Below are positions 1 through 64,000 of a DNA stretch of 64,000 bases, piece by piece. Below the pieces are notes generated by a model. It was given only the letters and a program-made list of their open reading frames with translations, was not told where the DNA came from and searched no databases. This DNA comes from Planctomycetota bacterium (GTDB lineage: Bacteria > Planctomycetota > SZUA-567), in contig JAGUZQ010000057.1 in the NCBI GenBank assembly GCA_020060765.1, positions 1 through 64,000 on the forward strand, read 5' to 3'. A program made the translations under genes and the position numbers. The first letter of the stretch is position 1, and each line of letters starts with the position of its first letter.

Positions 1-1166
1 CTGCGCAGGTGGCGCTGGCGGGCGAGAAAGGCCGCGCCCAAGGCGTTGGCGTTTTCCCGCAGTTCGGAAACGCTTACGCGCAAGTCTTTAAGCGCCAACG
101 GCAGGCAGGACATTGACAATGTCCGCTTGATGGAAGCCAACAGCGGCTCGCCCACCTCGGCTAAAGAACCGCTAAGCACTACGTGCGAGGGGCTGAGCAG
201 ATTTATCACCGTCGCCAACGCATATCCTATCTGCTCGCCCAGTTCGATTGCGAGAATACAGGCGGTCTTGTCGTTTTGCGCCACGCATTCGGCGAAATAA
301 CGGGGCGAAAATTCCTCGCGCGTGAGCAGGGTCTGGACGTTGCTCTGTTTCAGTTCCTCCACTTTGCGCTTCAGCGCCGGTTCCCCGGCTACGGTTTCCA
401 GGCACCCGCGGTTGCCGCACTGGCAGAGGCTGCCGTCGCGCTTCACCACGATATGCCCCACCTCCATAGCACAGGGCGAATCGCCGAGAAACGCATTGCC
501 TTCTTTCACGAAACCACCGCCTACGCCGTAACCCAATTCCAGATGGAACAGGCTTTCCCTGGCGGGAAGATGCCTAGCGGCGTGCTCGTAGCGCGCGCGG
601 ACAAAGGGAGAGGGATAGACGCATGCCTCACAGCCGAGTTTTTCCTGCAGCCAATTACCGGTATCGACCCCGCTCCAGCCGGGAATGTTAACGGCGTGGA
701 TCGACCTGCCGCTTTTCACATCGACCAGACCCTGGTCGGCAAAACCGGCTGCCTTCAGTTTCTTGAACTCATCGGGGAATTTTTTCCGCAACCCGGTCAA
801 CAATTCCTCCGCCGCAGTCTCGATTTTGGCGCGGGAAGGAATTTCCGGAAAAGCGTGCAGGCTTTCGCCGATAATCCGCAAGGCGCTGTCGGTCAAAACC
901 AGGCGCAGATGCCTCATGGCCAGTTCTATGCCCAAATAACAGCCATAACTAGCCGAAAGAGTGACAGGCGAAGCCTTGCGACCGGTACGAGTACTTTTTC
1001 GCTCCGGCTCGGCAATGATTCCAGCCTCGTCCAGATCGCGAATATAACCCCATAATGTGGTTGGCTTTATATCCAGAGCTTCCGTCATCTCCTGCCTGGT
1101 AAGCGCTTCACGCGCCTCCAGCAGGGCGACAATCTGAAGCTTGGTTTCCATTGCGCCGACAGCCAT
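1..1166 (-). CDS. ROK-family transcriptional regulator (3' end outside window)
   Basis: This is a sugar-responsive repressor of the NagC/XylR type. The first 55 residues form a winged helix (TKLQIVALLEAREALTRQEM, then a recognition segment around IKPTTLWGYIRDL). A ROK domain follows, with the zinc signature CQCGNRGCLE. The N-terminal ROK segment (YGCYLGIEL) lacks the DxGxT phosphate loop of ROK sugar kinases, so this is a regulator and not a kinase. The start is the ATG at 1164-1166, preceded by AAAAGGAG. The reading frame is still open at base 1, so the C-terminus is missing. It diverges from the creatininase gene at 1351 and probably controls that operon and itself; the ligand is unknown. 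It reads through without any break from 1166 to the window edge. Confidence 0.93.
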   Translation of the reverse strand, partial: MAVGAMETKLQIVALLEAREALTRQEMTEALDIKPTTLWGYIRDLDEAGIIAEPERKSTRTGRKASPVTLSASYGCYLGIELAMRHLRLVLTDSALRIIGESLHAFPEIPSRAKIETAAEELLTGLRKKFPDEFKKLKAAGFADQGLVDVKSGRSIHAVNIPGWSGVDTGNWLQEKLGCEACVYPSPFVRARYEHAARHLPARESLFHLELGYGVGGGFVKEGNAFLGDSPCAMEVGHIVVKRDGSLCQCGNRGCLETVAGEPALKRKVEELKQSNVQTLLTREEFSPRYFAECVAQNDKTACILAIELGEQIGYALATVINLLSPSHVVLSGSLAEVGEPLLASIKRTLSMSCLPLALKDLRVSVSELRENANALGAAFLARQRHLR

Positions 1167-1185
1167 TGATGACTCCTTTTAAAGA

Positions 1186-1297
1186 TAAATATAAACGAAA
1201 TGCGTGCACAAGTCAAATAATTATACTGAATAATCTTAAATAAGAACATATATAATCCATAAATACTTGACTATGTCGCTTTCGTCGTTTATATTTA
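1186..1297. promoter_or_regulatory. Divergent mirror-image promoters with inverted 12-bp operator candidate
   Basis: Plus strand: TTGACT at 1267-1272, 17-nt spacer, TATATT at 1290-1295, driving the creatininase operon. Minus strand: TTGACT (bases 1211-1216), 17-nt spacer, TATATT (1188-1193), driving the ROK gene. The -10 boxes are embedded in TAAATATAAACG (1186-1197) and its exact reverse complement CGTTTATATTTA (1286-1297). A pair of identical sites covering both -10 regions is what an autoregulated divergent repressor would be expected to use. That the ROK protein binds them is inference. Confidence 0.7.
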
Positions 1298-1350
1298 CGG
1301 TTGTTGATTGGTTAAAGCCTGTTTATTAACATTTTTCGGAAGGGAAGGAA

Positions 1351-2205
1351 ATGGCTGAGTATCTTCGTCTGGCGGAAATGACAGTAGAGGACGTGATCAA
1401 ATACCTCAAGGTAAACAAAACCATAATTCTACCTTACGGACTGTCGGAGCAACATGGTTATCATCTGCCGCTTAACACGGATATTCTTAATGCGGAAATC
1501 CTGGGCGCAAAGCTGGCGGGAAAACTGGGGTGTATTGTCGCGCCGACCTTGAATTACTGTTTTTCCGGCGGGATGCTGCCCGGCACCATTAACGTCAAGC
1601 CCAACACCTTCTCCCAAATGGTGTGTGACATCATCGAGTCGCTGTCGGTGCAGGGATTTGAAAACATCATTATCGTTCCCGGCCATGGCGGCAGCGAAAG
1701 CCTGATTCATCTGAAAGAATCACTGCGCATCGCCAAGTGGCTTAATCCCCTGTGGCGGAAAACTTCCATCTTCCTGATTCAACTGTGGAATTATTCTCCC
1801 ACCTGGCTGGCCGCTTTTAAATCCCAGGATTATCACGCGGGGGAAATCGAAACCTCGCTGATTATGCACTGGCGGCCGGAAGTAGTGCGCAAAAAGATCG
1901 TGATGGACCAGAAAGCAGTGGCTGAGCAGTTGCGCGGCGATCCGGATTCCTATCAAAAACGCACACGTTACTCTTCCAACAACGAAGAGATTATCATGAC
2001 CGTGCAGGATCCCAAGGTTAAGATCGGCGTAATGGGTTTCCCTGAAAGAGCAAATGCCAAGTTGGGCGCAAAAGTGGAAAAGGAAATTCTCGACAACGCC
2101 TCCGTCGAATTAAAAAAAGCCGTCGCCGAAGCCTCCCGCAATCGCAAGGCAGGAAAAGAAAATGTGATCAGGGATGAAGAAAAGTTGAAAATTCTGGCGT
2201 TGTAA
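1351..2205 (+). CDS. Creatininase-family metal-dependent amidohydrolase
   Basis: 284 residues, a usual length for the creatininase/MftE/formamide-hydrolase family. Metal-ligand motifs are intact: EQHG at 33-36 and D44 (HLPLNTD), GHGG at 111-114 with H112, and HAGEIETS at 162-169. The family hydrolyses C-N amide bonds in small cyclic or N-formyl compounds in the cytosol; the substrate cannot be read from the sequence. GGAAGGGAAGGAA precedes the ATG. It is the first gene of a co-directional run with a cyclase-family protein and an acetyltransferase, 9 nt upstream of the most likely cyclase start. Creatinine itself is an unlikely substrate in this setting. Confidence 0.88.
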   Translation: MAEYLRLAEMTVEDVIKYLKVNKTIILPYGLSEQHGYHLPLNTDILNAEILGAKLAGKLGCIVAPTLNYCFSGGMLPGTINVKPNTFSQMVCDIIESLSVQGFENIIIVPGHGGSESLIHLKESLRIAKWLNPLWRKTSIFLIQLWNYSPTWLAAFKSQDYHAGEIETSLIMHWRPEVVRKKIVMDQKAVAEQLRGDPDSYQKRTRYSSNNEEIIMTVQDPKVKIGVMGFPERANAKLGAKVEKEILDNASVELKKAVAEASRNRKAGKENVIRDEEKLKILAL

Positions 2206-2214
2206 GGAATGCGG

Positions 2215-2838
2215 ATGAAATTGGTGGATTTGACGCTTCAGGTTTCGCTGAAGGAAAACGCCTTGACGCCAAAACGGTTTCCGGTCTCCGGCGTCGGCGG
2301 CGATTATATCGGTATACTGTATGATTATCATTATGGGGGGATGGTTTCAACTTATATCGATTTTCCTGGACATATTGAACATCTCGACGATGGCGCGGAT
2401 GCGGCCAACTGCGCCTTGGAAAAACTGTACCGTGTCCCGGCGAACGTGATTCATCTTGATTGCGCCAGCGGCTTCGGCGCGGTGACGGCAGACATGTTGC
2501 AGGCGAGGTTGGATACGGATAAGCCATCTGGGGCTCTGGTAATAAATTCCTTGGGAAAGCGCAGATTTGACGAGATTGAACACAGGTCGGTGTGGTTGGC
2601 TAATGACGCGGTGGAATGGATTGTCAGAAGCGGCGTGCATCTGCTAGTCGCCGATATTTATGAAAGTTCGGAACTGCATGGCGTTTTCCCCGCACTTTTC
2701 GAGGCGGGAATCAGCACTGTCTGTAACCCGGTAAATCTGCACCTGCTAGATTGCGGAAAAACCTGGATAACCGCCTTGCCTCTGAAATTCGAAAGTGCAA
2801 CGCAACTGCCCTGCCGACTATTAGCGGAATACCCCTAA
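2215..2838 (+). CDS. Cyclase-family (kynurenine formamidase-like) protein with degenerate metal motif
   Basis: 207 residues related to the putative-cyclase/KynB fold, which hydrolyses N-formyl or lactam bonds with a bound divalent metal. The family motif HxGTHxDxPxH is only partly kept: residues 45-53 read STYIDFPGH. The Asp, Pro and last His remain, but the ligand His of GTH is Tyr47. The metal site may therefore be altered or lost. An upstream in-frame ATG at 2209 touches the ribosome-binding site TAAGGA (2203-2208); the ATG at 2215 has a normal 6-nt spacing and is preferred. It lies between the creatininase and acetyltransferase genes and is probably translationally linked to both. Confidence 0.75.
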   Translation: MKLVDLTLQVSLKENALTPKRFPVSGVGGDYIGILYDYHYGGMVSTYIDFPGHIEHLDDGADAANCALEKLYRVPANVIHLDCASGFGAVTADMLQARLDTDKPSGALVINSLGKRRFDEIEHRSVWLANDAVEWIVRSGVHLLVADIYESSELHGVFPALFEAGISTVCNPVNLHLLDCGKTWITALPLKFESATQLPCRLLAEYP

Positions 2839-2850
2839 AGGGAAAGAACA

Positions 2851-4281
2851 ATGAAAAGGGAAGAACTCGAAACCGGCTTGCGCGGACTCGGCTTGGAAAA
2901 AGGCGACATCGTGCTGCTGCACAGCGCCCTTTCCAGCCTGGGCAATCTCGAAGGCGGGGTTGGCTCGTTGGTGGAAGCATTCCTAAACGTATTGGGAAAA
3001 GAGGGGACGCTGGTTGTGCCGTCTTTCACGGCGGGAATCGTGCCTGACGCGGTGAAGAACGACCCGCGTGCGGTAGTGAGCGTCGCGCCGACCGCGCAGG
3101 TCGCCGCTATCGGCGCGAAAGCGAAGGAAATCTGCGCCGACCACTGGAAATGCGAAACCGCCCACGCGGAAGGAACTCCTTATCTGAAACTTGCCGACCT
3201 CGGCGGCTACATCTGCTTGCTCGGGGTAGACCAGGACAGGAATACCACCTTGCATTCGGTAGAGGCTTTGCTGCGGCTGCCGTATCTGTCCGAAACCTCG
3301 CCGAAAGAAATCGACACGCCCGAAGGCAAGGTGACGACGTCGTTCAAGTATTTTCCCGGCCCGCATCGCGACTTCATCGGCCTGGATAAACTGTTTTCGG
3401 AAAAGATAAAAACTGTCGTTATCGGTAATGCGGTCGCGCGTCTGATAAAGAGCAAGGATCTGGTCGATATTTCCGTCGCGGCAGGTAAGAAAAACCCGGC
3501 ATTTGTCCTGTGCGATAATCCCGCCTGCGATGACTGCGTGCGGCAGCGCGCGCAACTGCGGGTCGCACGGTTGAAAGAAGAAAAATTCACGCTGGTTTCT
3601 TCCGCCGTCCTGGCCGGGCGCTACGTGCCGGAGATGATCGAAAATTGCAAGGCGGCAGCAATCGAACATATCGAATTGGATTATGTGCAGGGCAAGCCGG
3701 TTCAGTTCCTTTCCGCAGAAGCGCTGCAAAAGCAGGTGGAAGAACTGAATGCTGGCGGGTTGAAAGTGACTGCCCTGAAAACTTGCGCGGTTCCGGCGGA
3801 TATGCCTGCGTTTCTAGCAAAGACAAAAGCCTGTGGCGTCGCCAGGCTAGTTTTGCCGCTCACCTTTGAAGCGGAAGCGGTTATGAAATCGGCCAAAGAA
3901 AATAACCTGGAAATACTTTTTTATAACCTCGGCCTTTCCGGCAAAGCCACATCTGACAAATTGCTGTCTTTAAATGAAGCCGGGTTTGAGTGCGGCTTTG
4001 TTTTCCACGCCGCTAACTTTGCCCGCGCAGGCGAGCATCCTTTCCTCGGAACATTCAAGACCAGATGCCGCCGGTTTATGAAGCAACTCGAAGTCGCCGA
4101 CGCTCTTTACGACTGTCGCGACGTCGGCCTCGCGCGCGGCAATGCCGAGATCAAGGAACTTGTTTCGATCCTGCGCTGCTCAAGTTTTGCGGGTAATTTG
4201 GTGCTGGGAGAAGGCCTGCGCGCGACTGGGTCATTAAAAGACGCGACGGAGCGTTTCTGGGATTTAGTTGACAATATGTAA
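2851..4281 (+). CDS. AAC(3)-type N-acetyltransferase fused to sugar isomerase/epimerase-like TIM barrel
   Basis: Two domains. Residues about 1-250 match the aminoglycoside 3-N-acetyltransferase fold (HSALSSLG near 24; GTLVVPSFTAG near 52; the acceptor-side GTPYLKL followed by LLGVDQDRNTTLHSVE at 110-140). Residues about 255-476 resemble the AP-endonuclease-2/xylose-isomerase-like barrel of sugar-phosphate isomerases. Family knowledge: AAC(3)-like enzymes use acetyl-CoA to acylate an amino group on a sugar or cyclitol. With a DegT aminotransferase next door, an amino-sugar or aminocyclitol substrate is more likely than an antibiotic (inference). The fusion is unusual. Start ATG 2851 follows AAAGGGAAAGAACA; gap to the next gene is 36 nt. 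Confidence 0.8.
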   Translation: MKREELETGLRGLGLEKGDIVLLHSALSSLGNLEGGVGSLVEAFLNVLGKEGTLVVPSFTAGIVPDAVKNDPRAVVSVAPTAQVAAIGAKAKEICADHWKCETAHAEGTPYLKLADLGGYICLLGVDQDRNTTLHSVEALLRLPYLSETSPKEIDTPEGKVTTSFKYFPGPHRDFIGLDKLFSEKIKTVVIGNAVARLIKSKDLVDISVAAGKKNPAFVLCDNPACDDCVRQRAQLRVARLKEEKFTLVSSAVLAGRYVPEMIENCKAAAIEHIELDYVQGKPVQFLSAEALQKQVEELNAGGLKVTALKTCAVPADMPAFLAKTKACGVARLVLPLTFEAEAVMKSAKENNLEILFYNLGLSGKATSDKLLSLNEAGFECGFVFHAANFARAGEHPFLGTFKTRCRRFMKQLEVADALYDCRDVGLARGNAEIKELVSILRCSSFAGNLVLGEGLRATGSLKDATERFWDLVDNM

Positions 4282-4317
4282 ATTCGTCCATATTTCAGTT
4301 TTTTACAGGAGAAAGAA

Positions 4318-5646
4318 ATGGCGCCAGTTACCAAGGAAGCGAAAAAGCACATCACCGGCGGCGAAACCGACGGGGGCATCACCAGTTCCTATGCCACCAA
4401 TGACGGGATCAAACTGAAAGTTCCGTATTCGTTCATGGGCAGCATCTACGACGAGGCGGAGGAAAAGGCGGTGCTGGCAGCCATGCACCAGGATACGCTG
4501 ACGATGGGGCCGAAGACCGCCGAGTTCCAGAAAAAATTCGCCGCCCTGCATAACGTCAAGCACGCGCTGGCCGTGTCCAACTGCACCACCGGTATGCACG
4601 TCGCCACCCAGCTTTTCAACATCAAGCCCGGCGACGAGGTGATCGTCACGCCCAACACCTTTATCGCCACCTCGCTCGTGATCCTGAAGGAAGGCGCCAA
4701 GCCTGTCTACGCCGACATCGACCCCGTGACCTTCAACATTGACCCCAAGTGCATCGAGAAACTCGTCACGCCGAAAACCAAGGCTATCTACTGCGTGCAT
4801 TACGCGGGGCTGATGTGCGACATGGATCCGATCATGGAGATCGCGCGCAAGCATAAGCTCTACGTGCTGGAAGACTGCGCCCATGCTCCTTGCGCCGAGT
4901 ATAAGGGGCGCCGCGCAGGCTCCGTCGGCGATATCGGTGTGTTCTCGTTCCATTCCCTCAAGAACATCACCACCTGCGGCGAAGGCGGCATGATTACCAC
5001 CAACAACGACGAATTCGCCAAGGGCGCGGAAAACCTGCGCTGCATGAACCTAGACCACTGGAAGCCGGAACTGACCGACTTCGAATTCGACGGCATCACC
5101 CTGAAAAAGGAAAGCAAGCTGGATTACTGGATTCCGTCCCACTTCGACGTCAAGTCTTGGAACGGACACTGGGGCAACAACTACCGCATGAACGAAATCC
5201 AGGCTGCAGTCGGCTGCGTGCAGTGCGACAAGGCCGAGATGCTTACCAACCGCCGCCGCGAGATCGGCCTCGCCCTCAACGACGGACTGAAAGGCATTAA
5301 AGGCATCACCCCCGTCTACGATCCGGAAGGATACCGCCACGTCTACCACCTTTACACTATCTGCGTGGAGGAGAAGGAACTGGGCGCGTCGCGTGACGAA
5401 TTCATGCGCGTACTCTACCGTGAAGAAGGTATCCAGACTATCCTGCACTATCAACCCAGCTATCACTTCAGCGGCGTCAAGGCGGCGTACAAGTATCCGC
5501 GCAACCTCTGCCCCCACGCCGAAGCGTTTTTCTACAAGCGCGAGACCAATCTGCCCATGCACCCGAAACTGACCGACGAAGACGTCAAGACCATGATCCA
5601 GGGCATCAAAAACGCCGCTGAAAAGATGCGGAGCCGCGGAAAATAG
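4318..5646 (+). CDS. DegT/DnrJ/EryC1/StrS-family PLP-dependent sugar aminotransferase
   Basis: 442 residues, longer than the usual 370-400 because of an insertion around residues 245-290. The internal-aldimine lysine is K215 in FSFHSLKN, followed by the family signature GEGGMITT. The cofactor-binding aspartate is D186 in LEDCAHA. Such enzymes transfer an amino group, usually from glutamate, to a keto-sugar nucleotide or cyclitol. AGGAGAAAGAA precedes the ATG. It follows the acetyltransferase fusion at short distance, which suggests sequential amination and N-acylation of one substrate. An approximately 230-nt gap carrying a palindromic repeat separates it from the next gene. Confidence 0.9.
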   Translation: MAPVTKEAKKHITGGETDGGITSSYATNDGIKLKVPYSFMGSIYDEAEEKAVLAAMHQDTLTMGPKTAEFQKKFAALHNVKHALAVSNCTTGMHVATQLFNIKPGDEVIVTPNTFIATSLVILKEGAKPVYADIDPVTFNIDPKCIEKLVTPKTKAIYCVHYAGLMCDMDPIMEIARKHKLYVLEDCAHAPCAEYKGRRAGSVGDIGVFSFHSLKNITTCGEGGMITTNNDEFAKGAENLRCMNLDHWKPELTDFEFDGITLKKESKLDYWIPSHFDVKSWNGHWGNNYRMNEIQAAVGCVQCDKAEMLTNRRREIGLALNDGLKGIKGITPVYDPEGYRHVYHLYTICVEEKELGASRDEFMRVLYREEGIQTILHYQPSYHFSGVKAAYKYPRNLCPHAEAFFYKRETNLPMHPKLTDEDVKTMIQGIKNAAEKMRSRGK

Positions 5647-5675
5647 GAACACATCCATATCCCCCGTAAACTTCG

Positions 5676-5707
5676 ATCGTCATTCCTGCGCAAGCGGGAA
5701 TGACGAT
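5676..5707. repeat. REP-like palindrome (copy 1)
   Basis: ATCGTCATTCCTGC (5676-5689), GCAA loop, GCGGGAATGACGAT (5694-5707): a 14-bp stem with one G-T pair. The same core, GTCATTCCTGC/GCAGGAATGAC, recurs at 25816-25843, so this is a dispersed repeat and not a gene-specific terminator. No T tract follows. The rest of the 5647-5880 gap shows no gene. Confidence 0.8.
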
Positions 5708-5880
5708 TCGTTTGTTTTCCGTCAATCCGGCAAATATTCGCTTCAGTCAGGATTATCCTGTCGACGATACCATTCCTGTTCTTTTCTCTTGCAACCACGT
5801 TTTGATCGCGATACGATCATTTTCACAAGCGAGACAAGCGCTGGTTTGCTTTTTCTAATTTTTATGAAAGGAACCGATTC

Positions 5881-6942
5881 ATGAACGCAACAGCTTTGAA
5901 TTTCCTCAAGGAACTCCTGGCCAAACCCACCCCTTCCGGCTACGAACAGCCGGGGCAAAAAGTAGTGGCGGCTTATATGGAGAAATACGCCGATTCGGTC
6001 AGAACCGACGTCAATGGCAGCGTGCACGGCGTGCTTAATCCCAAGGGCAAGCTGAAAGTAATGCTGGCTGGGCACTGCGACGAAATCGGCCTGATGGTGA
6101 TGCACGTAGACGACAAGGGCTTCATTTATTTCAGCGCCATTGGCGGAGTGAACGTGCCGTTGTTGCAGGGGGAGCGGGTTCTCGTCCACACCAAGCGCGG
6201 CGATGTACCTGGCGTAATCGGCGTGAAACCCATCCACCTGATGGACGCCAAGGAACGCGAGACCGGTCAGGGCAAGATCGAGGAACTCTGGATCGACATC
6301 GGCGCCAAAGACAAAAAAGACGCTCTCAAGGTGGTCGAACTGGGCGACCCCGTCACTATCGATGCGGGCTGGATTGAGCTGCGTAACGGCCTGATCGCCT
6401 GCCGCGGCTTCGACGACCGGATCGGATCTTTCATCGTTGCCGACGTACTGCGTCTGCTCCAGGGCGCGCGCCTGAACGTGGCGGTACATGCGGTAGCCAC
6501 CACCATGGAGGAACTTGGTCTGCGCGGCGCCCACACCGCCGCTTTCGGCGTCGACCCCGACATCGGCATCGCTGTTGACGTTGGCTTCGGCACTGACTTC
6601 CCCGGCATCAACGCGAAAAAAGTCGGCGAAGCCAAACTGGGAGAAGGCCCGATCCTCCACCGTGGCCCGAATTTCAACCCCCACGTGCTTTCCGGGCTGG
6701 AAAAGACGGCTAAAGGCGCGCGCGTGAAAGTGCAGCAGCAGCCGATTCCGCGCGGCAGCGGCACCGACGCCAACGCTATCCAGATGACCCGCGCGGGAGT
6801 GGCCGCGGCGCTGATCTCCGTGCCTAACCGTTACATGCACTCGCCCGTGGAAGTTATCAGCCTCAAGGACGCGGAAAACACAGTCAAGCTCATTGCCGAA
6901 TACATCAAGAGCCTAAAGGGCAACGAAAATCTGATTCCGTAA
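5881..6942 (+). CDS. M42-family metallo-aminopeptidase
   Basis: 353 residues, typical for the M42 glutamyl aminopeptidase/TET family. It is a cytosolic, usually dodecameric enzyme that removes N-terminal residues from peptides using two metal ions. Visible motifs: HCDEIG (H65, D67), GRxFDDR-type RGFDDRIG near 178, the catalytic glutamates in TMEELGLRGAH near 210, D in AVDVGFGTD, and the final histidine in YMHSPVEV near 320. AAAGGAACC precedes the ATG. It is separated from the DegT gene by about 230 nt and ends at a bidirectional terminator, so it may have its own promoter. Confidence 0.93.
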   Translation: MNATALNFLKELLAKPTPSGYEQPGQKVVAAYMEKYADSVRTDVNGSVHGVLNPKGKLKVMLAGHCDEIGLMVMHVDDKGFIYFSAIGGVNVPLLQGERVLVHTKRGDVPGVIGVKPIHLMDAKERETGQGKIEELWIDIGAKDKKDALKVVELGDPVTIDAGWIELRNGLIACRGFDDRIGSFIVADVLRLLQGARLNVAVHAVATTMEELGLRGAHTAAFGVDPDIGIAVDVGFGTDFPGINAKKVGEAKLGEGPILHRGPNFNPHVLSGLEKTAKGARVKVQQQPIPRGSGTDANAIQMTRAGVAAALISVPNRYMHSPVEVISLKDAENTVKLIAEYIKSLKGNENLIP

Positions 6943-6959
6943 ATCATTTTAGCGCCGAA

Positions 6960-7000
6960 AATAAAACGGCACGTTCCAGCCAGGAGCGTGCCGTTTTATT
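6960..7000. terminator. Bidirectional rho-independent terminator
   Basis: Perfect 14-bp stem AATAAAACGGCACG (6960-6973)/CGTGCCGTTTTATT (6987-7000) with a 13-nt loop. It lies between convergent genes ending at 6942 (+) and 7014 (-). The A/T-rich stem base gives a U tract on either strand. Confidence 0.92.
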
Positions 7001-7013
7001 GAGATATTGACTT

Positions 7014-7697
7014 TCAGGAAGTCTTGGCGCCATCATTGGTTTTATCTTCGGAATAATCCAATGGGTAGGGACCCAGGATGATGAACCTGACCGGCAGCAT
7101 CCCCTCTTCCGTAAGCGTATTGCCCAGTTCCGACACCCGACGTCCCTTGAGAATGTCCATTATCTTGCTAACGGAGGTTTGCGTCACATCTGGCAGGGCT
7201 TTCCACCAGATATCGCTAGCCTCATCCTCGCACCGCCGCATCTGGCTGTCGGCCTGTTCCTCGTCTATTTTCTTATCTTTCAGGTCGGCCAGGATTTTTT
7301 CCATCTTTTCCCTGACCCGCTTGAATTTTACCTGGAAATCGTTAGGCAGACTAGCCACGATCAGACTGCATTTTTTTTTCTGCAATCCATCGAACTGTTT
7401 TACCAGTTTATTGAGATCCTGAATCCCCTCCAGCGACTTATCGTTCGCCCGCTTGATTTTTTTCCGATCCTCGCACAAGCTTTTTTGCTTTGCCTCGATT
7501 TCCCGGATTTCCTGCGGAACTTTTCCCGGTATCGAAGTGGTCAGCCGTTTCCACGCCTCTTCCGTATCCCGTTTGATCATGTTCAATTCCTGGGTAGTAA
7601 GAGGTTTGGCCTTGCTGGTGGCGGCGGAAACCGCGGAGGGAAAAGCCAGCGCCAGGAAAAAGCCGAACCAGACAACTTTGCTCCAAACGGTTTTCAT
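7014..7697 (-). CDS. Secreted coiled-coil protein of unknown function
   Basis: 227 residues. A clear Sec signal peptide (MKTVWSKVVWFGFFLALAFP, cleavage after AVSAA) precedes a highly charged, Lys/Glu-rich helical body with coiled-coil character between about 60 and 160. Two cysteines flank the central helix pair (CEDRKK near 77 and KKKCS near 112), with a third near 158. A hydrophobic strand segment, MLPVRFIILGPYPL, lies close to the C-terminus. No enzymatic motif is visible. Probably periplasmic; it lies convergent to the M42 gene and downstream of the FecR-like gene in the same direction (81-nt gap). I do not recognise the family. Confidence 0.8.
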   Translation of the reverse strand: MKTVWSKVVWFGFFLALAFPSAVSAATSKAKPLTTQELNMIKRDTEEAWKRLTTSIPGKVPQEIREIEAKQKSLCEDRKKIKRANDKSLEGIQDLNKLVKQFDGLQKKKCSLIVASLPNDFQVKFKRVREKMEKILADLKDKKIDEEQADSQMRRCEDEASDIWWKALPDVTQTSVSKIMDILKGRRVSELGNTLTEEGMLPVRFIILGPYPLDYSEDKTNDGAKTS

Positions 7698-7778
7698 CTG
7701 CCCGCTCCTGTAAAAAATAGTGATCCTGTCTTGATTATCGACATTCCGCCCGCATATTTCAAGCCAAGAGAATAGAAA

Positions 7779-9482
7779 TCATTGTTCCGTCGGTAAATAC
7801 CGAACGGAAAATCCGCCGATGCGTGCCTTCACCCTCTTGGTCAGCAAGGCGCAAAATCCGGAGGTTTCGACTCTGATTCTGACTCGCTGAAACAGCTTTC
7901 CTCCCAGATATTCGCTGATATCGAACATTTCTTTTCCGTCCCCGCCGGGCAAACGCCGCACCTCGGCGCGATAATGCAGCCACACCGGCTTTTCCAGGCT
8001 CCCGATCTGCTCGAAACTGCTGAAAACTATCTCGCGCTTGCTCTTGAGGCCGTCGGGCGAGGCGGGATGGAAAAAAATGACTGACGCGCTTCTGCCCGGA
8101 GCCACGTAGAATTTTTCCAGCAGCACATCGTACTCTACCGAAAAAGCCGGAACCTCCAGCGGCAGTTTCAACATCGCACCCAAACTGGCATCGCCGAGAG
8201 AGGCGCAGTCCAGAGTCAGCGACGCCCCTGCGTAATCATCTGTCTTTTCCAACCGGAACGCTTCCACCGACAATTTTCCACTCTGCGGTTGTGGAACAAC
8301 CAATGCGTTCCAGTTGGCCAGAGTCCGGAAGTCATCGGAGATCAGCGGAGACGGTTGCTTCAGCGCGGAGAAGCGACAGGTGCCATTTTCCCAATCAGCT
8401 TCGGCACCGACGAGGGCGGCGATTTCCCCGGTCATGCTGCGCGCGTCGGCGTGGAGCGAGATCAGATGCAGGGGAAGCTTGGACAACTCTTCCGCACAGG
8501 TAAATTTCATCTCGAAAGTTTTCGACAGCCACGTGCAAACTTCCGCCAGCGGCGCACCGCTCCAACTTTTCATAGCCGAAGGCTCCCGCGCATACCGCCC
8601 TGGCGCTTGAGGCAACGGCAGAAATTCTGCTTCCAGCGTCAATTCTTCCGTAGCGCGGAGAGAACAAACTTCCCCCGTTTTCCGACTGGCGACGGCGACC
8701 GAACCCTCTATCACCCCCACCATCATCCACGCGCGGCGAATGGTGAAAGGCGCACTGCTTTTTTCCTGCCGAGACAGCCCCGCCCAGAGCAATCCCCGCC
8801 ACTTCTCGCTGGTATCTCCCGCCTGCACCCGGAATTTAGTCCCTGTCACCTCAGCGCTGCCCGCTTCCGTGCGCACCGTAAACCGACCCACCTTGCGATC
8901 AACTTCGCATACGAGGCTGCCATGCAATAGAAAAACCTCTTCTCGACCCGGCTCGCCCTGCACCTGCAAGCGCGTATCCGGCTCCAGCCGCAGGTGGCAA
9001 TAACCTCCCAGCGTGAGTTCTCCCGGTTCTGTTTCGGTGTAGAGATCCTTCCCGCCCACGCCAATATCGGCATAAACCTGCGGCGACTTGATTGGAACGG
9101 GATAATTCACCGCCACGGTGTTGCTTTCATTACTATTTTCTCTATTAATGGAACCATTTCCGGTATTCTGCGTAGGCGTGAGGGAAAGTGCCAGCAGCGC
9201 CGCAGCGCACAAGACTGCCATCGCCGCAACCGCCGCGATCTTTTCCAAGGGGAAGCCGATAATTTTCCTCTGCCACAACGCCTGTTCGTCCCGCCTGATC
9301 CGGGTCAGACTCTTATCCGCCAGCAGGAGATCGCGAATGCCGCGATGTAAATGCGTAATCCGCACGAACCGGCGGACATTTTCCCGATCCTGCCGCAACC
9401 AGGAGACAAATTCCTGCTCCATCTCAGGGGTCATTTCCCCATCAAGATAGGCATCCAGTAGTTTCTGCGAATAATCTTCCAT
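7779..9482 (-). CDS. FecR-like anti-sigma/membrane sensor protein
   Basis: 567 residues. The N-terminal cytoplasmic segment (about 1-60, LDAYLDGEMTPEMEQEFVSW) resembles anti-sigma N-termini. One transmembrane helix follows (IAAVAAMAVLCAAALLALSL near 82). The FecR beta-domain occupies about 130-270 (GGYCHLRLEPDTRLQVQGE; FTVRTEAGSAEVTGTKF), and a C-terminal jelly-roll-like region about 380-560. It follows the ECF sigma gene by 10 nt, so the pair is probably an operon in which this protein restrains the sigma factor and senses an extracytoplasmic signal. This arrangement is common in Planctomycetes and Lentisphaerae. The ligand is unknown, and no TonB-dependent receptor is adjacent. Confidence 0.85.
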   Translation of the reverse strand: MEDYSQKLLDAYLDGEMTPEMEQEFVSWLRQDRENVRRFVRITHLHRGIRDLLLADKSLTRIRRDEQALWQRKIIGFPLEKIAAVAAMAVLCAAALLALSLTPTQNTGNGSINRENSNESNTVAVNYPVPIKSPQVYADIGVGGKDLYTETEPGELTLGGYCHLRLEPDTRLQVQGEPGREEVFLLHGSLVCEVDRKVGRFTVRTEAGSAEVTGTKFRVQAGDTSEKWRGLLWAGLSRQEKSSAPFTIRRAWMMVGVIEGSVAVASRKTGEVCSLRATEELTLEAEFLPLPQAPGRYAREPSAMKSWSGAPLAEVCTWLSKTFEMKFTCAEELSKLPLHLISLHADARSMTGEIAALVGAEADWENGTCRFSALKQPSPLISDDFRTLANWNALVVPQPQSGKLSVEAFRLEKTDDYAGASLTLDCASLGDASLGAMLKLPLEVPAFSVEYDVLLEKFYVAPGRSASVIFFHPASPDGLKSKREIVFSSFEQIGSLEKPVWLHYRAEVRRLPGGDGKEMFDISEYLGGKLFQRVRIRVETSGFCALLTKRVKARIGGFSVRYLPTEQ

Positions 9483-9492
9483 CTTTTTCCGC

Positions 9493-10011
9493 CTATGATT
9501 GTCTCAACGCGGACACCCGGCGACGGACACAGTCGTGCAAAGTCGCGCGCACACGGCTGAGCATCACTCTGACCGCACCTGGCTCCATCCCGATTTTTTC
9601 CGCAATCTGGCGAGGTTTCAAGCCGTCTTCGTACCGCAAGGACAAGACCTTGGCGTTGCGACCCTCGACTTTTTTCAGGCAATGCCTCAAGGCCGCCGCC
9701 TCTTCAGCCAATTCACCCGACATTTCCTCGATTTCAGCGCCTACAGCTTCTACCAGATCGCTGTGAAACAGCAGAAAACTGCGCGCGTAGGAGCGGCGTT
9801 TGCCCAGAATCTCGTAGCGTGCCACCCCCATCGCCCATTTCAGGAACGGGCGGGACTCGTCGAATTCCTCGAATTTGCGCAACAGCACCACCGCCACATT
9901 CTGCAGCAAGTCTTCTGCCTCGTGGAAATCCGGCACAACGGAATTGATATACGCCGCCAGCGCCGGCTGGGCTCCGATCCACTGACGCATGAATTTTTCG
10001 TTTTTTTCCAT
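9493..10011 (-). CDS. ECF RNA polymerase sigma factor
   Basis: 172 residues with region 2 (DFHEAEDLLQNVAVVLLRKF; FLKWAMGVARYEILG) and region 4 (VLSLRYEDGLKPRQIAEKIG, then MEPGAVRVMLSRVRATL). The sequence style matches the Rhodopirellula/Verrucomicrobium ECF group. The ATG at 10011 is preferred; a TTG at 10023 would add four residues but sits only 2 nt from GGAG. It is the first gene of the sigma-FecR pair and diverges from the response-regulator gene at 10252. Binding to core RNA polymerase is the expected role; its regulon is not visible here. Confidence 0.9.
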   Translation of the reverse strand: MEKNEKFMRQWIGAQPALAAYINSVVPDFHEAEDLLQNVAVVLLRKFEEFDESRPFLKWAMGVARYEILGKRRSYARSFLLFHSDLVEAVGAEIEEMSGELAEEAAALRHCLKKVEGRNAKVLSLRYEDGLKPRQIAEKIGMEPGAVRVMLSRVRATLHDCVRRRVSALRQS

Positions 10012-10184
10012 ATAGAAATCCAAAGCTCCGGAAACGCCTTTGCGAAAAGTGTATTTAGTTCCATAATGAGTCCGCCGCCACTAGCGTTACGTTACCTTAA
10101 AAAAACTTTTTTTGCAAGATTCCGTCGCGGAAGCCGGACACGGACAAGTTTTGACCTAACTTTTTCCTGACAAGGTAAAATTGC

Positions 10185-10213
10185 TTGACTTATGTTTAGA
10201 GACTGGCATTAAT
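10185..10213 (+). promoter_or_regulatory. Sigma-70-type promoter for the receiver-HATPase gene
   Basis: TTGACT (10185-10190), 17-nt spacer, ATTAAT (10208-10213; 4 of 6 matches). The start codon is about 30-35 nt past the expected transcription start. The rest of the 10024-10251 gap shows no gene; its left part would hold the divergent promoter of the ECF sigma gene. Confidence 0.5.
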
Positions 10214-10251
10214 ATATAGCCTGTAATTATTTATAAAAGGATTTTGTCAAG

Positions 10252-11130
10252 ATGCCATCGGAAGAAAACCAACCTCAGCGTATTCTGATAGCGGAAGACC
10301 AAGTAAATATCCGCAGACTGATCTGCGATATACTGCGCAAATCTCCCGCTTGCGAGGTACAAGACGCAGAAGACGGCCAGGCGGCGCTGGATATGTTAAT
10401 TGCGGCAGAAGGTGGTTTCAATCTGGTTATCACCGACATGCAGATGCCCAGAATGAACGGACTGGAACTGATAAAGGAAATCCGAAGCCGTTGGCCCGAC
10501 ATTCCCGTGGTAATCCTGACCGCGCATAAGAATGATGAAAACGTGGTTAAATGCTTGGAAATGGGCGCGATCGAATATCTAACCAAACCGGTCAAGGTCG
10601 ACGATCTGCTGAAAATGGTGCGACTGGTTTTCGACCGCCAGAACCGCTTCAAGGGAATCGGCGAAAATCTGGAAGTTCACACCAATGTTCAGGGCTGGAT
10701 CGAAATCACCGCGCCCACCGACTTTGAATATGTCGAACGCTTCCAGAAGTTCACTTCGCTGCTGGGCGACATCCCCCTGAGCAAGGAGGCGCGGGAAGAC
10801 ATTCGCGTGGCGGTGGACGAACTTGGTCAGAACGCGGTGGAATGGGGCAACCGTCATGATCGTAATAAAAAAATACATCTCTCTTACTGCATTTTCGAAG
10901 ACCGCATCGTGTTCAAGATCGAGGACGAGGGCGAAGGCTTCAGCACCGACACCCTGCGCGACCCCTCCATCGACCCGCTGGCGCACATCATGGAGCGCAT
11001 GAAGGAAGGCAAGCGCGCCGGTGGCTACGGAGTTTTCATCACCCGCAAGCTGATGGACGATATCATGTACAGCGAAACCGGCAACGTGGTGCTGATGACC
11101 AAGTTTTTTAACAGCACGAGAACAGTTTAG
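10252..11130 (+). CDS. Response regulator with C-terminal HATPase (RsbW/anti-sigma type) output
   Basis: 292 residues. The receiver domain (about 10-130) keeps the acidic pair (IAEDQ), phospho-acceptor D62 (VITDMQMP), T in ILTAHK and K in YLTKPVK. The C-terminal GHKL ATPase domain (about 150-290) has the N-box VDELGQNAVEWGNRHDR and the G1-like DEGEGF. Output domains of this kind act as serine/threonine kinases or anti-sigma switches. The next gene encodes a PP2C phosphatase 24 nt downstream, and a STAS protein lies at 25919. Together these look like a partner-switching pathway fed by phosphorelay (inference). No cognate sensor kinase is adjacent. Confidence 0.88.
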   Translation: MPSEENQPQRILIAEDQVNIRRLICDILRKSPACEVQDAEDGQAALDMLIAAEGGFNLVITDMQMPRMNGLELIKEIRSRWPDIPVVILTAHKNDENVVKCLEMGAIEYLTKPVKVDDLLKMVRLVFDRQNRFKGIGENLEVHTNVQGWIEITAPTDFEYVERFQKFTSLLGDIPLSKEAREDIRVAVDELGQNAVEWGNRHDRNKKIHLSYCIFEDRIVFKIEDEGEGFSTDTLRDPSIDPLAHIMERMKEGKRAGGYGVFITRKLMDDIMYSETGNVVLMTKFFNSTRTV

Positions 11131-11154
11131 TCGCTTCTCCGACTGGATTTACCC

Positions 11155-12447
11155 ATGAAACAGCCTGAAAGAATTCTGGTCGTCTACGATTCCCCGTCAA
11201 TCAAGGAAACGGTATCGGTCTTCGATCAAAATCCTCCCTGGCAGGTGGCGGAAACCAATGTCGGCGATGATTTCCGGGAAGCGCTGGAGAAAGCCCAGCC
11301 CGACCTCGTGGTGTTATGCGCCATGACCCAGAGTTCCCAGGCCTTTTCCCTCTGCGGGGACATCAAGGCGGAAAGCTCCCTTTATCTTCCGGTAGTGATC
11401 TACGCGCTCAAGATTTCCGATGACAGCCGTAAAGCCGCCTACCAGTCCGGCGCCGACGACATCATCCAGGTTTCCATCTCGCCTGAGGATCTGTACTGCC
11501 GAATCAATTCCCTGTTGCGCATCAGGCAGATGGTGGTGGAAAGCCAGCGCCGCAGCATCAGCCTCGCCCGCGCCAGCGCAGAGGCGGCGGACATGATGCT
11601 GCAACTGGAGGAAGCCAGCCGCCGGATCAGCGAGCAGAACGAGGAACTGAAACTCCGCGACGCCCGCATCTCCGCCCAGCAGGAGGAAATCAAGCAGCAC
11701 CTGCAGACTCTCCAGCAGGAGATGGAGCTAGCCAGCGCGCTGCAGATCAACTTGCTACCGACCGATTCGCCCGAAGGCGCCGACCTCGCTTTGCATGACC
11801 GCTACATCCCCGCCGCGCAGCTTTGCGGCGACTATTACGATTACGTCAACCGTCCTGGAAATATCTTCCATATCAGCATCGCCGACGTCACCGGCCACGG
11901 CGTCGCACCCGCCCTCGTCAGCGTGCAGGTGCGGACTCTTGCCCGCACGGCGGTGCACTCCGGCAAAAGCCCGGGGGAAATCCTCAGGGAACTGAACGAT
12001 TTCATGATCAATACCTTCAAGCAGGATTACCTGATGACGATGGTGTGCATCAATTACGACCCCGCCACGCACATCGCAGCCTATGCCGGCGCGGGGCACT
12101 GCCCGATGCTTTTGCTGTCGAAAAACGGAACCTGCCGGGAGCTTCCCAGCCGGGGACTGCCGCTAGGAATCGTAGCGGGAACGGAGTTTCCCGACGAACA
12201 GGTACAACTGGCGCCCGGCGACAAGCTGTTCAACTATACCGATGGCATCTTCGAGGTCACCGACGAGGATACAGGTGAGATTTTCGGCCCTGAAAGGCTG
12301 ACCGAGGAACTGACCAAATGCGGGGATAAAGGCGGCCGGGAGACTCTCGACCACCTGGTCAGAACCGCGCGCGGTTTTTCCAGCGCCGGGTGCTTTGAGG
12401 ATGACGTGACGCTGGTGCTGCTGGAACGACTGCCGGGAAACGGTTAA
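11155..12447 (+). CDS. Pseudo-receiver/coiled-coil/PP2C (SpoIIE, RsbU-type) phosphatase
   Basis: 430 residues. Residues 1-125 have a receiver fold, but the phospho-acceptor aspartate position is Cys55 (DLVVLCAMTQ), the acidic pocket keeps only D12, and the switch lysine is absent. This looks like a non-phosphorylatable receiver. A helical linker (about 130-195) leads to a PPM phosphatase domain with metal motifs CGDYYD (D226, D229), ADVTGHG (D244), AGAGHCP near 305 and EDDVTL (D416/D417). Family role: dephosphorylates a STAS anti-anti-sigma factor. It forms an operon with the receiver-HATPase gene. The start ATG has only a weak ribosome-binding site. Confidence 0.9.
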   Translation: MKQPERILVVYDSPSIKETVSVFDQNPPWQVAETNVGDDFREALEKAQPDLVVLCAMTQSSQAFSLCGDIKAESSLYLPVVIYALKISDDSRKAAYQSGADDIIQVSISPEDLYCRINSLLRIRQMVVESQRRSISLARASAEAADMMLQLEEASRRISEQNEELKLRDARISAQQEEIKQHLQTLQQEMELASALQINLLPTDSPEGADLALHDRYIPAAQLCGDYYDYVNRPGNIFHISIADVTGHGVAPALVSVQVRTLARTAVHSGKSPGEILRELNDFMINTFKQDYLMTMVCINYDPATHIAAYAGAGHCPMLLLSKNGTCRELPSRGLPLGIVAGTEFPDEQVQLAPGDKLFNYTDGIFEVTDEDTGEIFGPERLTEELTKCGDKGGRETLDHLVRTARGFSSAGCFEDDVTLVLLERLPGNG

Positions 12448-12543
12448 CCCGCGCCGTAAAAAAATCCCACCTCGCAACTTTAAGCTATAAAAACTGACTT
12501 TCCTCCGTATAATAACCATCGTCTTTACTGATGGAAAATTCCC

Positions 12544-13671
12544 ATGCCCAGCATCAAGGTGATGCATATTCTGTCTGATCTGGAGCCGGGAGGCGCGCAG
12601 TATTGCGTACTGGATATGGCGCGCTTTCTCGACCGTGACCGTTTCCAGGTGCATGTCTGCTGCCTGCGCGGGGGCGGGGCGCTGGTGGGCAAACTGGTGG
12701 AAAACCGCATCGCCTTCCACCAGTGCCACTTCGGCACCCGCCTGTCGCCCTTTGGCCTGTGGCAATTGAAACACCTGATCGAAGACCTGGGCATCCACAT
12801 CGTCCATACCCATCTGCGCCGCGCCAATCATGCAGGTAGAATAGCGGCAATCTGGGCCGGAACCCCGGTTATCTGCGCGCATCATCACGACACCCTGCTG
12901 GAGCGGAAATGGCGGCAGCGCAAACTCACCGGCTGGCTGGCGAAAAGAACCGACCGGATTTTCTGCGTCTCGGGAGAAGTCCGCTCCACCCGCCTGGCGG
13001 CTGGCGACGAGCCGGAGGACAAACTGCGCGTATTCCACAACTTCATCGAACCGTCGGATTATTTCGACGAAACTCCCAAAGCAGTGATGAAGGCGGATCT
13101 GGGACTTCCCGCCGACCTGCCGGTAGTGGGCATTGTCGGGCGGCTGCACCCGTTCAAGAATCACGGCCTGTTCCTGAAGGCGGCTCGGCTGCTGCTGGAC
13201 GAAGACCCTTCCATCCACTTCGCCATTATCGGCGACGGCGAACTCCGACGCGAACTGGAAGCCACGGCGATGGACATGGGGCTGACCGGGCACGTCACCT
13301 TTACCGGCAACCGCAACGACATGCCCCGGGTCTACCGGGCGCTGGATGCGACGGTGCTGTGCAGCACCCGCGAGGGCTTCGGCAAGGTGATTCTGGAATC
13401 GCAGGCGGCGGGGGTGCCGGTGGTGGCGCTGGACGTGGGCGGAGTGGCGGAAGTGCTGGCGCGCGGCGGCGGGTATCTCATCAACGAAGCCACGCCGGAG
13501 GCTTTCGCTGCAGCGATCGACCATGCCATCCAGCCGGAAAATCTGCAAAACATCAGGCTGCAGGCGCGGGAAAACGTGCAGCATTTCTCCGCCACCCGCC
13601 TGATTACCGAACTTGAGGATATTTACAGCGAGATGTGCGAGAAAAAACGCGCGTTCCAGCACGTATATTAA
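12544..13671 (+). CDS. GT4-family glycosyltransferase
   Basis: 375 residues with the GT-B layout. The N-terminal acceptor domain begins HILSDLEPGGAQYCVLDMA. The C-terminal nucleotide-sugar domain has VGRLHPFKNHGLFLKAARLL and the EX7E motif STREGFGKVILESQAAGVPV. It transfers a sugar from an activated nucleotide donor, probably to a cell-surface polysaccharide or lipid in the cytoplasm; donor and acceptor are unknown. A perfect -10 hexamer TATAAT lies at 12508-12513 without a convincing -35. A weak GGAAA precedes the ATG. It stands between signalling genes with no other glycan genes around it. Confidence 0.9.
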   Translation: MPSIKVMHILSDLEPGGAQYCVLDMARFLDRDRFQVHVCCLRGGGALVGKLVENRIAFHQCHFGTRLSPFGLWQLKHLIEDLGIHIVHTHLRRANHAGRIAAIWAGTPVICAHHHDTLLERKWRQRKLTGWLAKRTDRIFCVSGEVRSTRLAAGDEPEDKLRVFHNFIEPSDYFDETPKAVMKADLGLPADLPVVGIVGRLHPFKNHGLFLKAARLLLDEDPSIHFAIIGDGELRRELEATAMDMGLTGHVTFTGNRNDMPRVYRALDATVLCSTREGFGKVILESQAAGVPVVALDVGGVAEVLARGGGYLINEATPEAFAAAIDHAIQPENLQNIRLQARENVQHFSATRLITELEDIYSEMCEKKRAFQHVY

Positions 13672-13729
13672 AACGCTCCGCTCCCGCCGTATCAGAACTT
13701 CTCAGCATAGACATCATAGGAGGACATCC

Positions 13730-15484
13730 ATGCCGGAAAAACCTGTCAGGCGTCAAAACGATTCGGGCAAGCGACCCAGCCGCGCGCAAGCGGAAACTAC
13801 CCGCAAATCCCCGCCCCCCGCCCGGGGGAAAGCCTCTTCCCGTACGGCAAAGCCAACAGAAAAGCCTTCTGCCCGAAACACCAACTCTTCCGTGCGCTCG
13901 CGCGCTTCAGGCGAAAAGCAAGAACGATCCTCTGTCCGGGAAAAACGTTCCGAACGCGATTCACGCCCGGCTAACGTTTCCTCCTCAAAAAAAGGCAAAG
14001 GCAGCAAAAGCAGTTCCAAAATGAAAACGTTATATATCGCAGGAGGAATAGCCGCTGGTGTCGCCTTGCTGATTCTTCTCGTTTCCTGGGGCTCGATCAA
14101 GCGCGGTATGCTGCTGAAAGATCTGCGGGACGGTAACGATTCCGCGCGCGCCAGCGCCGCGCGGGAACTGGCGGAGTTCGGCGATTCGGCGCGGATGCAA
14201 CTGGAAACGCTGCTGGAGAAAAATCCGGAGAATTGGCCCGACACAGCGCGGCAGGCGGCGGCGCACGCCCTGGTGCTGATGGAAAAAAACGCTCCCGCCG
14301 AAAAGAAACTCGCGGAACTCGCCACAGAAGGAAGCCTGCAAACCGAAGGCGAGACGACTCCCGCCAGAATTCTCGTCCTGCGGGAAATCGTCAGATGCAA
14401 AAATCCGGAGCGTTTCCCCTCGGAAGTATTTCTGAAAAACGTCGAGTCGAAAGAGCCGCAGCTCCGGGCAGATATCGCGAAGATACTGGCGAAATTCGAA
14501 GGAGCGGAATCAGTCACGGCCTTGACCGCCATGCTTTCCGATCCGGAAGCCGACGTCTGGGGCGCGGCGGAATCATCCCTTAAGAAAATCATAACGGTAG
14601 GCAGCGTCGGCGAAATGGTGGCGTTGGTCAAGGGTGACAACCCGCAGGCCGCCACCTGCGCCAAGCGGATACTGGCCGCGATGGAAAAAAGCATCATCCC
14701 ATCACTTTGCGAAAAAACCAAAAACGAATCCTCGCTGCTGGGCGATGTGATCGATATTTTCCTGCAGATGGCGGTGCGCGCGGAAATGGCTCCGGCCCTC
14801 AATCAGGCGCTGGGTTCTTCCTCGATCAAGCTACAGCTGAAGGCGTTGGATGCCTGCGGCAAGATGGCGCTGCCCGAAACCTACGAAACCATGCTGTCGC
14901 TGGTAAAATCGCCTGACGCGGAGGTGCGCCTGGCGCTGGCCGAGGCCGTTACCGCCTCGCAGAAACCGAAACTGGCTGAAGGCATACATCCCCTGTTCGC
15001 CGACGCCGACGCCAAGGTGCGCCACGCCGCCATCGGAGCCTGCGCGCAACTTAAAGATTACACCGCCACGGGAGAGATGATAAAACTGCTGGATCACGCG
15101 GACAAGGAAACCAAGCGCGACGCTCTCAAGGCTCTGGCGATGATGTATGCCGCCCCCGCCAAAAGGTATAAGGGAAACATGGGCAAATGGAAAGCATGGT
15201 GGGAGCTTTACAGCAAGCAACTCGCGTTTATCGACGGCATGGAAAAGAGCTTCGACGCCGCCATGGAACTGCTGGGCAAAGACACTGACAGCAGCAAGCG
15301 TGAGGTACAGAAAATACTGGAGAAAAAAATCGCCGAAGCCGACGAATTCATCAAAAGCAAAGACCTCTGCCTGGAGATCAAGGACAAGGACGGGTGGGAG
15401 TACAAGCGCTTCGATCATATCTACGGCCTGATGATGAAAAACAAATACGCTTCCATGAAGGCGCAAGGCGCGAGGAAGGATTAG
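13730..15484 (+). CDS. Membrane-anchored HEAT-repeat protein
   Basis: 584 residues from the ATG at 13730, which has a perfect AGGAGG (13719-13724); the frame is open further upstream but would overlap the glycosyltransferase. The first 100 residues are low-complexity, rich in Arg, Ser, Lys and Pro, and probably disordered in the cytoplasm. One transmembrane helix follows (YIAGGIAAGVALLILLVSW). The remainder is helical repeats of the HEAT type (for example RASAARELAEFGDSA; AHALVLMEKNAP; LRADIAKILAKFEGAE; VRLALAEAVTAS; VRHAAIGACAQLK). These usually form a protein-binding solenoid, here outside the cytoplasm. Partner unknown. It begins a run of surface-type genes. Confidence 0.85.
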   Translation: MPEKPVRRQNDSGKRPSRAQAETTRKSPPPARGKASSRTAKPTEKPSARNTNSSVRSRASGEKQERSSVREKRSERDSRPANVSSSKKGKGSKSSSKMKTLYIAGGIAAGVALLILLVSWGSIKRGMLLKDLRDGNDSARASAARELAEFGDSARMQLETLLEKNPENWPDTARQAAAHALVLMEKNAPAEKKLAELATEGSLQTEGETTPARILVLREIVRCKNPERFPSEVFLKNVESKEPQLRADIAKILAKFEGAESVTALTAMLSDPEADVWGAAESSLKKIITVGSVGEMVALVKGDNPQAATCAKRILAAMEKSIIPSLCEKTKNESSLLGDVIDIFLQMAVRAEMAPALNQALGSSSIKLQLKALDACGKMALPETYETMLSLVKSPDAEVRLALAEAVTASQKPKLAEGIHPLFADADAKVRHAAIGACAQLKDYTATGEMIKLLDHADKETKRDALKALAMMYAAPAKRYKGNMGKWKAWWELYSKQLAFIDGMEKSFDAAMELLGKDTDSSKREVQKILEKKIAEADEFIKSKDLCLEIKDKDGWEYKRFDHIYGLMMKNKYASMKAQGARKD

Positions 15485-15611
15485 CAACCAGACGGAAATC
15501 ATTTGTACTCAACCGACTCAATCCGTAAGATTGAACAAGTTCCCGTGATTTTTTTTGATGACCGCGCAAACGGGGCGCGACGATGTCGGTCAAATATCCG
15601 GAGAAATAAAT

Positions 15612-16400
15612 ATGCGCAACAATACGCTTCTGCTGTTGGTCTGCTGTCTGCTGGGCGGCTGTAACGATCCCGAGCCCCGCATGCTGGAAAAAGTCGGCCA
15701 CGAACTCAGCACCGAAGGCTGGAAAGGCACCCAACTGCGCGAGGGTGGCGTGGTTATTTCCGAGGAATGGGACGCAGTGGGCAACGATGGCCGCATCGAC
15801 ACCTGGCGCTATTTCGACCACGGGAAAATGTTGAGCGAGGAGCGCGACATTAACGGCGACAGCCTTGTCGATTTCCGCCTCGAATGCGACTTGGAAAGCG
15901 GCGATCCGCGCCTGTTGCAGATTGACACCAATCTTGACGGCAAGTTCGACTTGATTTTCGAGTACGACGGAACTGGCTCCTGGAAGCAGAGCCTCGACCG
16001 CAACCACGACGGCAAGCCTGACCGCGAACTGGTGCTGCGCGGGCGCTCCTCTCTGCTAAAGGACACCGACTGCGACTGGTTCGCGCAGAAAGACCTGGCC
16101 GAAGTTTTCCCCGCCAGCATCTGGTATGAACGCTCCGAGGATGAGGATTGCGATGGCAAGTTCGACACCTGGGTGCGTTACGCCAATTCAATGCCGGTTT
16201 ACGTCGGCCTAGACGAGAATGGTGACGGCAAACCGGACGCCTGGAAAAGAATCGAGACCAAGGCACCGGCGCCGGAAACCGCTCCTGTCGCGACCGAACC
16301 GGCTCCGGCAGAACCCACAAACTCCGATCGTCCGACCGCAGAAGCGGATTCCGCCGTCGTCACCAGCGAAGAACTCAAGGAAGCTTTGGAAGAGCAATAG
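15612..16400 (+). CDS. Lipoprotein with Asp-rich calcium-loop-like repeats
   Basis: 262 residues. The start at 15612 has GGAGA 7 nt upstream and yields a lipoprotein signal (NTLLLLVCCLLGGC) with the lipidated cysteine in LLGGC. The mature part carries at least five DxNxDGxxD loops: DINGDSLVD, DTNLDGKFD, DRNHDGKPD, DEDCDGKFD and DENGDGKPD, spaced 25-55 residues. These resemble dockerin/thrombospondin-3 calcium loops. The C-terminal 45 residues are an Ala/Pro/Glu-rich tail. Probably a surface or periplasmic calcium-binding protein; function otherwise unknown. An upstream in-frame ATG at 15555 would bury the lipobox and is rejected. Confidence 0.85.
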   Translation: MRNNTLLLLVCCLLGGCNDPEPRMLEKVGHELSTEGWKGTQLREGGVVISEEWDAVGNDGRIDTWRYFDHGKMLSEERDINGDSLVDFRLECDLESGDPRLLQIDTNLDGKFDLIFEYDGTGSWKQSLDRNHDGKPDRELVLRGRSSLLKDTDCDWFAQKDLAEVFPASIWYERSEDEDCDGKFDTWVRYANSMPVYVGLDENGDGKPDAWKRIETKAPAPETAPVATEPAPAEPTNSDRPTAEADSAVVTSEELKEALEEQ

Positions 16401-16419
16401 TCTGCGTTTTCAGGTTGCC

Positions 16420-17235
16420 ATGCACTTATTTTATGACTACCACATACACACGGTTTTTTCCGGACATTCCGGCCCCGAGATGCTGGTGCCGGCCATTCTC
16501 GACCATGCGGGACGGCGTGGCCTGCGGCGGATCGCGGTGCTGGAACACGCGCCTGAACTGAACCGCCATTGCCGCGCGGTTTTCGCCAATACCGCGTCCG
16601 ACTTCCCCTGCCCCCAATTCCAGATGATCCGGGAGCAACTCGATTACTGGCACCGGCAATTCCCGGTTGAAGTCGTCCGCGCCGCGGAAGTCGACGCCAA
16701 TCCCAATCTCCGCGACGGCTCTCTGCTGACAACTGATCTGGGCGGCATCCAACTGGTAATCGCCAGCACCCACTTCCTGCCCGGCATCCCCGCGTTCTGG
16801 TATAACCTGCCAGAAAATATCCCCACTGCAGGCATTGAACGGATGTACGACGAATGGCTGGACTGGATCTGCCGGGTCGCGGCCAACCCGAAGGTGGATG
16901 TGCTGGCGCATCCCGGTCTGGAAATGGCTGCCGTTGGCGCGATCAGATCCTTCGAGGGCAAGGTGCTGGATGATTTCGCCAGATTATTGAAGGTCTGCCT
17001 GGAGCACGATACCGCCTTCGAACTTAACGAATCGCTGGCAAAAAAAATCCCGCCGGAAGTTTTGCGGGGTTACATTGATATCATCGCCGCCGCCCGCGAC
17101 CTGGGCGTAAAAATCTCTCCCGCTTCCGACGCGCACGATCTGAAAACCATCGGTGTTTTCACTTGGGCTGGTGAAATCGCGGCAAAAATCAATCTGGGCG
17201 AGGAAGATTTATTCCAGCCGTTGATGGCGGAGTGA
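16420..17235 (+). CDS. PHP-domain phosphoesterase (histidinol-phosphatase-like)
   Basis: 271 residues starting at ATG 16420, immediately before the metal motif DYHIHTVFSGHS. Further PHP ligands are visible: H in VLEHAPEL, E in RAAEVDANPN, H in ASTHFLPG, H in VLAHPGLE, and the C-terminal SDAHD. This is a trinuclear-metal phosphoesterase fold. The size and layout match HisK-like histidinol phosphatases, but no his genes are near, so the substrate stays open. It starts 19 nt after the lipoprotein stop and ends 16 nt before the VWA gene, so it probably belongs to the same transcript. Confidence 0.85.
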   Translation: MHLFYDYHIHTVFSGHSGPEMLVPAILDHAGRRGLRRIAVLEHAPELNRHCRAVFANTASDFPCPQFQMIREQLDYWHRQFPVEVVRAAEVDANPNLRDGSLLTTDLGGIQLVIASTHFLPGIPAFWYNLPENIPTAGIERMYDEWLDWICRVAANPKVDVLAHPGLEMAAVGAIRSFEGKVLDDFARLLKVCLEHDTAFELNESLAKKIPPEVLRGYIDIIAAARDLGVKISPASDAHDLKTIGVFTWAGEIAAKINLGEEDLFQPLMAE

Positions 17236-17251
17236 CTTCCGGGGAGCTTTC

Positions 17252-19444
17252 GTGCGCGGCATCCACCTGTTTTTAGCTTCCGGTTTTTCCTGGTGGACAG
17301 CCGCGCTGCTGGCCGTGGTCGCGATTGCGGCGGTTGCCTTTTCCTATTCCATTACCACCAGGCGCAGAGCGGGGGCGCGGCGTTGGCTGTTGCCCCTGAT
17401 TTTTCGCGCGCTGGGCGTGGTGGCCTTGTTGCTGCTGCTGCTGAAACCGGAACTGGATATCGAAAAGAACCGGCGCGAGCGGCACACCCTTTTGCTGTTG
17501 CTGGACAAATCGGCCAGCATGTCGCTGAAAGACGATTCCTCCGGCGGCGACCGCCTTAATCTGTCGCGTCTGCTGGCGCGGGATTGCGAGAAGATACTGG
17601 AAGATTCCGACAGCGCTAATTTTTCCATAATTCCTTTTGACGAAAATCCCTGCCATCCCGTTTCCGGTGAAGACATCCTCCAACTCGAAGCATCGGGCGA
17701 CGCGAGCGACTTGTCGGCGTCGTTTCGCGCCGCATCCGGCATTTCCCCGCCAGTCTCGCGCGTGATCCTTGTAACCGACGGCAACGACACGACCGGCGTT
17801 GATCCGCTGCTGGCGGCTACTCCCCTGGGCGTACCGGTCGATACCGTAGCAATCGGGCAGGATCTGCGTGAAGGCAAGGATTACCGTGATGTCTTTCTGG
17901 AAGACCCCGAACGCCGCGACCGGGTTCCGGTTGGCTCGGTCACGCAGGTGGTCGCTCATGTCGGCGCAACCGGTTTCGCCGGGCAGACTGCACACCTGAC
18001 TCTGCGTTGCGGCGACGAGTTACTGGCGAAAAGCGAAGTCATTCTCGATTCGCTGCGAGGCAGCCAGGCGGTGCCGCTGAATTTCCATCCCCGCCAAACC
18101 GGCGTGTTCGACCTCACCCTCACGGTACAGCCGCTGTCGGGCGAAAGCGTCGCGGAAAACAATACCGTGTCCTTTCCGCTCTCGGTGCATGAAAAACTGC
18201 CGCGCGTGGTTTATGTCGAAGGCCGCATCCGCCCGGATTACCGGTATCTGCGCCGGGCGCTGGCGACAGACCCCGGCATCGAATTCATGAGCCTGATCCG
18301 GATGCGGGGCGATTTGTGGAACCGCCAGGGCTCTATCAGCGGCCTGGAACTGGACGGCCTGCCGGAAAATCTCGCGCAGTTCAAGGCCTTCGACGTTTTG
18401 ATGCTGGGCGAACTTTCGGCTGCTGAACTGGGGCAATGCGCTCATCTGATCCGGCAGGCGGTTGCGGAAGGAATGGGACTGCTGATACTCCCCTCCCCCG
18501 TCACCACCGGCGCGAGAAGCGAATACGAAAACAGTCCGCTCTTTCCGCTGTTCCCCCTGGTGCCGCTGCGGAAAATCATGGAAGAGGAAGCCGCTGTCGA
18601 CCTGCCAAAAGCCGACCATCCGCTGTCGGAAAATCTGAAAACATTTTTCGCGACCGGCTCCCTATCCTTGCCCGGAATCGACCTCATGCAGCCTCCCCGT
18701 CCCGGCGCGCTGGTAATCCTGCAGGCGCGACGCGGCAAGGAGACTTATCCGCTGCTGGCCGTCTATCCTTTCGGCCAAGGCAGAACCGCCCTGTTCTGCG
18801 GACACGATTCCTGGCAATGGAGCCTGGACGGCAGCGCCTGCTACTCCCAGCTTTTCGGCCAGACCGTGCGTTGGTTGGCGGGAGAAGATAAACAGAAGAA
18901 CAGTGAGAGCGTCGATTTTTCAGTCACGGCAGACAAACTTGTGGCTTCCGCCGGAGAGGAATTGCGCTTCTCCGCCTCGACCGGGAAACGCGCCGGGGAA
19001 AAATGCTCCGTCTCCGCTGAAGTTACACGGGGCGAGCAGTCTTTCGACCGTTTCGGTTTCGCGGAAGTGCCGGGGATGGAAGGAACATTCGAGGGGCGCT
19101 TTTCAACCACCCGCCCCGGCAAATATACCGTGAAGGTTTCCGCATTGGCGGGGAAGACCGAGTTCGCCTCGCGGGAATTGAATATCCGGATTCGCGGCGG
19201 CAAGGGGGAATTCGAGCGGCTCAGTCCCGACCGCAGGCTGCTGGCGAGAATCGCGCGCGAAACGGGGGGCGAAGTCGTGGAGCCGGAACTGCTGACGGAA
19301 AAGATTTCCCGCCTCGTCGCCGAGGACAACCGCGTCAGGGAGATTTATCACCTGCGCCTGTGGCATGAGGGGGGACTGTTTCTGGCGCTGGCGCTGTTCC
19401 TGTCGCTGGAATGGTTTCTAAGGAAACGCGCGGGGTTGCCGTAA
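17252..19444 (+). CDS. Membrane protein with von Willebrand A and glutamine-amidotransferase-like domains
   Basis: 730 residues from a GTG start with GGGGAG 6 nt upstream. Two N-terminal transmembrane helices (about 15-35 and 50-65) precede a VWA domain (about 75-215) with the MIDAS motif DKSASMS and VTDGND. A beta-sandwich region comes next, then a class-I GATase-like segment (about 380-545, GMGLLILPSP; FGQGRTALFCGHDSWQW). It ends in a further beta domain and a C-terminal membrane helix (FLALALFLSLEWFL). The layout matches large Bat-like membrane proteins of PVC bacteria with unclear roles. The GATase-like part has no evident catalytic triad. Confidence 0.85.
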   Translation: MRGIHLFLASGFSWWTAALLAVVAIAAVAFSYSITTRRRAGARRWLLPLIFRALGVVALLLLLLKPELDIEKNRRERHTLLLLLDKSASMSLKDDSSGGDRLNLSRLLARDCEKILEDSDSANFSIIPFDENPCHPVSGEDILQLEASGDASDLSASFRAASGISPPVSRVILVTDGNDTTGVDPLLAATPLGVPVDTVAIGQDLREGKDYRDVFLEDPERRDRVPVGSVTQVVAHVGATGFAGQTAHLTLRCGDELLAKSEVILDSLRGSQAVPLNFHPRQTGVFDLTLTVQPLSGESVAENNTVSFPLSVHEKLPRVVYVEGRIRPDYRYLRRALATDPGIEFMSLIRMRGDLWNRQGSISGLELDGLPENLAQFKAFDVLMLGELSAAELGQCAHLIRQAVAEGMGLLILPSPVTTGARSEYENSPLFPLFPLVPLRKIMEEEAAVDLPKADHPLSENLKTFFATGSLSLPGIDLMQPPRPGALVILQARRGKETYPLLAVYPFGQGRTALFCGHDSWQWSLDGSACYSQLFGQTVRWLAGEDKQKNSESVDFSVTADKLVASAGEELRFSASTGKRAGEKCSVSAEVTRGEQSFDRFGFAEVPGMEGTFEGRFSTTRPGKYTVKVSALAGKTEFASRELNIRIRGGKGEFERLSPDRRLLARIARETGGEVVEPELLTEKISRLVAEDNRVREIYHLRLWHEGGLFLALALFLSLEWFLRKRAGLP

Positions 19445-19470
19445 GGGATGTGGCACAGAAAGGATGGAAT

Positions 19471-20217
19471 ATGAATAACTGGATCATTCCATTTAAGGGA
19501 AAAAACGAATCGCAGGTGAGTGATATAAATTTTCTTTGGCGAAAAGAGAAGGTGTTTATTATGGATAATCACCTTGCTGCCGCTTGGTGTTGGGCTCAGT
19601 GTATCGATGTAAATCAGTCACACACACTCCTGCATCTTGATGCTCACTATGATGCGGCAGACCTTTGGGACGAAGAGGAAGACGCTCTCCCAAAATCAAT
19701 AAAATCGCTGTCGATTGATGATTATCTAGCCTTGACATATGATGGGTCTTCTAGCGACTCCCCATCGAAATTATTCCGATGGGATAACTTCATAACATCC
19801 TTTGTGCTGGTTTATCCTAACGCCATCGCGAAATTCATATGGACAACCCATGATGAAGGTGATAAGCCAAAATGGACAAACGTATGCCATGTTCATGTTG
19901 ATGATCCCTACAAGTTCCTGAAAGAATTAGTCTGGAACCTTTCTTCACCAAATAGTATCTTGGATATCGATATTGATTATTTTTTTGGCTTTATTGAACG
20001 GGGTGATCAAGGAACCTGTTGTTCGATATTCGCCGACAATTTTTTGCGGGAGATAGGATATTCAATAAAAGCTTGTTTGGAAAAGGATACTCTCAAAGCT
20101 GTTACAATAGCTCTCAGCCCAGAATGTTGTGGCGGGTGGGAAAATGCCAAACACTTGTGCGAAGTGATGTGCGAAGCCATAGGACTTGAATTTAGACTTC
20201 AGGAAGCAACACGATAA
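19471..20217 (+). CDS. UPF0489 / peptide-arginase-like protein
   Basis: 248 residues starting at ATG 19471 (AAAGGATGGAAT upstream); an in-frame start at 19411 would overlap the VWA gene. Arginase-type metal motifs are visible: HLDAHYD (near 55-61) and DIDIDYFF (near 171). Family knowledge: some UPF0489 proteins are manganese arginases that convert arginine to ornithine in ribosomally made peptides. No precursor peptide or other RiPP gene is recognisable nearby. The gene is clearly AT-richer than both flanks, with different codon choice, which suggests acquisition by transfer. It converges with the epimerase gene. Confidence 0.8.
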   Translation: MNNWIIPFKGKNESQVSDINFLWRKEKVFIMDNHLAAAWCWAQCIDVNQSHTLLHLDAHYDAADLWDEEEDALPKSIKSLSIDDYLALTYDGSSSDSPSKLFRWDNFITSFVLVYPNAIAKFIWTTHDEGDKPKWTNVCHVHVDDPYKFLKELVWNLSSPNSILDIDIDYFFGFIERGDQGTCCSIFADNFLREIGYSIKACLEKDTLKAVTIALSPECCGGWENAKHLCEVMCEAIGLEFRLQEATR

Positions 20218-20242
20218 TTTACTGACTAACCCATCAACCCAT

Positions 20243-21211
20243 TCAGCCAATGGCATTTACCGCCCGATTTTTGAAATACTCCACCGTCCGGCGTACGCCC
20301 TCGCGGAACAGCACTACCGGCTTATATCCCAGCGTTGCGGAAATCTTTTCGATACAGGCCTGGCTGTGCTTGACGTCTCCCGCGCGGCTTTCGGTGTGCA
20401 GGGACTTGATGTCGGTGCCCAGGAATTCGTTAAGCAGATCCATCAGTTCCAGCAAGGTCGTGCGCTGCCCGCAGGCGACGTTGAAGGTCTCACCCTGTAG
20501 CGGTTCGGGATGGCGCGCCGCCAGCAGGTTGGCCTCGACCACGTTGTCGATATAGGTGAAGTCGCGGCTCTGCAAGCCATCGCCGTCGATGGTCGGCTGC
20601 TTGCCCGCCATCATCAGGGTAATGAATTTCGGAATAACCGCCGCGTAGGCGCTGTTGGGATTTTGCCTGGGGCCGAACACGTTGAAATAACGGAACGTGG
20701 CAGTGTCGATCCCGAAACATTTGGCGTAAGCAAAGGCGAACTGCTCCTGCGCCAGCTTGCTCACGGCATAGGGGCTCATCGGGCGGGGCGTCATGGTCTC
20801 CACTTTCGGCAACGTTTTACTATCGCCGTAAGCGGAGGAACTGCCTGCCTGCACCAGCCTCCTGACTCCTTCCTTGCGGGCGGCCTCAAGCAGCGTGACA
20901 GTGGCGGTAGCGGAGGCGTGCAGGCTGGCCAGCGGGTCTTTCAGCGACCGGGGCACCGACGGAATCGCCGCCTGGTGCAGAATATGGGTCACGCCCCGGC
21001 ACGCCTTGGCCGCGATTTCCGGGTCGCACAGATCGCCTTCTATAAAGTCGAATTTCCCCGACAGGTCTTCGATATTCTCGCGCAAGCCGGTAGCGAAGTT
21101 GTCCACACCGACCACTTCCAGCCCTTCACCAATCAAGCGCCGGAGCAGATGCCCGCCGATAAACCCGGCGCAGCCGGTGACCAGAAAACGCTCCCTCGCT
21201 ATTGCAGACAC
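20243..21211 (-). CDS. NAD-dependent nucleotide-sugar epimerase/dehydratase
   Basis: 322 residues, an extended short-chain dehydrogenase. The NAD-binding glycine motif is TGCAGFIGGH (12-21), the catalytic Ser region is AGSSSAYGDSK, and the YxxxK motif is PYAVSKLAQ. Similarity is to UDP-glucose/UDP-GlcNAc 4-epimerases (WbpP/GalE type), acting on nucleotide sugars in the cytosol. Although a galactose locus exists at 35-50 kb, this gene travels with metK, nfu and a metallophosphoesterase (46-nt gap upstream), so a Leloir role is not assured. Substrate remains open. Confidence 0.88.
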   Translation of the reverse strand: MSAIARERFLVTGCAGFIGGHLLRRLIGEGLEVVGVDNFATGLRENIEDLSGKFDFIEGDLCDPEIAAKACRGVTHILHQAAIPSVPRSLKDPLASLHASATATVTLLEAARKEGVRRLVQAGSSSAYGDSKTLPKVETMTPRPMSPYAVSKLAQEQFAFAYAKCFGIDTATFRYFNVFGPRQNPNSAYAAVIPKFITLMMAGKQPTIDGDGLQSRDFTYIDNVVEANLLAARHPEPLQGETFNVACGQRTTLLELMDLLNEFLGTDIKSLHTESRAGDVKHSQACIEKISATLGYKPVVLFREGVRRTVEYFKNRAVNAIG

Positions 21212-21257
21212 TTATACTCTCCGGATTTTTTAAAGAAGAACTCGAAGTGGGGAAGGT

Positions 21258-22037
21258 TTATCTTCCCTCGCGCAGACGCAGTCCGCAGATTTCGTGTAGC
21301 CCGCCGCTATCGCGGATTTTGCCGATAGTGCTTTCGATGTCGTATTCCACCCGGCGGTAGCGCGCCACCTCGCCGTCGAAAACCACGTAACAGCTTCGCA
21401 CGTCGCGATCACGGGGCTGTCCCACCGAACCGACGTTGATGATCGCCTTGCAGTTGCCGATGCGATATTCCCCGTCCAGCACCTGCGGCATCAGGAACCA
21501 GTCCTTGCCTTCCTCCACCACGCCGGGGAAATGGGTATGGCCGATAAACGCCACCGGCTGGCTCATGGCGGCGAAAATATCCTGCAGCTTGAAGGGATCC
21601 ATTTCCGGATCAGACGGCAACACGTATTCGGTGATCGGCTGGCGGGGTGAGGCGTGCATTGCCTCGAAACAGGAATTTTCGTAAAGAGGCTCCAGCCGCT
21701 GCAGAAATTCCCAGCGCCGCGCCTTGCCGGGATCGGGGTTTTCTTTTTCCGGCATCAATCGCGCACGCACATAATCCACCGCCGCCCGCGCCACGGGGTT
21801 GAACCCTTCCGCGTCGTGCAGCACCGCGTAATCGTGATTGCCGCAGAGATTGACGGTGCATTTTTCGCTGACAATGTCGATGCAGCTTTCCGGATCAGGG
21901 CCGTAGCCCACCGTGTCGCCGAGATTGATGATCTTGACTATCCCCTGCGCCGCTATATCAGACATAACCGCGCGCAACGCTTCCACGTTGCCGTGCACGT
22001 CCGAGATAAGGGCGACAGGTTCTGACAAAATCGGCAT
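21258..22037 (-). CDS. Calcineurin-like metallophosphoesterase (YfcE/DR1281 type)
   Basis: 259 residues from the ATG at 22037 (GGGGAGAAG upstream); a longer frame to 22115 would overlap nfu. Metallophosphoesterase motifs are in order: DVHGN near 14, GDTVGYGPDP near 42, GNHDYAV near 72 and GHTHFPG near 165. It hydrolyses phosphoester bonds with two metal ions; the class ranges from cyclic-nucleotide to protein phosphatases and the substrate is unknown. It sits 19 nt after nfu and 46 nt before the epimerase gene. Confidence 0.88.
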   Translation of the reverse strand: MPILSEPVALISDVHGNVEALRAVMSDIAAQGIVKIINLGDTVGYGPDPESCIDIVSEKCTVNLCGNHDYAVLHDAEGFNPVARAAVDYVRARLMPEKENPDPGKARRWEFLQRLEPLYENSCFEAMHASPRQPITEYVLPSDPEMDPFKLQDIFAAMSQPVAFIGHTHFPGVVEEGKDWFLMPQVLDGEYRIGNCKAIINVGSVGQPRDRDVRSCYVVFDGEVARYRRVEYDIESTIGKIRDSGGLHEICGLRLREGR

Positions 22038-22056
22038 GGCGCTGCTTCTCCCCGGG

Positions 22057-22278
22057 TCAAACCGCCTTGACTTCCGCGATTTCCGGCACAGCCTTGCGCA
22101 GTTCCGCCTCGACAAACTGTTTCAAGGTCGCGGCCGCGTGGGGACAACCGCTGCAAGCTCCCTGCAATTTAACGCTGACCACTCCGCCCACGACCGAAAC
22201 CAACTCTATGTTTCCGCCGTGGCTTTGCAGCATGGGTCGGATCGTCTCGTCAATGGTTTTCCGGATTTTCTCTTCCAT
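22057..22278 (-). CDS. NifU C-terminal-domain (Nfu-type) Fe-S carrier protein
   Basis: 73 residues, a stand-alone Nfu domain. The cluster-binding CxxC is in GACSGCPHA (42-50). The fold motif GGNIELV precedes it. Such proteins carry a [4Fe-4S] cluster and hand it to apo-enzymes, here potentially including the hydrogenase and radical-SAM maturases encoded at 53-64 kb (inference). It lies 95 nt downstream of metK across a terminator and 19 nt upstream of the metallophosphoesterase. Confidence 0.92.
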   Translation of the reverse strand: MEEKIRKTIDETIRPMLQSHGGNIELVSVVGGVVSVKLQGACSGCPHAAATLKQFVEAELRKAVPEIAEVKAV

Positions 22279-22329
22279 GATGGGATTGCTCCTGATGATT
22301 AATGTAATAAGATGCGTGTCGACTACGCG

Positions 22330-22373
22330 AAAACGCCCCCCCCTCTCCTGATGAAGAGGGGGGGCGCGTTTTT
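22330..22373 (-). terminator. Rho-independent terminator after metK
   Basis: A C-rich/G-rich hairpin, with TCT and seven Cs (22337-22346) pairing AGA and seven Gs (22355-22364) around an 8-nt loop. On the minus strand it is followed by GCGTTTTCG. It lies between metK and nfu, so nfu and the genes after it may be transcribed partly by read-through. Confidence 0.75.
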
Positions 22374-23540
22374 CTATAACCCCGCGGCAGCCTTGAGCGC
22401 AGCGGCCTTGTCGGTCTTTTCCCAGGTGAAGCCTTCCTCGTTGCGACCGAAGTGGCCACCGGAAGCAGTGGCCTGGTACTTGGGCTTGAGCAGGTCGAGG
22501 TCGCGAATAATCGAAGCCGGACGCAGGTCGAAATGCTCGCCGACCAGTTTGGAGATTTTCGCCTCTTCGATCTTGCCCGTGCCGAAGGTATTAACTAGAA
22601 CCGACAGCGGACGCGCCACACCGATGGCGTAACTCACCTGCACCTCGCATTCGTCAGCAAGTCCGGAGGCGACGATATTCTTCGCCACCCACCGCGCGGC
22701 ATAGGCGGCTGACCGGTCGACTTTTGAAGGATCCTTGCCGGAGAAAGCGCCGCCGCCATGACGACCGCGACCGCCGTAGGTGTCGACGATGATCTTGCGT
22801 CCGGTCAGGCCGCAGTCGGCGTGGGGGCCGCCCAGCACAAAACGCCCGGTCGGATTGACGTGATAGATGGTCTTGTCGTCAAGCAGGTTGGCGGGAACCA
22901 CTTTCTTGATAACCTTTTTAATCATGTCATCGCAAATCTGCTCGTGTGTGACATCTTCGTCGTGTTGGGTGCTAAGGAGGACAGTGTGCACGCGCACCGG
23001 CTTGCGACCATCGTATTCCACCACCACCTGGCTCTTGCTGTCCGGGCGAAGATAAGAGATTTCCCCGCGTTCGCGCTTGAGGGTGAGGTAGTTCAGCAAC
23101 TGGTGTGAAAGCATGATAGGCAGCGGCATGAGTTCGGGGGTCTCGTTCACCGCATAGCCGAACATGATACCCTGGTCGCCCGCGCCCTGTTCCTTGTGCA
23201 GGCCTTCGTTAGCAGTGACTCCTTGGGAGATGTCGCTGGACTGCTTGTCGATGGCGTTCAAGACCGAACAGGTCTTCCAGTCGAAGCCCATGGCGGAATG
23301 ATTGTAGCCGATGGACTTGATCACGCCGCGGGCGATTTCAGGAATATCGACGTAGCAGGAAGTGGTGACTTCGCCCGCCACCAGCACCAGCCCGGTGGTG
23401 ACCAGGGTCTCGCACGCCACGCGTCCGGCGGGGTCGTTGGCGAGTATATGGTCGAGCACGGCATCGGAAATCTGGTCGGCGACCTTATCCGGATGGCCTT
23501 TGGAAACGCTTTCGGAAGCGAACAGGGTGAGGTTACTCAT
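22374..23540 (-). CDS. metK: S-adenosylmethionine synthetase
   Basis: 388 residues, full length. It makes AdoMet from methionine and ATP. Signatures: [19 protein letters not shown] near the N-terminus, [12 protein letters not shown] near 120 and [19 protein letters not shown] near 265. The start ATG 23540 follows a GGGAGAA ribosome-binding site. The product supplies the radical-SAM maturases HydE and HydG encoded at 58-61 kb. The leader (23541-23760) has a loose inverted repeat at 23608-23635, but I could not fit a known SAM riboswitch to it. Confidence 0.98.
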
Positions 23541-23765
23541 TGATTTTCTCCCACGGGCAAAAACGCCTGTAAACGGTTAAGCCGGCAATCCTAATCCGGA
23601 CTGTATTTTCGAATTTTCGATTTTACAGACGACTGTCAGGCTTTGCAACTGTAAATTGACAACAATTCTCCTATATCCCGGGCAATCGAATAAAAGCGGT
23701 TTCACGGTTATCCTTTGCAGAAGTATAATTTTCTCCTTATTACCATTATTCAACAGCATGATCCA

Positions 23766-23793
23766 TTGACAACGCGCCAATATTGATTATAAC
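23766..23793 (+). promoter_or_regulatory. Promoter of tRNA-Thr
   Basis: TTGACA (23766-23771), 16-nt spacer, TATAAC (23788-23793). The tRNA begins about 60 nt past the expected transcription start. Confidence 0.65.
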
Positions 23794-23860
23794 AAATGGG
23801 AGAAAATTATGTTATAGTCGGTGATGGAGTTGCGGTTAATCAATACGCGCTGGAGACAAC

Positions 23861-23936
23861 GCCACCTTAGCTCAGTTGATAGAGCAGCTGATTTGTAATC
23901 AGCAGGTCCTCGGTTTGAGTCCGAGAGGTGGCTCCA
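23861..23936 (+). tRNA. tRNA-Thr (anticodon TGT)
   Basis: A 76-nt cloverleaf with an encoded CCA end. The acceptor stem GCCACCT pairs with AGGTGGC, the D arm contains AGCTCAGTTGATAGAGC, the anticodon stem-loop is CTGATTTGTAATCAG with TGT as anticodon (reads ACA), and the T arm is CTCGGTTTGAGTCCGAG. The discriminator base is T. Confidence 0.97.
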
Positions 23937-23943
23937 AATATTC

Positions 23944-23975
23944 CGCCCTTGTCAGAAGATGACAGGGGCGTTTTT
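23944..23975 (+). terminator. Rho-independent terminator after tRNA-Thr
   Basis: CGCCCTTGTCA (23944-23954), GAAGA loop, TGACAGGGGCG (23960-23970), followed by TTTTT. The stem is 11 bp with one T-G pair. It lies 8 nt after the CCA end. Confidence 0.93.
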
Positions 23976-24003
23976 GTTGTGACTGTATAGGCGGTTTTTG
24001 CGT

Positions 24004-25572
24004 TCAAAACTCGAACGCGGGCAATTCCTTGCGTTCGCGCAAAGGCGGTTCCGTCGGCTGTTTGGCCGGTGCGGATCGGGGGGGGGCGCGCCGCTTGCTT
24101 TCGGTCGGTGCCAGCGTTGGCACCGAGTCGATTTCCGGCGGCGAGACTTTTTCCTGAGGGAAAATCGAAACCGGCGTGGAAGGCGTGAAGATATCATTCT
24201 CGTTGTCGCGCGCGCGCTGGAAGACCGGGTTTTCCAGAATGTCCTGCCTGACGTTTACCCCCAGCTTCCGGGCGAGTTCGACCGACTGGGCGTCGATGTC
24301 GCCAGTGGACCAGATCGTGATCTGCCTGGCGCCGAGATCGCGCGCGGCTTTGATGGTGAGGTCGAGACTGGTACGCACGTCGCTCCAGTAGCGCACGGTG
24401 TCGATGGAAATGACGATGCACAGAGAGTTGTCCTCGGCCAGTGCCGCGAGGGTATTGCGGATGGGGACGAACCGCACCAGCCGCCGGGCGCGCTGATGCA
24501 GCAGACTGAGCATTTCCATCTGCGCACTCACCACTTCCGCCCGTTCCGGCGAATTGACCTGCGCGAGGAATTCAAACGCAGCCCCCACTTCCTCCAGCGT
24601 CGAGAGGTCTTTCAGATAGCGCCAGAGATACGCCTGTTCGCGCGGCGAGTAATTGGGATTGTCCAGCAGCCGCTGTACGGCGCTGCCTTCCTGCTGATAA
24701 TCCAGACCGAATTGCTCCTTGTAATTCTTCGCCAGCAGAAAGCGGAGTTCGCCCTGCGCATTGTCGCGGATGATTTCTTCCGTGGATGGGTCGAAACCCA
24801 TGGGCGTCAGCGACAGTGTGAATACTGCCCCGCCCGGCAGCGCGAAGACGCTGGCGGTGAGCGGCAGTTTTCCCGCCAGCCGCTTGCGCGCCACGTTGTT
24901 GACCAGTTCCTGGGTGATGGGGTTGTCGGTATAGACGTCGATGCCCATCTGGTACGCCAGCCCGCGGCGTTCCCCGCCGGCCGGTCCCTTGCCCATCAGC
25001 GCCCGGTCGCGGCCATCGCTGGCGAGGGTTTCGATTTTCTTGCCCGAGAACATGCCGCCGGTGGCGCGCACCATTTTTCCCGCGCCTTGTCCCGCCCGTT
25101 TGACCGACTGCACCGGATGCAGGATCAGGTTGCCAAAGCCCCGCCCGATTCCCGCCGCCGACTGCGAGACGCCGCTCATCACGTGCCCGCCCTTGTCGGT
25201 TTCGCGGAAATGCTCGACCACGTCGATCTCGTGGCACAGGCGGATGAGCTTGCGCACCGACAGCACCTGGTAATCGGCGTACTTCGTCCGTACGGTGAAG
25301 TTGTAATAATAACCGTCTACTTCCACCAGCGGGTCGATGACGTAATTTGGGCTGCTTTTCAATACCGTACGCAGTACTGGGATGTCGGCCAGGCGGGTGG
25401 TATATTCCGGCGGCTTTTCGTAGACCCCGGTCTTGGGCGTGACCGCGCCTTCGCGACCGAGTTGCACGCGGAGCTTTTCGTCCGGGTTCAAGGTCGGCGT
25501 CGCGCTGCCGCCCCCGCAGGAGGTCAGGACCGGCATCAGCGCCAGGATAAAAATCAGATACCGTTTTCGCAT
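24004..25572 (-). CDS. Large lipoprotein of unknown function
   Basis: 522 residues from ATG 25572 (MRKRYLIFILALMP); a TTG at 25584 is an alternative. The signal peptide ends in a lipobox (PVLTSCGGG). Residues about 135-185 are Gly/Ala-rich with amphipathic character (SGVSQSAAGIGRGFGN). The C-terminal third contains an alpha/beta segment (IVISIDTVRYWSD; ITIWSTGDIDAQSVELARKLG), then a Pro/Arg-rich tail. No enzyme motif is recognised. Probably anchored to a membrane facing the periplasm. It is preceded by a repeat-rich 340-nt gap and converges on the tRNA terminator. Confidence 0.82.
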   Translation of the reverse strand: MRKRYLIFILALMPVLTSCGGGSATPTLNPDEKLRVQLGREGAVTPKTGVYEKPPEYTTRLADIPVLRTVLKSSPNYVIDPLVEVDGYYYNFTVRTKYADYQVLSVRKLIRLCHEIDVVEHFRETDKGGHVMSGVSQSAAGIGRGFGNLILHPVQSVKRAGQGAGKMVRATGGMFSGKKIETLASDGRDRALMGKGPAGGERRGLAYQMGIDVYTDNPITQELVNNVARKRLAGKLPLTASVFALPGGAVFTLSLTPMGFDPSTEEIIRDNAQGELRFLLAKNYKEQFGLDYQQEGSAVQRLLDNPNYSPREQAYLWRYLKDLSTLEEVGAAFEFLAQVNSPERAEVVSAQMEMLSLLHQRARRLVRFVPIRNTLAALAEDNSLCIVISIDTVRYWSDVRTSLDLTIKAARDLGARQITIWSTGDIDAQSVELARKLGVNVRQDILENPVFQRARDNENDIFTPSTPVSIFPQEKVSPPEIDSVPTLAPTESKRRAPPRSAPAKQPTEPPLRERKELPAFEF

Positions 25573-25603
25573 TCTGTCGAACAATGCCTCGTGTCGGGTG
25601 AAC

Positions 25604-25909
25604 GGGTTGACAGGTTGACGGCTTATTGGGTTAATGACTTACTGATTCATATAAATATAGCGATTCATAAGGAACGCGGCAAAAAGAAAATTCCTCCCCT
25701 TCCAGAGAGGAGGTCAGGAGGGGTAGTTGGGTAATCTCCTCCACTACATACCATCACTGGTTTTTCTACGTTTCGATAAAGTGAAAAGTATTTGTATTAG
25801 GTATAAATTTACTTACGTCATTCCTGCGAAGGCAGGAATGACGGTACAAGTTTTCCCCTAATTAAACCGTATTGCCCATCAACCCAATACCCCGTCAATC
25901 CATCAACCC
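25604..25909. repeat. Intergenic composite of inverted repeats
   Basis: GGGTTGA-N4-TTGACGG-N2-TATTGGGTT (25604-25632) recurs in reverse complement as AACCCAATA-N2-CCGTCAA-N4-TCAACCC (25881-25909). Between them are a C/G-rich segment (25690-25745) and a REP-like palindrome (25816-25843). Related TAACCCATCAACCC text also occurs at 20227-20241. No gene is visible in the 25573-25918 gap. Confidence 0.65.
25816..25843. repeat. REP-like palindrome (copy 2)
   Basis: CGTCATTCCTGC (25816-25827), GAAG loop, GCAGGAATGACG (25832-25843): a perfect 12-bp stem with the same core as the element at 5676-5707. Confidence 0.85.
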
Positions 25910-25918
25910 GACAACCCG

Positions 25919-26749
25919 TTACCGCTCCACCGACAACAGCATCGCCAGTATTCGCGGCTGGCGGTTGGGCAGGTGCCACAGGCGGAAAAACGAATCCAGC
26001 TTTTTCGCCAGTTGCGGGTCTGGCGCGTAGTTATAGGTGTTCTGCGCGATTTCCTTCAGGACGTTGCAATGGATCAACTGCGCTGCGACCTTGCGGATGG
26101 CGTTTTCCTTTACCCCGATCGCCGCAGCCAGGGCAGGAGCGGAAAAAACGCTTTCGTGCTTTTTCAGAAACTGTTCCACCACTTCCACCGCCATCCGCCC
26201 GGGCAGATACTGCGCGATCAGTTCCTGCAGTTCCTTTTCAGTCAGGTCTGGTTCTTTCTCAGGCTTCGGCGGTTCCGGCGGTTTCGTGGCCGGGGCGGCG
26301 GGAGCGGGAGCGGGTTTGGCTTCCGGTTTTTGCGTTGTTTTTTGTGTCGGTGCCTGGGGCATGGACGCTCTACCTTCGACCTGCGCCTTTTTCAGAATCG
26401 CGGTGTCGCTGCGTTTCTTCTTTTCGACAATTTCATTCAGCACATCGACGTGGTTAAGGAATTCCAACAGGTTGGTTATTTTCAGAGTGTAGCGCACGTC
26501 AGGCGGCAGGTCGGTGATGTGAAACCGGCATTTCGCCTTAAGCGCCTGGTCGCGAAGCGTGACCAGGCGGCGGATGCCTTCGCTTAGCAAGGCGGTTACT
26601 TCCTTGAAGGAAATCACCACCGTGTCAATACCTTGCAGCGCCAGCGCCTTGTCCAGCGCCTCGGCCAACACCTCCGAAGACTCGCGCCTCAGCTCGCCGA
26701 CCGGCTCCAGTATGGCGATTGATCCCGTTCTTTTTATTTTTGTAGTCAC
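25919..26749 (-). CDS. STAS (anti-anti-sigma) domain protein with C-terminal helical domain
   Basis: 276 residues. The STAS domain (about 1-108) has the phospho-acceptor region ALLSEGIRRL with S56 in the conserved SxG position. A Pro/Ala/Lys-rich linker (about 125-170) leads to a helical, winged-helix-like domain (LTEKELQELIAQYLPGRMAV; APALAAAIGVKENAIRKVAAQL). STAS proteins are substrates of RsbW-type kinases and PP2C phosphatases. The kinase-like and phosphatase genes at 10252-12447 are therefore candidate partners, although 13 kb away (inference). The C-terminal domain might bind DNA or protein. No co-directional neighbour lies closer than about 110 nt. Confidence 0.82.
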   Translation of the reverse strand: MTTKIKRTGSIAILEPVGELRRESSEVLAEALDKALALQGIDTVVISFKEVTALLSEGIRRLVTLRDQALKAKCRFHITDLPPDVRYTLKITNLLEFLNHVDVLNEIVEKKKRSDTAILKKAQVEGRASMPQAPTQKTTQKPEAKPAPAPAAPATKPPEPPKPEKEPDLTEKELQELIAQYLPGRMAVEVVEQFLKKHESVFSAPALAAAIGVKENAIRKVAAQLIHCNVLKEIAQNTYNYAPDPQLAKKLDSFFRLWHLPNRQPRILAMLLSVER

Positions 26750-26858
26750 TGGTGTCCACCTGTAAGGGTTTACGCGAAACGAAACAACCAGAATGCAACA
26801 ACATTATACACAAAAAAACGGGTTATGTCACGAAAAATACGAAAATCGACGGTAATTT

Positions 26859-28166
26859 CTATATTTTTACTATCTTATTACCAAACCAGGGCGTCTTTCT
26901 GTCAAGAATCAATTCGCCATATTCGCCGTCATAGCCCAGCGGGTCGAAAGTGTAATCGCCCCGTTTAATCGAGAGAATCGCGGCTAAAACCTTGTTCGGC
27001 ACTGTCGCCGCCAACTGTTTTTCGATTTCATTTTCCGCATGAATCCACAGATTCGCCTCTGATTCAAACGAGTTTATCACTGCTTCAAAATACTGCGTCA
27101 CTTTATTCGAGGAACTATTCTTTACACCCAGACCTGCGGCAATTACTTCCGTCAGCGGCACCATATATATCGCTTTCTGGCGGGGTTGCACATTCTGCAA
27201 GGTGCGCGGCTCTCCCTGGATTGCGCTCAGTTCCAGTGCGCGCTGTAACACACCTATGGTCAAGCCTTTACCGCAGATCGGACATACCCCGTCGACAGGT
27301 GCCGTATCTGGCGAAAAATAGCAGAATTGCTCCGAAGTATGCCCGTTTTTGCCGGAACGGTGGCCGGTGAGGAAATAACGCCCCTCGGCTGGGGAAAACT
27401 CGCCGGTGTGGATGATTTTGCGATTGTATAATGCTGTAACTATTTCTTCATACGAGACTTGCGTCACTTCCAGCACCGTGAATTCTCGCCCCACCCGGTT
27501 GAGCGCGGGGGAGTGGCAGTCGGAATTCGAAATCAGTGTGCGATTGTCCAACTCCGGAATCAACGCCAGCACCTGCGGATCGGCTGACAGGCCTGTCTCA
27601 ACCACTCTGATTTGATCGTTGTAATCACCGTAGAAGTCGCTCAAATATGCGATTGGATGATCGGAGCCGTAAATCCCTTGCGGGGTAAGGACATGCGCGG
27701 GAATTACCATGATTGAGGCGTCGATTTTGCAGATAGCGCATAATTTCTCCGCCACGTCGGCGGAGTCCTGGCATTTCAGAAACGGCCTGCCCATGTTGAG
27801 CTTGACTTCGCATTTCGCCAGATACGCCGCCGCTTCCCGGGCGACGGCGAAGGACGGAAACAGCAGCACGGTATGCACGCCTTTGCGCCCGCCGGAAGGG
27901 ACGTCGGCGGTGATGATGATTTCGCTTTGCAGGAGGAAGCGCGCGCCGGGATTGGACTCGGGCGGGTCTTGCAGCGCGAACAGTCCGGCCTCGCGTTCGA
28001 CCAGCGACTTTTCCAGATGCGCCAGCCACTCCGGTTGCAGACAGTCGCCGGTGCCGAAGACATCGATGCCTTTTTTGCGCATGGTCTCGGCGACCCCGGC
28101 GAGCGAGACTTGCCCCACCCCGCCGGAATACCCGGAATGGCTATGCAGATCGACTGTCAGTTGCAA
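26859..28166 (-). CDS. Endonuclease Q (PHP-domain DNA repair nuclease)
   Basis: 435 residues. EndoQ cuts DNA 5' of deaminated bases (hypoxanthine, uracil) and abasic sites. The PHP N-terminus reads DLHSHSGYSGG with further ligand motifs GTGDCLQPEW, VIPAHVLTP and SNSDCHSP. The zinc module is visible as HTSEQFCYF and CPICGKGLTIGV near 275-305. A helical C-terminal region follows (FEAVINSFESEANLWIHA). Often annotated simply as a PHP or UvrD-like protein. Members are mainly archaeal with a scattered bacterial distribution. The start ATG 28166 has AGGAGAACG upstream. Confidence 0.85.
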   Translation of the reverse strand: MQLTVDLHSHSGYSGGVGQVSLAGVAETMRKKGIDVFGTGDCLQPEWLAHLEKSLVEREAGLFALQDPPESNPGARFLLQSEIIITADVPSGGRKGVHTVLLFPSFAVAREAAAYLAKCEVKLNMGRPFLKCQDSADVAEKLCAICKIDASIMVIPAHVLTPQGIYGSDHPIAYLSDFYGDYNDQIRVVETGLSADPQVLALIPELDNRTLISNSDCHSPALNRVGREFTVLEVTQVSYEEIVTALYNRKIIHTGEFSPAEGRYFLTGHRSGKNGHTSEQFCYFSPDTAPVDGVCPICGKGLTIGVLQRALELSAIQGEPRTLQNVQPRQKAIYMVPLTEVIAAGLGVKNSSSNKVTQYFEAVINSFESEANLWIHAENEIEKQLAATVPNKVLAAILSIKRGDYTFDPLGYDGEYGELILDRKTPWFGNKIVKI

Positions 28167-28235
28167 GACGTTCTCCTGATTAAAGGATGAGACTTTAGAA
28201 CTGTATAGCGATGAAAAATCTGGATAGGCCTGAGT

Positions 28236-28598
28236 TTACATTATGGGATTGATTACTTCAAGTTCCTCAATCCAAGAAAAATCGACCTCATTGACCGTAA
28301 TCAGGCTCAGTCCGTGGAGTATCGCTGTGGCGGCGATAATTGCATCGCCCAGAGACATTTTTTTGCGCTTGCGCAGTACAACTGCTTTTCCGACAACCTC
28401 GGCGGTTACGGGAATCTCTGTGACAATATCCAAAAGCTGCGTCAGTTCTGCCTCGTCTTCGGCAGTAAGTTTGGGATAACCTAAAACTTCAATGCGAGTG
28501 ACTGATGAGAAAGCCGATTCGCCCGATTGAAAATAACCGAGCAGATGGTCATGATTGCCGGAGCCGGCCATGATGAATATATTGCTGTCAAGAAGCAT
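28236..28598 (-). CDS. VapC-type PIN-domain ribonuclease toxin
   Basis: 120 residues from ATG 28598. PIN acidic residues are present: D4 in MLLDSNIFI, E in VTRIEVLGYP, D in SLGDAIIAA and D in TVNEVDFSW. PIN toxins cleave RNA with Mg2+. It overlaps the upstream antitoxin gene by 11 nt, the standard arrangement of a co-translated toxin-antitoxin pair. A longer frame to 28691 exists but lies inside the antitoxin gene and lacks a ribosome-binding site. Confidence 0.88.
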   Translation of the reverse strand: MLLDSNIFIMAGSGNHDHLLGYFQSGESAFSSVTRIEVLGYPKLTAEDEAELTQLLDIVTEIPVTAEVVGKAVVLRKRKKMSLGDAIIAATAILHGLSLITVNEVDFSWIEELEVINPIM

Positions 28599-28860
28599 GA
28601 TCCCGTCCCGGCAAAGCCCGATCCTGGCGGATTTCCCGCTGCCACTGCGCCGGATCGGGAATCGCTTTTGCGAGTGTTCCCCTTTGGGCAATCTTGCGAA
28701 GAATCTCGACAGCCTTGTCGCCGTCGTATCGCTTTTGGTGGGGCACGCGAAGATAGATTACCGCCTGCACTTCGCCAACGGGAATATCTTGCGGCACTTC
28801 CAGATCCATATGCACCCGATGATCCGGGGAAATGGTGACGTTTTTGTAGATAGCTGTCAT
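28588..28860 (-). CDS. Antitoxin partner of the VapC-type toxin
   Basis: 90 residues. The N-terminal half is beta-strand-rich (YKNVTISPDHRVHMDLEVPQ) and the C-terminal half is charged and Arg-rich, as in antitoxins that dimerise through one half and wrap the toxin with the other. It has no close match to a named VapB class, so function is assigned from the 11-nt overlap with the toxin. GAAGAGGTACC precedes the ATG. Confidence 0.75.
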   Translation of the reverse strand: MTAIYKNVTISPDHRVHMDLEVPQDIPVGEVQAVIYLRVPHQKRYDGDKAVEILRKIAQRGTLAKAIPDPAQWQREIRQDRALPGRDHAS

Positions 28861-28956
28861 ATCGGTACCTCTTCTACAGTCAAATGTAAGTATATAGCAT
28901 TACCCACATCTGAACAAGAGTAATATGATGCGCGAAGATTTTCCGGCTCCTAGCCG

Positions 28957-29298
28957 TTACGCCCGGACATAATCCGCCAGGTCGCAGATGTCGACGGTTT
29001 TCGGAAAAACCTCCTCCGCGCCGGAGGAAAGCGCGCGCTCGCGGATTACCGGCTCGTCGGCAGTGAGCATGAACACGCGCGGGCAATATTCGCGCAGTTC
29101 CGCGATAAGGTCGACGCCGTAGCCGTCGGGCAGGACGTTATCCAGCAGCACTACGTCGAAATCGATTTGACGTGCAAACTCCATCGCCTCGGCGCAGGTG
29201 GCGGCTTCGAAAATTCTTGTTCCCGGTTCGTGCAAAACAATTCGCACAAGTCCGCGAAATTCGACGTCGTCGTCTACCAGCAGGATTTTCCTTCCCAT
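28957..29298 (-). CDS. Stand-alone response-regulator receiver protein
   Basis: 113 residues from ATG 29298 (AAAGGGATAAC upstream). It is a receiver domain only: acidic pair in LLVDDDVEF, phospho-acceptor D53 (VVLLDNVLPDGYG), T in MLTADEP and K in EVFPKT. With no output domain it must act through protein contact, like CheY or Spo0F. No kinase is adjacent. Its upstream region holds the structured RNA at 29374-29505. Confidence 0.9.
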   Translation of the reverse strand: MGRKILLVDDDVEFRGLVRIVLHEPGTRIFEAATCAEAMEFARQIDFDVVLLDNVLPDGYGVDLIAELREYCPRVFMLTADEPVIRERALSSGAEEVFPKTVDICDLADYVRA

Positions 29299-29373
29299 GT
29301 TATCCCTTTCCGATGCGGCTCGGAAACGGCGGGAACAGGGATGAAAATAAAGGGAGCGCCGTTCAGCTGCGCT

Positions 29374-29505
29374 GCGAACCAGGGCTACCACACCCCACAA
29401 AGCACGCAACATGAAACGACGCTCCCACCATAAGATGGGACACGGGCTTCATGCTTGCTCGTTGCTTTGTATCGGCGAAAGCCGATATATGGTAGTTTGG
29501 TTCGC
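29374..29505 (+). ncRNA. Rod-shaped structured RNA, candidate 6S RNA
   Basis: Nested complementary segments: GCGAACCA (29374-29381)/TGGTTCGC (29498-29505); CTACCA (29385-29390)/TGGTAG (29490-29495); ACAAAGCA (29397-29404)/TGCTTTGT (29463-29470); GCAACATGAA (29406-29415)/TTCATG-c-TTGC (29448-29458); TCCCA/TGGGA at the tip (29423-29440). Opposite the single-stranded CACCCC (29391-29396), the 3' side carries a small hairpin ATCGGC-GAAA-GCCGAT (29471-29486). The GAAA tetraloop favours plus-strand transcription. A closing stem, then a central bubble with a 3'-side hairpin, then a long apical stem is the 6S RNA plan. No clear promoter is visible and the sequence is not matched to a family. Confidence 0.5.
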
Positions 29506-29714
29506 AAACGCCCAAGCCTGATTTTAATACCGGTTGCCCGGCGGTGAAATTACGTCAGAGTTTCTCTATACGCGACCCTCCGCAAAAATCTGCCGAAGAT
29601 ATTTTGTCTGCCGTTGATAGTTTATGCAAGAGAAACTTTCGGCGGGTTGGATGAGTTGATGATGAATTTGCGGTAGGGGGCGGAGACTTTTTTATTTTTG
29701 CTAATAGCAGCCTG
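29506..29714. other. Intergenic stretch without a gene
   Basis: No coding frame is supported. It contains one inverted repeat, AGTTTCTCT (29559-29567)/AGAGAAACT (29629-29637), with a 61-nt unpaired-looking interior. Confidence 0.5.
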
Positions 29715-29750
29715 AAAAAAATTCGCCCACCCTTGAACGGGTGGGCGAAT
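29715..29750 (-). terminator. Rho-independent terminator of the YjzC-like gene
   Basis: Perfect 12-bp stem ATTCGCCCACCC (29721-29732)/GGGTGGGCGAAT (29739-29750) with a 6-nt loop. On the minus strand it is followed by TTTTTTTC. Confidence 0.93.
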
Positions 29751-29766
29751 ACCACTTACTTGCGGC

Positions 29767-29955
29767 CTAGGGACGTCCCGACTTATTCTTGGTACGATCT
29801 ACAATTTTATAGCTCATACCAGAGGTCGGGGAGGGGGGAAGAGGCTCACCCTTTGTGACAGTAACTTCCTTGCCCAAACCACCTCGTGGGCCGATCTGTT
29901 GGTACTGTCCAGACCAGGGAGCTTTTTCGCCCGGGCGAAATTCTTTCGAAGCCAT
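29767..29955 (-). CDS. YjzC-like small protein
   Basis: 62 residues from ATG 29955 with AGGAG 6 nt upstream; a TTG at 29961 overlaps that site. The N-terminal part KEFRPGEKAPWSGQYQQIGP matches the FRPGxKAPxxGxY opening of the YjzC family of small proteins known from Bacillus and many other bacteria. Function unknown. The C-terminal half is basic (YKIVDRTKNKSGRP). It is a single-gene unit with its own terminator, divergent from the small RNA. Confidence 0.82.
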   Translation of the reverse strand: MASKEFRPGEKAPWSGQYQQIGPRGGLGKEVTVTKGEPLPPSPTSGMSYKIVDRTKNKSGRP

Positions 29956-29978
29956 GCTCAACTCCTATTTTTGAACCC

Positions 29979-30007
29979 TTGACACCGTTGAGCCATTTCG
30001 GTATAAA
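29979..30007 (+). promoter_or_regulatory. Consensus sigma-70 promoter of small RNA
   Basis: TTGACA (29979-29984), exactly 17 nt, TATAAA (30002-30007). Transcription should begin near 30014. No open reading frame with a ribosome-binding site follows. Confidence 0.85.
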
Positions 30008-30013
30008 TTCACG

Positions 30014-30099
30014 GGTCACCGGCTCAGCCCGGCCTCCCGTTAGATGGTTCTACAATCTATGGGAGATTAAATGCCAGCAGCCCTACTGCTGGCATTTTT
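30014..30099 (+). ncRNA. Small non-coding RNA of about 86 nt
   Basis: It is bounded by a consensus promoter and an intrinsic terminator. The body has a GC-rich 5' segment (CGGG and CCCG able to pair), a hairpin CTCCC (30034-30038)-gt-TAGAT (30041-30045)/ATCTA (30055-30059)-t-GGGAG (30061-30065), and the terminator stem. No tRNA, SRP, RNase P or tmRNA features, and no start codon with a ribosome-binding site. Family not recognised; likely a trans-acting regulator or housekeeping small RNA. Confidence 0.75.
30069..30099 (+). terminator. Rho-independent terminator of small RNA
   Basis: AAATGCCAGCAG (30069-30080), CCCTA loop, CTGCTGGCATTT (30086-30097): a perfect 12-bp stem running into TTTTT. 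Confidence 0.95.
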
Positions 30100-30344
30100 C
30101 AATTGCAATTATTATACCAAGCCACGAAAAAAGTTGATTTGGCAGATAACGCCTTATTTGAGAATACTATCTATGATAAGTGATTTCGATAGTAAAATAC
30201 TATCAGGACAATGTGTGTCATTTTGTTTCCGGCGTCTATCGGTAAATATGTCAATATGACAAAGGGATTCAATATCTAAAGACTTACCGCACATTTTGTG
30301 TTTTAACTATAATTGAAGCAAAGGTATATGTGTCCTTTCCCGCG
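30100..30344. other. AT-rich intergenic stretch, no gene
   Basis: No supported coding frame. It holds two direct copies of ATACTATC separated by about 40 nt, with an opposed GATAGTA between them (around 30157-30206). Base composition is far lower in GC than in the surrounding genes. Confidence 0.5.
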
Positions 30345-30467
30345 CGGGTGGCGCGACCGTGCGCCAGCACAAGAGGAGCGGCCTGTGCGTGACTGAAGGG
30401 CAGGTATACGATTAAGGGAGAACCTCTTGCGGCTTCGTCGCGCAGACGTAAACGTCTGCGCCACCCG
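30345..30467. repeat. Inverted-repeat element with internal palindrome
   Basis: CGGGTGGCGC (30345-30354) and GCGCCACCCG (30458-30467) are perfect 10-bp terminal inverted repeats around 103 nt. The right end also holds a perfect 9-bp palindrome, GCGCAGACG-TAAA-CGTCTGCGC (30440-30461). It has no coding capacity and lies just downstream of the broken XRE gene. Resembles a small dispersed element; only one copy is seen in the window. Confidence 0.6.
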
Positions 30468-30492
30468 TGAGATATTTTGCACCGCCTGTATT

Positions 30493-30839
30493 TCACTTTG
30501 CGGCAAGAAGCTTCCCCTTGCCGGTGCAGCCGATGTGAATGCCGAAAAGTCCTAACGCGCGCACCAGCAAATCAATGCTGACAGAGGCATCCCCCTTTTC
30601 CATCATCGCCAGCCTCGACTGACTGGTTTTGAGCATGGCAGCCAGTTTCTTCTGCGTAAGGTGATGCTCTTTTCGCGCCTGCTCCAGGCGATCAGCCAGT
30701 TTCAGCTTTGTCTCGACATACGCCGCATCTGCTGCCGACAGTTCCAGAAACGCGGTCGCGTCGCCAACCCGCCTCCCGCCGCCTCCAGCTTTTTCTTCTT
30801 GTCTGCGTTCGTGCTAATGCTCCTGTTTGACTTCACCAT
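30493..30839 (-). pseudogene. Frameshifted XRE-family helix-turn-helix regulator (antitoxin-like)
   Basis: Starting at ATG 30839, the frame reads MVKSNRSISTNADKKKKLEA, AAG, and then is lost: the expected GGA-TGG-CGG reads GGA-GGC-GGG near 30770. Restoring one T gives a continuous 115-residue protein through a canonical helix-turn-helix (LTQKKLAAMLKTSQSRLAMM, EKGDASVS) ending at the TGA at 30493-30495. The whole length is 347 nt, one short of a multiple of three. It matches the XRE proteins that usually accompany RelE/HigB toxins, but no toxin gene is adjacent. A real mutation or a sequencing error are both possible. Confidence 0.8.
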
Positions 30840-30875
30840 GCAACCAAACCAGTGGCTTATCATCCATAATTATAG

Positions 30876-30897
30876 ATTATATCATATCTGATATAAT
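30876..30897. promoter_or_regulatory. Palindromic operator/promoter of the XRE gene
   Basis: ATTATATCA (30876-30884)-TATC-TGATATAAT (30889-30897): a perfect 9-bp inverted repeat containing TATAAT-like hexamers on both strands, about 37 nt upstream of the XRE start. It fits autoregulation by an XRE dimer. Confidence 0.65.
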
Positions 30898-30944
30898 GTC
30901 AGGCTGGTTGTTGCTTTTGTTTTTTGGTGGGGGTGGATCATTTT

Positions 30945-31187
30945 TTAGCCGAAAAGCTCTGACAGCAGTTGGGGGCGGGATAAGGCGTGATGTTCGGATA
31001 TTTCCCGGAGAATGGCGTTCAGCGTGCCTATTTTGAGTGGAATATGGGCGGGAATCGTGATGTGATGCGTCCCGTTTCGCTCGGTAGACAGTCGCATATG
31101 GCTGCCAACCTGACGGGTAAGAATGTACCCCAGTTTTTCCAGCCGCTTTGACAGTTCAAAACCGGAAATATCGCGCGGGAGTCTCAT
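30945..31187 (-). CDS. hicA: HicA-family mRNA interferase toxin
   Basis: 80 residues with the HicA double-stranded-RNA-binding-like fold. The catalytic-histidine region is RQVGSHMRLS, followed by HHITIPAHIPLKIGTLNAIL. Slightly longer than the 60-residue minimum for the family. HicA degrades translated mRNAs until HicB binds it. Its ATG overlaps the hicB stop by 4 nt (ATGA), so translation is coupled. The gene order antitoxin-toxin is reversed from the classic hicAB order but common in other lineages. Confidence 0.9.
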   Translation of the reverse strand: MRLPRDISGFELSKRLEKLGYILTRQVGSHMRLSTERNGTHHITIPAHIPLKIGTLNAILREISEHHALSRPQLLSELFG

Positions 31188-31399
31188 GAGGCCAGGACTT
31201 CGTCATGCACGTAATGCAGGCGGATTACAGCCGGGCGGGCGTCGGCATTTTCATAATGGCACTCAATTGCTTCACGTACAGCGGTTCGGATTTCGTCCAT
31301 GGTTTCGCCTTGCACGAATATTCCGGTTTGCAGGGCGCGGGCGCAAAAACCGCCTTCCGGATCGTCTTCGACGAGAAACAGCAATTCGGTAATGCTCAT
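31184..31399 (-). CDS. hicB: HicB-like antitoxin
   Basis: 71 residues with the partial RNase-H-like HicB fold (FLVEDDPEGGFCARALQTGI; GETMDEIRTAVREAIECHY). It lacks a C-terminal DNA-binding domain, as in the short HicB subgroup. It neutralises HicA. GGAGG lies in the leader but is part of a hairpin (31405-31438), so expression may be modulated at translation. Confidence 0.88.
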   Translation of the reverse strand: MSITELLFLVEDDPEGGFCARALQTGIFVQGETMDEIRTAVREAIECHYENADARPAVIRLHYVHDEVLAS

Positions 31400-31404
31400 G
31401 AATA

Positions 31405-31438
31405 TCCTCCGCCACTCATTGTACTTCAGGCCGGAGGA
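31405..31438 (-). promoter_or_regulatory. Hairpin sequestering the hicB ribosome-binding site
   Basis: On the minus strand TCCTCCG (31438-31432) pairs perfectly with CGGAGGA (31411-31405), around a 20-nt loop. The second arm is the Shine-Dalgarno sequence of hicB. It could equally end transcription of the anti-sigma gene, but no U tract follows. Confidence 0.5.
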
Positions 31439-31468
31439 AAGTCAACATGCATGAACCCGCAGTCAACC

Positions 31469-32404
31469 TCATACCGCATCTTCTTCCTTGCGGAGGGTGA
31501 TTTCGCGCCATTGTTCCTGCTCCCGGCTGGTGAAGCTGTTGCGCCACTTGCTTTCGAAACTCTGCCAGGTCGGCTGGGTCCAGATTTCCAGGCCGCCCTG
31601 CATGTCCAGCACCAGCAGCGACAGGTTGTCCAGGCTTGCCTGCGCCAAGGCAGGAGGGATGTCCAGTTCGGCGTTGGCGATCTTGCACAGGACTGAATTC
31701 TCGTACTGGCTCAGGAGCGCCGCGGCGGTGAGGCCGCTAGCCGGGTCGGTGAAATACGCCCGCACGCAATGCAGCGTGTTGTCGCCCACCAGCACCAGGG
31801 TGTCGTTAGCCAGCATCGTCAGCGCGCCCACGTCAACCCGCACCGCGCCGGTTTCCAGCTTCCGCCCCGTGACCGGAACCTTGCGCACATCCTTGCGGTA
31901 GCTGTAGGCGATGTGGCCGGGCGCGGGCATTTCCGCGAAGGCGTCGGGGTCGTCGTCGACGATGATATAAGAAACTTGCGGGCGGCGTTGTTCAATCGGC
32001 TGTCCGAAATTGAAGACGGCAGCGACGATGACAGTGATAGCGGCGGCATGCACCAGCAGCGACGCGGCGAAGTAGGGGCTGCGCTTGGCGTGTTCCCATA
32101 AATACGTCAGCGCGGGCTTGTCCAGTTCCGCGCGGTGGCGTTCGCTGGAGCGGACGATCTTGAAACTGGTTTTGCCGGTTTCCGCCGCCGCGATCCGTTC
32201 CGCCAGCGCCAGGCGGAAATGCGCCGAAAGCTGGATGGGGGTCAGTTCCCGCCTGAGAGTGGCGAAAGTCTGGCGGTAACGTTCCAGGTCTTCCTGGCAG
32301 ACGGGGCAGATAGCAAGGTGCCGCTCGACCGCTTCCCGTTCGGCGGGAGACAGTTCGTCTTTCAGATATCCGACCAGTTCCGGTTCTATTTCATGGCAGT
32401 CCAT
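31469..32404 (-). CDS. Zinc-finger anti-sigma factor (transmembrane)
   Basis: 311 residues. The N-terminal zf-HC2 anti-sigma domain has the HxxxCxxC motif at H29, C33 and C36 (ERHLAICPVCQEDL). One membrane helix (LLVHAAAITVIVAAVFNFG) separates it from a roughly 180-residue extracytoplasmic domain with no recognised family. It starts 11 nt after the sigma-factor stop and should hold that sigma factor inactive at the membrane until a signal, often redox or envelope stress, releases it. Confidence 0.88.
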   Translation of the reverse strand: MDCHEIEPELVGYLKDELSPAEREAVERHLAICPVCQEDLERYRQTFATLRRELTPIQLSAHFRLALAERIAAAETGKTSFKIVRSSERHRAELDKPALTYLWEHAKRSPYFAASLLVHAAAITVIVAAVFNFGQPIEQRRPQVSYIIVDDDPDAFAEMPAPGHIAYSYRKDVRKVPVTGRKLETGAVRVDVGALTMLANDTLVLVGDNTLHCVRAYFTDPASGLTAAALLSQYENSVLCKIANAELDIPPALAQASLDNLSLLVLDMQGGLEIWTQPTWQSFESKWRNSFTSREQEQWREITLRKEEDAV

Positions 32405-32415
32405 GGTTGGTGCTC

Positions 32416-32991
32416 CTAAATCGACAATCCCTTGTTTTCCAGCAGTTCCCGCAGGCGTCTGGTTGCCACGTGCATCCTGCTTTTCACCGTGCCTACCGGG
32501 ACGTCGAGGGTGTCGGCGATGTCGGCGTATTTCATTTCCTGCACTTCCGCCAGCACGAACACCACCCGCTGATCCTCGGGCAGACTCTGTATCGCCTCTT
32601 CGATCACTGCCGCTCTGTCCTTTTCCTCCAGGCGCGCGCCCGGTTCCTTAGTATCAGCGGCGAGTCGCTCGTAAAGGTTCACTCCGTTTTCAAATTCCTT
32701 GTCGAGGGAGTGGACATAGCCCCGCCGCTTGGTCTTGCGCAACTGGTCGATCCAGCAGTTTTTCGCGACCCGGTAGAGGTAAGTCGTGAATTTCGCCTCT
32801 TGCCGGTAGCTGTCGGCGTGCAGATATATTTTGAGAAAAACCTCCTGCGTATGGTCTTCGGCCAATTCCCGGTCATGCACCAGCCGGTAGAAAAAGTTTA
32901 ACAACCCGTTCTGATGACGGTTGATCAGTTCCTCGAACGCGTTCTTGTCGCCAAGCTGGTGCGCCCGCATCAAATCCGCATCAGTCAACAT
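32416..32991 (-). CDS. ECF RNA polymerase sigma factor (RpoE-like)
   Basis: 191 residues from ATG 32991 with GGAGA 6-7 nt upstream; the in-frame TTG at 33003 falls on that site. Region 2 (AFEELINRHQNGLLNFFYRL; ELAEDHTQEVFLKIY) and region 4 (LPEDQRVVFVLAEVQEMKY; DVPVGTVKSRMHVATRRL) are complete. It is co-transcribed with the zinc-finger anti-sigma gene and lies 66 nt downstream of the secreted toroid protein gene. Confidence 0.93.
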   Translation of the reverse strand: MLTDADLMRAHQLGDKNAFEELINRHQNGLLNFFYRLVHDRELAEDHTQEVFLKIYLHADSYRQEAKFTTYLYRVAKNCWIDQLRKTKRRGYVHSLDKEFENGVNLYERLAADTKEPGARLEEKDRAAVIEEAIQSLPEDQRVVFVLAEVQEMKYADIADTLDVPVGTVKSRMHVATRRLRELLENKGLSI

Positions 32992-33057
32992 GCGGTTCTC
33001 CAATAGTATATAACGTTTGCCCGGGGAGAAAGTTCGGTAAATCTGAAGTCTGTCGCC

Positions 33058-34326
33058 CTATTTCTTTTCGGCATTTTCGCCGTTTTTTTGCAGTTCTTCC
33101 TGTTTTCCCAGAATATCGCGGTAGCGGATCAGTGCCGACATCGCGTGTTGAACGTAATCGATTCTGACTTCGCCTGACCGGTCTTTCACGGTCTCGCCTG
33201 CGGGACGGGGGGGATAGATGGCGCTGCGGGGGATGCCGCCTGCGAGTTTTCCCTCCCGAATCTGCTGGCGCAAAAGAAATCCGGTGCCGAATCCGGCGGC
33301 GCGGACGATTTTCGCCTTTAATTCCGCCTCGGAATCCGGCAGGGCCGTGTACGACGCCAGCAATCCCTCCAGGCGGATGGCGGTGCGGCAGGTGGAGGTG
33401 GTAGTGTCGAAACAACCATTGGCGTAGGAAATATTTTTATTGGAAAACATTATGATCTGCTCGCCCAGCATGAGAGTGCAGATTTGTTTCATATGCGCGA
33501 CAATCGCCGTTTCCGGAACCGGGGGGTCGGGCAGGCGCGAGTAATATGGCAACATTCTGGCGGTAGCCAGCAGCGCCCAGTGGTCGGCGGGAGGGAATTG
33601 CTGGTTTTTACGGGTCTGGGCGAGAAAAGCCATACCCCTGGCGGCGTGCAGCAGCAGGACTTCGGCCTGGGTCTGCTCGTAAAGCAGCATCAGCCCCAAC
33701 ATTGCCTCGCCGGGGTAATACAGCGATTCCCAGCGGGGGTCGGGGCCTTTCTGGTAGTCGTATTTGGAGTTGAAACCGCCGTCGGCGCGCTGCATCAGGA
33801 TAATGAACGCCGCCAGTCGATGCAGATCGTCCAGCTTGACTGCTTCTGGCTGAATTTTGCGTAATTTGCATAACGCGATCAGCACCAGCGCCGCGCCGCC
33901 CAGTTTGGCTTCCTTCGGCTTGTTGGGATCGGTATGGCCCATGTCTTCGGGGTCGGTCCAGACGGCGGAAACCTCCGGATGTTGCGGCACAGGTTCGATC
34001 CGGAATTGCAGGAAATTCCGCGCGCGCAGGAGGCATTGCAGGATACGGTCGTCAGGCTGCTGTTCGTAACGCATGGCCAGCGCGTACATGGTTCCGGCGT
34101 GCCGCAGCAGGTTGTATTTATTGGTGTATTTCACTTCCGGGCTGAGATGCTGGAGATAAATAAAACGACCGTCTTCGTCGCAGATATTGAGCAGATACTC
34201 GGTTGCCTGGGCGGTAGCGGTCAGGAGTTGCTCTTGGTTAGGTTGCAGAATTTGCGAGAAGTCTTCCCCGGCGAAGGCTTTGCAGCAGAACAGCGGAAGG
34301 AGACAAATTAGCCAACGACAGGTCAT
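33058..34326 (-). CDS. Secreted alpha/alpha-toroid protein of unknown function
   Basis: 422 residues. The signal peptide (MTCRWLICLLPLFCCKAFA) is followed by repeated paired helices typical of an (alpha/alpha)6 barrel, as in terpenoid-cyclase-like and glycan-lyase or epimerase folds. The repeating motifs are HAGTMYALAM, GAALVLIALC, ADGGFNSKYDY, YPGEAMLGLMLLYE and WALLATARM. The GGFNSKY and YPGEA pattern resembles the substrate-facing repeats of such barrels. It heads a possible operon with the ECF sigma/anti-sigma pair. Function not recognised; a polysaccharide-acting enzyme is one option. Confidence 0.75.
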   Translation of the reverse strand: MTCRWLICLLPLFCCKAFAGEDFSQILQPNQEQLLTATAQATEYLLNICDEDGRFIYLQHLSPEVKYTNKYNLLRHAGTMYALAMRYEQQPDDRILQCLLRARNFLQFRIEPVPQHPEVSAVWTDPEDMGHTDPNKPKEAKLGGAALVLIALCKLRKIQPEAVKLDDLHRLAAFIILMQRADGGFNSKYDYQKGPDPRWESLYYPGEAMLGLMLLYEQTQAEVLLLHAARGMAFLAQTRKNQQFPPADHWALLATARMLPYYSRLPDPPVPETAIVAHMKQICTLMLGEQIIMFSNKNISYANGCFDTTTSTCRTAIRLEGLLASYTALPDSEAELKAKIVRAAGFGTGFLLRQQIREGKLAGGIPRSAIYPPRPAGETVKDRSGEVRIDYVQHAMSALIRYRDILGKQEELQKNGENAEKK

Positions 34327-34371
34327 GGACTGTTCCTTCCTGAATGCTTTTGGCTTGCACGAAAGACGAAA

Positions 34372-34530
34372 TCAGCCGGTCTTCTTGTCTTTTTGGAAAG
34401 ACACGACGGAATGACCACACTTCTTTTCCCGTTTGCGGGAGGCTTTGAAAATAGCCTTCAGGTCGTAATCATACTTCGCCGCTAATTGATCGCGAATACG
34501 CCGTACTTCGGCGACAATAGGATCTTTCAT
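34372..34530 (-). CDS. Small antitoxin-like protein paired with PIN protein
   Basis: 52 residues, beginning exactly where the PIN gene stops (zero-nt gap), with its GGAGG inside the PIN gene's end. Sequence opens MKDPIVAEVRRIRDQLAAKY, with a second half rich in Lys/Arg and one His-Ser (CGHSVVSFQKDKK). This short MKDPIV...IRDQLAAKYxYDLKAIF pattern typifies small proteins co-encoded with PIN-domain genes. It is inferred to be the antitoxin, placed after the toxin instead of before it. Confidence 0.78.
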   Translation of the reverse strand: MKDPIVAEVRRIRDQLAAKYDYDLKAIFKASRKREKKCGHSVVSFQKDKKTG

Positions 34531-35004
34531 TTATTTTCCTCCCATCATTTCCAAAGGCGTACAGATTTGTGGCGGTTCATAACCCATACCTCGGATTATT
34601 TTTATCATCTTTTTCATAACCACTGGATTCGCCAAGTGCGTACAATTCCATGTGAGTAAAACATCCATCTGGTGCGCGGTAGCTAAGCCAACATGTGCTG
34701 CGTCCTGTTCTGCTTTACGGGGAAGGCAACCTGACTTCATCAGCGTTGCCGCAATATCATAAGCTTCTTCTGTATTTTCCAAGACGGGGAGTTTGATCAG
34801 CATATCCGAACGCTTTCTGGCCGCCTCCCTGCTTCCTGCTCCGGCTTCAATTAAAACCAATTCCGATACGAAAAGTTGATGCCTATATCGTTGTTTATTC
34901 CACCATTCGCATGTCAACTCTTGCCTCGCCAAAAGCAGAATATCACGCGAAGGCTTTGCCGTTAAATAACCTGGTATCGTGGTTTCGATATATACGCGCA
35001 GCAT
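34531..35004 (-). CDS. PIN-domain protein (VapC-like toxin)
   Basis: 157 residues. PIN features: an early acidic residue in RVYIETTIPGYL (Glu in place of the usual first Asp), E in SELVLIEAGAG, D in KAEQDAAHVGLA, and N/T in LTWNCTHLANP. These define the PIN subgroup starting with YIETT. It should be an Mg2+-dependent ribonuclease paired with the 52-residue protein downstream. No other gene is co-directional immediately upstream. Confidence 0.85.
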   Translation of the reverse strand: MLRVYIETTIPGYLTAKPSRDILLLARQELTCEWWNKQRYRHQLFVSELVLIEAGAGSREAARKRSDMLIKLPVLENTEEAYDIAATLMKSGCLPRKAEQDAAHVGLATAHQMDVLLTWNCTHLANPVVMKKMIKIIRGMGYEPPQICTPLEMMGGK

Positions 35005-35063
35005 CTCTACCCTAAAATATTACTATGTTCCGTTGAAGCTCGCAACAAATGCTTTGAACGCGT

Positions 35064-36275
35064 TTATCCTTCCGCCTTCAACCCCACATCTTCCAGATGG
35101 AGCGGGAAGCCGGATTCGCGGAGTTTTTTCTGCAGGTCGGCAACCGGGAGTTCGTCAGGCATGATGTTTCTGTCCAACGCCATGCTGCCAGCGATTCCCG
35201 CCGCTTCCCCGGTCAGCGCTGCCGCCGGGATTACCCTCATCACGTCCCAGGCGTCGCCTTCGCTGGCCATGCAGCGCCCGGCGGCGAGCAGGCCTTTCAC
35301 CTTTTGCGGCAACAGGGAGCGGTATGGTACTTCCCACACGTAGCCGGATTTGCGCCAGTCGGCATACAGGCCGATCGAGTCCTCGACATGCTTGCCGTAG
35401 CCGCCGTCGGTCATCGTGACCTGCCCTACGATATGGCGGCTCATCCGGTGTTGCGGCATAGAGGGAAGAGTGATGGGGAAGGAATTAAGGCGGTTGTGTC
35501 CGCCGCCCTCGGCAAAAAGCTTCTTGTAATGATCCAGCAGCAGCCTGCGGCTTTCCATAACGAAATGGGACACCGCCTCCCCGTCGATGCCGCGATATAC
35601 CCGGCTGCCCGCAGGTTTATTATGTCCGGCTGGTCCGCCGCCGAGAATGGCCATGTGCAGGTTTTCGGTGCCGTCGTCCTTCCGGCGAGTGGAAGGGGTA
35701 GGGGTGTTGACCAGCGCCCAGATAGTGAGGTAATTGTCGCCGTCAACGCAAGGCGCCCCGGCGCGGAGAGCCACATCGGCGTCACCGGTGCAATCGACGA
35801 AAACGCCTGCCTCCAGCCGACCGCGCCCGCTTTTGTTCTCGATCTCAATGGCTGCGAGGCGGTCGCCGTCCATTACCGATGTGCAGAACAGCGTGTCAAA
35901 CCAGACGTCGACCCCGGCTTCGCGCAGAATCTCGTCCAGGGCGATGATGTAGGAGGCGGGCGAGAAGACCACGCGGTAGCGGTTTTTCTCTTCCGCATCC
36001 TGCCCCTTGCGCCAGTTTTCCGGGATCTTGCCGGGGCCGTAGGCGATGCTTTTCAGCAGCAGTTCCTCGGCGAGGCCGAAAGTGACCTGGCGGCCGAAAC
36101 CGTCGCAGAGCGGGAGATAAATGTAAATCAGGCCGGTGGTGGCCAGTCCGCCGGTGAAGATGGTTTTTTCCACCAGCGCGGTTTTCTTGCCCGCGCGGGC
36201 GGCGGCGACGGCGGCGGCTACTCCGGCGATTCCTCCGCCCACCGCGACGAGGTCGTATTTTCTGGTAAAGTCCAT
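35064..36275 (-). CDS. FAD-dependent oxidoreductase (first of two)
   Basis: 403 residues. The N-terminal Rossmann FAD motif is AVGGGIAGVAAAVAAARAGK, then an acidic residue in LVEKTIFTGG. A later FAD motif is FVDCTGDADVAL and the C-terminal motif is GLLAAGRCMASEG. This matches the FAD_oxidored family common in PVC glycan loci, where substrates are mostly unknown. It is the last gene of the galactoside locus, 101 nt after galK. Cytosolic: no signal peptide. Confidence 0.88.
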   Translation of the reverse strand: MDFTRKYDLVAVGGGIAGVAAAVAAARAGKKTALVEKTIFTGGLATTGLIYIYLPLCDGFGRQVTFGLAEELLLKSIAYGPGKIPENWRKGQDAEEKNRYRVVFSPASYIIALDEILREAGVDVWFDTLFCTSVMDGDRLAAIEIENKSGRGRLEAGVFVDCTGDADVALRAGAPCVDGDNYLTIWALVNTPTPSTRRKDDGTENLHMAILGGGPAGHNKPAGSRVYRGIDGEAVSHFVMESRRLLLDHYKKLFAEGGGHNRLNSFPITLPSMPQHRMSRHIVGQVTMTDGGYGKHVEDSIGLYADWRKSGYVWEVPYRSLLPQKVKGLLAAGRCMASEGDAWDVMRVIPAAALTGEAAGIAGSMALDRNIMPDELPVADLQKKLRESGFPLHLEDVGLKAEG

Positions 36276-36376
36276 CGAGTTGGCTCCTGATAAAGATGAT
36301 GCGAATATTTTAAATGAGGTTCAATTTCGAGCATCGCGGGCTGATGGGAAAGCGCTGGTAATTCCTGCGGCGAAAC

Positions 36377-37543
36377 TCAGCAAGAGCCTCCTATTGCTCC
36401 GTCTACCGCCCGGCACAGGTACAGTTCCGGTTGCAGGCCGGTTTTTTCTTCATAGCGATTTTTCAGTTCCCGCGCGAAGCTTTCGGCTTTATTCGCCTGC
36501 ACCAGGTTAATGGTACAGCCACCGAAACCGCCGCCAGACAGGCGGCAGCCGTAGCCGCCGGAAATGCCTGCAGCGCACGCGGTCATGATATCAAGCTCCT
36601 TGCAGGAGTTGCCGAAGTCATCGCGGCTGGAGGCGTGGGAGGCAGACATGCAGACCCCCATTTCCGCCAGGTCTCCCCGGCGCAAAGCCGCGATGCCGGC
36701 CAGCACCCGCAGGTTTTCGGTGATGACGTGCCGGGCGCGCTGCGCCAGGTCGGGCGGCAGTTCGCCAGCGTATTTTTCGAAATCCTTCAGCGTCACGTCG
36801 CGCAGGTGGGAAATCTGTTTTCCGGTCTGATCGGCGAAAAATCTCGCGGCGGCGAAGCAGTCCTCGCGCAGGCGGTTGTAGGTGCCTTCGGCGAGGTCGT
36901 GCTTGGCACAGGTATTGGCCAGCACCAGCGCCGCGCCGCTGCCCAGCGGAATGTGTTCGACTTTCGACAGGTCGCGGCAGTCAAGGAAAATCAGGTGATC
37001 CTGCTTTCCCATAGCGGAGGAAAACTGGTCGAGAATGCCGCAGTTGACTCCGACGAATTTATTCTCCGCCGCCTGGCAGGTAAGGGCGATCCGTTCCGTG
37101 GTCATCTCGAAAGGAAAAAGCTTTTTAAGGAAATACGCCGTCGCCACCTCGATAGCGGCGGAGCTGGAAACCCCTGCGCCCAGCGGCACGTCGCTGATCA
37201 CGACTGCTTCAAAACCGCCCAGCGCGACGCCGGATTTCTGCAATTGATCGACTACGCCTGCCAGATAATTGACCCAGAAATTCTCGGTATTTTTCTGCGG
37301 AGCGCGCAGAGAGAAGGTTTCGCGTTTGTCGAAAGCGGCGGAATAGGCGACGCAGTTTTCGCCGGGAACTGCGCGTCCGCAAATCACCACGTGCCGGTCG
37401 ATGGCTGCCGACAGGATAAAGCCTTCGTTATAGTCGGTGTGGTTGCCCAGCACTTCCACGCGTCCCGGTGCGCAGCCGTAGGCGGTCGATTTGGCACAGA
37501 AGTTTTTTTCAAAGCAGGATTTCGCGGTGTCGATTAGTTTCAT
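36377..37543 (-). CDS. galK: Galactokinase (GHMP kinase) with Asn in the sugar-binding signature
   Basis: 388 residues from ATG 37543 (AGGAAAAAC upstream); further upstream starts lack a site. GHMP motifs: sugar signature GRVEVLGNHTDYNEG, ATP loop VPLGAGVSSSAAIEVA, catalytic-base region GILDQFSSAMG, and the C-terminal GYGCRLSGGGFGGC. Canonical galactokinases read GEHTDY: the Glu that contacts the sugar is Asn here, so a modified substrate preference is possible. Expected reaction: galactose + ATP to galactose-1-phosphate, downstream of the GH42 enzyme. No galT is seen in the window. Confidence 0.9.
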   Translation of the reverse strand: MKLIDTAKSCFEKNFCAKSTAYGCAPGRVEVLGNHTDYNEGFILSAAIDRHVVICGRAVPGENCVAYSAAFDKRETFSLRAPQKNTENFWVNYLAGVVDQLQKSGVALGGFEAVVISDVPLGAGVSSSAAIEVATAYFLKKLFPFEMTTERIALTCQAAENKFVGVNCGILDQFSSAMGKQDHLIFLDCRDLSKVEHIPLGSGAALVLANTCAKHDLAEGTYNRLREDCFAAARFFADQTGKQISHLRDVTLKDFEKYAGELPPDLAQRARHVITENLRVLAGIAALRRGDLAEMGVCMSASHASSRDDFGNSCKELDIMTACAAGISGGYGCRLSGGGFGGCTINLVQANKAESFARELKNRYEEKTGLQPELYLCRAVDGAIGGSC

Positions 37544-37690
37544 TGTTTTTCCTGTGTACATGCCGCACGGGCATACTTGATTTCCTGACTGAATAGTATT
37601 TCTCCTGAACCGCAGATTATGCCAGTTCAGCAAAAACCACAAGGCATTTAGGCCAGAATATAGTCTGTTTACCGGGGAAAAGCAAGATTT

Positions 37691-38017
37691 TCATGAAAAA
37701 GGTATGCAGGAGCCGTCGGGGAGAATGAGATTGGTGATTTTCAGGCCGGCTTCCCGGGCGCGAATGTTCATGTAATGGTTGATGGCGGCGAGTTCCTGGA
37801 AACACTCTTTGTGGAAAGGGATGATGAGGGATAGCATTTTCCGCCCGTTGTATTCCACTTCCTCGTAGGTGACTTCCTCGACATGCAGGCGCTGGGCAAA
37901 ATCATGCTTTTGCGCGTGCTCTTGGATTCGCCTGAGCAGCGCAGTGCCCTTCTCCCTGATCTCGCCCTGGTCGAGAGGCGCGCAGGAAAATCTGAAGATG
38001 ACCATCTCTTCGATCAA
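37691..38017 (-). CDS. Small conserved-looking protein of unknown function
   Basis: 108 residues from a TTG at 38017 with GAGGA about 8 nt upstream; an in-frame ATG at 38005 has no usable site. It is alpha/beta in character (MVIFRFSCAPLD; RKMLSLIIPFHKECFQELAA; ITNLILPDGSC). It lies between the GH42 and galK genes on the same strand. Family not recognised. The gaps on either side (about 125-150 nt) make operon membership likely but unproven. Confidence 0.6.
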   Translation of the reverse strand: MIEEMVIFRFSCAPLDQGEIREKGTALLRRIQEHAQKHDFAQRLHVEEVTYEEVEYNGRKMLSLIIPFHKECFQELAAINHYMNIRAREAGLKITNLILPDGSCIPFS

Positions 38018-38142
38018 AGCGGCGTTCCTCGCATATATGATAATTCATATCAATTAACATTATACGCCGCTCTAGTGTATAGACAAGTTAAAATCAGGCG
38101 ATTCTGGTTGCGGTTGGCGATTGTGACTCCTCTCAAGCCCGA

Positions 38143-40233
38143 TCAAGGCGTTGAGGATGATAATATGATTGCCGCGACGCCGCCCGGCTCGATCAGCAAT
38201 GCGGTCACGCCAGTTCCGGACTTGAGAGAACAGGACTGATCCCAGATCAACTCGACCTGATCGCGTTCGACAGGCAGCCTGATTTCCTGCGGCTGGGCGC
38301 TGCGGTTGAAATAAAAAGCGACCGTCGCTTTGGGCGCAACCAGTTCGCGCAGATAAACGCCACGTGGCAGTTTTCTTGCCTCAAACCCGGCGTCATCCAG
38401 CAACTTGCGCAAAAAACGCAAGTGTGCCGTTTCCTCGAAATTCTGGTGGAAAGAAGCGCCCAGGCTGGTTCCGAGCAGGATCACGGTCCCCCGCCGCACC
38501 GCCGCCGCCGCACCGTCGCGCCAGTAGCCGATGATTTCCGCGTCTTTCGCGGGCGTCAGTCTGGTAACGTAGCCCTCTGCCGGAATTTCCTCGCCTTGCA
38601 CCGAAATCGTATTGCCGCCGTGTATGACCGAAACGCGCTCGGCGTGGCAAGCGCCCCACAGCGCCGCCGCCCGGGGCGAAGGGAGTACGGGATGCAGCCA
38701 GGTGTTTTCCTGCCGCAGGGCGCAGCCTTCCTCCGCGATGATGTGGCCGCCGCGCGCGGCAAACTCCTCCAGCAGTTGCAGCGACGATTCCGACAGCATG
38801 AACGCCTGCGGCAGATAAAGCAGTTTGAGCGAAGACAATTCCCGCGCCAGGTTGCATTCGTCCACCCAGCGCACCGCATGTCCAAGTTCCCGGAACAGGG
38901 CATAAATCCCGGACAGCGCCTGCTTGTAATGGTAAGGGTTTTCCCGCAACTCGAAATTCCAGAAATTGCCGCCGCCGGTATTTTCGATGCGGTTGATCAG
39001 GTCGCTGTTGACGTCATAAAAAATACCGATCGCGTCGTCCTTGACTTCTGCCTGCATCAGCAGCGCGGAATGTTTCATCACTGCTTTGCCCGCCTCGCGC
39101 GCGACGCCGGTGATATCCTTGGGACGCCCGTCCATGTGCAGCAGCCCGGCAAGATCGTTTTCGCAGCCCAGGCGCTCGGCGCGGTATTGCCAGTAGACGA
39201 TGCCCTTGGCGCCGCCCGCCACCGTGCTCCAGAATTTCAGCAGAAAATCGCTTACCGTCACGCGCGGCGTCCAGTTGCCCCAGTCGGGATAGAGTTCGTA
39301 CACCCAGTAGTACGGAGACACCCGCCGCAGCCAGTCGCAGGTCAGGAACAGCTTGGACTCCTGCATATGGTTGACGAAGGTCTGGGCGCTGCCGTAGGAT
39401 GTGCCGTAAAAATCCACTTCTTCGTTATTGAGCACGTCGTCGCTGCCGTCGCCAGCCGCGTCCTGGATGACGCTGCACGCGCCGACGTGGCTGATGATGG
39501 GGCGCGTCGCATCCAGTTCCGCAATCGCCTGGTACATGAACGTCAAGCGCGCTCGCACCGCGTCCAGCGACCATTTGCGCCAGATAAACAGTTCCGCGTA
39601 ATCGTGGGGCATGGCCGGGGGCTCGACCGTGTCGAATGACTCCCAGGCCTTGCCAAACATCTGGTTGAGAGCTTCCACTGTCCCGTAGGTGCGGTGCAAC
39701 CACTGCCGGTAAGCATCATTGGAATGCTCACAACCGCATTCCTGGATCGGGCGCGAACGCTGCTCGTTCCAGACGTTCCACAGCACCAGCTCCGGACGGT
39801 TCTGGTAACGCTTGACGACGACGCGGACGAATTCCTCTGCCTTGCGGATTACTTCGGGGTTGTCGAAGCAGGGAATCCAGCCGCCGACGTAGTAAGCTCC
39901 GTGCGCGCCGGGGCGCAGGAGCGCGCCTTGCATATCGCGCCGGTGTCCGCCATATTTATGGAAGATATAGTCAGGCGCGCATTCCATCAGGAATTTCACA
40001 ATGACCTTTTTGTGGTATTGCGCCGCCAGATCGAAGAGCCTGTCTATGTCGGCGAAGCGGTAGTCGCCTTCGGCCGGTTCGTTCCACCGCCATTGGATGC
40101 GCAGTTGAATGGTGTCGATGCCGGAAAAGTTTTCCATGTTTTCCAGATCGTATTCCCATTCCTCCGGCAGCGGAGTGGGCGCGCGATAATACTGGGTGCC
40201 GATGACAAAGTCCGCGAAATGTTTTTTGCTCAT
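38143..40233 (-). CDS. GH42 family beta-galactosidase
   Basis: 696 residues, usual for GH42. The TIM barrel begins IDTIQLRIQWRWNEPAEGDY. The acid/base is E157 in LWNVWNEQ and the nucleophile E313 in YWVYELYPDWGNW. The barrel ends with VYWQYRAERLGCEND. A trimerisation, flavodoxin-like domain (about 385-600) and a C-terminal beta domain follow. It hydrolyses terminal beta-galactosides. No signal peptide, so it works on imported oligosaccharides in the cytosol and releases galactose for the kinase encoded two genes later. Confidence 0.95.
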   Translation of the reverse strand: MSKKHFADFVIGTQYYRAPTPLPEEWEYDLENMENFSGIDTIQLRIQWRWNEPAEGDYRFADIDRLFDLAAQYHKKVIVKFLMECAPDYIFHKYGGHRRDMQGALLRPGAHGAYYVGGWIPCFDNPEVIRKAEEFVRVVVKRYQNRPELVLWNVWNEQRSRPIQECGCEHSNDAYRQWLHRTYGTVEALNQMFGKAWESFDTVEPPAMPHDYAELFIWRKWSLDAVRARLTFMYQAIAELDATRPIISHVGACSVIQDAAGDGSDDVLNNEEVDFYGTSYGSAQTFVNHMQESKLFLTCDWLRRVSPYYWVYELYPDWGNWTPRVTVSDFLLKFWSTVAGGAKGIVYWQYRAERLGCENDLAGLLHMDGRPKDITGVAREAGKAVMKHSALLMQAEVKDDAIGIFYDVNSDLINRIENTGGGNFWNFELRENPYHYKQALSGIYALFRELGHAVRWVDECNLARELSSLKLLYLPQAFMLSESSLQLLEEFAARGGHIIAEEGCALRQENTWLHPVLPSPRAAALWGACHAERVSVIHGGNTISVQGEEIPAEGYVTRLTPAKDAEIIGYWRDGAAAAVRRGTVILLGTSLGASFHQNFEETAHLRFLRKLLDDAGFEARKLPRGVYLRELVAPKATVAFYFNRSAQPQEIRLPVERDQVELIWDQSCSLKSGTGVTALLIEPGGVAAIILSSSTP

Positions 40234-40284
40234 GTTGTTCTCTCCGGGGTACAGGAATAAATCTCTGATAGAAAGCGCGCTAGT

Positions 40285-42117
40285 TTATCGCGGCAGCGGC
40301 GCAAGGGAATCGTGCCGGTCAAGCGCCTGGCATAATCGGTGCGCGGCGTCCGACCGGCGCGCGCCCTTGTTCCAAGCCAGCAGGCGATGGGTGTTTTCCA
40401 CGTTCACCCCCTGCGCGAGTAACCGCTGGCAGGCGGCGGCGTAATCGCCTGCGGGCGCATCCGGCAGGGTGAAATTGCTGACCGGATAATCGGGCTCGAA
40501 CCGCAGATGCTCTTCGCTTCCCGGCCAGTAACCGGCAACTGCCAGCAGGTTGATGGCGGCGAATCCGGGCGTGCGGTAATTTACATCCGTATACCAATAC
40601 AGCGGCACGCCCCGGCGTAGCAGCCGCCGCTGGAAATTCCGCGTGCGCGTTTCGCTGCCGCACACGGCTTGCGCCGCGAGGGCGTGTTCAAGGCAGAACG
40701 CGGCAAATTCTCCCGCCGCCTCGCCGATAGCCCATTCCTGCGGATGAAGCCGGTAAGCGCCGTTGGTGATATGCGTGACACCGATATTCTTCCCCGCCAC
40801 CGCCAGGTTTTCGCAATCGGGACAGACCAGGGAGCGCAGCGGAATCTGGTATGGCCGCGAACGCAGCCAGTGTCCCTCGTGCCCGTTGGAGACGTGCAAG
40901 TCTATGAAATAACATCCCAGCCCGACGGAATCGGGGCAGGCGTCGGCGCGGATAGGGGCGTCTTCGCTCCAGGCGATATCCTGTTCGCGAACCACGTGCA
41001 GCGCGCGCAGCCTGCGTCCTTCGCGGATGTAGGGCGCTTGCGCCAGCCCGTGTGCCGCGCCGCTCAGATCCGGGCGCGGTTTCAGTTCGGGATAACCGAC
41101 GCCCCCGTCGTCGCGCGGCGCTTCGGTTTGCAGCCAGTGGAGATAGGCGCGCGACAGTTCCCGCGCCTCGCGCAGAGTTTCCTCGTTTTTCGCCTTGTCG
41201 GTGTGAAGCAGATGGCCGTAATGGTAATCGTTGCAGAAAACGTTGATGACATAAACGTCGTTGGCGATGTCCTCAAAGTTCTGCCAGTCAAGCAATCTGC
41301 GGTAAGCCCAGAACGGCGTTTTCTGCGGTTCTCCCCAGGCGAGATCCATCTGCATGAACTTGCCGTTGTTGCCGCCGAGGCGGAACCCGGCCAGTTTTTT
41401 ATATTTTTCGTAATCCGGGGGCGGCGCGGCGCGATAGTCTTCGCCCGGACTGAATTCAACAATCTGGCAGAAGGTGAACCCCTGCACCGCATCGCGGTCG
41501 GCGGTTTCCAGCGCGTGCGGTTCTCCGGTTTCGGAGACAGCTTCCGCGCCTTGGGAAAAGCCGATTCCTGCCAGCGGCAGGAGGTCGCCCAACTCAGTTG
41601 CTTCCAGGAAAAATCTGCCGCGTAATTCGATGCGGTCGGACGGCGCGCCGACGCGGGCGACTTCGACGCTTGTGATCCTGCCCGTTTCCCGGTTGGCGGC
41701 GACCGGCTCGTAAGGCTGCAGAATCTCCAACAAGCCCTTTTGCAGTGCAGGCGCAAGCATCTGCTCCAGCGCCCACGTTGCCGCTTTAGGCTCGGCGCAC
41801 AAAGTCGAGACCAGGGCGTTGCCGGGATTGAGATATAGCGCCTGCCGACCGAATTCGGAGAGGCGGTGATGGGTGCGGTAATACTCGCGCACCAGCGATT
41901 TGAACCGGCAGTAGCTCGCGCCGAAGCCGGTTTCCTCCCCGCAGGGCGCGCTCAATTCGTCCAGCGCGCACAGCCCCTGGCTGGTCACCTGCCCGCCGAT
42001 CCAGTTGTAACATTCGGTCATAATCACGCGGCAACCGGCATCAGTGGCCGACAGTGCCGCCGCCACTCCGCCAAAGCCGCCGCCGACAATCACGCAATCC
42101 GCATGTAATGTTTTCAA
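40285..42117 (-). CDS. FAD-dependent oxidoreductase (second of two)
   Basis: 610 residues with a TTG start that overlaps the previous stop (TTGA) and has GGGGA just upstream. The FAD motif is VIVGGGFGGVAAALSATDAG, and the second is FLEATELGDLLPLAG. The family (FAD_oxidored) is shared with the gene at 35064 but this protein is half as long again, with extra helical insertions (about 270-400). It may oxidise a sugar hydroxyl before hydrolysis, as oxidoreductases in some glycan loci do (inference). Cytosolic. Confidence 0.86.
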   Translation of the reverse strand: MKTLHADCVIVGGGFGGVAAALSATDAGCRVIMTECYNWIGGQVTSQGLCALDELSAPCGEETGFGASYCRFKSLVREYYRTHHRLSEFGRQALYLNPGNALVSTLCAEPKAATWALEQMLAPALQKGLLEILQPYEPVAANRETGRITSVEVARVGAPSDRIELRGRFFLEATELGDLLPLAGIGFSQGAEAVSETGEPHALETADRDAVQGFTFCQIVEFSPGEDYRAAPPPDYEKYKKLAGFRLGGNNGKFMQMDLAWGEPQKTPFWAYRRLLDWQNFEDIANDVYVINVFCNDYHYGHLLHTDKAKNEETLREARELSRAYLHWLQTEAPRDDGGVGYPELKPRPDLSGAAHGLAQAPYIREGRRLRALHVVREQDIAWSEDAPIRADACPDSVGLGCYFIDLHVSNGHEGHWLRSRPYQIPLRSLVCPDCENLAVAGKNIGVTHITNGAYRLHPQEWAIGEAAGEFAAFCLEHALAAQAVCGSETRTRNFQRRLLRRGVPLYWYTDVNYRTPGFAAINLLAVAGYWPGSEEHLRFEPDYPVSNFTLPDAPAGDYAAACQRLLAQGVNVENTHRLLAWNKGARRSDAAHRLCQALDRHDSLAPLPR

Positions 42118-44003
42118 GCCGATTCCCCGTTACCTATAATATAGACATGCTCCTTGCGTAAGCACAGATTGCCTCCGGCGGTTACGCACTTTTTGCCAGT
42201 CATAAGGTCGACCACAGCCAGGCCGCTGGCGACCGGATAACTTCCCTCGGCGTAGGAGAACAGGATTTCCACGCCGCCGTCACGCCAAAGCACTCCCTGG
42301 TTGTCGGAAAGCAATACCCGTTCGCGCAACTGCGGCAGGACTTGCGCGTAGACACGATTCCATAACGCAACCTTGGCGCGATACTTTTTTGGGACGTATT
42401 CCAGCGGAATTGTCAGCGGCGCGCGATTGGCCAGAAAGCGGAAAAAGCTTCCGGAGCGCAAAATTTCCGGAACGTTTTTCCAGTACGTGAACAGGCTGGT
42501 GTCGGTCGCCATATGTTCCTGTCCCAGGTAAAACATGGCTTCGCCGTCGCCCCTGACGCCGAAGGGGGAATAGCCTTCGTTAATCACCTTGAAACCGAGT
42601 TCCTGGATACGCCGCACCATGTCGATGCCGTCCTTGCAGGTCGAGACGCCGTGGCGGAGCGAGTAGTCCAGATCCATGAAGGAAAAAGTGTTAAACGAAT
42701 CCAGCCATAATCCGTCGAATTCACAATCACGTTTCAGGCCGCGCAGTTGCTTCAGGAAATGATCCTGCACCTCTGGACGGGGCGAGAGGATTGACAGGTG
42801 AAAAAAAACATACGTCGACGGGGAGCCGTCCGCTTTCCGGATCAGCCATTCGGGGTGATGCTGCACGTGGGGCGAGAGATTGGACAGGTGAAACCCCGGA
42901 TACCAGGCAAACACCTCGATATTTTTCTCGTGCGCTTTCCGGCAGAAATCGCGGAACTGTCTGCGGCCGCCGAACTCCCTGGCGATTTCAAAATCGATAA
43001 TGCCGCAGCGCGAATCGTAGGTTACGGTGCGCGTGCATTTGGCGGTTATGCCCCAGGTGCGCAGGCTGATCCAGGGGCTGCCCACTAACAGGCGGGTATA
43101 ATTCAACTCCTCGCAGCGCCTCAGCAGTTCGCCGCCGACCGCATTGAATTTGCCGCGGATGACGAGCTTGTCTTTCGGCGCACAGCCGGGTGTGCCGCCG
43201 TCGATGGGGAGATTCGCCAGCGGCAGCGGCGGTTCCTCCGCCACTCCCGCCTGTTGACGGAAGCGAGAACTATCCCCGACAAACAGTTTCCGCCAGATAT
43301 CGGCATCCAGTTCGCGCGATGACTTGGGCAATGCGGCAGTCAGCAGGGAGAACCGGGGCGACGATTTTTTTTCCTGACTGGCAAGTTTGAAATGATACTG
43401 GAAAACTGCCTTGCCGTCCTTTGCGCCGGTCGCGCGTGAAAGGAAATCCTGCTCCAGCGTCTCCAGCCGTCCCCAAAAAAGTTTTCCTTCTCGCGCGGCA
43501 AAATCAAGCGGCGAGCGTTCCGCCTGCCAGTTGCAGTGGTTGATGCCTGCCCAGTTCTGGCCGATGACTGCCGCTTTTTCGCGGGTATACAAATCCTGCA
43601 CGAATACGCGCCAGCCTGGCAGCGCCAGCGTCGGCTCCAGCACCAGCTCCAGCGCCCAGGGAATTTCGCGCCGGGGGACGAAGCGGAAAGACAGACCCGC
43701 GAAATCAGTTCCAGCGCCGTGTTGATGATCGCCGGTGAGTTGGCAGTCGATCGGGAAGGATTCATTCTCGTTCAGCGGCAGGGAGCCGTGTAGCGTCAAT
43801 CCGTTTTTCTTTTCCGTAAAGCTGTCAAACCGGAACTGCCGCAACTGCTCTTTCCCGGAAAGGATATAGCGATAGGAAAATTTAATTTCGCCTGCGACCA
43901 GCCTGCTCCCGTGCAAGCCGGGGCACGTCAGCGACCACTGCGAACCGACCGGTTTCAGCCTGACGACGGCGGCGTCCGCCAGTACAACTTCCTTGCTCTT
44001 CAT
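42114..44003 (-). CDS. TIM-barrel glycoside hydrolase (alpha-galactosidase-like clan)
   Basis: 629 residues from ATG 44003 (AAGGA upstream). An N-terminal beta-sandwich (about 1-260) precedes a TIM barrel. The barrel has WYPGFHLSNLSP near 375, the probable nucleophile Asp in FDGLWLDSFNTFSF near 440, and a later acidic residue in VINEGYSP near 480. A small C-terminal beta domain follows. The layout and the WLD motif resemble clan GH-D/GH31 retaining alpha-glycosidases such as alpha-galactosidases, but I cannot place it in a numbered family. No signal peptide. It shares a 4-nt overlap with the next gene. Confidence 0.7.
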   Translation of the reverse strand: MKSKEVVLADAAVVRLKPVGSQWSLTCPGLHGSRLVAGEIKFSYRYILSGKEQLRQFRFDSFTEKKNGLTLHGSLPLNENESFPIDCQLTGDHQHGAGTDFAGLSFRFVPRREIPWALELVLEPTLALPGWRVFVQDLYTREKAAVIGQNWAGINHCNWQAERSPLDFAAREGKLFWGRLETLEQDFLSRATGAKDGKAVFQYHFKLASQEKKSSPRFSLLTAALPKSSRELDADIWRKLFVGDSSRFRQQAGVAEEPPLPLANLPIDGGTPGCAPKDKLVIRGKFNAVGGELLRRCEELNYTRLLVGSPWISLRTWGITAKCTRTVTYDSRCGIIDFEIAREFGGRRQFRDFCRKAHEKNIEVFAWYPGFHLSNLSPHVQHHPEWLIRKADGSPSTYVFFHLSILSPRPEVQDHFLKQLRGLKRDCEFDGLWLDSFNTFSFMDLDYSLRHGVSTCKDGIDMVRRIQELGFKVINEGYSPFGVRGDGEAMFYLGQEHMATDTSLFTYWKNVPEILRSGSFFRFLANRAPLTIPLEYVPKKYRAKVALWNRVYAQVLPQLRERVLLSDNQGVLWRDGGVEILFSYAEGSYPVASGLAVVDLMTGKKCVTAGGNLCLRKEHVYIIGNGESA

Positions 44004-44014
44004 GCGTAGTATCC

Positions 44015-47000
44015 TTACAGGGCGCGCCACTGCTCCTCGCTGCCGATAAAATACATTTTCGCGCAGTCGTCGTTGTCGAAGACTACCTTGAACCCGTCGG
44101 TTTTTTCCGCGCCGCCGGGAAGGACGGAACCTTTTTCCAGATCGACGACGATTTTCCCTTCGGCAATCGGCACCGGCACGAAAAGCTCCCGCTTGCCGAG
44201 GCGATAATCAGAGACAAACGCCACCTCTCCCGCCGGATGCGAAAACAGGCGGATTCGGCCAGGCGCATCAGGCGCGGAAATTGTGCGTAACTCGCCGCTG
44301 TACAGGATATTTTCCACCGGCTGCACAACCCCCAGCGCACGGGCCAGCCAATGATATTTGCCCCCGTTCATGTCGGAGCCGTGCCAGATTTTGAACCCGG
44401 CCGCGCCGGAGCCGAAAACTTCAAGCACCTGATAATACATTCCCTTGTCCGGCACCACCGCCTCCCCCCAGTTAATCTCTGCCGGGGCAATCGTGATGAT
44501 GTCCCGGAACCGATCGACGCCGTCAAGTTGCCGCCATTTCAGAAACTCCCGCGCGCAATTTTCGATCGTCGGTTCCGCGTGTCCGGAACTGTAAGCATAG
44601 ATCATGGAAGACAGGTAAGAGATGTCTCCCTGTTTCAGCATTCGCTGCCAGTCGAAGCATTTCGCATCCCGCAATTTGGTAATCGCCACCCGCGCCTGAC
44701 CCGGCACTCCGGCGGCGGTCATGTTCCGCTGCAACTCCGCCTGTAAATCGCGATGCCACTGCGCGAGCATTTCCGTCTTGAACGTGTTCCAGGCTTTGTG
44801 CAGGGCGGGCGCGTCTTCCGGCCTGGTTTCAAATTCGGCGGGATCGGCATAAGCCAGATCAGGCTCATACAGCAGCAGCCACGCCTTGAATTTATCCTTG
44901 CAGCGGTCGCAGAAACAGATTTCGTGTTCGTGATAATTCCACAGTTCGAAATCATGGTCGACCAAGTACATGCCATGGTTTGCGGCGTTGCCCCAGGTTG
45001 CGATCATCTCCCGGTATTCCTTGCCACGATAGGACGGGCAGAGCGTATTGCCGAAAGCGGAACCGTCGGCTTTTTTTGCCAGCGCTTCTTCCGACAGTTT
45101 ACGCCAGTGGAAAAAATCTCCCGTGCACATTCCGCAGGTCAAGCCCGCGCAGTTGGCGACTTTCACCAGTGCGTCTAACTTCGGATCGTCAATCTGTTTC
45201 AACGATAGGATATTTTTAACGAAAATGGTGTTCAGACCGGCGTCGGCGAAAGACTGGAAAATTTCCGGCGCTTGGGGATCGGAAAAAATCGTGCCGCTGG
45301 CCGGTTTGTCGCTGTGCCACGTCGAGAGGTAAAGCCCCGTCATCAGGCGTTTCAGCGGCTTGACTTTTGGCGCGGGGGGCAGGCAGTCTACGGGCAGGGA
45401 TTTTTCCGTCGATTCACGACCACAATAACGCAACGAGTAATAGACCGCTTTCGCCACGGTTGCATCGTGGGTGATGAAATACGGAACAGCGGACTGGGTT
45501 TTGCGATCCCTTTTCGCAAACCGTGTGCGCAGTTGCAAGCGGTAGCGGCGGTAGTCATCCCCGTGGGGGCTGGCTTCCTCCACCGGCTCCGCGAAAATCC
45601 TCTGCTCGAACAGCGTGTCGGAATACAGCTCGATCCCGGCGGGCAGATCCAGCAGCAGGCAGGTTTCCTTTGTCGTATTCCGCAACGATTCAGCCGCCAG
45701 ATTATTGGCTATGATAAACGCCAGCGGCGAAGGTTGTCCCTGCACCAGGCTGAGATGAGGGTATAGCGAAAATACCTCCAGCGTATCCGCTTCCAGAGCT
45801 TGATCATTTTTATGATAGACAAAGGGATACAGCTTAGTGGAATGGCTAAAACATCTTACCCCCGCGCCGCCTGCCTGGAATGCGATGGGTTTTCCCTGCG
45901 TGCCAAGCGTCAGTCCGACGATAGCGGCGGGCTGTTCAAATCTGAATTCCCCGACATAAACCCCGCGCGTTTTCTCTTTCAGTTCGACCGTGACAGCTTC
46001 GGTTTTCCCCGCAGAATCTTGCAGTTCCAGGCGTAGCGACGGCTGTTTATCTGTCTGCGCGAAGAATTCGATACTTTCTCCCGCGACGTAAACCCTGGTT
46101 TTGGCAGGCTGAAAATACGAGTCATTTTCCCGTCGCCACTGGTAAAGCCCTGCGTCGTCTCCGCTGAAATCAGGATTAGAGATGATGCCTGCCTCGCGGA
46201 TGGCGGCGGCGTAGGGGGAAACCGTTTTACCCGGTGCGTAATCCTGCTCCGACAGCAAGACCTCGACCGCCCCGGAAGCGTAACCCTTGCCCGCTTCGGT
46301 TAGCGCCCACGAATAATATCCCCCCGCATGATTTCTGCCGAAGTTTACGTTAATGATATTGCTGTTTTCCGCCGCCAGGCCGGGCAGGGATTTCTTGGGG
46401 ATGGTTACTGTCGCCTCCCAGCCGGAGTTCTTCTCCTCGATCTCGGCTATTACCCCGCTTTGCCAGGAGGCGTCAATTTCCCGACCGGCTTGCTTGCAGG
46501 CGTCGAAAACAGCGCCGTTGGCGTTGACGCAGATTTGAAAGTACGAGTCGTTGCCGGTAAAGAAAAACAGTTCCAACGAGTCGTCACGATAGACCGGCTC
46601 GTCCTGCCCGTAAAACTCCGCCTTGCGGCGATAGCCGGTTTCCTCCGGCAGAGTTGCTTTGAGATAGATATTGTTCTCGTCGTGCAACAGGCGTACTTGC
46701 GTATTGAGGAACGACTTGACCGGCCAGCGGATATTGCTCGAAAGCTGCATGAACCCGGCGGCCATGTCGGCTTGTTCCCAATCCGTGGCGTTCTGCAATT
46801 TACGGCAGACGCAGGTTCCTTCCGGCGCGACTTCCCGCAGGCTGATAGCGTCGAACCAGCCGATAACGTTACTTTTTGTGTTGTAAATATAGAGGCTGAT
46901 CTCGTTACCGGTGGCGACAAAGGAAACTTCGTGCAGTTTCCACACGCCCTCCGCAACCGTCTCCCTGCCCAAGGTGTGCGAGGTAGTCCAGTTTCCCTCG

Positions 47001-48055
47001 GCGTCTTTGGTTCGAATCGCCAGGAAGATTTTATCCGTGTTCCTGCTCTTGCGAATCGCCGCGCCTAGAGAATAGCGTTTACCAGGCGTGACGGGAATGA
47101 ATTTGCTGGCAGTAAGAATCCAGTCGTCGACGCCGCCCTCCTGCCGCAGACTCGCCTTTCCCCGGTACGCCACAGTGGTGTCAAGAGAGACGCGATCAGG
47201 GTGGTGGTTTTTGTGAGTTTGCCAGAAATCGGTCATCTCGTCATCCAGCAGAAAACCAGTCAGGCAGGATTTCTCCAGCGACGCGCGTTCTTTCCTTTCC
47301 GCTTCCTCGTCCTCCGCCAATGCCTGCGGGTCGAGCAGATATTTGAGCTGCCCCGGATAGGTTTCCCAACTGGCGGTGCCGAATCCCTTCACGTGCGCGC
47401 CCGCCGTCAGGCTGGCGCCGAAACAAACCACCACCGAAGCGGGAGTGACATAGTCTTTTATTTTTTCATGCACTTCGGCGGCGACGATCTTATATCCTTC
47501 CGCATTGATATGGATGCCGTCCAGACCGCCGCCGTTTTTCATGTTCCTGACTATGGTGTCGGCGCTTTCCACCGCTCCGCCATGGGCGTTAATGATTTCG
47601 TACAGATCGACCAGCAGGAGTTTTTCCTCAGCGGCGATTTTCCGGACAGCCTCGACGTAGGTCAGGATGTGCGCTCCCAGATTTCCCGCCTGCGGATGGT
47701 CGGGATGGCGTTTCAGGATATAAGCTTCGATGGCTGGCGGCGGCGTCATTAGCACAATCGCTTTAACCCCGTTCTGCCGCGAAAGGGCGATCAGTTTGCG
47801 CAGATTTTTTTCATACTCGTCCAGCGGCACGAATTTCTGCGGCCAGCAACAGTCGTTGCCGCCAAAATCGAGGATCAGCATGTCCGGCTGGTATTTGAAA
47901 ACATCCGCGTCGATCCGTGCCAACGCGTCGCGGGTGTTATTACCTCCGATACCGGCATTGATTACTTTCACACGCTTCTGTTGTTCCTCTTCGGCGCTAG
48001 CGGCAAGACCAGACAACGCAAGCGAGACCATGAGAATCAGAGCCATTTTATACAC
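44015..48055 (-). CDS. Giant secreted SGNH-hydrolase/CBM/TIM-barrel protein (SGNH blocks permuted)
   Basis: 1346 residues from GTG 48055. After the signal peptide (about 1-21) come SGNH blocks in an odd order: block II (INAGIGGNNTRDAL, 32-45), block III (GGND, 65-68), block V (DGIH, 179-182), and only then block I (FGASLTAG, 212-219; nucleophile S215). A CBM4/9-like jelly roll (about 265-410), a CBM9/DOMON-like domain (about 430-610), linker beta domains, and a C-terminal TIM-barrel-like region (about 900-1290, YLSTWHSDKP; MYLVDHDFELWNYHEHE) follow. Suggested role: extracellular or periplasmic deacylation and binding of a substituted glycan. Barrel activity unknown. Confidence 0.82.
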   Translation of the reverse strand: MYKMALILMVSLALSGLAASAEEEQQKRVKVINAGIGGNNTRDALARIDADVFKYQPDMLILDFGGNDCCWPQKFVPLDEYEKNLRKLIALSRQNGVKAIVLMTPPPAIEAYILKRHPDHPQAGNLGAHILTYVEAVRKIAAEEKLLLVDLYEIINAHGGAVESADTIVRNMKNGGGLDGIHINAEGYKIVAAEVHEKIKDYVTPASVVVCFGASLTAGAHVKGFGTASWETYPGQLKYLLDPQALAEDEEAERKERASLEKSCLTGFLLDDEMTDFWQTHKNHHPDRVSLDTTVAYRGKASLRQEGGVDDWILTASKFIPVTPGKRYSLGAAIRKSRNTDKIFLAIRTKDAEGNWTTSHTLGRETVAEGVWKLHEVSFVATGNEISLYIYNTKSNVIGWFDAISLREVAPEGTCVCRKLQNATDWEQADMAAGFMQLSSNIRWPVKSFLNTQVRLLHDENNIYLKATLPEETGYRRKAEFYGQDEPVYRDDSLELFFFTGNDSYFQICVNANGAVFDACKQAGREIDASWQSGVIAEIEEKNSGWEATVTIPKKSLPGLAAENSNIINVNFGRNHAGGYYSWALTEAGKGYASGAVEVLLSEQDYAPGKTVSPYAAAIREAGIISNPDFSGDDAGLYQWRRENDSYFQPAKTRVYVAGESIEFFAQTDKQPSLRLELQDSAGKTEAVTVELKEKTRGVYVGEFRFEQPAAIVGLTLGTQGKPIAFQAGGAGVRCFSHSTKLYPFVYHKNDQALEADTLEVFSLYPHLSLVQGQPSPLAFIIANNLAAESLRNTTKETCLLLDLPAGIELYSDTLFEQRIFAEPVEEASPHGDDYRRYRLQLRTRFAKRDRKTQSAVPYFITHDATVAKAVYYSLRYCGRESTEKSLPVDCLPPAPKVKPLKRLMTGLYLSTWHSDKPASGTIFSDPQAPEIFQSFADAGLNTIFVKNILSLKQIDDPKLDALVKVANCAGLTCGMCTGDFFHWRKLSEEALAKKADGSAFGNTLCPSYRGKEYREMIATWGNAANHGMYLVDHDFELWNYHEHEICFCDRCKDKFKAWLLLYEPDLAYADPAEFETRPEDAPALHKAWNTFKTEMLAQWHRDLQAELQRNMTAAGVPGQARVAITKLRDAKCFDWQRMLKQGDISYLSSMIYAYSSGHAEPTIENCAREFLKWRQLDGVDRFRDIITIAPAEINWGEAVVPDKGMYYQVLEVFGSGAAGFKIWHGSDMNGGKYHWLARALGVVQPVENILYSGELRTISAPDAPGRIRLFSHPAGEVAFVSDYRLGKRELFVPVPIAEGKIVVDLEKGSVLPGGAEKTDGFKVVFDNDDCAKMYFIGSEEQWRAL

Positions 48056-48103
48056 AGAGACAACCCCCCTTCAGGTTTCTGGACGCCGTGTGATGCTCGT
48101 TTA

Positions 48104-48751
48104 TTATTCTTTCGTATCCTTCAGCCAGGCATCCGGTCCGGGACGGAATTTCACGTGTCCGTCCTGGTAGAGGGTGCCAAGTTTGGCGGGCGAGCCGTGG
48201 TTGCCGGTGTCGGTCGCGGCCGAATACATGTCTGTGCAGATGATGGTCGAATAAACCCCGCGGCGCGACAGGCGGTAAGGGGATTCGTAAACGGCGTTGC
48301 CGTACTGGTTCCAGGCGAAATAGAAATAATTCAAATAGGAATTGCCGGGAGCGTTGATAAAGAAATCGTGTTCAGGCGTGCGGACAGGCGGCAGTTCTTT
48401 TCCGGGGCAGAAGAAAATCCCCGGCTCTTCGATATATGAGGGATAGATCGTGTTCAGGAATTTCGCATAGCCGTAGGAACTGGTTGGATGAGGGGTGCCG
48501 GGTCTGTAATTATATGGGAAGTAATCACGCCAGTCGTTGGCGTAATTGATATATACCAGGCTTTGCTGTTTAAGATTATTCAGGCAGGCAATTTCCCGCG
48601 CCTTGTTTACTGCGCTTTTCAACGTGGGCAATAATAGTCCCGCCAGGATGGACAGGATGGCGATGACTATCAGCAGTTCCACCAAGGTAAAACCGCATAC
48701 CCGATGGCGGATGCAAAAATGCTCTGGTTTGCTTGTGGAAAGTTCGGGCAC
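48104..48751 (-). CDS. Type II pseudopilin-like protein (prepilin N-terminal methylation motif)
   Basis: 215 residues from GTG 48751, which has GGGAGG 7 nt upstream. The leader ends VCG, then FTLVELLIVIAILSILAGLL: a classic prepilin peptidase site with Glu at +5 and a hydrophobic helix. A globular C-terminal part ends YQDGHVKF, resembling the HxnDG tail of the DUF1559-type pseudopilins expanded in Lentisphaerae and Planctomycetes. The 20-residue leader is long and polar. It lies between the locus regulator and the giant hydrolase, suggesting a surface or secretion role in glycan capture (inference). Confidence 0.88.
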   Translation of the reverse strand: MPELSTSKPEHFCIRHRVCGFTLVELLIVIAILSILAGLLLPTLKSAVNKAREIACLNNLKQQSLVYINYANDWRDYFPYNYRPGTPHPTSSYGYAKFLNTIYPSYIEEPGIFFCPGKELPPVRTPEHDFFINAPGNSYLNYFYFAWNQYGNAVYESPYRLSRRGVYSTIICTDMYSAATDTGNHGSPAKLGTLYQDGHVKFRPGPDAWLKDTKE

Positions 48752-48767
48752 GCCAGTTCCTCCCGCG

Positions 48768-49877
48768 TTAACCAATTTTCGGAATATCGCGCATCATCAC
48801 TCTCGGCATGATACGGATTGTTTTCGGCGTTCTTTTACGGCTGGCGGCTGTCGCGACAGCTTTCTCGCCCATTTTCTCGAAGTCAACCGCCACGGTGCTG
48901 ATGCCGTACCGCATCCCCAGGCTCGGAAACAGATTGTCGTAACCTGTCACCTTAACGTCGGAAATCCCCTTGCCGTTCAGCCACTCAAGCGCGCCCTGCG
49001 CCAGCAGATCGTTGGTGCAGAGGAGTGTGTCTGGTTTCCTGTCGTCAGTGAAAAGTTCAGCAGCCAGCATCCCGCCTATCTCCTCTAACGTTCTGTTTCC
49101 CTTGGCTCCGCCGGAACATATCTGTCGCGGCGAGGCTGGCAGATTATTATCGCGCAAAGCGGCCAGCATTCCCTCCTCGCGGTTTTTGTAATTCAGATCG
49201 CCTGTTTCCACCGTTAGTATACGCACGTTCCGACCGCCCTGGCTGACGGCGTTCTGGCAGATCTGATAGCCGCCGCCGAAGTCGTCGTTAAATACCCCGT
49301 AGACGTTTTCCGGAGTGTTGTCAAACCCCGCCATTTCGTAATTTACATAAACAAAGCGCAGCTGGGGAAATTTTTCCGCCAGCCTGACGCCTTCTTCAAG
49401 ACTTTGCCAGGCCAGCATCACAACTCCCGTGAAGTCTACCCCTGCCAGTCCCTGGTAAAACCTGATATTGGTTTCAGGATCGGCCGAAAACAAAACCGGC
49501 GAAATGAGGTTCTGATCGGTAAGGCGTGAAATACCCTTGAAGATGCAGCCATGAATAACGTCAGGCTGGGAAAAAACATATTCCCGGCTGTAAATCCCGC
49601 ACATGGTGCGCAGGCCAGCTTCAGGCTTTGCCCCGACGAAACAACCATTTTTCGGGCGTTTATAGCAGATTCCCTGCTTGATAAGCTCCTGCATGGCAAT
49701 ATATGCCGTACGTATGCTGACGCCAGCCAGTTTTGCTATGGTCGCAAGTTCCGGCATTCTGTCGCCTTCCACCAAGCTGTTTTCGTCGATGTAGCGCCGC
49801 AGACTTGAGCCAATCTGCCGGTAAAGCGGCTCGGTAGAGTTGGTTTTGATCTCAAAACAGGCAGATATGTCAGCCAT
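48768..49877 (-). CDS. GntR-HTH/LacI-type sugar-binding hybrid regulator
   Basis: 369 residues. A GntR winged helix (about 10-80: PLYRQIGSSLRRYIDENSLV; MPELATIAKLAGVSIRTAY) is joined to a LacI/periplasmic-binding-protein effector domain (about 95-345: GVVMLAWQSLEEG; NDDFGGGYQICQ; LLCTNDLLAQGALEWL; VKVTGYDNL). It should bind a sugar released by the locus and control the operon it heads. The pseudopilin gene follows within 16 nt. A good sigma-70 promoter lies just upstream (49910-49937). Confidence 0.92.
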   Translation of the reverse strand: MADISACFEIKTNSTEPLYRQIGSSLRRYIDENSLVEGDRMPELATIAKLAGVSIRTAYIAMQELIKQGICYKRPKNGCFVGAKPEAGLRTMCGIYSREYVFSQPDVIHGCIFKGISRLTDQNLISPVLFSADPETNIRFYQGLAGVDFTGVVMLAWQSLEEGVRLAEKFPQLRFVYVNYEMAGFDNTPENVYGVFNDDFGGGYQICQNAVSQGGRNVRILTVETGDLNYKNREEGMLAALRDNNLPASPRQICSGGAKGNRTLEEIGGMLAAELFTDDRKPDTLLCTNDLLAQGALEWLNGKGISDVKVTGYDNLFPSLGMRYGISTVAVDFEKMGEKAVATAASRKRTPKTIRIMPRVMMRDIPKIG

Positions 49878-49909
49878 GTATAATTTACCTCACTTTAATC
49901 ATTTAACCT

Positions 49910-49937
49910 ATTTTACCATATTTATCGCTTTTGTCAA
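49910..49937 (-). promoter_or_regulatory. Promoter of the galactoside-locus regulator
   Basis: Minus strand TTGACA (49937-49932), 16-nt spacer, TAAAAT (49915-49910). AGGTTAAAT and AGGTAAAT direct repeats lie between the -10 box and the start codon (49880-49910) and could form an operator. The rest of the 49878-50069 gap shows no gene. Confidence 0.7.
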
Positions 49938-50069
49938 GTGAGTGTGAAAGAATGATAGACGTCGGAATGTTTATTTATTTTTTTGGTCACACTTGCGTAA
50001 CCGCCGACACTACTGGGTTGAGCAAGGAAATGAACATCCGCTTTTAAACCTGAAGACAAGGAGAAAATC

Positions 50070-50582
50070 ATGAAAAGCTTGAAATGGACAGGATTGCTGA
50101 CAATTGCCATGGTGATGACAGTTGGTATTACAAGCGGAGCGGCGGCGGCTGACCGCGACCGGCACGACAGGAACGACCATCGCGACAGGCGTGAAGGACA
50201 CGACAGGAAAGACGATAGGCGCGATAATAATCACGGGAAATCCAAGGGAGTGGAAGCCGTGTTCAGCCTGCTGCTGAATAATCTGAGCAACCAGAGAACC
50301 GTTACCCGCACCTGGGTTCCGGGACACTACGAGGAACGCACCGAACGGGTACTGGTCGAGGCGGGGCATTACGAAAATCATTATATTCCCGCCGTATATG
50401 AAAGGCGTACCGACCGTAGAGGAAGGTCTTTCACTGTTCTGGTGCAGCCGGAACGGACGGAAAGAGTCTGGGTTCCCGAGCGCTACGAAATGCGCACGGT
50501 GCGTTACTGGATCGAGGGTTACTGGGTGGAATCCAGCCAGTCCTGCGCAAAGCCGGGGTTGAACCTGAGGTTCAAGTTCTAA
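50070..50582 (+). CDS. Secreted basic protein with WVPGHYE-type repeats
   Basis: 170 residues. A signal peptide (MKSLKWTGLLTIAMVMTVGI, cleavage after GAAAA) precedes a 35-residue Asp/Arg/His-rich stretch (DRDRHDRNDHRDRREGHDRK) that may bind metal or nucleic acid. After it, imperfect repeats of the form WVPGHYEERTERVLVEAGHY, YIPAVYERR and WVPERYEMRTVRYWI form beta-strand pairs. Short proteins with this V/WxPGHYE pattern are found in the envelopes of many bacteria; function unknown. ACAAGGAGAAAATC precedes the ATG. Confidence 0.82.
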   Translation: MKSLKWTGLLTIAMVMTVGITSGAAAADRDRHDRNDHRDRREGHDRKDDRRDNNHGKSKGVEAVFSLLLNNLSNQRTVTRTWVPGHYEERTERVLVEAGHYENHYIPAVYERRTDRRGRSFTVLVQPERTERVWVPERYEMRTVRYWIEGYWVESSQSCAKPGLNLRFKF

Positions 50583-50614
50583 GTCGCGTACAGTGGATCA
50601 GGCGTCAGGCTTCG

Positions 50615-50642
50615 GGCTTCAGGGTTGATTAATCCTGAAGCC
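50615..50642. repeat. GGCTTCAGG inverted repeat
   Basis: GGCTTCAGG (50615-50623)-N10-CCTGAAGCC (50634-50642), within a longer degenerate series of CAGGCTTC-type heptamers on both sides (50599-50657). It resembles dispersed GCCTGAAGCC intergenic repeats; weak terminator potential. Confidence 0.6.
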
Positions 50643-50705
50643 TGTAGCCTGAAAGGCTGTCGAAATGTATTGGTAAGAAACTGCTTTTCCGGTATGATTC
50701 CGGGC

Positions 50706-51272
50706 ATGGACAAAACCGTTGAGCAGGATGAACAGGATAAGGAAGACGTGGTCTCGTCCCTGCGGGGCGACGAAGAAGCCTATACCCGGCTGCTGCGGCG
50801 ATACGAGGAAGACATAGCGCGCCAGATGTGGAGGTTTGCCCATGACCGGGGCGAACATGAAATACTGGTGCATGACGTGTTTGTGGAGGCTTTTTTCTCC
50901 CTGCCCAAGTTTGGCTTCCGCGCGCCTTTCGCCCACTGGCTGCGCCGGATCGCAACCCACGTCGGCTACGGCTTCTGGCGTCAGAAAGGCCGGGGAAGAA
51001 AAATTATACACCTGCAGGACCCGGACTCTCTGGCAGGCAAACCCGCGCCAGAGAAAACAGATGAAGGGATTTCGCTGTTTGGCCTGCTGGAGAAGTTGAA
51101 TCCTGAAGAGCGTTTGGTGTTGACACTGACTTATGATGAAGGGCTGAACGCCAAACAGATCGCCGAACGCATGGGGTGGACGCATATCATGACCCGGGCG
51201 CGGCTGTCCCGGGCACGGAAAAAACTGCGTACGATTGCGGAAAACGCGGGACTGGGAAAGGAATTATCATGA
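50706..51272 (+). CDS. ECF RNA polymerase sigma factor
   Basis: 188 residues from ATG 50706; an ATG at 50694 is also possible, and neither has a strong ribosome-binding site. Region 2 (YTRLLRRYEEDIARQMWRFA; HDVFVEAFFSLPKF) and region 4 (LNPEERLVLTLTYDEGLNAK; WTHIMTRARLSRARKKL) are present. It is followed by two small membrane proteins with overlapping or adjacent starts, which are candidates for anti-sigma and sensor roles. Third sigma factor of this class in the window. Confidence 0.88.
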   Translation: MDKTVEQDEQDKEDVVSSLRGDEEAYTRLLRRYEEDIARQMWRFAHDRGEHEILVHDVFVEAFFSLPKFGFRAPFAHWLRRIATHVGYGFWRQKGRGRKIIHLQDPDSLAGKPAPEKTDEGISLFGLLEKLNPEERLVLTLTYDEGLNAKQIAERMGWTHIMTRARLSRARKKLRTIAENAGLGKELS

Positions 51273-51538
51273 ACATCGATAAACAGTTGGACAGGCTGGC
51301 TTTGCAGGAACGGCAAGCGCCGGTGCCGAAGACCAGCGTGGCGGGGATGGTGTTGCAGACCATCCGTCAGGAGCAGGTGATCGAACTGCGCAGCTTCAAC
51401 CGCTTCAGCATCGGCACCGCGGTTGCCGCCGCGCTGTTTCTGGTGGTGACGATGCAATTTTTCTCCGCGCGGGATGCCGCCGCATATGAGCCGGAATCCT
51501 ATGTCTATGCCGATTTAGACGCCGAGATGGAGCAATAA
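51269..51538 (+). CDS. Small single-pass membrane protein, likely anti-sigma factor
   Basis: 89 residues, starting at the ATGA overlap with the sigma gene. A cytosolic half (MNIDKQLDRLALQERQAPVP) precedes one transmembrane helix (FSIGTAVAAALFLVVTMQFF) and a short external tail. Size, topology and coupling to the sigma gene suggest an anti-sigma factor, but no zinc or anti-sigma motif is visible. Confidence 0.7.
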   Translation: MNIDKQLDRLALQERQAPVPKTSVAGMVLQTIRQEQVIELRSFNRFSIGTAVAAALFLVVTMQFFSARDAAAYEPESYVYADLDAEMEQ

Positions 51539-51540
51539 TA

Positions 51541-51972
51541 ATGACAAGCCCTGCAGACGCAAACGACGCTTTACCGGGGGTGGTGCGGAAAAAGATTTTC
51601 CTGTACGAACTGGTCATTCTCGCCAGCGGGGTTATCCTCGGCGTTTCCTGCGTTCTGATTTACCAGGGGCTTTATCCTGCCGTCCGCAGCAGCGGGAAAA
51701 AACCCGACGCCGGGCGGATCGCGGCCAGGATTCAGGAAAAGTATGAACTGGACGACGCGCAGAAAACGAAAGTCACGGAAATATTCACTCAGCATTTCAA
51801 TCAGTTGGAGGAACTGCGTAACTCCCTCAGCCCGCAACTTGACCAACAGTACGAATCTCTCAAGACGGAAATGCGGAAAGTGCTTACCCCGGAACAATTT
51901 AGCAAGTGGGAACCCAGCTTCGAGGAACGCCGCCAACGCTATAAAAACAATTCTCTCCGCCAGACGCGATAG
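51541..51972 (+). CDS. Membrane-anchored Spy/CpxP-like periplasmic sensor
   Basis: 143 residues: an N-terminal transmembrane helix (ELVILASGVILGVSCVLIYQ) and a periplasmic helical domain with LDDAQKTKVTEIF and LTPEQFSKWEPSFEERRQRY, the LTxxQ-type motif of Spy/CpxP/ZraP and heavy-metal-resistance sensor proteins. It begins 2 nt after the previous stop, so sigma, small membrane protein and this sensor form one unit. Role as envelope or metal stress sensor is inferred. Confidence 0.75.
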   Translation: MTSPADANDALPGVVRKKIFLYELVILASGVILGVSCVLIYQGLYPAVRSSGKKPDAGRIAARIQEKYELDDAQKTKVTEIFTQHFNQLEELRNSLSPQLDQQYESLKTEMRKVLTPEQFSKWEPSFEERRQRYKNNSLRQTR

Positions 51973-52029
51973 CAGATCAATGAATTCGGAATTAAGTTTT
52001 GTGCTCCCAGATTACGCATTGTTCCTTAA

Positions 52030-52704
52030 TTAAAACGACGCTGCCACAAGATAGATAACTAACAGCATCACAAGTGTTCCAATGGCAATCTCGGTTGCTC
52101 TTTGGTACTTCTCACCTGTATCTACACGCAGTACAGGATCACATATCTTTTCGATCTTCTGGATGGCGGCTTCTACTTTTTGAGCAAAGGCATCATCTTC
52201 ACCGCCCATACCGTAGATGATGCTCTCTATTTCTTCTATTTGTGTATGGCAATTCTCTATGCGGTTCTCATCGCTACTATGTTCTGCATTCATCGCGAGT
52301 TGCTCTAGTCTCTTCAAACGGCGAGGCGCACTCATGTACTGGTGTAACAGATTTGAAATCTCACTAAACGGCTTGACAGCTTCAAGGCCGAAGTATGCTT
52401 GAAAGCGATAACGTTTGGCATCCATTTCCCCCCAAAGGTCTTTGTGCTTCATGTACCGCTCTACCTGCACGGCTGCTTCCCCTGCTTCAGGAGTAGCCTG
52501 CCCCTCACTTGAATATCCAAAAATATTCCTCATTGCAGCAAATGCATTTCTCGCATTGTAGAACATAGAAAGAACGTCCTCGGCTAATTCCATTTTTCTC
52601 TTGCCTAGGCTTTCCCGCCGCCATGAATCGACACCGTAGATCGCCGTTGCGCAAGCCACCACCACGCTTACGGTCTGCAATACATCACCCCATACAATAC
52701 TCAT
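52030..52704 (-). CDS. Membrane protein of unknown function, AT-rich
   Basis: 224 residues from ATG 52704 (AAGGAAAAAA upstream); a longer frame to 52743 lacks a site. Membrane helices sit at both ends (VLQTVSVVVACATAIYGV near the N-terminus; IAIGTLVMLLVIYLVAASF at the C-terminus), with a cytosolic helical middle (RRLKRLEQLAMNAEHSSDEN). GC content and codon use are lower than the neighbours, suggesting recent acquisition. Isolated from both flanking operons. Function not recognised. Confidence 0.75.
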   Translation of the reverse strand: MSIVWGDVLQTVSVVVACATAIYGVDSWRRESLGKRKMELAEDVLSMFYNARNAFAAMRNIFGYSSEGQATPEAGEAAVQVERYMKHKDLWGEMDAKRYRFQAYFGLEAVKPFSEISNLLHQYMSAPRRLKRLEQLAMNAEHSSDENRIENCHTQIEEIESIIYGMGGEDDAFAQKVEAAIQKIEKICDPVLRVDTGEKYQRATEIAIGTLVMLLVIYLVAASF

Positions 52705-52982
52705 TTTTTTCCTTCCAAAACACAAGAGAATCTGACCCAACAAGTATATGTATAGGCTGGCATTAAATCAATAGAGTTCGCTACCGGAAGTCAATGCGTG
52801 CGACTATGCGTGCGACTATCATTGTGGCATGATAATCTGGTTTAAAAAACTTTAGCAAGGGGTTTCTGGACACAATACTTGCTCTTCCATTGAAAATTCG
52901 ATAAGACGAGATGATGCATTTTGAAAACCAGAAACCTTATAGCCTGCATCCCCGTTTTTTTCAAAAAAATCCTCATTAACGA
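52705..52982. other. AT-rich intergenic stretch with 12-bp tandem duplication
   Basis: No supported gene. TGCGTGCGACTA is present twice in exact tandem (52795-52806 and 52807-52818). The right end runs into the rex promoter. Confidence 0.6.
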
Positions 52983-53010
52983 TTGACAGAGCCGAATACC
53001 GTGGTATCAT
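52983..53010 (+). promoter_or_regulatory. Promoter of the rex-hyd operon
   Basis: TTGACA (52983-52988), 16-nt spacer, TATCAT (53005-53010; 5 of 6 matches). Expected start near 53016, a few bases before the Rex operators. Confidence 0.75.
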
Positions 53011-53024
53011 TACCAAAAGATGCC

Positions 53025-53059
53025 ATGTGAAATAATTCACAATGTTAAGAATTTAACGG
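53025..53059. promoter_or_regulatory. Two abutting Rex operators
   Basis: Site 1, ATGTGAAATAATTCACAA (53025-53042), matches the Rex consensus TTGTGAA-N4-TTCACAA in all but the first base. Site 2, ATGTTAAGAATTTAACGG (53042-53059), fits the TTGTTAA-N4-TTAACAA variant with a perfect GTTAA/TTAAC core. They share base 53042, sit just after the predicted transcription start and 28 nt before the rex start codon. Low NADH/NAD+ should hold the operon off. Confidence 0.85.
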
Positions 53060-53086
53060 CGTTACACCTTTCACGCGAGGTTGCCG

Positions 53087-53704
53087 GTGATATCGGACAA
53101 GGCTATAGCCAGAATCAGCCTGTATCGTCGCCTGTTGATGGATTTGCACAAAGAAGGTCGTGAAGCCATTTTTTCCCACGATCTGGCGGCAATAGCAGGC
53201 GGCTCCGCAGCGCAGGTCAGGCGCGACCTGATGGCGATCGGTTACAGCGGCAGCCCGACCAAAGGCTATATCATTGACGAGCTGGTGCGCAGCATCAGCG
53301 ATTTTCTCGACTGCGCCCGCCACCAGAATGTTGCACTGATAGGCATAGGCAACCTGGGGCGGGCGATACTGGCGTATTTCACCAACCGCCGCCCGAATCT
53401 GAAGATAGTGGCTGCTTTTGATAACGATGAGCATAAGGTCAACCGGGTTATTCATGGTTGCCGCTGTTATCACACCGACGACTTGGAAAAGATTCTGCAG
53501 GAGAACGACGTAAAGCTCGGTATTCTGACTGTCTCCGCCTCGGGCGCGCAGGGCGCGGCGGAAAAACTGGTGGATGCGGGTGTGAAGGGGATTCTTAACT
53601 TTGCGCCGATTCCGCTGAAATTGCCCCGGAAGATATATGTCGAAAACGTGGATATGAGCGCCTCAATCGAAAAGGTGGCGTTTTTTGCCCGAAAAGGTAA
53701 GTGA
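53087..53704 (+). CDS. rex: Redox-sensing transcriptional repressor Rex
   Basis: 205 residues from GTG 53087, with GAGG 6 nt upstream; the TTG at 53081 abuts that site. The winged helix (about 1-75: IARISLYRRLLMDLHKEGRE; AAQVRRDLMAIGYSG) is followed by a Rossmann NADH domain with GIGNLGRAIL near 85 and the C-terminal dimerisation helix. Rex binds DNA when NAD+ is abundant and lets go on NADH binding. Placement at the head of the hydrogenase operon, with its own operators, makes autoregulation and NADH-induced H2 production very likely. Confidence 0.96.
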   Translation: MISDKAIARISLYRRLLMDLHKEGREAIFSHDLAAIAGGSAAQVRRDLMAIGYSGSPTKGYIIDELVRSISDFLDCARHQNVALIGIGNLGRAILAYFTNRRPNLKIVAAFDNDEHKVNRVIHGCRCYHTDDLEKILQENDVKLGILTVSASGAQGAAEKLVDAGVKGILNFAPIPLKLPRKIYVENVDMSASIEKVAFFARKGK

Positions 53705-54198
53705 AAGGGATGAACGTGGAGATTAAACAACTAGAACCTATTCTCAAGAAATATGAGGGCGGGGGCAGGGATCAGTTGATTCCCCTGTTGCAGGAGGTGC
53801 AGAATACCGTGGGCTATCTTTCCCGCGAGTCCATCACCTGCATTTCGCGCAAGATGAACCTGCCTGCCAGCAAAATCTACGGGGTAGCCACCTTTTACAA
53901 CCAGTTCCGGTTTACCCCGCAGGGCAAATACCACGTTCAGGTCTGCCGCGGCACCGCCTGCCACGTCAAAGGGTCGGCGGCGATTCTGGAGGCCTTGCAG
54001 AAAGAGCTGGGCGTCAATCCCGGACAGACCACCCGCGATGGGCTGTTCAGCCTGGAAGTGGTCGCCTGCATCGGCGCTTGCGGACTGGCTCCGGTCATAA
54101 CCGTCGACGGCGAGTTCCACGCGCGCCTGACGCCGGAACTGGTGGGAGAAATTATCGAAACTTATCGTAGAAAGGCGGCGGAAAATGTTAAAGCCTAA
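53701..54198 (+). CDS. hydC: [FeFe]-hydrogenase gamma subunit, NuoE-like [2Fe-2S] protein
   Basis: 165 residues from GTG 53701, overlapping the rex stop by 4 nt; an ATG at 53710 is an alternative. NuoE fold: helical N-terminus (LIPLLQEVQNTVGYLSRESI) and thioredoxin-like [2Fe-2S] domain with four cysteines in VCRGTACHVKG and ACIGACGLAP. It forms the electron-input module with the NuoF-like subunit of trimeric HydABC or tetrameric Hnd hydrogenases. Overlaps the next gene by 14 nt. Confidence 0.94.
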   Translation: MKGMNVEIKQLEPILKKYEGGGRDQLIPLLQEVQNTVGYLSRESITCISRKMNLPASKIYGVATFYNQFRFTPQGKYHVQVCRGTACHVKGSAAILEALQKELGVNPGQTTRDGLFSLEVVACIGACGLAPVITVDGEFHARLTPELVGEIIETYRRKAAENVKA

Positions 54199-56167
54199 CA
54201 GCGGTTGCGATTGCGGGTGCGCCGAAGACGCGCCCTGCCTGGAATATCTGCCCTCTCTGCTGGGCGAATCCGTCAAGGAAGACGAGGCGCAGGCGGCCAA
54301 GCGCGCCGAATGGCTCAAGCTCAACCGCCGCGATGACGTCAAGAAAACCGTGATCTTCGTGGGCGCAGGCACCTGCGGCCTGGGCGCGGGCGCGGGCAAG
54401 ACGCTTTCCGTGCTGAAAAGCCATCTGGCAGACAAAAAGATTGACGCCGACATCGTCGAAGTGGGGTGTTTCGGCCTTTGCGCGCTGGAACCGATTGTCG
54501 ATTTCCAGCTTCCGGGAAAATGCCGTCTGTCCTGCCACAGCGTCACCGGCAACAACGTCGCCGCCATTACCGACCAGGTTCTGGCGGGAATCCTGCCCAA
54601 GGATAACGCCCTCTGCCAATACGACAGCCAGACCCTGAAAAAGTGGGACAGCGTGCCGCTCATGGCGGAGCACCCGTTCTTCAAGCATCAGACCCGCTGG
54701 GTCTTGAAAAACTGCGGCCTGATCGACCCGACTTCTATTGACGAATATCTCGCAAGCGGCGGTTACAAGTCGTTGAGCGAAACCCTGAACCGGCGCACTC
54801 CCGGCGAAGTCTGCGGACTGGTCGAGGAAAGCGGCTTGCGGGGGCGGGGCGGCGGCGGATTCCCCACCGGCAAAAAGTGGAAGTTCGCTCTCGGCACCGC
54901 CGCCGAACAGAAATACCTGATCTGCAACGCCGACGAAGGCGACCCCGGCGCGTTTATGGATCGCGCGGTCATCGAGGGCGACCCGCACCGGCTGCTGGAA
55001 GGCATGGCTATCGCCGCCTACGGCATCGGCGCGAGCAAGGCGTATATCTATATCCGCGCGGAATATCCGCTGGCGATCAAGCGGCTGGAAAAAGCCATCG
55101 CCCAGGCGCGGCAGTGCGGTTTGCTCGGTTACAACATTCTCGACAGCGGTTTCAATCTCGACATCATTATAAAAATGGGTGCGGGCGCGTTTGTCTGCGG
55201 CGAAGAGACAGCCTTGATTAACAGCATTGAAGGAAAACGCGGTATGCCGCGCCCGCGCCCGCCTTTCCCCGCGGTGGAAGGCCTGTTTGGCAAGCCGACG
55301 GTAATCAATAACGTCGAAACGCTGGCCAATCTTCCCGCCATTCTCGGCAATGGCGCGAGCTGGTTCAACGCTATCGGCACCGAGACCAGCAAGGGTACGA
55401 AAGTGTTTGCCCTCTCCGGCAAGGTGTGCAACACCGGTCTGGTGGAAGTGGCGATGGGTACTACTTTGCGCCAGATCGTCTTCGACATCGGCGGCGGCAT
55501 TCCCAAAGGGAAGGCGTACAAGGCAGTCCAGATCGGCGGGCCTTCCGGCGGCTGCATTCCCGCTTCGCACCTGGATATCGACATCAACTACGAGTCTTTG
55601 AAAACCGTGGGCGCGATGATGGGTTCCGGCGGGCTGGTGGTGATGGACGAAGACACCTGCATGGTGGACGTGGCCAAGTTCTTCATGGATTTTATCCAGC
55701 GCGAAAGCTGCGGCAAGTGCATTCCCTGCCGCGAAGGCACCCGGCGGATGCTGGAAATACTCGAACGCATCACGCGCGGCCGTCGCAAGGAAACCGGCAA
55801 CGACGCGCTGGAGCGTTTCCAGGGTGTGATGGATATGGAGCGGCTGGCGAAAGTGATCAAGGACACCAGTCTCTGCGGCCTGGGACAGACTGCGCCCAAC
55901 CCCATTCTTTCAACGCTACGCTGGTTCCGCCACGAATACGAGGCGCACGTTTTCGAGCGTCGCTGCCCGGCGGGGGTTTGCACGGAGCTACGCAAGTTCG
56001 TGATCGACCCGGAGAAATGCGTGGGCTGCACGGTCTGCTCGAAAGTCTGCCCGGTGGAGGCCATCGAAGGCAAGCGCAAGGAACCGCACAAGATCGACTT
56101 CGACAAGTGCGTCTCCTGCGGCGCGTGCAAGGAAGCCTGCCGCTTCGGCGCCATCAGCGTGGAATAA
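54185..56167 (+). CDS. hydB: [FeFe]-hydrogenase beta subunit, NuoF-like FMN/NADH flavoprotein
   Basis: 660 residues. Domain order: a Cys-rich N-terminal tail (CDCGCAEDAPC), thioredoxin-like [2Fe-2S] domain (about 55-140, GAGTCGLGAG; CFGLCALEP), FMN/NADH-binding NuoF core (GLRGRGGGGFPTGKKW; CNADEGDPGAFMDR), NuoF [4Fe-4S] site (SCGKCIPCREGTRRM) and a C-terminal 2x[4Fe-4S] ferredoxin domain (CVGCTVCSKVCPVEA; CVSCGACKEACRFGA). This composition is that of HydB/HndC. It exchanges electrons with NAD(H) and is the site proposed for electron bifurcation with ferredoxin. Confidence 0.95.
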   Translation: MLKPNSGCDCGCAEDAPCLEYLPSLLGESVKEDEAQAAKRAEWLKLNRRDDVKKTVIFVGAGTCGLGAGAGKTLSVLKSHLADKKIDADIVEVGCFGLCALEPIVDFQLPGKCRLSCHSVTGNNVAAITDQVLAGILPKDNALCQYDSQTLKKWDSVPLMAEHPFFKHQTRWVLKNCGLIDPTSIDEYLASGGYKSLSETLNRRTPGEVCGLVEESGLRGRGGGGFPTGKKWKFALGTAAEQKYLICNADEGDPGAFMDRAVIEGDPHRLLEGMAIAAYGIGASKAYIYIRAEYPLAIKRLEKAIAQARQCGLLGYNILDSGFNLDIIIKMGAGAFVCGEETALINSIEGKRGMPRPRPPFPAVEGLFGKPTVINNVETLANLPAILGNGASWFNAIGTETSKGTKVFALSGKVCNTGLVEVAMGTTLRQIVFDIGGGIPKGKAYKAVQIGGPSGGCIPASHLDIDINYESLKTVGAMMGSGGLVVMDEDTCMVDVAKFFMDFIQRESCGKCIPCREGTRRMLEILERITRGRRKETGNDALERFQGVMDMERLAKVIKDTSLCGLGQTAPNPILSTLRWFRHEYEAHVFERRCPAGVCTELRKFVIDPEKCVGCTVCSKVCPVEAIEGKRKEPHKIDFDKCVSCGACKEACRFGAISVE

Positions 56168-56196
56168 ATTAACCGCATATTACGGAAGGAAACAGC

Positions 56197-57915
56197 ATGG
56201 CTGCTATAGAAATCAACGGGCGTATCGCCGAGGCCACCGAAGGCGAAACCATTCTCACCGTGCTCCGGCGCATCGGCGTACGGGTGCCGACGCTGTGCCA
56301 CATCGACGGGCTGACCCCCACCGGTGCGTGCCGTCTGTGCGTGGTGGAGGTGGAGGGGATGCCGGGGCTGGTGCCCAGTTGCGCATACCCCGTCCGCGAC
56401 GGCATGAAGGTGCAGACCCATTCGCCCCGCGCGGTTCGGGCGCGCAAGACCATCATCGAACTGCTGCTGGCCGACCACCCCGACGACTGCCTCTACTGCG
56501 AGCGCAACGGCTGCTGCCAGTTGCAGGATCTCGCCGAGGAGCTGGGCGTGCGCAAGCGTCGTTATGCCGGCGGCCATCGCCGGGCGAATCTGGACATCTC
56601 CAGCCCTTCGATCGTGCGTAACCCCGAGAAGTGCATCCTCTGCGGTCGTTGCGTGCGCGTGTGCGAGGAAGTGCAGGCCGTCAGCGCCATCGATTTTGTC
56701 GGTCGCGGCTGCCGCACCCAGGTCGCGCCGCCCTTCGGCGAAGGCATCAACGTCTCCAGTTGCATCAATTGCGGTCAGTGCATCGTCGCCTGTCCCACCG
56801 GCGCGCTGCGCGAACAGAGCGACATCAAGAAAGTCAGCGACGCGCTGTCCAATCCCGCGTTGACTGTGGTCGTGCAGCACGCCCCCAGCGTCAGCGTCAC
56901 CATCGGCGAGGAATTCGGCTTGAAACCCGGCACCGACGCGGTTGGAGTCCTGACCACGGCGCTCCGCCGCCTCGGCTTCAAGTACGTCTTCGACACCGGC
57001 TTCTCCGCCGACCTCACCATCATGGAGGAAGGTTCCGAACTGATCCACCGCATCAAGCACGGCGGCAAGCTGCCGATGTTCACCAGTTGTTCGCCGGGGT
57101 GGGTGAAGTTTGTCGAAACTTTCTATCCCGACCTGATGGGCAATGTCAGCAGCTGCAAGAGTCCCCAGCAGATGATGGGCGCGATCATCAAGACCTTTTT
57201 CGCGGAACGGGAAAAGATCGACCCGAAGAAGATTTTCTCCGTCAGCATCATGCCCTGCACCGCCAAGAAGTTCGAAGCGGGTCGCCCGGAGATGGGTCGC
57301 GACGGTCTGGCCGATATCGACGCGGTCTTGACGACGCGCGAACTGGCGCGGCTGATCCGGCTGCGCGGGCTTGACCTGAACACGCTGGAGTCGGACGAGG
57401 CCGACACGCCTTTCGGCGAACGCACCACCGCGGGCAAGATTTTCGGCGCCTCCGGCGGCGTGATGGAAGCGGCGCTTCGTTCCGCTTATTACCTGCTGAC
57501 CGGCGCGGAAATGGAAGACCTCAACATCAAGAACGTGCGCGGCTTCGACGGCATCAAGGAAGCGCGCCTGAACATCAACGGCATCGACGTCGGCGTGGCG
57601 GTGGTGAGCGGTCTCGGTAACGCCCGGAAATTGCTTGACGAAATCCGCGCCGGGCGCGACGATCTGCACTTTATCGAGGTCATGACCTGCCCCGGCGGCT
57701 GCATCAACGGCGGCGGCCAGCCCCTCAAGGTCGACCAGGAGGCGGTCAAGGCCAGGATGCGCGCGTTGTACAAGATCGACCGCGAGGAGGCGTTGCGCAC
57801 CAGCCACTCCAACGCTTCGATCAAGCGGCTATACGACGAGTTCCTGGGCGAGCCGCTGGGAGAAAAGAGCCACCACCTGCTGCACACGCATTATGTCGAA
57901 CGCGACGTGGTGTGA
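56197..57915 (+). CDS. hydA: [FeFe]-hydrogenase catalytic subunit
   Basis: 572 residues. N-terminal relay: [2Fe-2S] (C34, C45, C48, C62), His-ligated [4Fe-4S] (H94, C98, C101, C107) and two [4Fe-4S] (C146-C156 and C189-C199). H-domain: L1 TSCSPGW (C298), L2 MPCTAKK (C354) and L3 MTCPGGC (C498, C502), supplying the four H-cluster cysteines. The residue after C298, a proton-transfer Cys in TSCCPGW enzymes, is Ser here. It is shorter at the C-terminus than forms with an added [2Fe-2S]. It catalyses H2 production or oxidation using ferredoxin and NADH electrons. Confidence 0.97.
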   Translation: MAAIEINGRIAEATEGETILTVLRRIGVRVPTLCHIDGLTPTGACRLCVVEVEGMPGLVPSCAYPVRDGMKVQTHSPRAVRARKTIIELLLADHPDDCLYCERNGCCQLQDLAEELGVRKRRYAGGHRRANLDISSPSIVRNPEKCILCGRCVRVCEEVQAVSAIDFVGRGCRTQVAPPFGEGINVSSCINCGQCIVACPTGALREQSDIKKVSDALSNPALTVVVQHAPSVSVTIGEEFGLKPGTDAVGVLTTALRRLGFKYVFDTGFSADLTIMEEGSELIHRIKHGGKLPMFTSCSPGWVKFVETFYPDLMGNVSSCKSPQQMMGAIIKTFFAEREKIDPKKIFSVSIMPCTAKKFEAGRPEMGRDGLADIDAVLTTRELARLIRLRGLDLNTLESDEADTPFGERTTAGKIFGASGGVMEAALRSAYYLLTGAEMEDLNIKNVRGFDGIKEARLNINGIDVGVAVVSGLGNARKLLDEIRAGRDDLHFIEVMTCPGGCINGGGQPLKVDQEAVKARMRALYKIDREEALRTSHSNASIKRLYDEFLGEPLGEKSHHLLHTHYVERDVV

Positions 57916-57958
57916 GCGACCATTTTTTTGAAAACCCGAAGAGCGGAGCATAAGCAAA

Positions 57959-58357
57959 ATGGCTGATAACGAAAAAAAACAGGTGGTGCTGCTGGTCGAC
58001 GACGACGAGGATTTCCGCCTGCAACAGAAACTGCATCTTGAAAAAGCCGGGTATGCGGTGATCGAGGCTTACAGCCGCAAACTGGCCGAGGAACTGCTGA
58101 AGAAAGAGAAACCGGACATCGCCATCGTCGACCTGATGATGGAGGACAAAGACGACGGATTTATCCTTTGCTATCATATGAAAAAGATGGATAATCCGAT
58201 TCCGGTCATTCTCGTCACCGCCGTCACATCCGAGACCGGCTACTCCTTCGGCGCCTCCAACGAGGACGAACGCCACTGGATCAAGGCAGACGCCATCCTG
58301 GCGAAGCCTGTCCGGTTCGAGCAGTTGAAACAGGAAATCGACCGCTTGCTGCCTTAG
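57959..58357 (+). CDS. Receiver-only response regulator in the hydrogenase operon
   Basis: 132 residues: acidic cluster in LLVDDDEDF, phospho-acceptor D58 (IAIVDLMMED), T in LVTAVTSE and K in ILAKPVRFEQ. There is no output domain, and a short insertion (GYSFGASNEDERHWIKADAI) precedes the last strand. It lies 43 nt after hydA and about 105 nt before hydE, in the same direction. Similar receiver genes occur beside hydABC in other anaerobes. Its partner kinase is not in the window. Confidence 0.88.
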   Translation: MADNEKKQVVLLVDDDEDFRLQQKLHLEKAGYAVIEAYSRKLAEELLKKEKPDIAIVDLMMEDKDDGFILCYHMKKMDNPIPVILVTAVTSETGYSFGASNEDERHWIKADAILAKPVRFEQLKQEIDRLLP

Positions 58358-58462
58358 GCGGTCATGAAATAACAGCCGACTGCGCCAATGACGAGGGGTG
58401 GATCGTTCCGGAAGAAAGGTAGGCATCTCGGAGCGATTCTGGCAAATGCCTGGAGATACGTC

Positions 58463-59518
58463 ATGGAGCACGGGGAAACCCTCGCGTGGCTGCGCGAGGA
58501 AGATGAAGCGTCATTGCAGGAACTCTGGACTCGCGCCGACTCCGCGCGCCGGGAACATGTCGGCGACGAGGTGCATCTGCGCGGGCTGGTGGAAATCGGC
58601 AACTGCTGCCGCCGCACCTGCGCGTATTGCGGTCTGAACGCAGGCAACAGCAAAATCATGCGCTACCGCATGAGCGAGGACGAAATCCTGGCAGCGGTCG
58701 GCCAGGCCGTTTCCTACGGATACGGCACGGTGGTGCTGCAGTCTGGCGAAGATCCCGCCCTCGACGCGGCGGCGGTTTCCAGACTGATCAAACGCATCAA
58801 GTCAGAGACAAATCTTGCCATCACCCTCAGCCTCGGGGAATGGGAAGACGATATTCTCGCCCAGTGGAAGCAGGCAGGCGCTGACCGCTATCTGCTGCGG
58901 TTTGAAACTTCCGACCCCGAACTTTTCGAAAAAATCCATCCCTCCCTGCCGGGAGTCCGTTCCGACCGTCTCGCGCTTTTGCGGCGCTTGCGCGGGATGG
59001 GCTACGAAATTGGCAGCGGGGTGATGGTCGGCATTCCGGGGCAGACTTACGAAATGCTCGCCCGTGATCTTGCAACCATCCGCGACCTTGACCTCGACAT
59101 GATCGGCCTGGGGCCGTTCCTGTTCCATCCCGACACCGCCATGGGGCATGGCGATATCCCCTTCGCGCAGGAGGGGGAGCAGGTTCCCAATACCGAACTG
59201 ATGACTTACAAGACTTTGGCGCTGGCGCGGATTGTCTGCCCAGAGGCGAATATTCCCAGCACCACGGCGTTGGCGACGCTGAACCGCGAATCGGGGCGTG
59301 AACTGGGGCTTCAGCGTGGGGCTAACGTGGTAATGCCTAACGTTACGCCGGTCAACTATCGTTCGCTTTACCAGATTTATCCCGGCAAGGCTTGCCTGAA
59401 CGAAACCGCCGACGTATGCAACCTCTGCATGAAAGGCAGGATCGAATCCATCGGTCGGAAAATCGGAATCGGTCGGGGAGATTCGCCGCGGTACTTGTCC
59501 GCCGCTTGCGGGCGCTGA
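58463..59518 (+). CDS. hydE: Radical-SAM [FeFe]-hydrogenase maturase HydE
   Basis: 351 residues from ATG 58463 (GGAGA upstream, 7 nt); an in-frame ATG at 58388 would add 25 residues unlike the family. The radical-SAM cysteines are C49, C53 and C56 (CRRTCAYCG). The barrel motifs GTVVLQSGEDP, GSGVMVGIPGQ and MIGLGPFLFHP are characteristic. A second Cys pair (CNLCMKG) is near the C-terminus. HydE acts on the HydG-made cyanide/carbonyl iron-cysteine synthon during assembly of the diiron subcluster. Confidence 0.95.
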   Translation: MEHGETLAWLREEDEASLQELWTRADSARREHVGDEVHLRGLVEIGNCCRRTCAYCGLNAGNSKIMRYRMSEDEILAAVGQAVSYGYGTVVLQSGEDPALDAAAVSRLIKRIKSETNLAITLSLGEWEDDILAQWKQAGADRYLLRFETSDPELFEKIHPSLPGVRSDRLALLRRLRGMGYEIGSGVMVGIPGQTYEMLARDLATIRDLDLDMIGLGPFLFHPDTAMGHGDIPFAQEGEQVPNTELMTYKTLALARIVCPEANIPSTTALATLNRESGRELGLQRGANVVMPNVTPVNYRSLYQIYPGKACLNETADVCNLCMKGRIESIGRKIGIGRGDSPRYLSAACGR

Positions 59519-59562
59519 ACTATTTCTTCGCTTACGCGAACTTTTTATGACGGGAGAAAACC

Positions 59563-60987
59563 ATGTGCGCGATGCCGACAATGACGCTCAGTAAGGGCGC
59601 CGTGGATTTTATCAACGACGAAAAACTGACCAGCCTGATCGAAAACACCAGGGAAGACGCTTCTCGGGTGCGGGAAGTGCTGGCCAAGAGCATGGAAAAG
59701 AAAGCCTTGCAAGTGGAGGAAACCGCAGTGTTGCTGGCGGCGGAAAACCCGGAACTGGTGGAGGAAATTTTCGAGTGCGCCCGCGAACTGAAGCGGAAAG
59801 TTTACGGCAACCGCATCGTCCTCTTCGCCCCGCTGTACATCGGCAACGACTGCGTGAACGATTGCAAATACTGCGCCTTCCGGCACTCCAACAAGGACGC
59901 GGTGCGGCGCACGTTGACCGACGCGGAGATCGTGCAGCAGGTGGAAGCGTTGGAAAACGTCGGCCACAAGCGCCTGATTCTCGTGTACGGCGAGCATCCG
60001 AAATACGACGCGGAATACATCGCCCATACCGTGCGCAAGGTTTACGAGACCAAGGTGGGGCGCGGGGAAATCCGTCGCGTCAATATCAATGCCGCGCCGA
60101 TGGATCACGCCGGTTATCGTCTGGTGAAAGAGGCGGGCATCGGCACTTACCAGATTTTCCAGGAAACCTATCACCACGCGACTTACGCCAACTATCATCC
60201 CAAAGGCACGCGCAAGGGCGATTTCATGTGGCGGCTGGACGGCCTGTCCCGCGCTTTCGAGGCCGAATGCGACGACATGGGTATTGGCGCGCTGTTCGGA
60301 TTGCACGACTGGCGCTTCGAAGTCTTATCGTTGGTGACGCATTCCCTGCACCTGCAGCAACGCTACAACGTCGGGCCGCACACCATCAGTTTCCCCCGCC
60401 TGCAGCCCGCGCACATGGTCAATCTCGACCAGAAGTGGCTGGTAAGCGACTACAACTTCAAGCGCCTCGTCGCGATTCTGCGCCTGTCGGTGCCGTACAC
60501 CGGTATGATTCTGACCGCGCGCGAAAGCCCGAAACTGCGGCGGGAAATCATGTCGTTCGGGGTCAGCCAGATCGATGCAGGCAGCCGCATTGAAATCGGC
60601 GGCTACACCGAGGCGGGCGACACGCAGTGCATGGAACGCGAACAATTCGCCCTGGGCGACATCCGTTCGCTGGACGAAGTGATGCGCGAACTGCTTCAGG
60701 ATAATTATATTCCAAGTTTCTGTACCGCCTGTTATCGCCTTGGCCGTACAGGCGAACATTTCATGGAATTCGCGATACCCGGCTTTATCCAGAATTTCTG
60801 CACGCCTAACGCTTTGACCACGCTGGAGGAATACCTGGTCGATTACGCCTCGCCTGAAACCCGCACGGTAGGCGAGAAAATAATTGCAAGAGAACTGGCG
60901 GGCATCAAGGACGAAAAGATCAAGGCGGAAGCGGCCGACCGTTTGCGCCGGATCAAGGAAACCGATGACCGGGATTTGATTTTCTGA
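59563..60987 (+). CDS. hydG: Radical-SAM tyrosine lyase, [FeFe]-hydrogenase maturase HydG
   Basis: 474 residues, full length. The radical-SAM cysteines are C97, C101 and C104 (CVNDCKYCAF). The C-terminal second-cluster motif is CTACYRLGRTGEHFMEFAIP followed by GFIQNFC. It splits tyrosine to yield the CO and CN- ligands of the H-cluster as an Fe(CO)2(CN)-cysteine complex. GGGAG precedes ATG 59563. 44 nt after hydE and 20 nt before aspA. Confidence 0.97.
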   Translation: MCAMPTMTLSKGAVDFINDEKLTSLIENTREDASRVREVLAKSMEKKALQVEETAVLLAAENPELVEEIFECARELKRKVYGNRIVLFAPLYIGNDCVNDCKYCAFRHSNKDAVRRTLTDAEIVQQVEALENVGHKRLILVYGEHPKYDAEYIAHTVRKVYETKVGRGEIRRVNINAAPMDHAGYRLVKEAGIGTYQIFQETYHHATYANYHPKGTRKGDFMWRLDGLSRAFEAECDDMGIGALFGLHDWRFEVLSLVTHSLHLQQRYNVGPHTISFPRLQPAHMVNLDQKWLVSDYNFKRLVAILRLSVPYTGMILTARESPKLRREIMSFGVSQIDAGSRIEIGGYTEAGDTQCMEREQFALGDIRSLDEVMRELLQDNYIPSFCTACYRLGRTGEHFMEFAIPGFIQNFCTPNALTTLEEYLVDYASPETRTVGEKIIARELAGIKDEKIKAEAADRLRRIKETDDRDLIF

Positions 60988-61007
60988 CGAATAACGCAAG
61001 GAATTCA

Positions 61008-62426
61008 ATGAGTGGGGAAACACGCTTAGAACACGACCTGCTGGGAGAACTGAAAATCCCTGCCCATATCCTGTACGGCATTCACACCGTGCGGGCGCTG
61101 GAGAATTTTCCCCTGTCCGGGCGGAGAGTTCACGCGGGATTGGTTCATGCCTTCGGCGCGGTAAAACTGGCTTGCGCCAAAGCCAACCGCGAATTGAATT
61201 GCTGGCCTGAGGAAAAAGCTGCAGCCATCGAACATGCCTGCGAGGAGATGTTGTCCGGCACTCTCGACGAATGGATAATCGTCGACGCCTTGCAGGGCGG
61301 AGCAGGCACTTCGACCAACATGAACGTGAACGAAGTGCTGGCCAATCGCGCGCTGCAACTATTGGGCAAGCCACTGGGCGCATATGAAACTGTCAGTCCG
61401 CTGGACGATATAAACCTGCACCAATCCACCAATGACACTTATCCGACCGCGCTTAAAGTGGCGGCGATTTATGGCGTGCAGGCTCTGGACGCGGAACTGG
61501 TCAAATTGCAGGAAGCGTTCCAGGCGAAGGAAAAGGAATTTGCCCACATCGTCAAGGTGGGGCGCACGCAGTTGCAGGACGCGGTCTTGACTACGCTCGG
61601 GCGCGAGATGTCAGCTTACGCGGAGGCGTTCGCGCGCGACCGCTGGCGGGTGTACAAGTGCGAGGAGCGTTTGCGCGTCGTCAACCTCGGCGGCACCGCG
61701 ATCGGCACCGGGCTGGCTGCGCCGCGCCAGTATATTTTCCGCGCGTCCGAGCATCTGCGCGCTATCACGCGCCTGGGCATCGCGCGGGCGGAAAATCTGA
61801 TCGACGCCACCCAGAACGCCGATGTCTTTACCGAAGTAAGCGGCATTCTGAAAGCGTGCGCGGTGAACCTGATAAAAATCGCTAACGACTTGCGCCTGCT
61901 TTCCTCCGGCCCGGAAGCGGGCTTGGGGGAAATCAGACTCCCCGCGCGGCAGGCCGGGTCGTCGATCATGCCGGGAAAAGTGAACCCAGTCATTCCCGAA
62001 GCCGCGATCCAGGCGGCGATGACGGTGATGGGTAACGACCAGATTATTGCGCAGGCGTGCGCGGCTGGCAACCTGGAACTGAACGCGTTTTTGCCGCTGG
62101 TGGCGGATTGCCTGCTTGGCAGTCTCGATCTGCTGAAAAACGGGTGCCGGATTTTCCGCGAATTCTGCGTCGACGGGATAGTCGCCGACGAGCAACGCTG
62201 CCGCGCGCATGTCGACGGGTCGAGCGCGGTGTTGACGGCCTTGCTGCCGACGTTGGGCTATGAACGCGCCAGCGAAATCGCGCGCGAGTCGGCGGTATTG
62301 GGGAAAAGCGTGCGTGAGTTGATCCTGTCAAAAAATATTCTGCGCGCGGATGAATTAGACGCCGCGATTACGCCGGAAAACGTCTGCCGCCTGGGTATGG
62401 CCCAGCCTTTGAAACAAGGGAAATGA
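61008..62426 (+). CDS. aspA: Aspartate ammonia-lyase
   Basis: 472 residues, normal for aspartase/class II fumarase. The fumarate-lyase signature GSSIMPGKVNP is intact, with GRTQLQDAV and STNDTYPTALK also present. Converts aspartate to fumarate and ammonia. It sits inside the maturation cluster between hydG and hydF, an association seen in other [FeFe]-hydrogenase loci. A supply of ammonia for the dithiomethylamine bridge is one proposed reason, but this is inference; fumarate for anaerobic respiration is another. Only 1 nt separates it from hydF. Confidence 0.93.
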   Translation: MSGETRLEHDLLGELKIPAHILYGIHTVRALENFPLSGRRVHAGLVHAFGAVKLACAKANRELNCWPEEKAAAIEHACEEMLSGTLDEWIIVDALQGGAGTSTNMNVNEVLANRALQLLGKPLGAYETVSPLDDINLHQSTNDTYPTALKVAAIYGVQALDAELVKLQEAFQAKEKEFAHIVKVGRTQLQDAVLTTLGREMSAYAEAFARDRWRVYKCEERLRVVNLGGTAIGTGLAAPRQYIFRASEHLRAITRLGIARAENLIDATQNADVFTEVSGILKACAVNLIKIANDLRLLSSGPEAGLGEIRLPARQAGSSIMPGKVNPVIPEAAIQAAMTVMGNDQIIAQACAAGNLELNAFLPLVADCLLGSLDLLKNGCRIFREFCVDGIVADEQRCRAHVDGSSAVLTALLPTLGYERASEIARESAVLGKSVRELILSKNILRADELDAAITPENVCRLGMAQPLKQGK

Positions 62427-62427
62427 T

Positions 62428-63669
62428 ATGGCTCAAAAAACTCCCAAGGGATTCCGCCTGCATATCGGCCTGTTCGGGCGGCGCAACGTCGGCAAGTCTT
62501 CCTTGTTGAACGCGCTTACGCGCCAGTCGGTCAGCCTAGTTTCTGACGTCGCGGGAACGACTACCGATCCGGTGGAAAAGCCGATGGAGTTACAGCCGCT
62601 GGGGCCGGTGCTGTTTATCGACACCGCGGGAATCGACGACGTAGGCGGTTTGGGAAAAATGCGAGTCGACAAAACCCGCCAGATTTTCGACCGCACCAAT
62701 CTCGGCGTCGTCGTCGCGTCGCCGGGGGAATGGGGCGAATTCGAGGAAGATATCCTGCGGGAACTGTCCGCGCGCAACCTCCCCGCCGTCGTCGTGTTCA
62801 ATAAGATCGACACCGGAACCGTCAATGAAAATATCCGGGCAAAATTGCTGGAGCGGAAAATCGCGTCTGTCGAAACTGTCGCGCCGACCGGGCGGGGGCT
62901 GGACGCTTTGCGCGAAGCGCTGATTAAGGCGGTGCCGCCGGAATTTCTCTACAACACCAACATCTTGGCCGACCTGGTGCCGCCGGGCGAAATCGCGGTG
63001 CTGGTGGTGCCTATCGACAAGGAAGCGCCCAAGGGGCGATTGATCCTGCCGCAGGTGCAGTCGATCCGCGACCTGCTCGACAACGATTCCTGCTGCCTCG
63101 TCGTCAAGGAACGCGAGTTGCGCGAGGCGCTGGGCATGCTGAAAAGGCCGCCAGCGCTGGTCGTCACTGACAGCCAGGTGTTTCCGAAAGTCGCCGCCGA
63201 CACGCCGCCGGAAATTCCGCTGACCGGCTTTTCCGTGCTGTTCGCGCGCAACAAAGGCGACCTGCTGGAGTTCGTGCGCGGGACAATGGCGATTGAAAAG
63301 TTGCGTCCCGGCGACCGCGTACTCATGGCCGAAGCGTGTTCGCACCACCCCATCGCCGACGATATCGGGCGGGTGAAAATTCCGCGCTGGCTCACGCAAT
63401 ACGTCGGCGGCAAGCTGGAATTCACCACCGTGCAAGGGCACGATTTTCCCGATGATATCTGCGATTACAAATTGATCGTGCATTGCGGCTCCTGCATGTG
63501 GAACCGGCAGGAAGTATTGTCCCGCCTGATGAAAGCGCGGCAGGCTGGAGTCGCTATGACCAATTACGGCCTCACCATCGCCTATTCGCTGGGCATCTTC
63601 GAACGCGCCCTCAGTCCCTTCCCCGACGCGCTGGAACTGTACCGCAGCTTACGCGACGCGACCAGATAA
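62428..63669 (+). CDS. hydF: GTPase [FeFe]-hydrogenase maturase HydF
   Basis: 413 residues. The GTPase domain (about 1-170) has P-loop GRRNVGKS (17-24), DTAG and NKID. A dimerisation domain follows. The C-terminal [4Fe-4S] domain has the cysteine/histidine set EACSHHP and VHCGSCMWN (CxH...HCxxC). HydF is the scaffold on which the diiron subcluster is completed before transfer to apo-HydA. It completes the set HydE, HydG and HydF. ACAAGGGAAATG leads into ATG 62428. Confidence 0.97.
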   Translation: MAQKTPKGFRLHIGLFGRRNVGKSSLLNALTRQSVSLVSDVAGTTTDPVEKPMELQPLGPVLFIDTAGIDDVGGLGKMRVDKTRQIFDRTNLGVVVASPGEWGEFEEDILRELSARNLPAVVVFNKIDTGTVNENIRAKLLERKIASVETVAPTGRGLDALREALIKAVPPEFLYNTNILADLVPPGEIAVLVVPIDKEAPKGRLILPQVQSIRDLLDNDSCCLVVKERELREALGMLKRPPALVVTDSQVFPKVAADTPPEIPLTGFSVLFARNKGDLLEFVRGTMAIEKLRPGDRVLMAEACSHHPIADDIGRVKIPRWLTQYVGGKLEFTTVQGHDFPDDICDYKLIVHCGSCMWNRQEVLSRLMKARQAGVAMTNYGLTIAYSLGIFERALSPFPDALELYRSLRDATR

Positions 63670-63712
63670 GCATCTCATATCCAACACATGAAAAATTTAT
63701 TCTGAAAAATAC

Positions 63713-63740
63713 TTGACTTATAGCAGTATAGCGGTATGCT
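63713..63740 (+). promoter_or_regulatory. Promoter of the Rrf2 gene with IscR-like half site
   Basis: TTGACT (63713-63718), 16-nt spacer, TATGCT (63735-63740). The -35 box lies in ATACTTGACT (63709-63718), which fits the first half of the type-1 IscR consensus ATASYYGACT. Octamer repeats TATAGCAG/TATAGCGG/TATGCTAA (63719-63742) follow. Autoregulation is inferred. Confidence 0.55.
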
Positions 63741-63762
63741 AATATCAGATAAGGAGTGAGTC

Positions 63763-64000
63763 ATGACCGACATCCTGAAGTTGAGCGACGCAAGTTCCCT
63801 GGCTTTTCACGCCCTGGCCTTGCTGGCGCGGCATCCGGAGGAGCGCGCCTCGACCACGCGTATGGCGGAGTTGTTCGGCGCTTCCGAGCATACGCTGGCC
63901 AAGGTGATGCACGAACTGGTGCGGACTGGGTTTGTCGATTCGGTGCGCGGGGCTGGGGGAGGTTTTTCCCTGATCGTGAATCCCGACCAAGTCACGCTGC
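63763..64000 (+). CDS. Rrf2-family transcriptional regulator (3' end outside window)
   Basis: The first 79 residues are visible. The winged helix includes STTRMAELFGASEHTLAKVM and ELVRTGFVDSVRGAGGGFSL, the RGxxGGxxL wing of Rrf2/IscR proteins. The cysteine region that would tell whether it binds an Fe-S cluster lies beyond base 64000. AAGGAG precedes ATG 63763. It follows hydF by 93 nt with its own promoter, so it may sense Fe-S or redox status for the following genes or for the hydrogenase. Confidence 0.9.
   Translation, partial: MTDILKLSDASSLAFHALALLARHPEERASTTRMAELFGASEHTLAKVMHELVRTGFVDSVRGAGGGFSLIVNPDQVTL

Follow-up and report, generated by a model that had tools for sequence, protein, structure and literature searches.

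A rod-shaped RNA in front of a receiver gene of a Planctomycetota bacterium seems to belong to an unnamed family of RNA switches

Among the described systems closest to the RNA considered here, leader-peptide attenuators, such as that of trp, are built on mutually exclusive pairings of the leader (1:2 and 3:4 versus 2:3), and these, like the resistance or toxin genes under uORF control, combine an upstream Shine-Dalgarno-like element with the control of accessory genes. One example of the latter, toiL of TopAI-YjhQ, acts via the ribosome-binding site and Rho, not via an intrinsic terminator (PMC12121999). In plasmid copy control by antisense RNA, attenuation of repR of the mobile element pIP501 by RNAIII is established, an alternative pairing of the leader deciding on premature termination (PMC4981023). 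The riboswitch and attenuator families of Rfam 15 carry an expression platform composed of a terminator and an antiterminator and, finally, 6S RNA (RF00013) forms a long rod with a side hairpin.

The locus described here lies within a window of 64,000 nucleotides (contig JAGUZQ010000057.1, positions 1 to 64,000) and seems to hold one copy of an unnamed RNA-switch family that would stop or allow transcription of the adjacent downstream gene, often a mobile-element, DNA-modification or nuclease gene. It shares traits with each of the systems above. In comparison with leader-peptide attenuators, however, no short reading frame was seen to recur consistently between its GGAG element and strand L, and its rod is larger and conserved as an RNA family. 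In contrast to pIP501 repR, the genes downstream encode receivers, methyltransferases and nucleases, and none of the Rfam 15 families, riboswitches and attenuators included, matches any of the rod copies searched above its gathering cut-off.

A preliminary description of 29374-29505 had seen a nested rod with a central bubble and, on its 3' side, a GAAA-capped hairpin, and had proposed a diverged 6S RNA transcribed from the plus strand or, failing that, some unnamed structured RNA preceding a receiver gene. The rod is indeed present and far exceeds chance; its folding energy is -56.5 kcal/mol (z -5.9) for the plus strand and -66.9 kcal/mol (z -7.3) for the minus strand, with none of 200 shuffles equally stable on either. 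The side hairpin exists as well, but on the minus strand, which is the selected one, it sits 5' of the junction, so that the arrangement of 6S RNA, a central bubble with a hairpin on the 3' side, is not found there. Nor is the GAAA loop conserved, since the copy on contig C91 of the same genome has an AAA triloop (plus strand) in its place. The hairpin (P3) is missing altogether from L160, L162, L171, L181, L176 and other copies that retain P2, the junction and the switch strands, and is thus dispensable. The conserved element reaches from the GGAGG at about 29583 to the T-run at 29344 and is therefore longer than the interval first outlined; the minus-strand RNA containing the rod is predicted to measure about 200-280 nt.

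The Rfam covariance models give 6S RNA no footing at this locus. A search of the whole window with Rfam 15 returned a tRNA as the sole match and no family at the rod; between 29200 and 29800 there was no meaningful match even at E<=10, and RF00013, the model that the preliminary description had suggested running here, did not reach its gathering score anywhere in the window and had no match at E<=10 in that interval. The true 6S RNA of this genome lies elsewhere (G000:C38:36412-36592), as a single RF00013 match of 86.9 bits, above the cut-off, and the same family was matched in 14 of 25 relatives searched (E<=0.001). The rod resembles 6S RNA in its shape, its side hairpin and its similar length (about 180 nt), but differs from it in its strand, in the position of the hairpin, in ending on an intrinsic terminator tail and in occurring in several copies, three of them tied to receiver genes, in a genome with a separate 6S RNA. 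A diverged 6S RNA was consequently rejected, and has next to no likelihood.

More copies of the rod were found in the same genome. A DNA search returned a weak second match on contig C91, which proved to be another rod built in the same way and standing immediately before a receiver gene whose product is 48% identical to that of the window, and a search with the receiver led to a third receiver gene, on contig C22, again with a rod upstream. The fallback of the preliminary description has held, and each of the three rods stands directly in front of a receiver gene. A minus-strand covariance model built from the window copy only matches the C91 rod at E=4e-21 and the C22 rod at 5e-13. When the three copies are aligned, 94% of the cells pair and both bases change in 25 of the 54 pairs, compared with 8.9 pairs in shuffles and 2-7 pairs in slid versions. 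The three-copy model recovered five further copies (E 2e-24 to 8e-5), three belonging to a different genus of the same family and two to different families within the class, and a model of all eight, run on 392 genomes of the phylum and then again on the class, brought the total to 27. The RNA family thus comprises at least 27 copies: that of the window and 26 others, all from the same phylum and two from the same genome (E 7e-34 to 3e-3). Their spread is patchy, with copies in 15 of the 392 genomes, under strict filters by which weak copies are missed, and in 1 of 41 genomes of one well-sampled family. In the full alignment (29 rows, two of them weak extra matches), 91.8% of the cells pair, and 50 of the 51 rod pairs change on both sides with pairing kept. 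The covariation score of 0.706 compares with 0.189 for shuffled alignments and about 0.1 for slid structures; the alignment, having been fitted to the structure, is biased in its favour, yet the difference is very large. The covariation in relatives on which the preliminary description had made its proposal depend is strongly present in both alignments. A family that covaries to this extent in many families of one phylum has no Rfam entry.

Simpler searches yielded less. A DNA similarity search of 60 relatives gave nothing credible outside the genome itself, and a single-sequence model found no copy in 98 relatives; since at first look this model missed even the third copy on C22, the latter absence means little. 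The motif GGCTTGGGCGYTYGCN{5,9}AAAC retrieved 75 stretches from IMG/VR and GTDB contigs, none containing a rod at a convincing E, and is thus a property of a few copies; two further viral patterns had no match, and no relevant repeats occur within 28800-30600. No description of the motif was found in the literature, where the microbiome RNA catalogue of PMC8040213 was not covered motif by motif. A second weak match of 22.8 bits beside the L176 copy, on the opposite strand (L176:1114-1270, minus), is possibly a degenerate copy or a chance match.

The strand of the RNA can be read from its pairs. An A-C mismatch on the modelled strand (minus in the window) would be a G-U pair on the opposite one, and the 27 copies hold 85 G-U pairs against 22 A-C mismatches, the balance favouring the modelled strand in 23 copies and the opposite strand in 2, which fixes the strand as minus. 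The minus strand also folds better than the plus in both the window copy and the C91 copy, and the T-run and the downstream gene both lie on it. Thus, a plus-strand RNA, which the preliminary description had preferred, was ruled out, and the strand evidence and the gene position point to what it had named as speaking against 6S RNA, namely a minus-strand leader of the receiver gene. The same counts bear on whether the element might instead be a folded DNA site, such as a recombination site or a palindromic mobile repeat. Integrases or recombinases do adjoin several copies, but the excess of G-U pairs indicates selection on the RNA of one strand, the T-run and the alternative pairings are sensible in RNA only, and the position relative to the gene is fixed, which makes a DNA site highly improbable. 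The features of the window copy are collected in Table 1.

Table 1. Features of the window copy, with coordinates in the window.
Feature	Position	Strand	Remarks
Candidate σ70 promoter	29601-29629	-	-35 TTGCAT (29624-29629), 17 nt spacer, -10 CAAAAT (29601-29606)
GGAG(G), conserved	29573-29583	-	Shine-Dalgarno-like; 5' leader
Counterpart of the conserved GACA(T/A) motif	29550-29558	-	CTGACGTAA; variant GACG in this copy
Hairpin P0	29528-29544	-	CCGG-GCAA-CCGG; just 5' of strand L
Strand L	29503-29522	-	ATCAGGCTTGGGCGTTTGCG; complementary to strand A
Rod	29374-29505	-	P1, P2, side hairpin P3 and long stem A:B; from minus-strand fold and covariation
P1 of rod	29498-29505/29374-29381	-	
P2 of rod	29490-29495/29385-29390	-	
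P3, side hairpin of rod	29471-29486	-	
Strand A	29434-29470	-	5' side of long stem; partner B (rod) or L
Strand B, core	29414-29426	-	GGGAGCGTCGTTT; partner A (rod) or tail C
Alternative hairpin H	29381-29396	-	GGGGTGTGGTAGCCCT; 3' strand of P2 as loop side
Strand C	29352-29364	-	GAACGGCGCTCCC; complementary to B over 13 bp
T-run	29344-29351	-	TTTATTTT; directly after C; intrinsic-terminator tail
Receiver gene, putatively controlled	28957-29298	-	Stand-alone response-regulator receiver, 113 aa; 45 nt after T-run; PF00072, E=4e-17

The strands of the rod have further partners. Strand L, immediately 5' of the rod and treated as unpaired in the model, pairs with strand A of its own copy at a mean of -18.0 kcal/mol, against -11.2 kcal/mol crosswise (0 of 10,000 permutations; z<-1.5 in 24 of 27 copies). 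In each copy, 10-15 bp can form between tail C and the apical rod strand B, at a mean of -22.4 kcal/mol within copies and -15.7 kcal/mol crosswise (0 of 10,000 permutations; z<-1.5 in 26 of 27). The covariance model used to find the copies does not include tail C, and neither L:A nor B:C is among its pairs, so that neither feature was selected by the search. The flanks of hairpin H, which excludes P2, covary as well (-8.5 kcal/mol within copies, -5.6 crosswise; 0 of 10,000 permutations). A T-run follows C in nearly all copies, with U in 5.7 of the next 8 bases on average over the 27. A, B and the 3' strand of P2 thus have two conserved, mutually exclusive partners each, and for A and B this is the anatomy of a transcription attenuator: a putative terminator hairpin (B:C) with a U-run stands upstream of a gene on the same strand, and an antiterminator (A:B) excludes it by sharing strand B, both pairings being conserved.

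The best explanation, to which we give a probability of roughly 0.78, is that the rod RNA acts in cis as a transcription attenuator in the 5' leader of the receiver gene. In the antiterminator fold (P1, P2, P3 and A:B), presumably the ON state, the terminator would be blocked and the polymerase would read into the gene. In the terminator fold (L:A, H and B:C), L, being made first, would capture A and leave B free, whereupon the B:C hairpin and its U's would end transcription about 45 nt before the start codon. Several features count against this mechanism, among them the loop of about 50 nt enclosed by the B:C hairpin, which is longer than in textbook terminators, the lack of one function common to the downstream genes, and the weak promoter of the window copy (z about 0). 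The rod is also the more stable fold in almost every copy, by about 7-24 kcal/mol (-87.7 against -80.7 kcal/mol in the window; equal in L178), so that it would take kinetic control or a factor to terminate transcription. Folded only as far as the end of A, with B yet to be made, the RNA has L:A in its minimum free energy structure in 4 of the 5 copies shown, although the full RNA prefers the rod, which again makes the decision dependent on kinetics or a factor.

The element could also be a stand-alone small RNA acting in trans and ending at the T-run, with the genes behind it as mere neighbours. Promoter-like boxes and the T-run bracket the RNA in a way that would suit this, the downstream genes differ, and the copies are as patchy as accessory genes are. 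However, a B strand that switches between A and C answers the need of a conditional terminator and would be useless to a plain small RNA, and about 23 of the 27 copies have a frame on the same strand that starts within about 200 nt, by a count made by eye on mechanical ORFs. A small RNA of this kind is therefore rather unlikely.

The leader should have its own promoter, because the preceding minus-strand gene, which encodes a YjzC-like small protein (29767-29961; PF14168), has its own intrinsic terminator at 29715-29750. The candidate promoter lies downstream of this terminator, and those of several relatives are clear (e.g., TTGCCA-N17-CATAAT, TTGCCC-N17-TAGAAT and TTGACC-N17-TATAAT). Of the 27 copies, 21 carry GGAG at a distance of 20-100 nt upstream of the core and 18 carry GACA[TA] within the final 45 nt ahead of it, against expectations of 7.0 and 2.5, respectively. 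Hairpin P0 is present in many relatives, not all, and shows compensatory changes among the copies of this genome (CCGG/CCGG, GCCGG/CCGGC and GCTGA/TCAGC). The P0/TAAAAT block had been considered as a promoter; this was dropped, as the third copy shows P0 to be a covarying hairpin and does not keep TAAAAT. Inspection of the leaders across the family revealed no common start codon and frame, the starts and frames of mini-ORFs differing even between close copies.

The likeliest sensor parts are the GGAG/GACA leader and the ACCGCCA/UUGGCGG helix, both conserved. As to what they would sense, a factor on the ACCGCCA/UUGGCGG region would be our first guess, followed by ribosome loading at GGAG and then by an antisense RNA. 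Ribosome loading would suit a broader idea, in which the RNA is a transferable switch that senses the translation state or infection and serves unrelated accessory genes across the phylum as a shared "alarm" leader: once ribosomes stopped loading on the GGAG leader, L would be kept from A, the rod would form, and mobile-element, restriction or nuclease genes would be switched on. This is a speculative extension and an unlikely one. Regulation by a trans antisense RNA, which would bind A or L and force B:C, would be a sub-case of attenuation. One genome does hold several near-complementary copies, and the UUGG loop of hairpin H has the YUNR form, which is used by fast-pairing antisense loops. 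The attenuation of pIP501 repR by RNAIII would be a precedent (PMC4981023), but the window-only model scores just 14.5 bits on the opposite strand and the downstream genes are not replication genes, so that an antisense partner is unlikely as well.

The genes downstream share no single function, and the signal is therefore not readable from them. Receivers follow six copies, namely that of the window, those on C91 and C22, which precede paralogues of the window's receiver, and three in a related genome. In the C91 copy and the three of the related genome (G000:C91, G001:C73, C216 and C44; L003 and L163-L165), a ribbon-helix-helix gene stands behind that of the receiver, and next come an HTH gene and a gene for a tyrosine integrase, except on one contig, which stops short of them; this recurrent cassette looks like an integrative element of its own. 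Elsewhere, the RNA precedes genes for two HARE-HTH proteins, a RAMA-domain protein, a type IIG-like restriction-methyltransferase, an EcoRI-type methyltransferase, a PLD (phospholipase-D) nuclease, a GYF_2 membrane protein and proteins without assignment; an HTH protein downstream of one copy has a weak Pfam match, below the cut-off, and with PADLOC only the methyltransferases gave strong matches. One elaborate two-state leader would thus be coupled to many unrelated accessory genes, from receivers with integrase operons to an EcoRI-type methyltransferase, a type IIG-like enzyme, HARE-HTH proteins and a PLD nuclease, and its signal, once found, would reveal how such genes stay silent and when they are released.

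Some observations concern the surroundings of individual copies. Two copies of one genome (G019) lie upstream of a HARE-HTH protein (L166) and of the RAMA-domain protein (L179), respectively, and a large restriction-enzyme-like gene is found near L166. At L047:7670-10331, the C22 copy is flanked on one side by prophage-like genes (tape measure, SNase) and on the other by a divergent sensor histidine kinase with a σ54-type regulator. Behind the receiver gene of the window, 28236-28860 on the minus strand encodes a protein of 90 aa that no Pfam family clearly matches and another with a PIN domain (PF01850, E=9e-13); the two possibly form a toxin-antitoxin pair carried on the receiver transcript. 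On the other side, the region 30000-30900, in which no convincing gene is seen, contains two strong hairpins, at 30069-30097 (with T's after it on the plus strand) and at 30437-30464.
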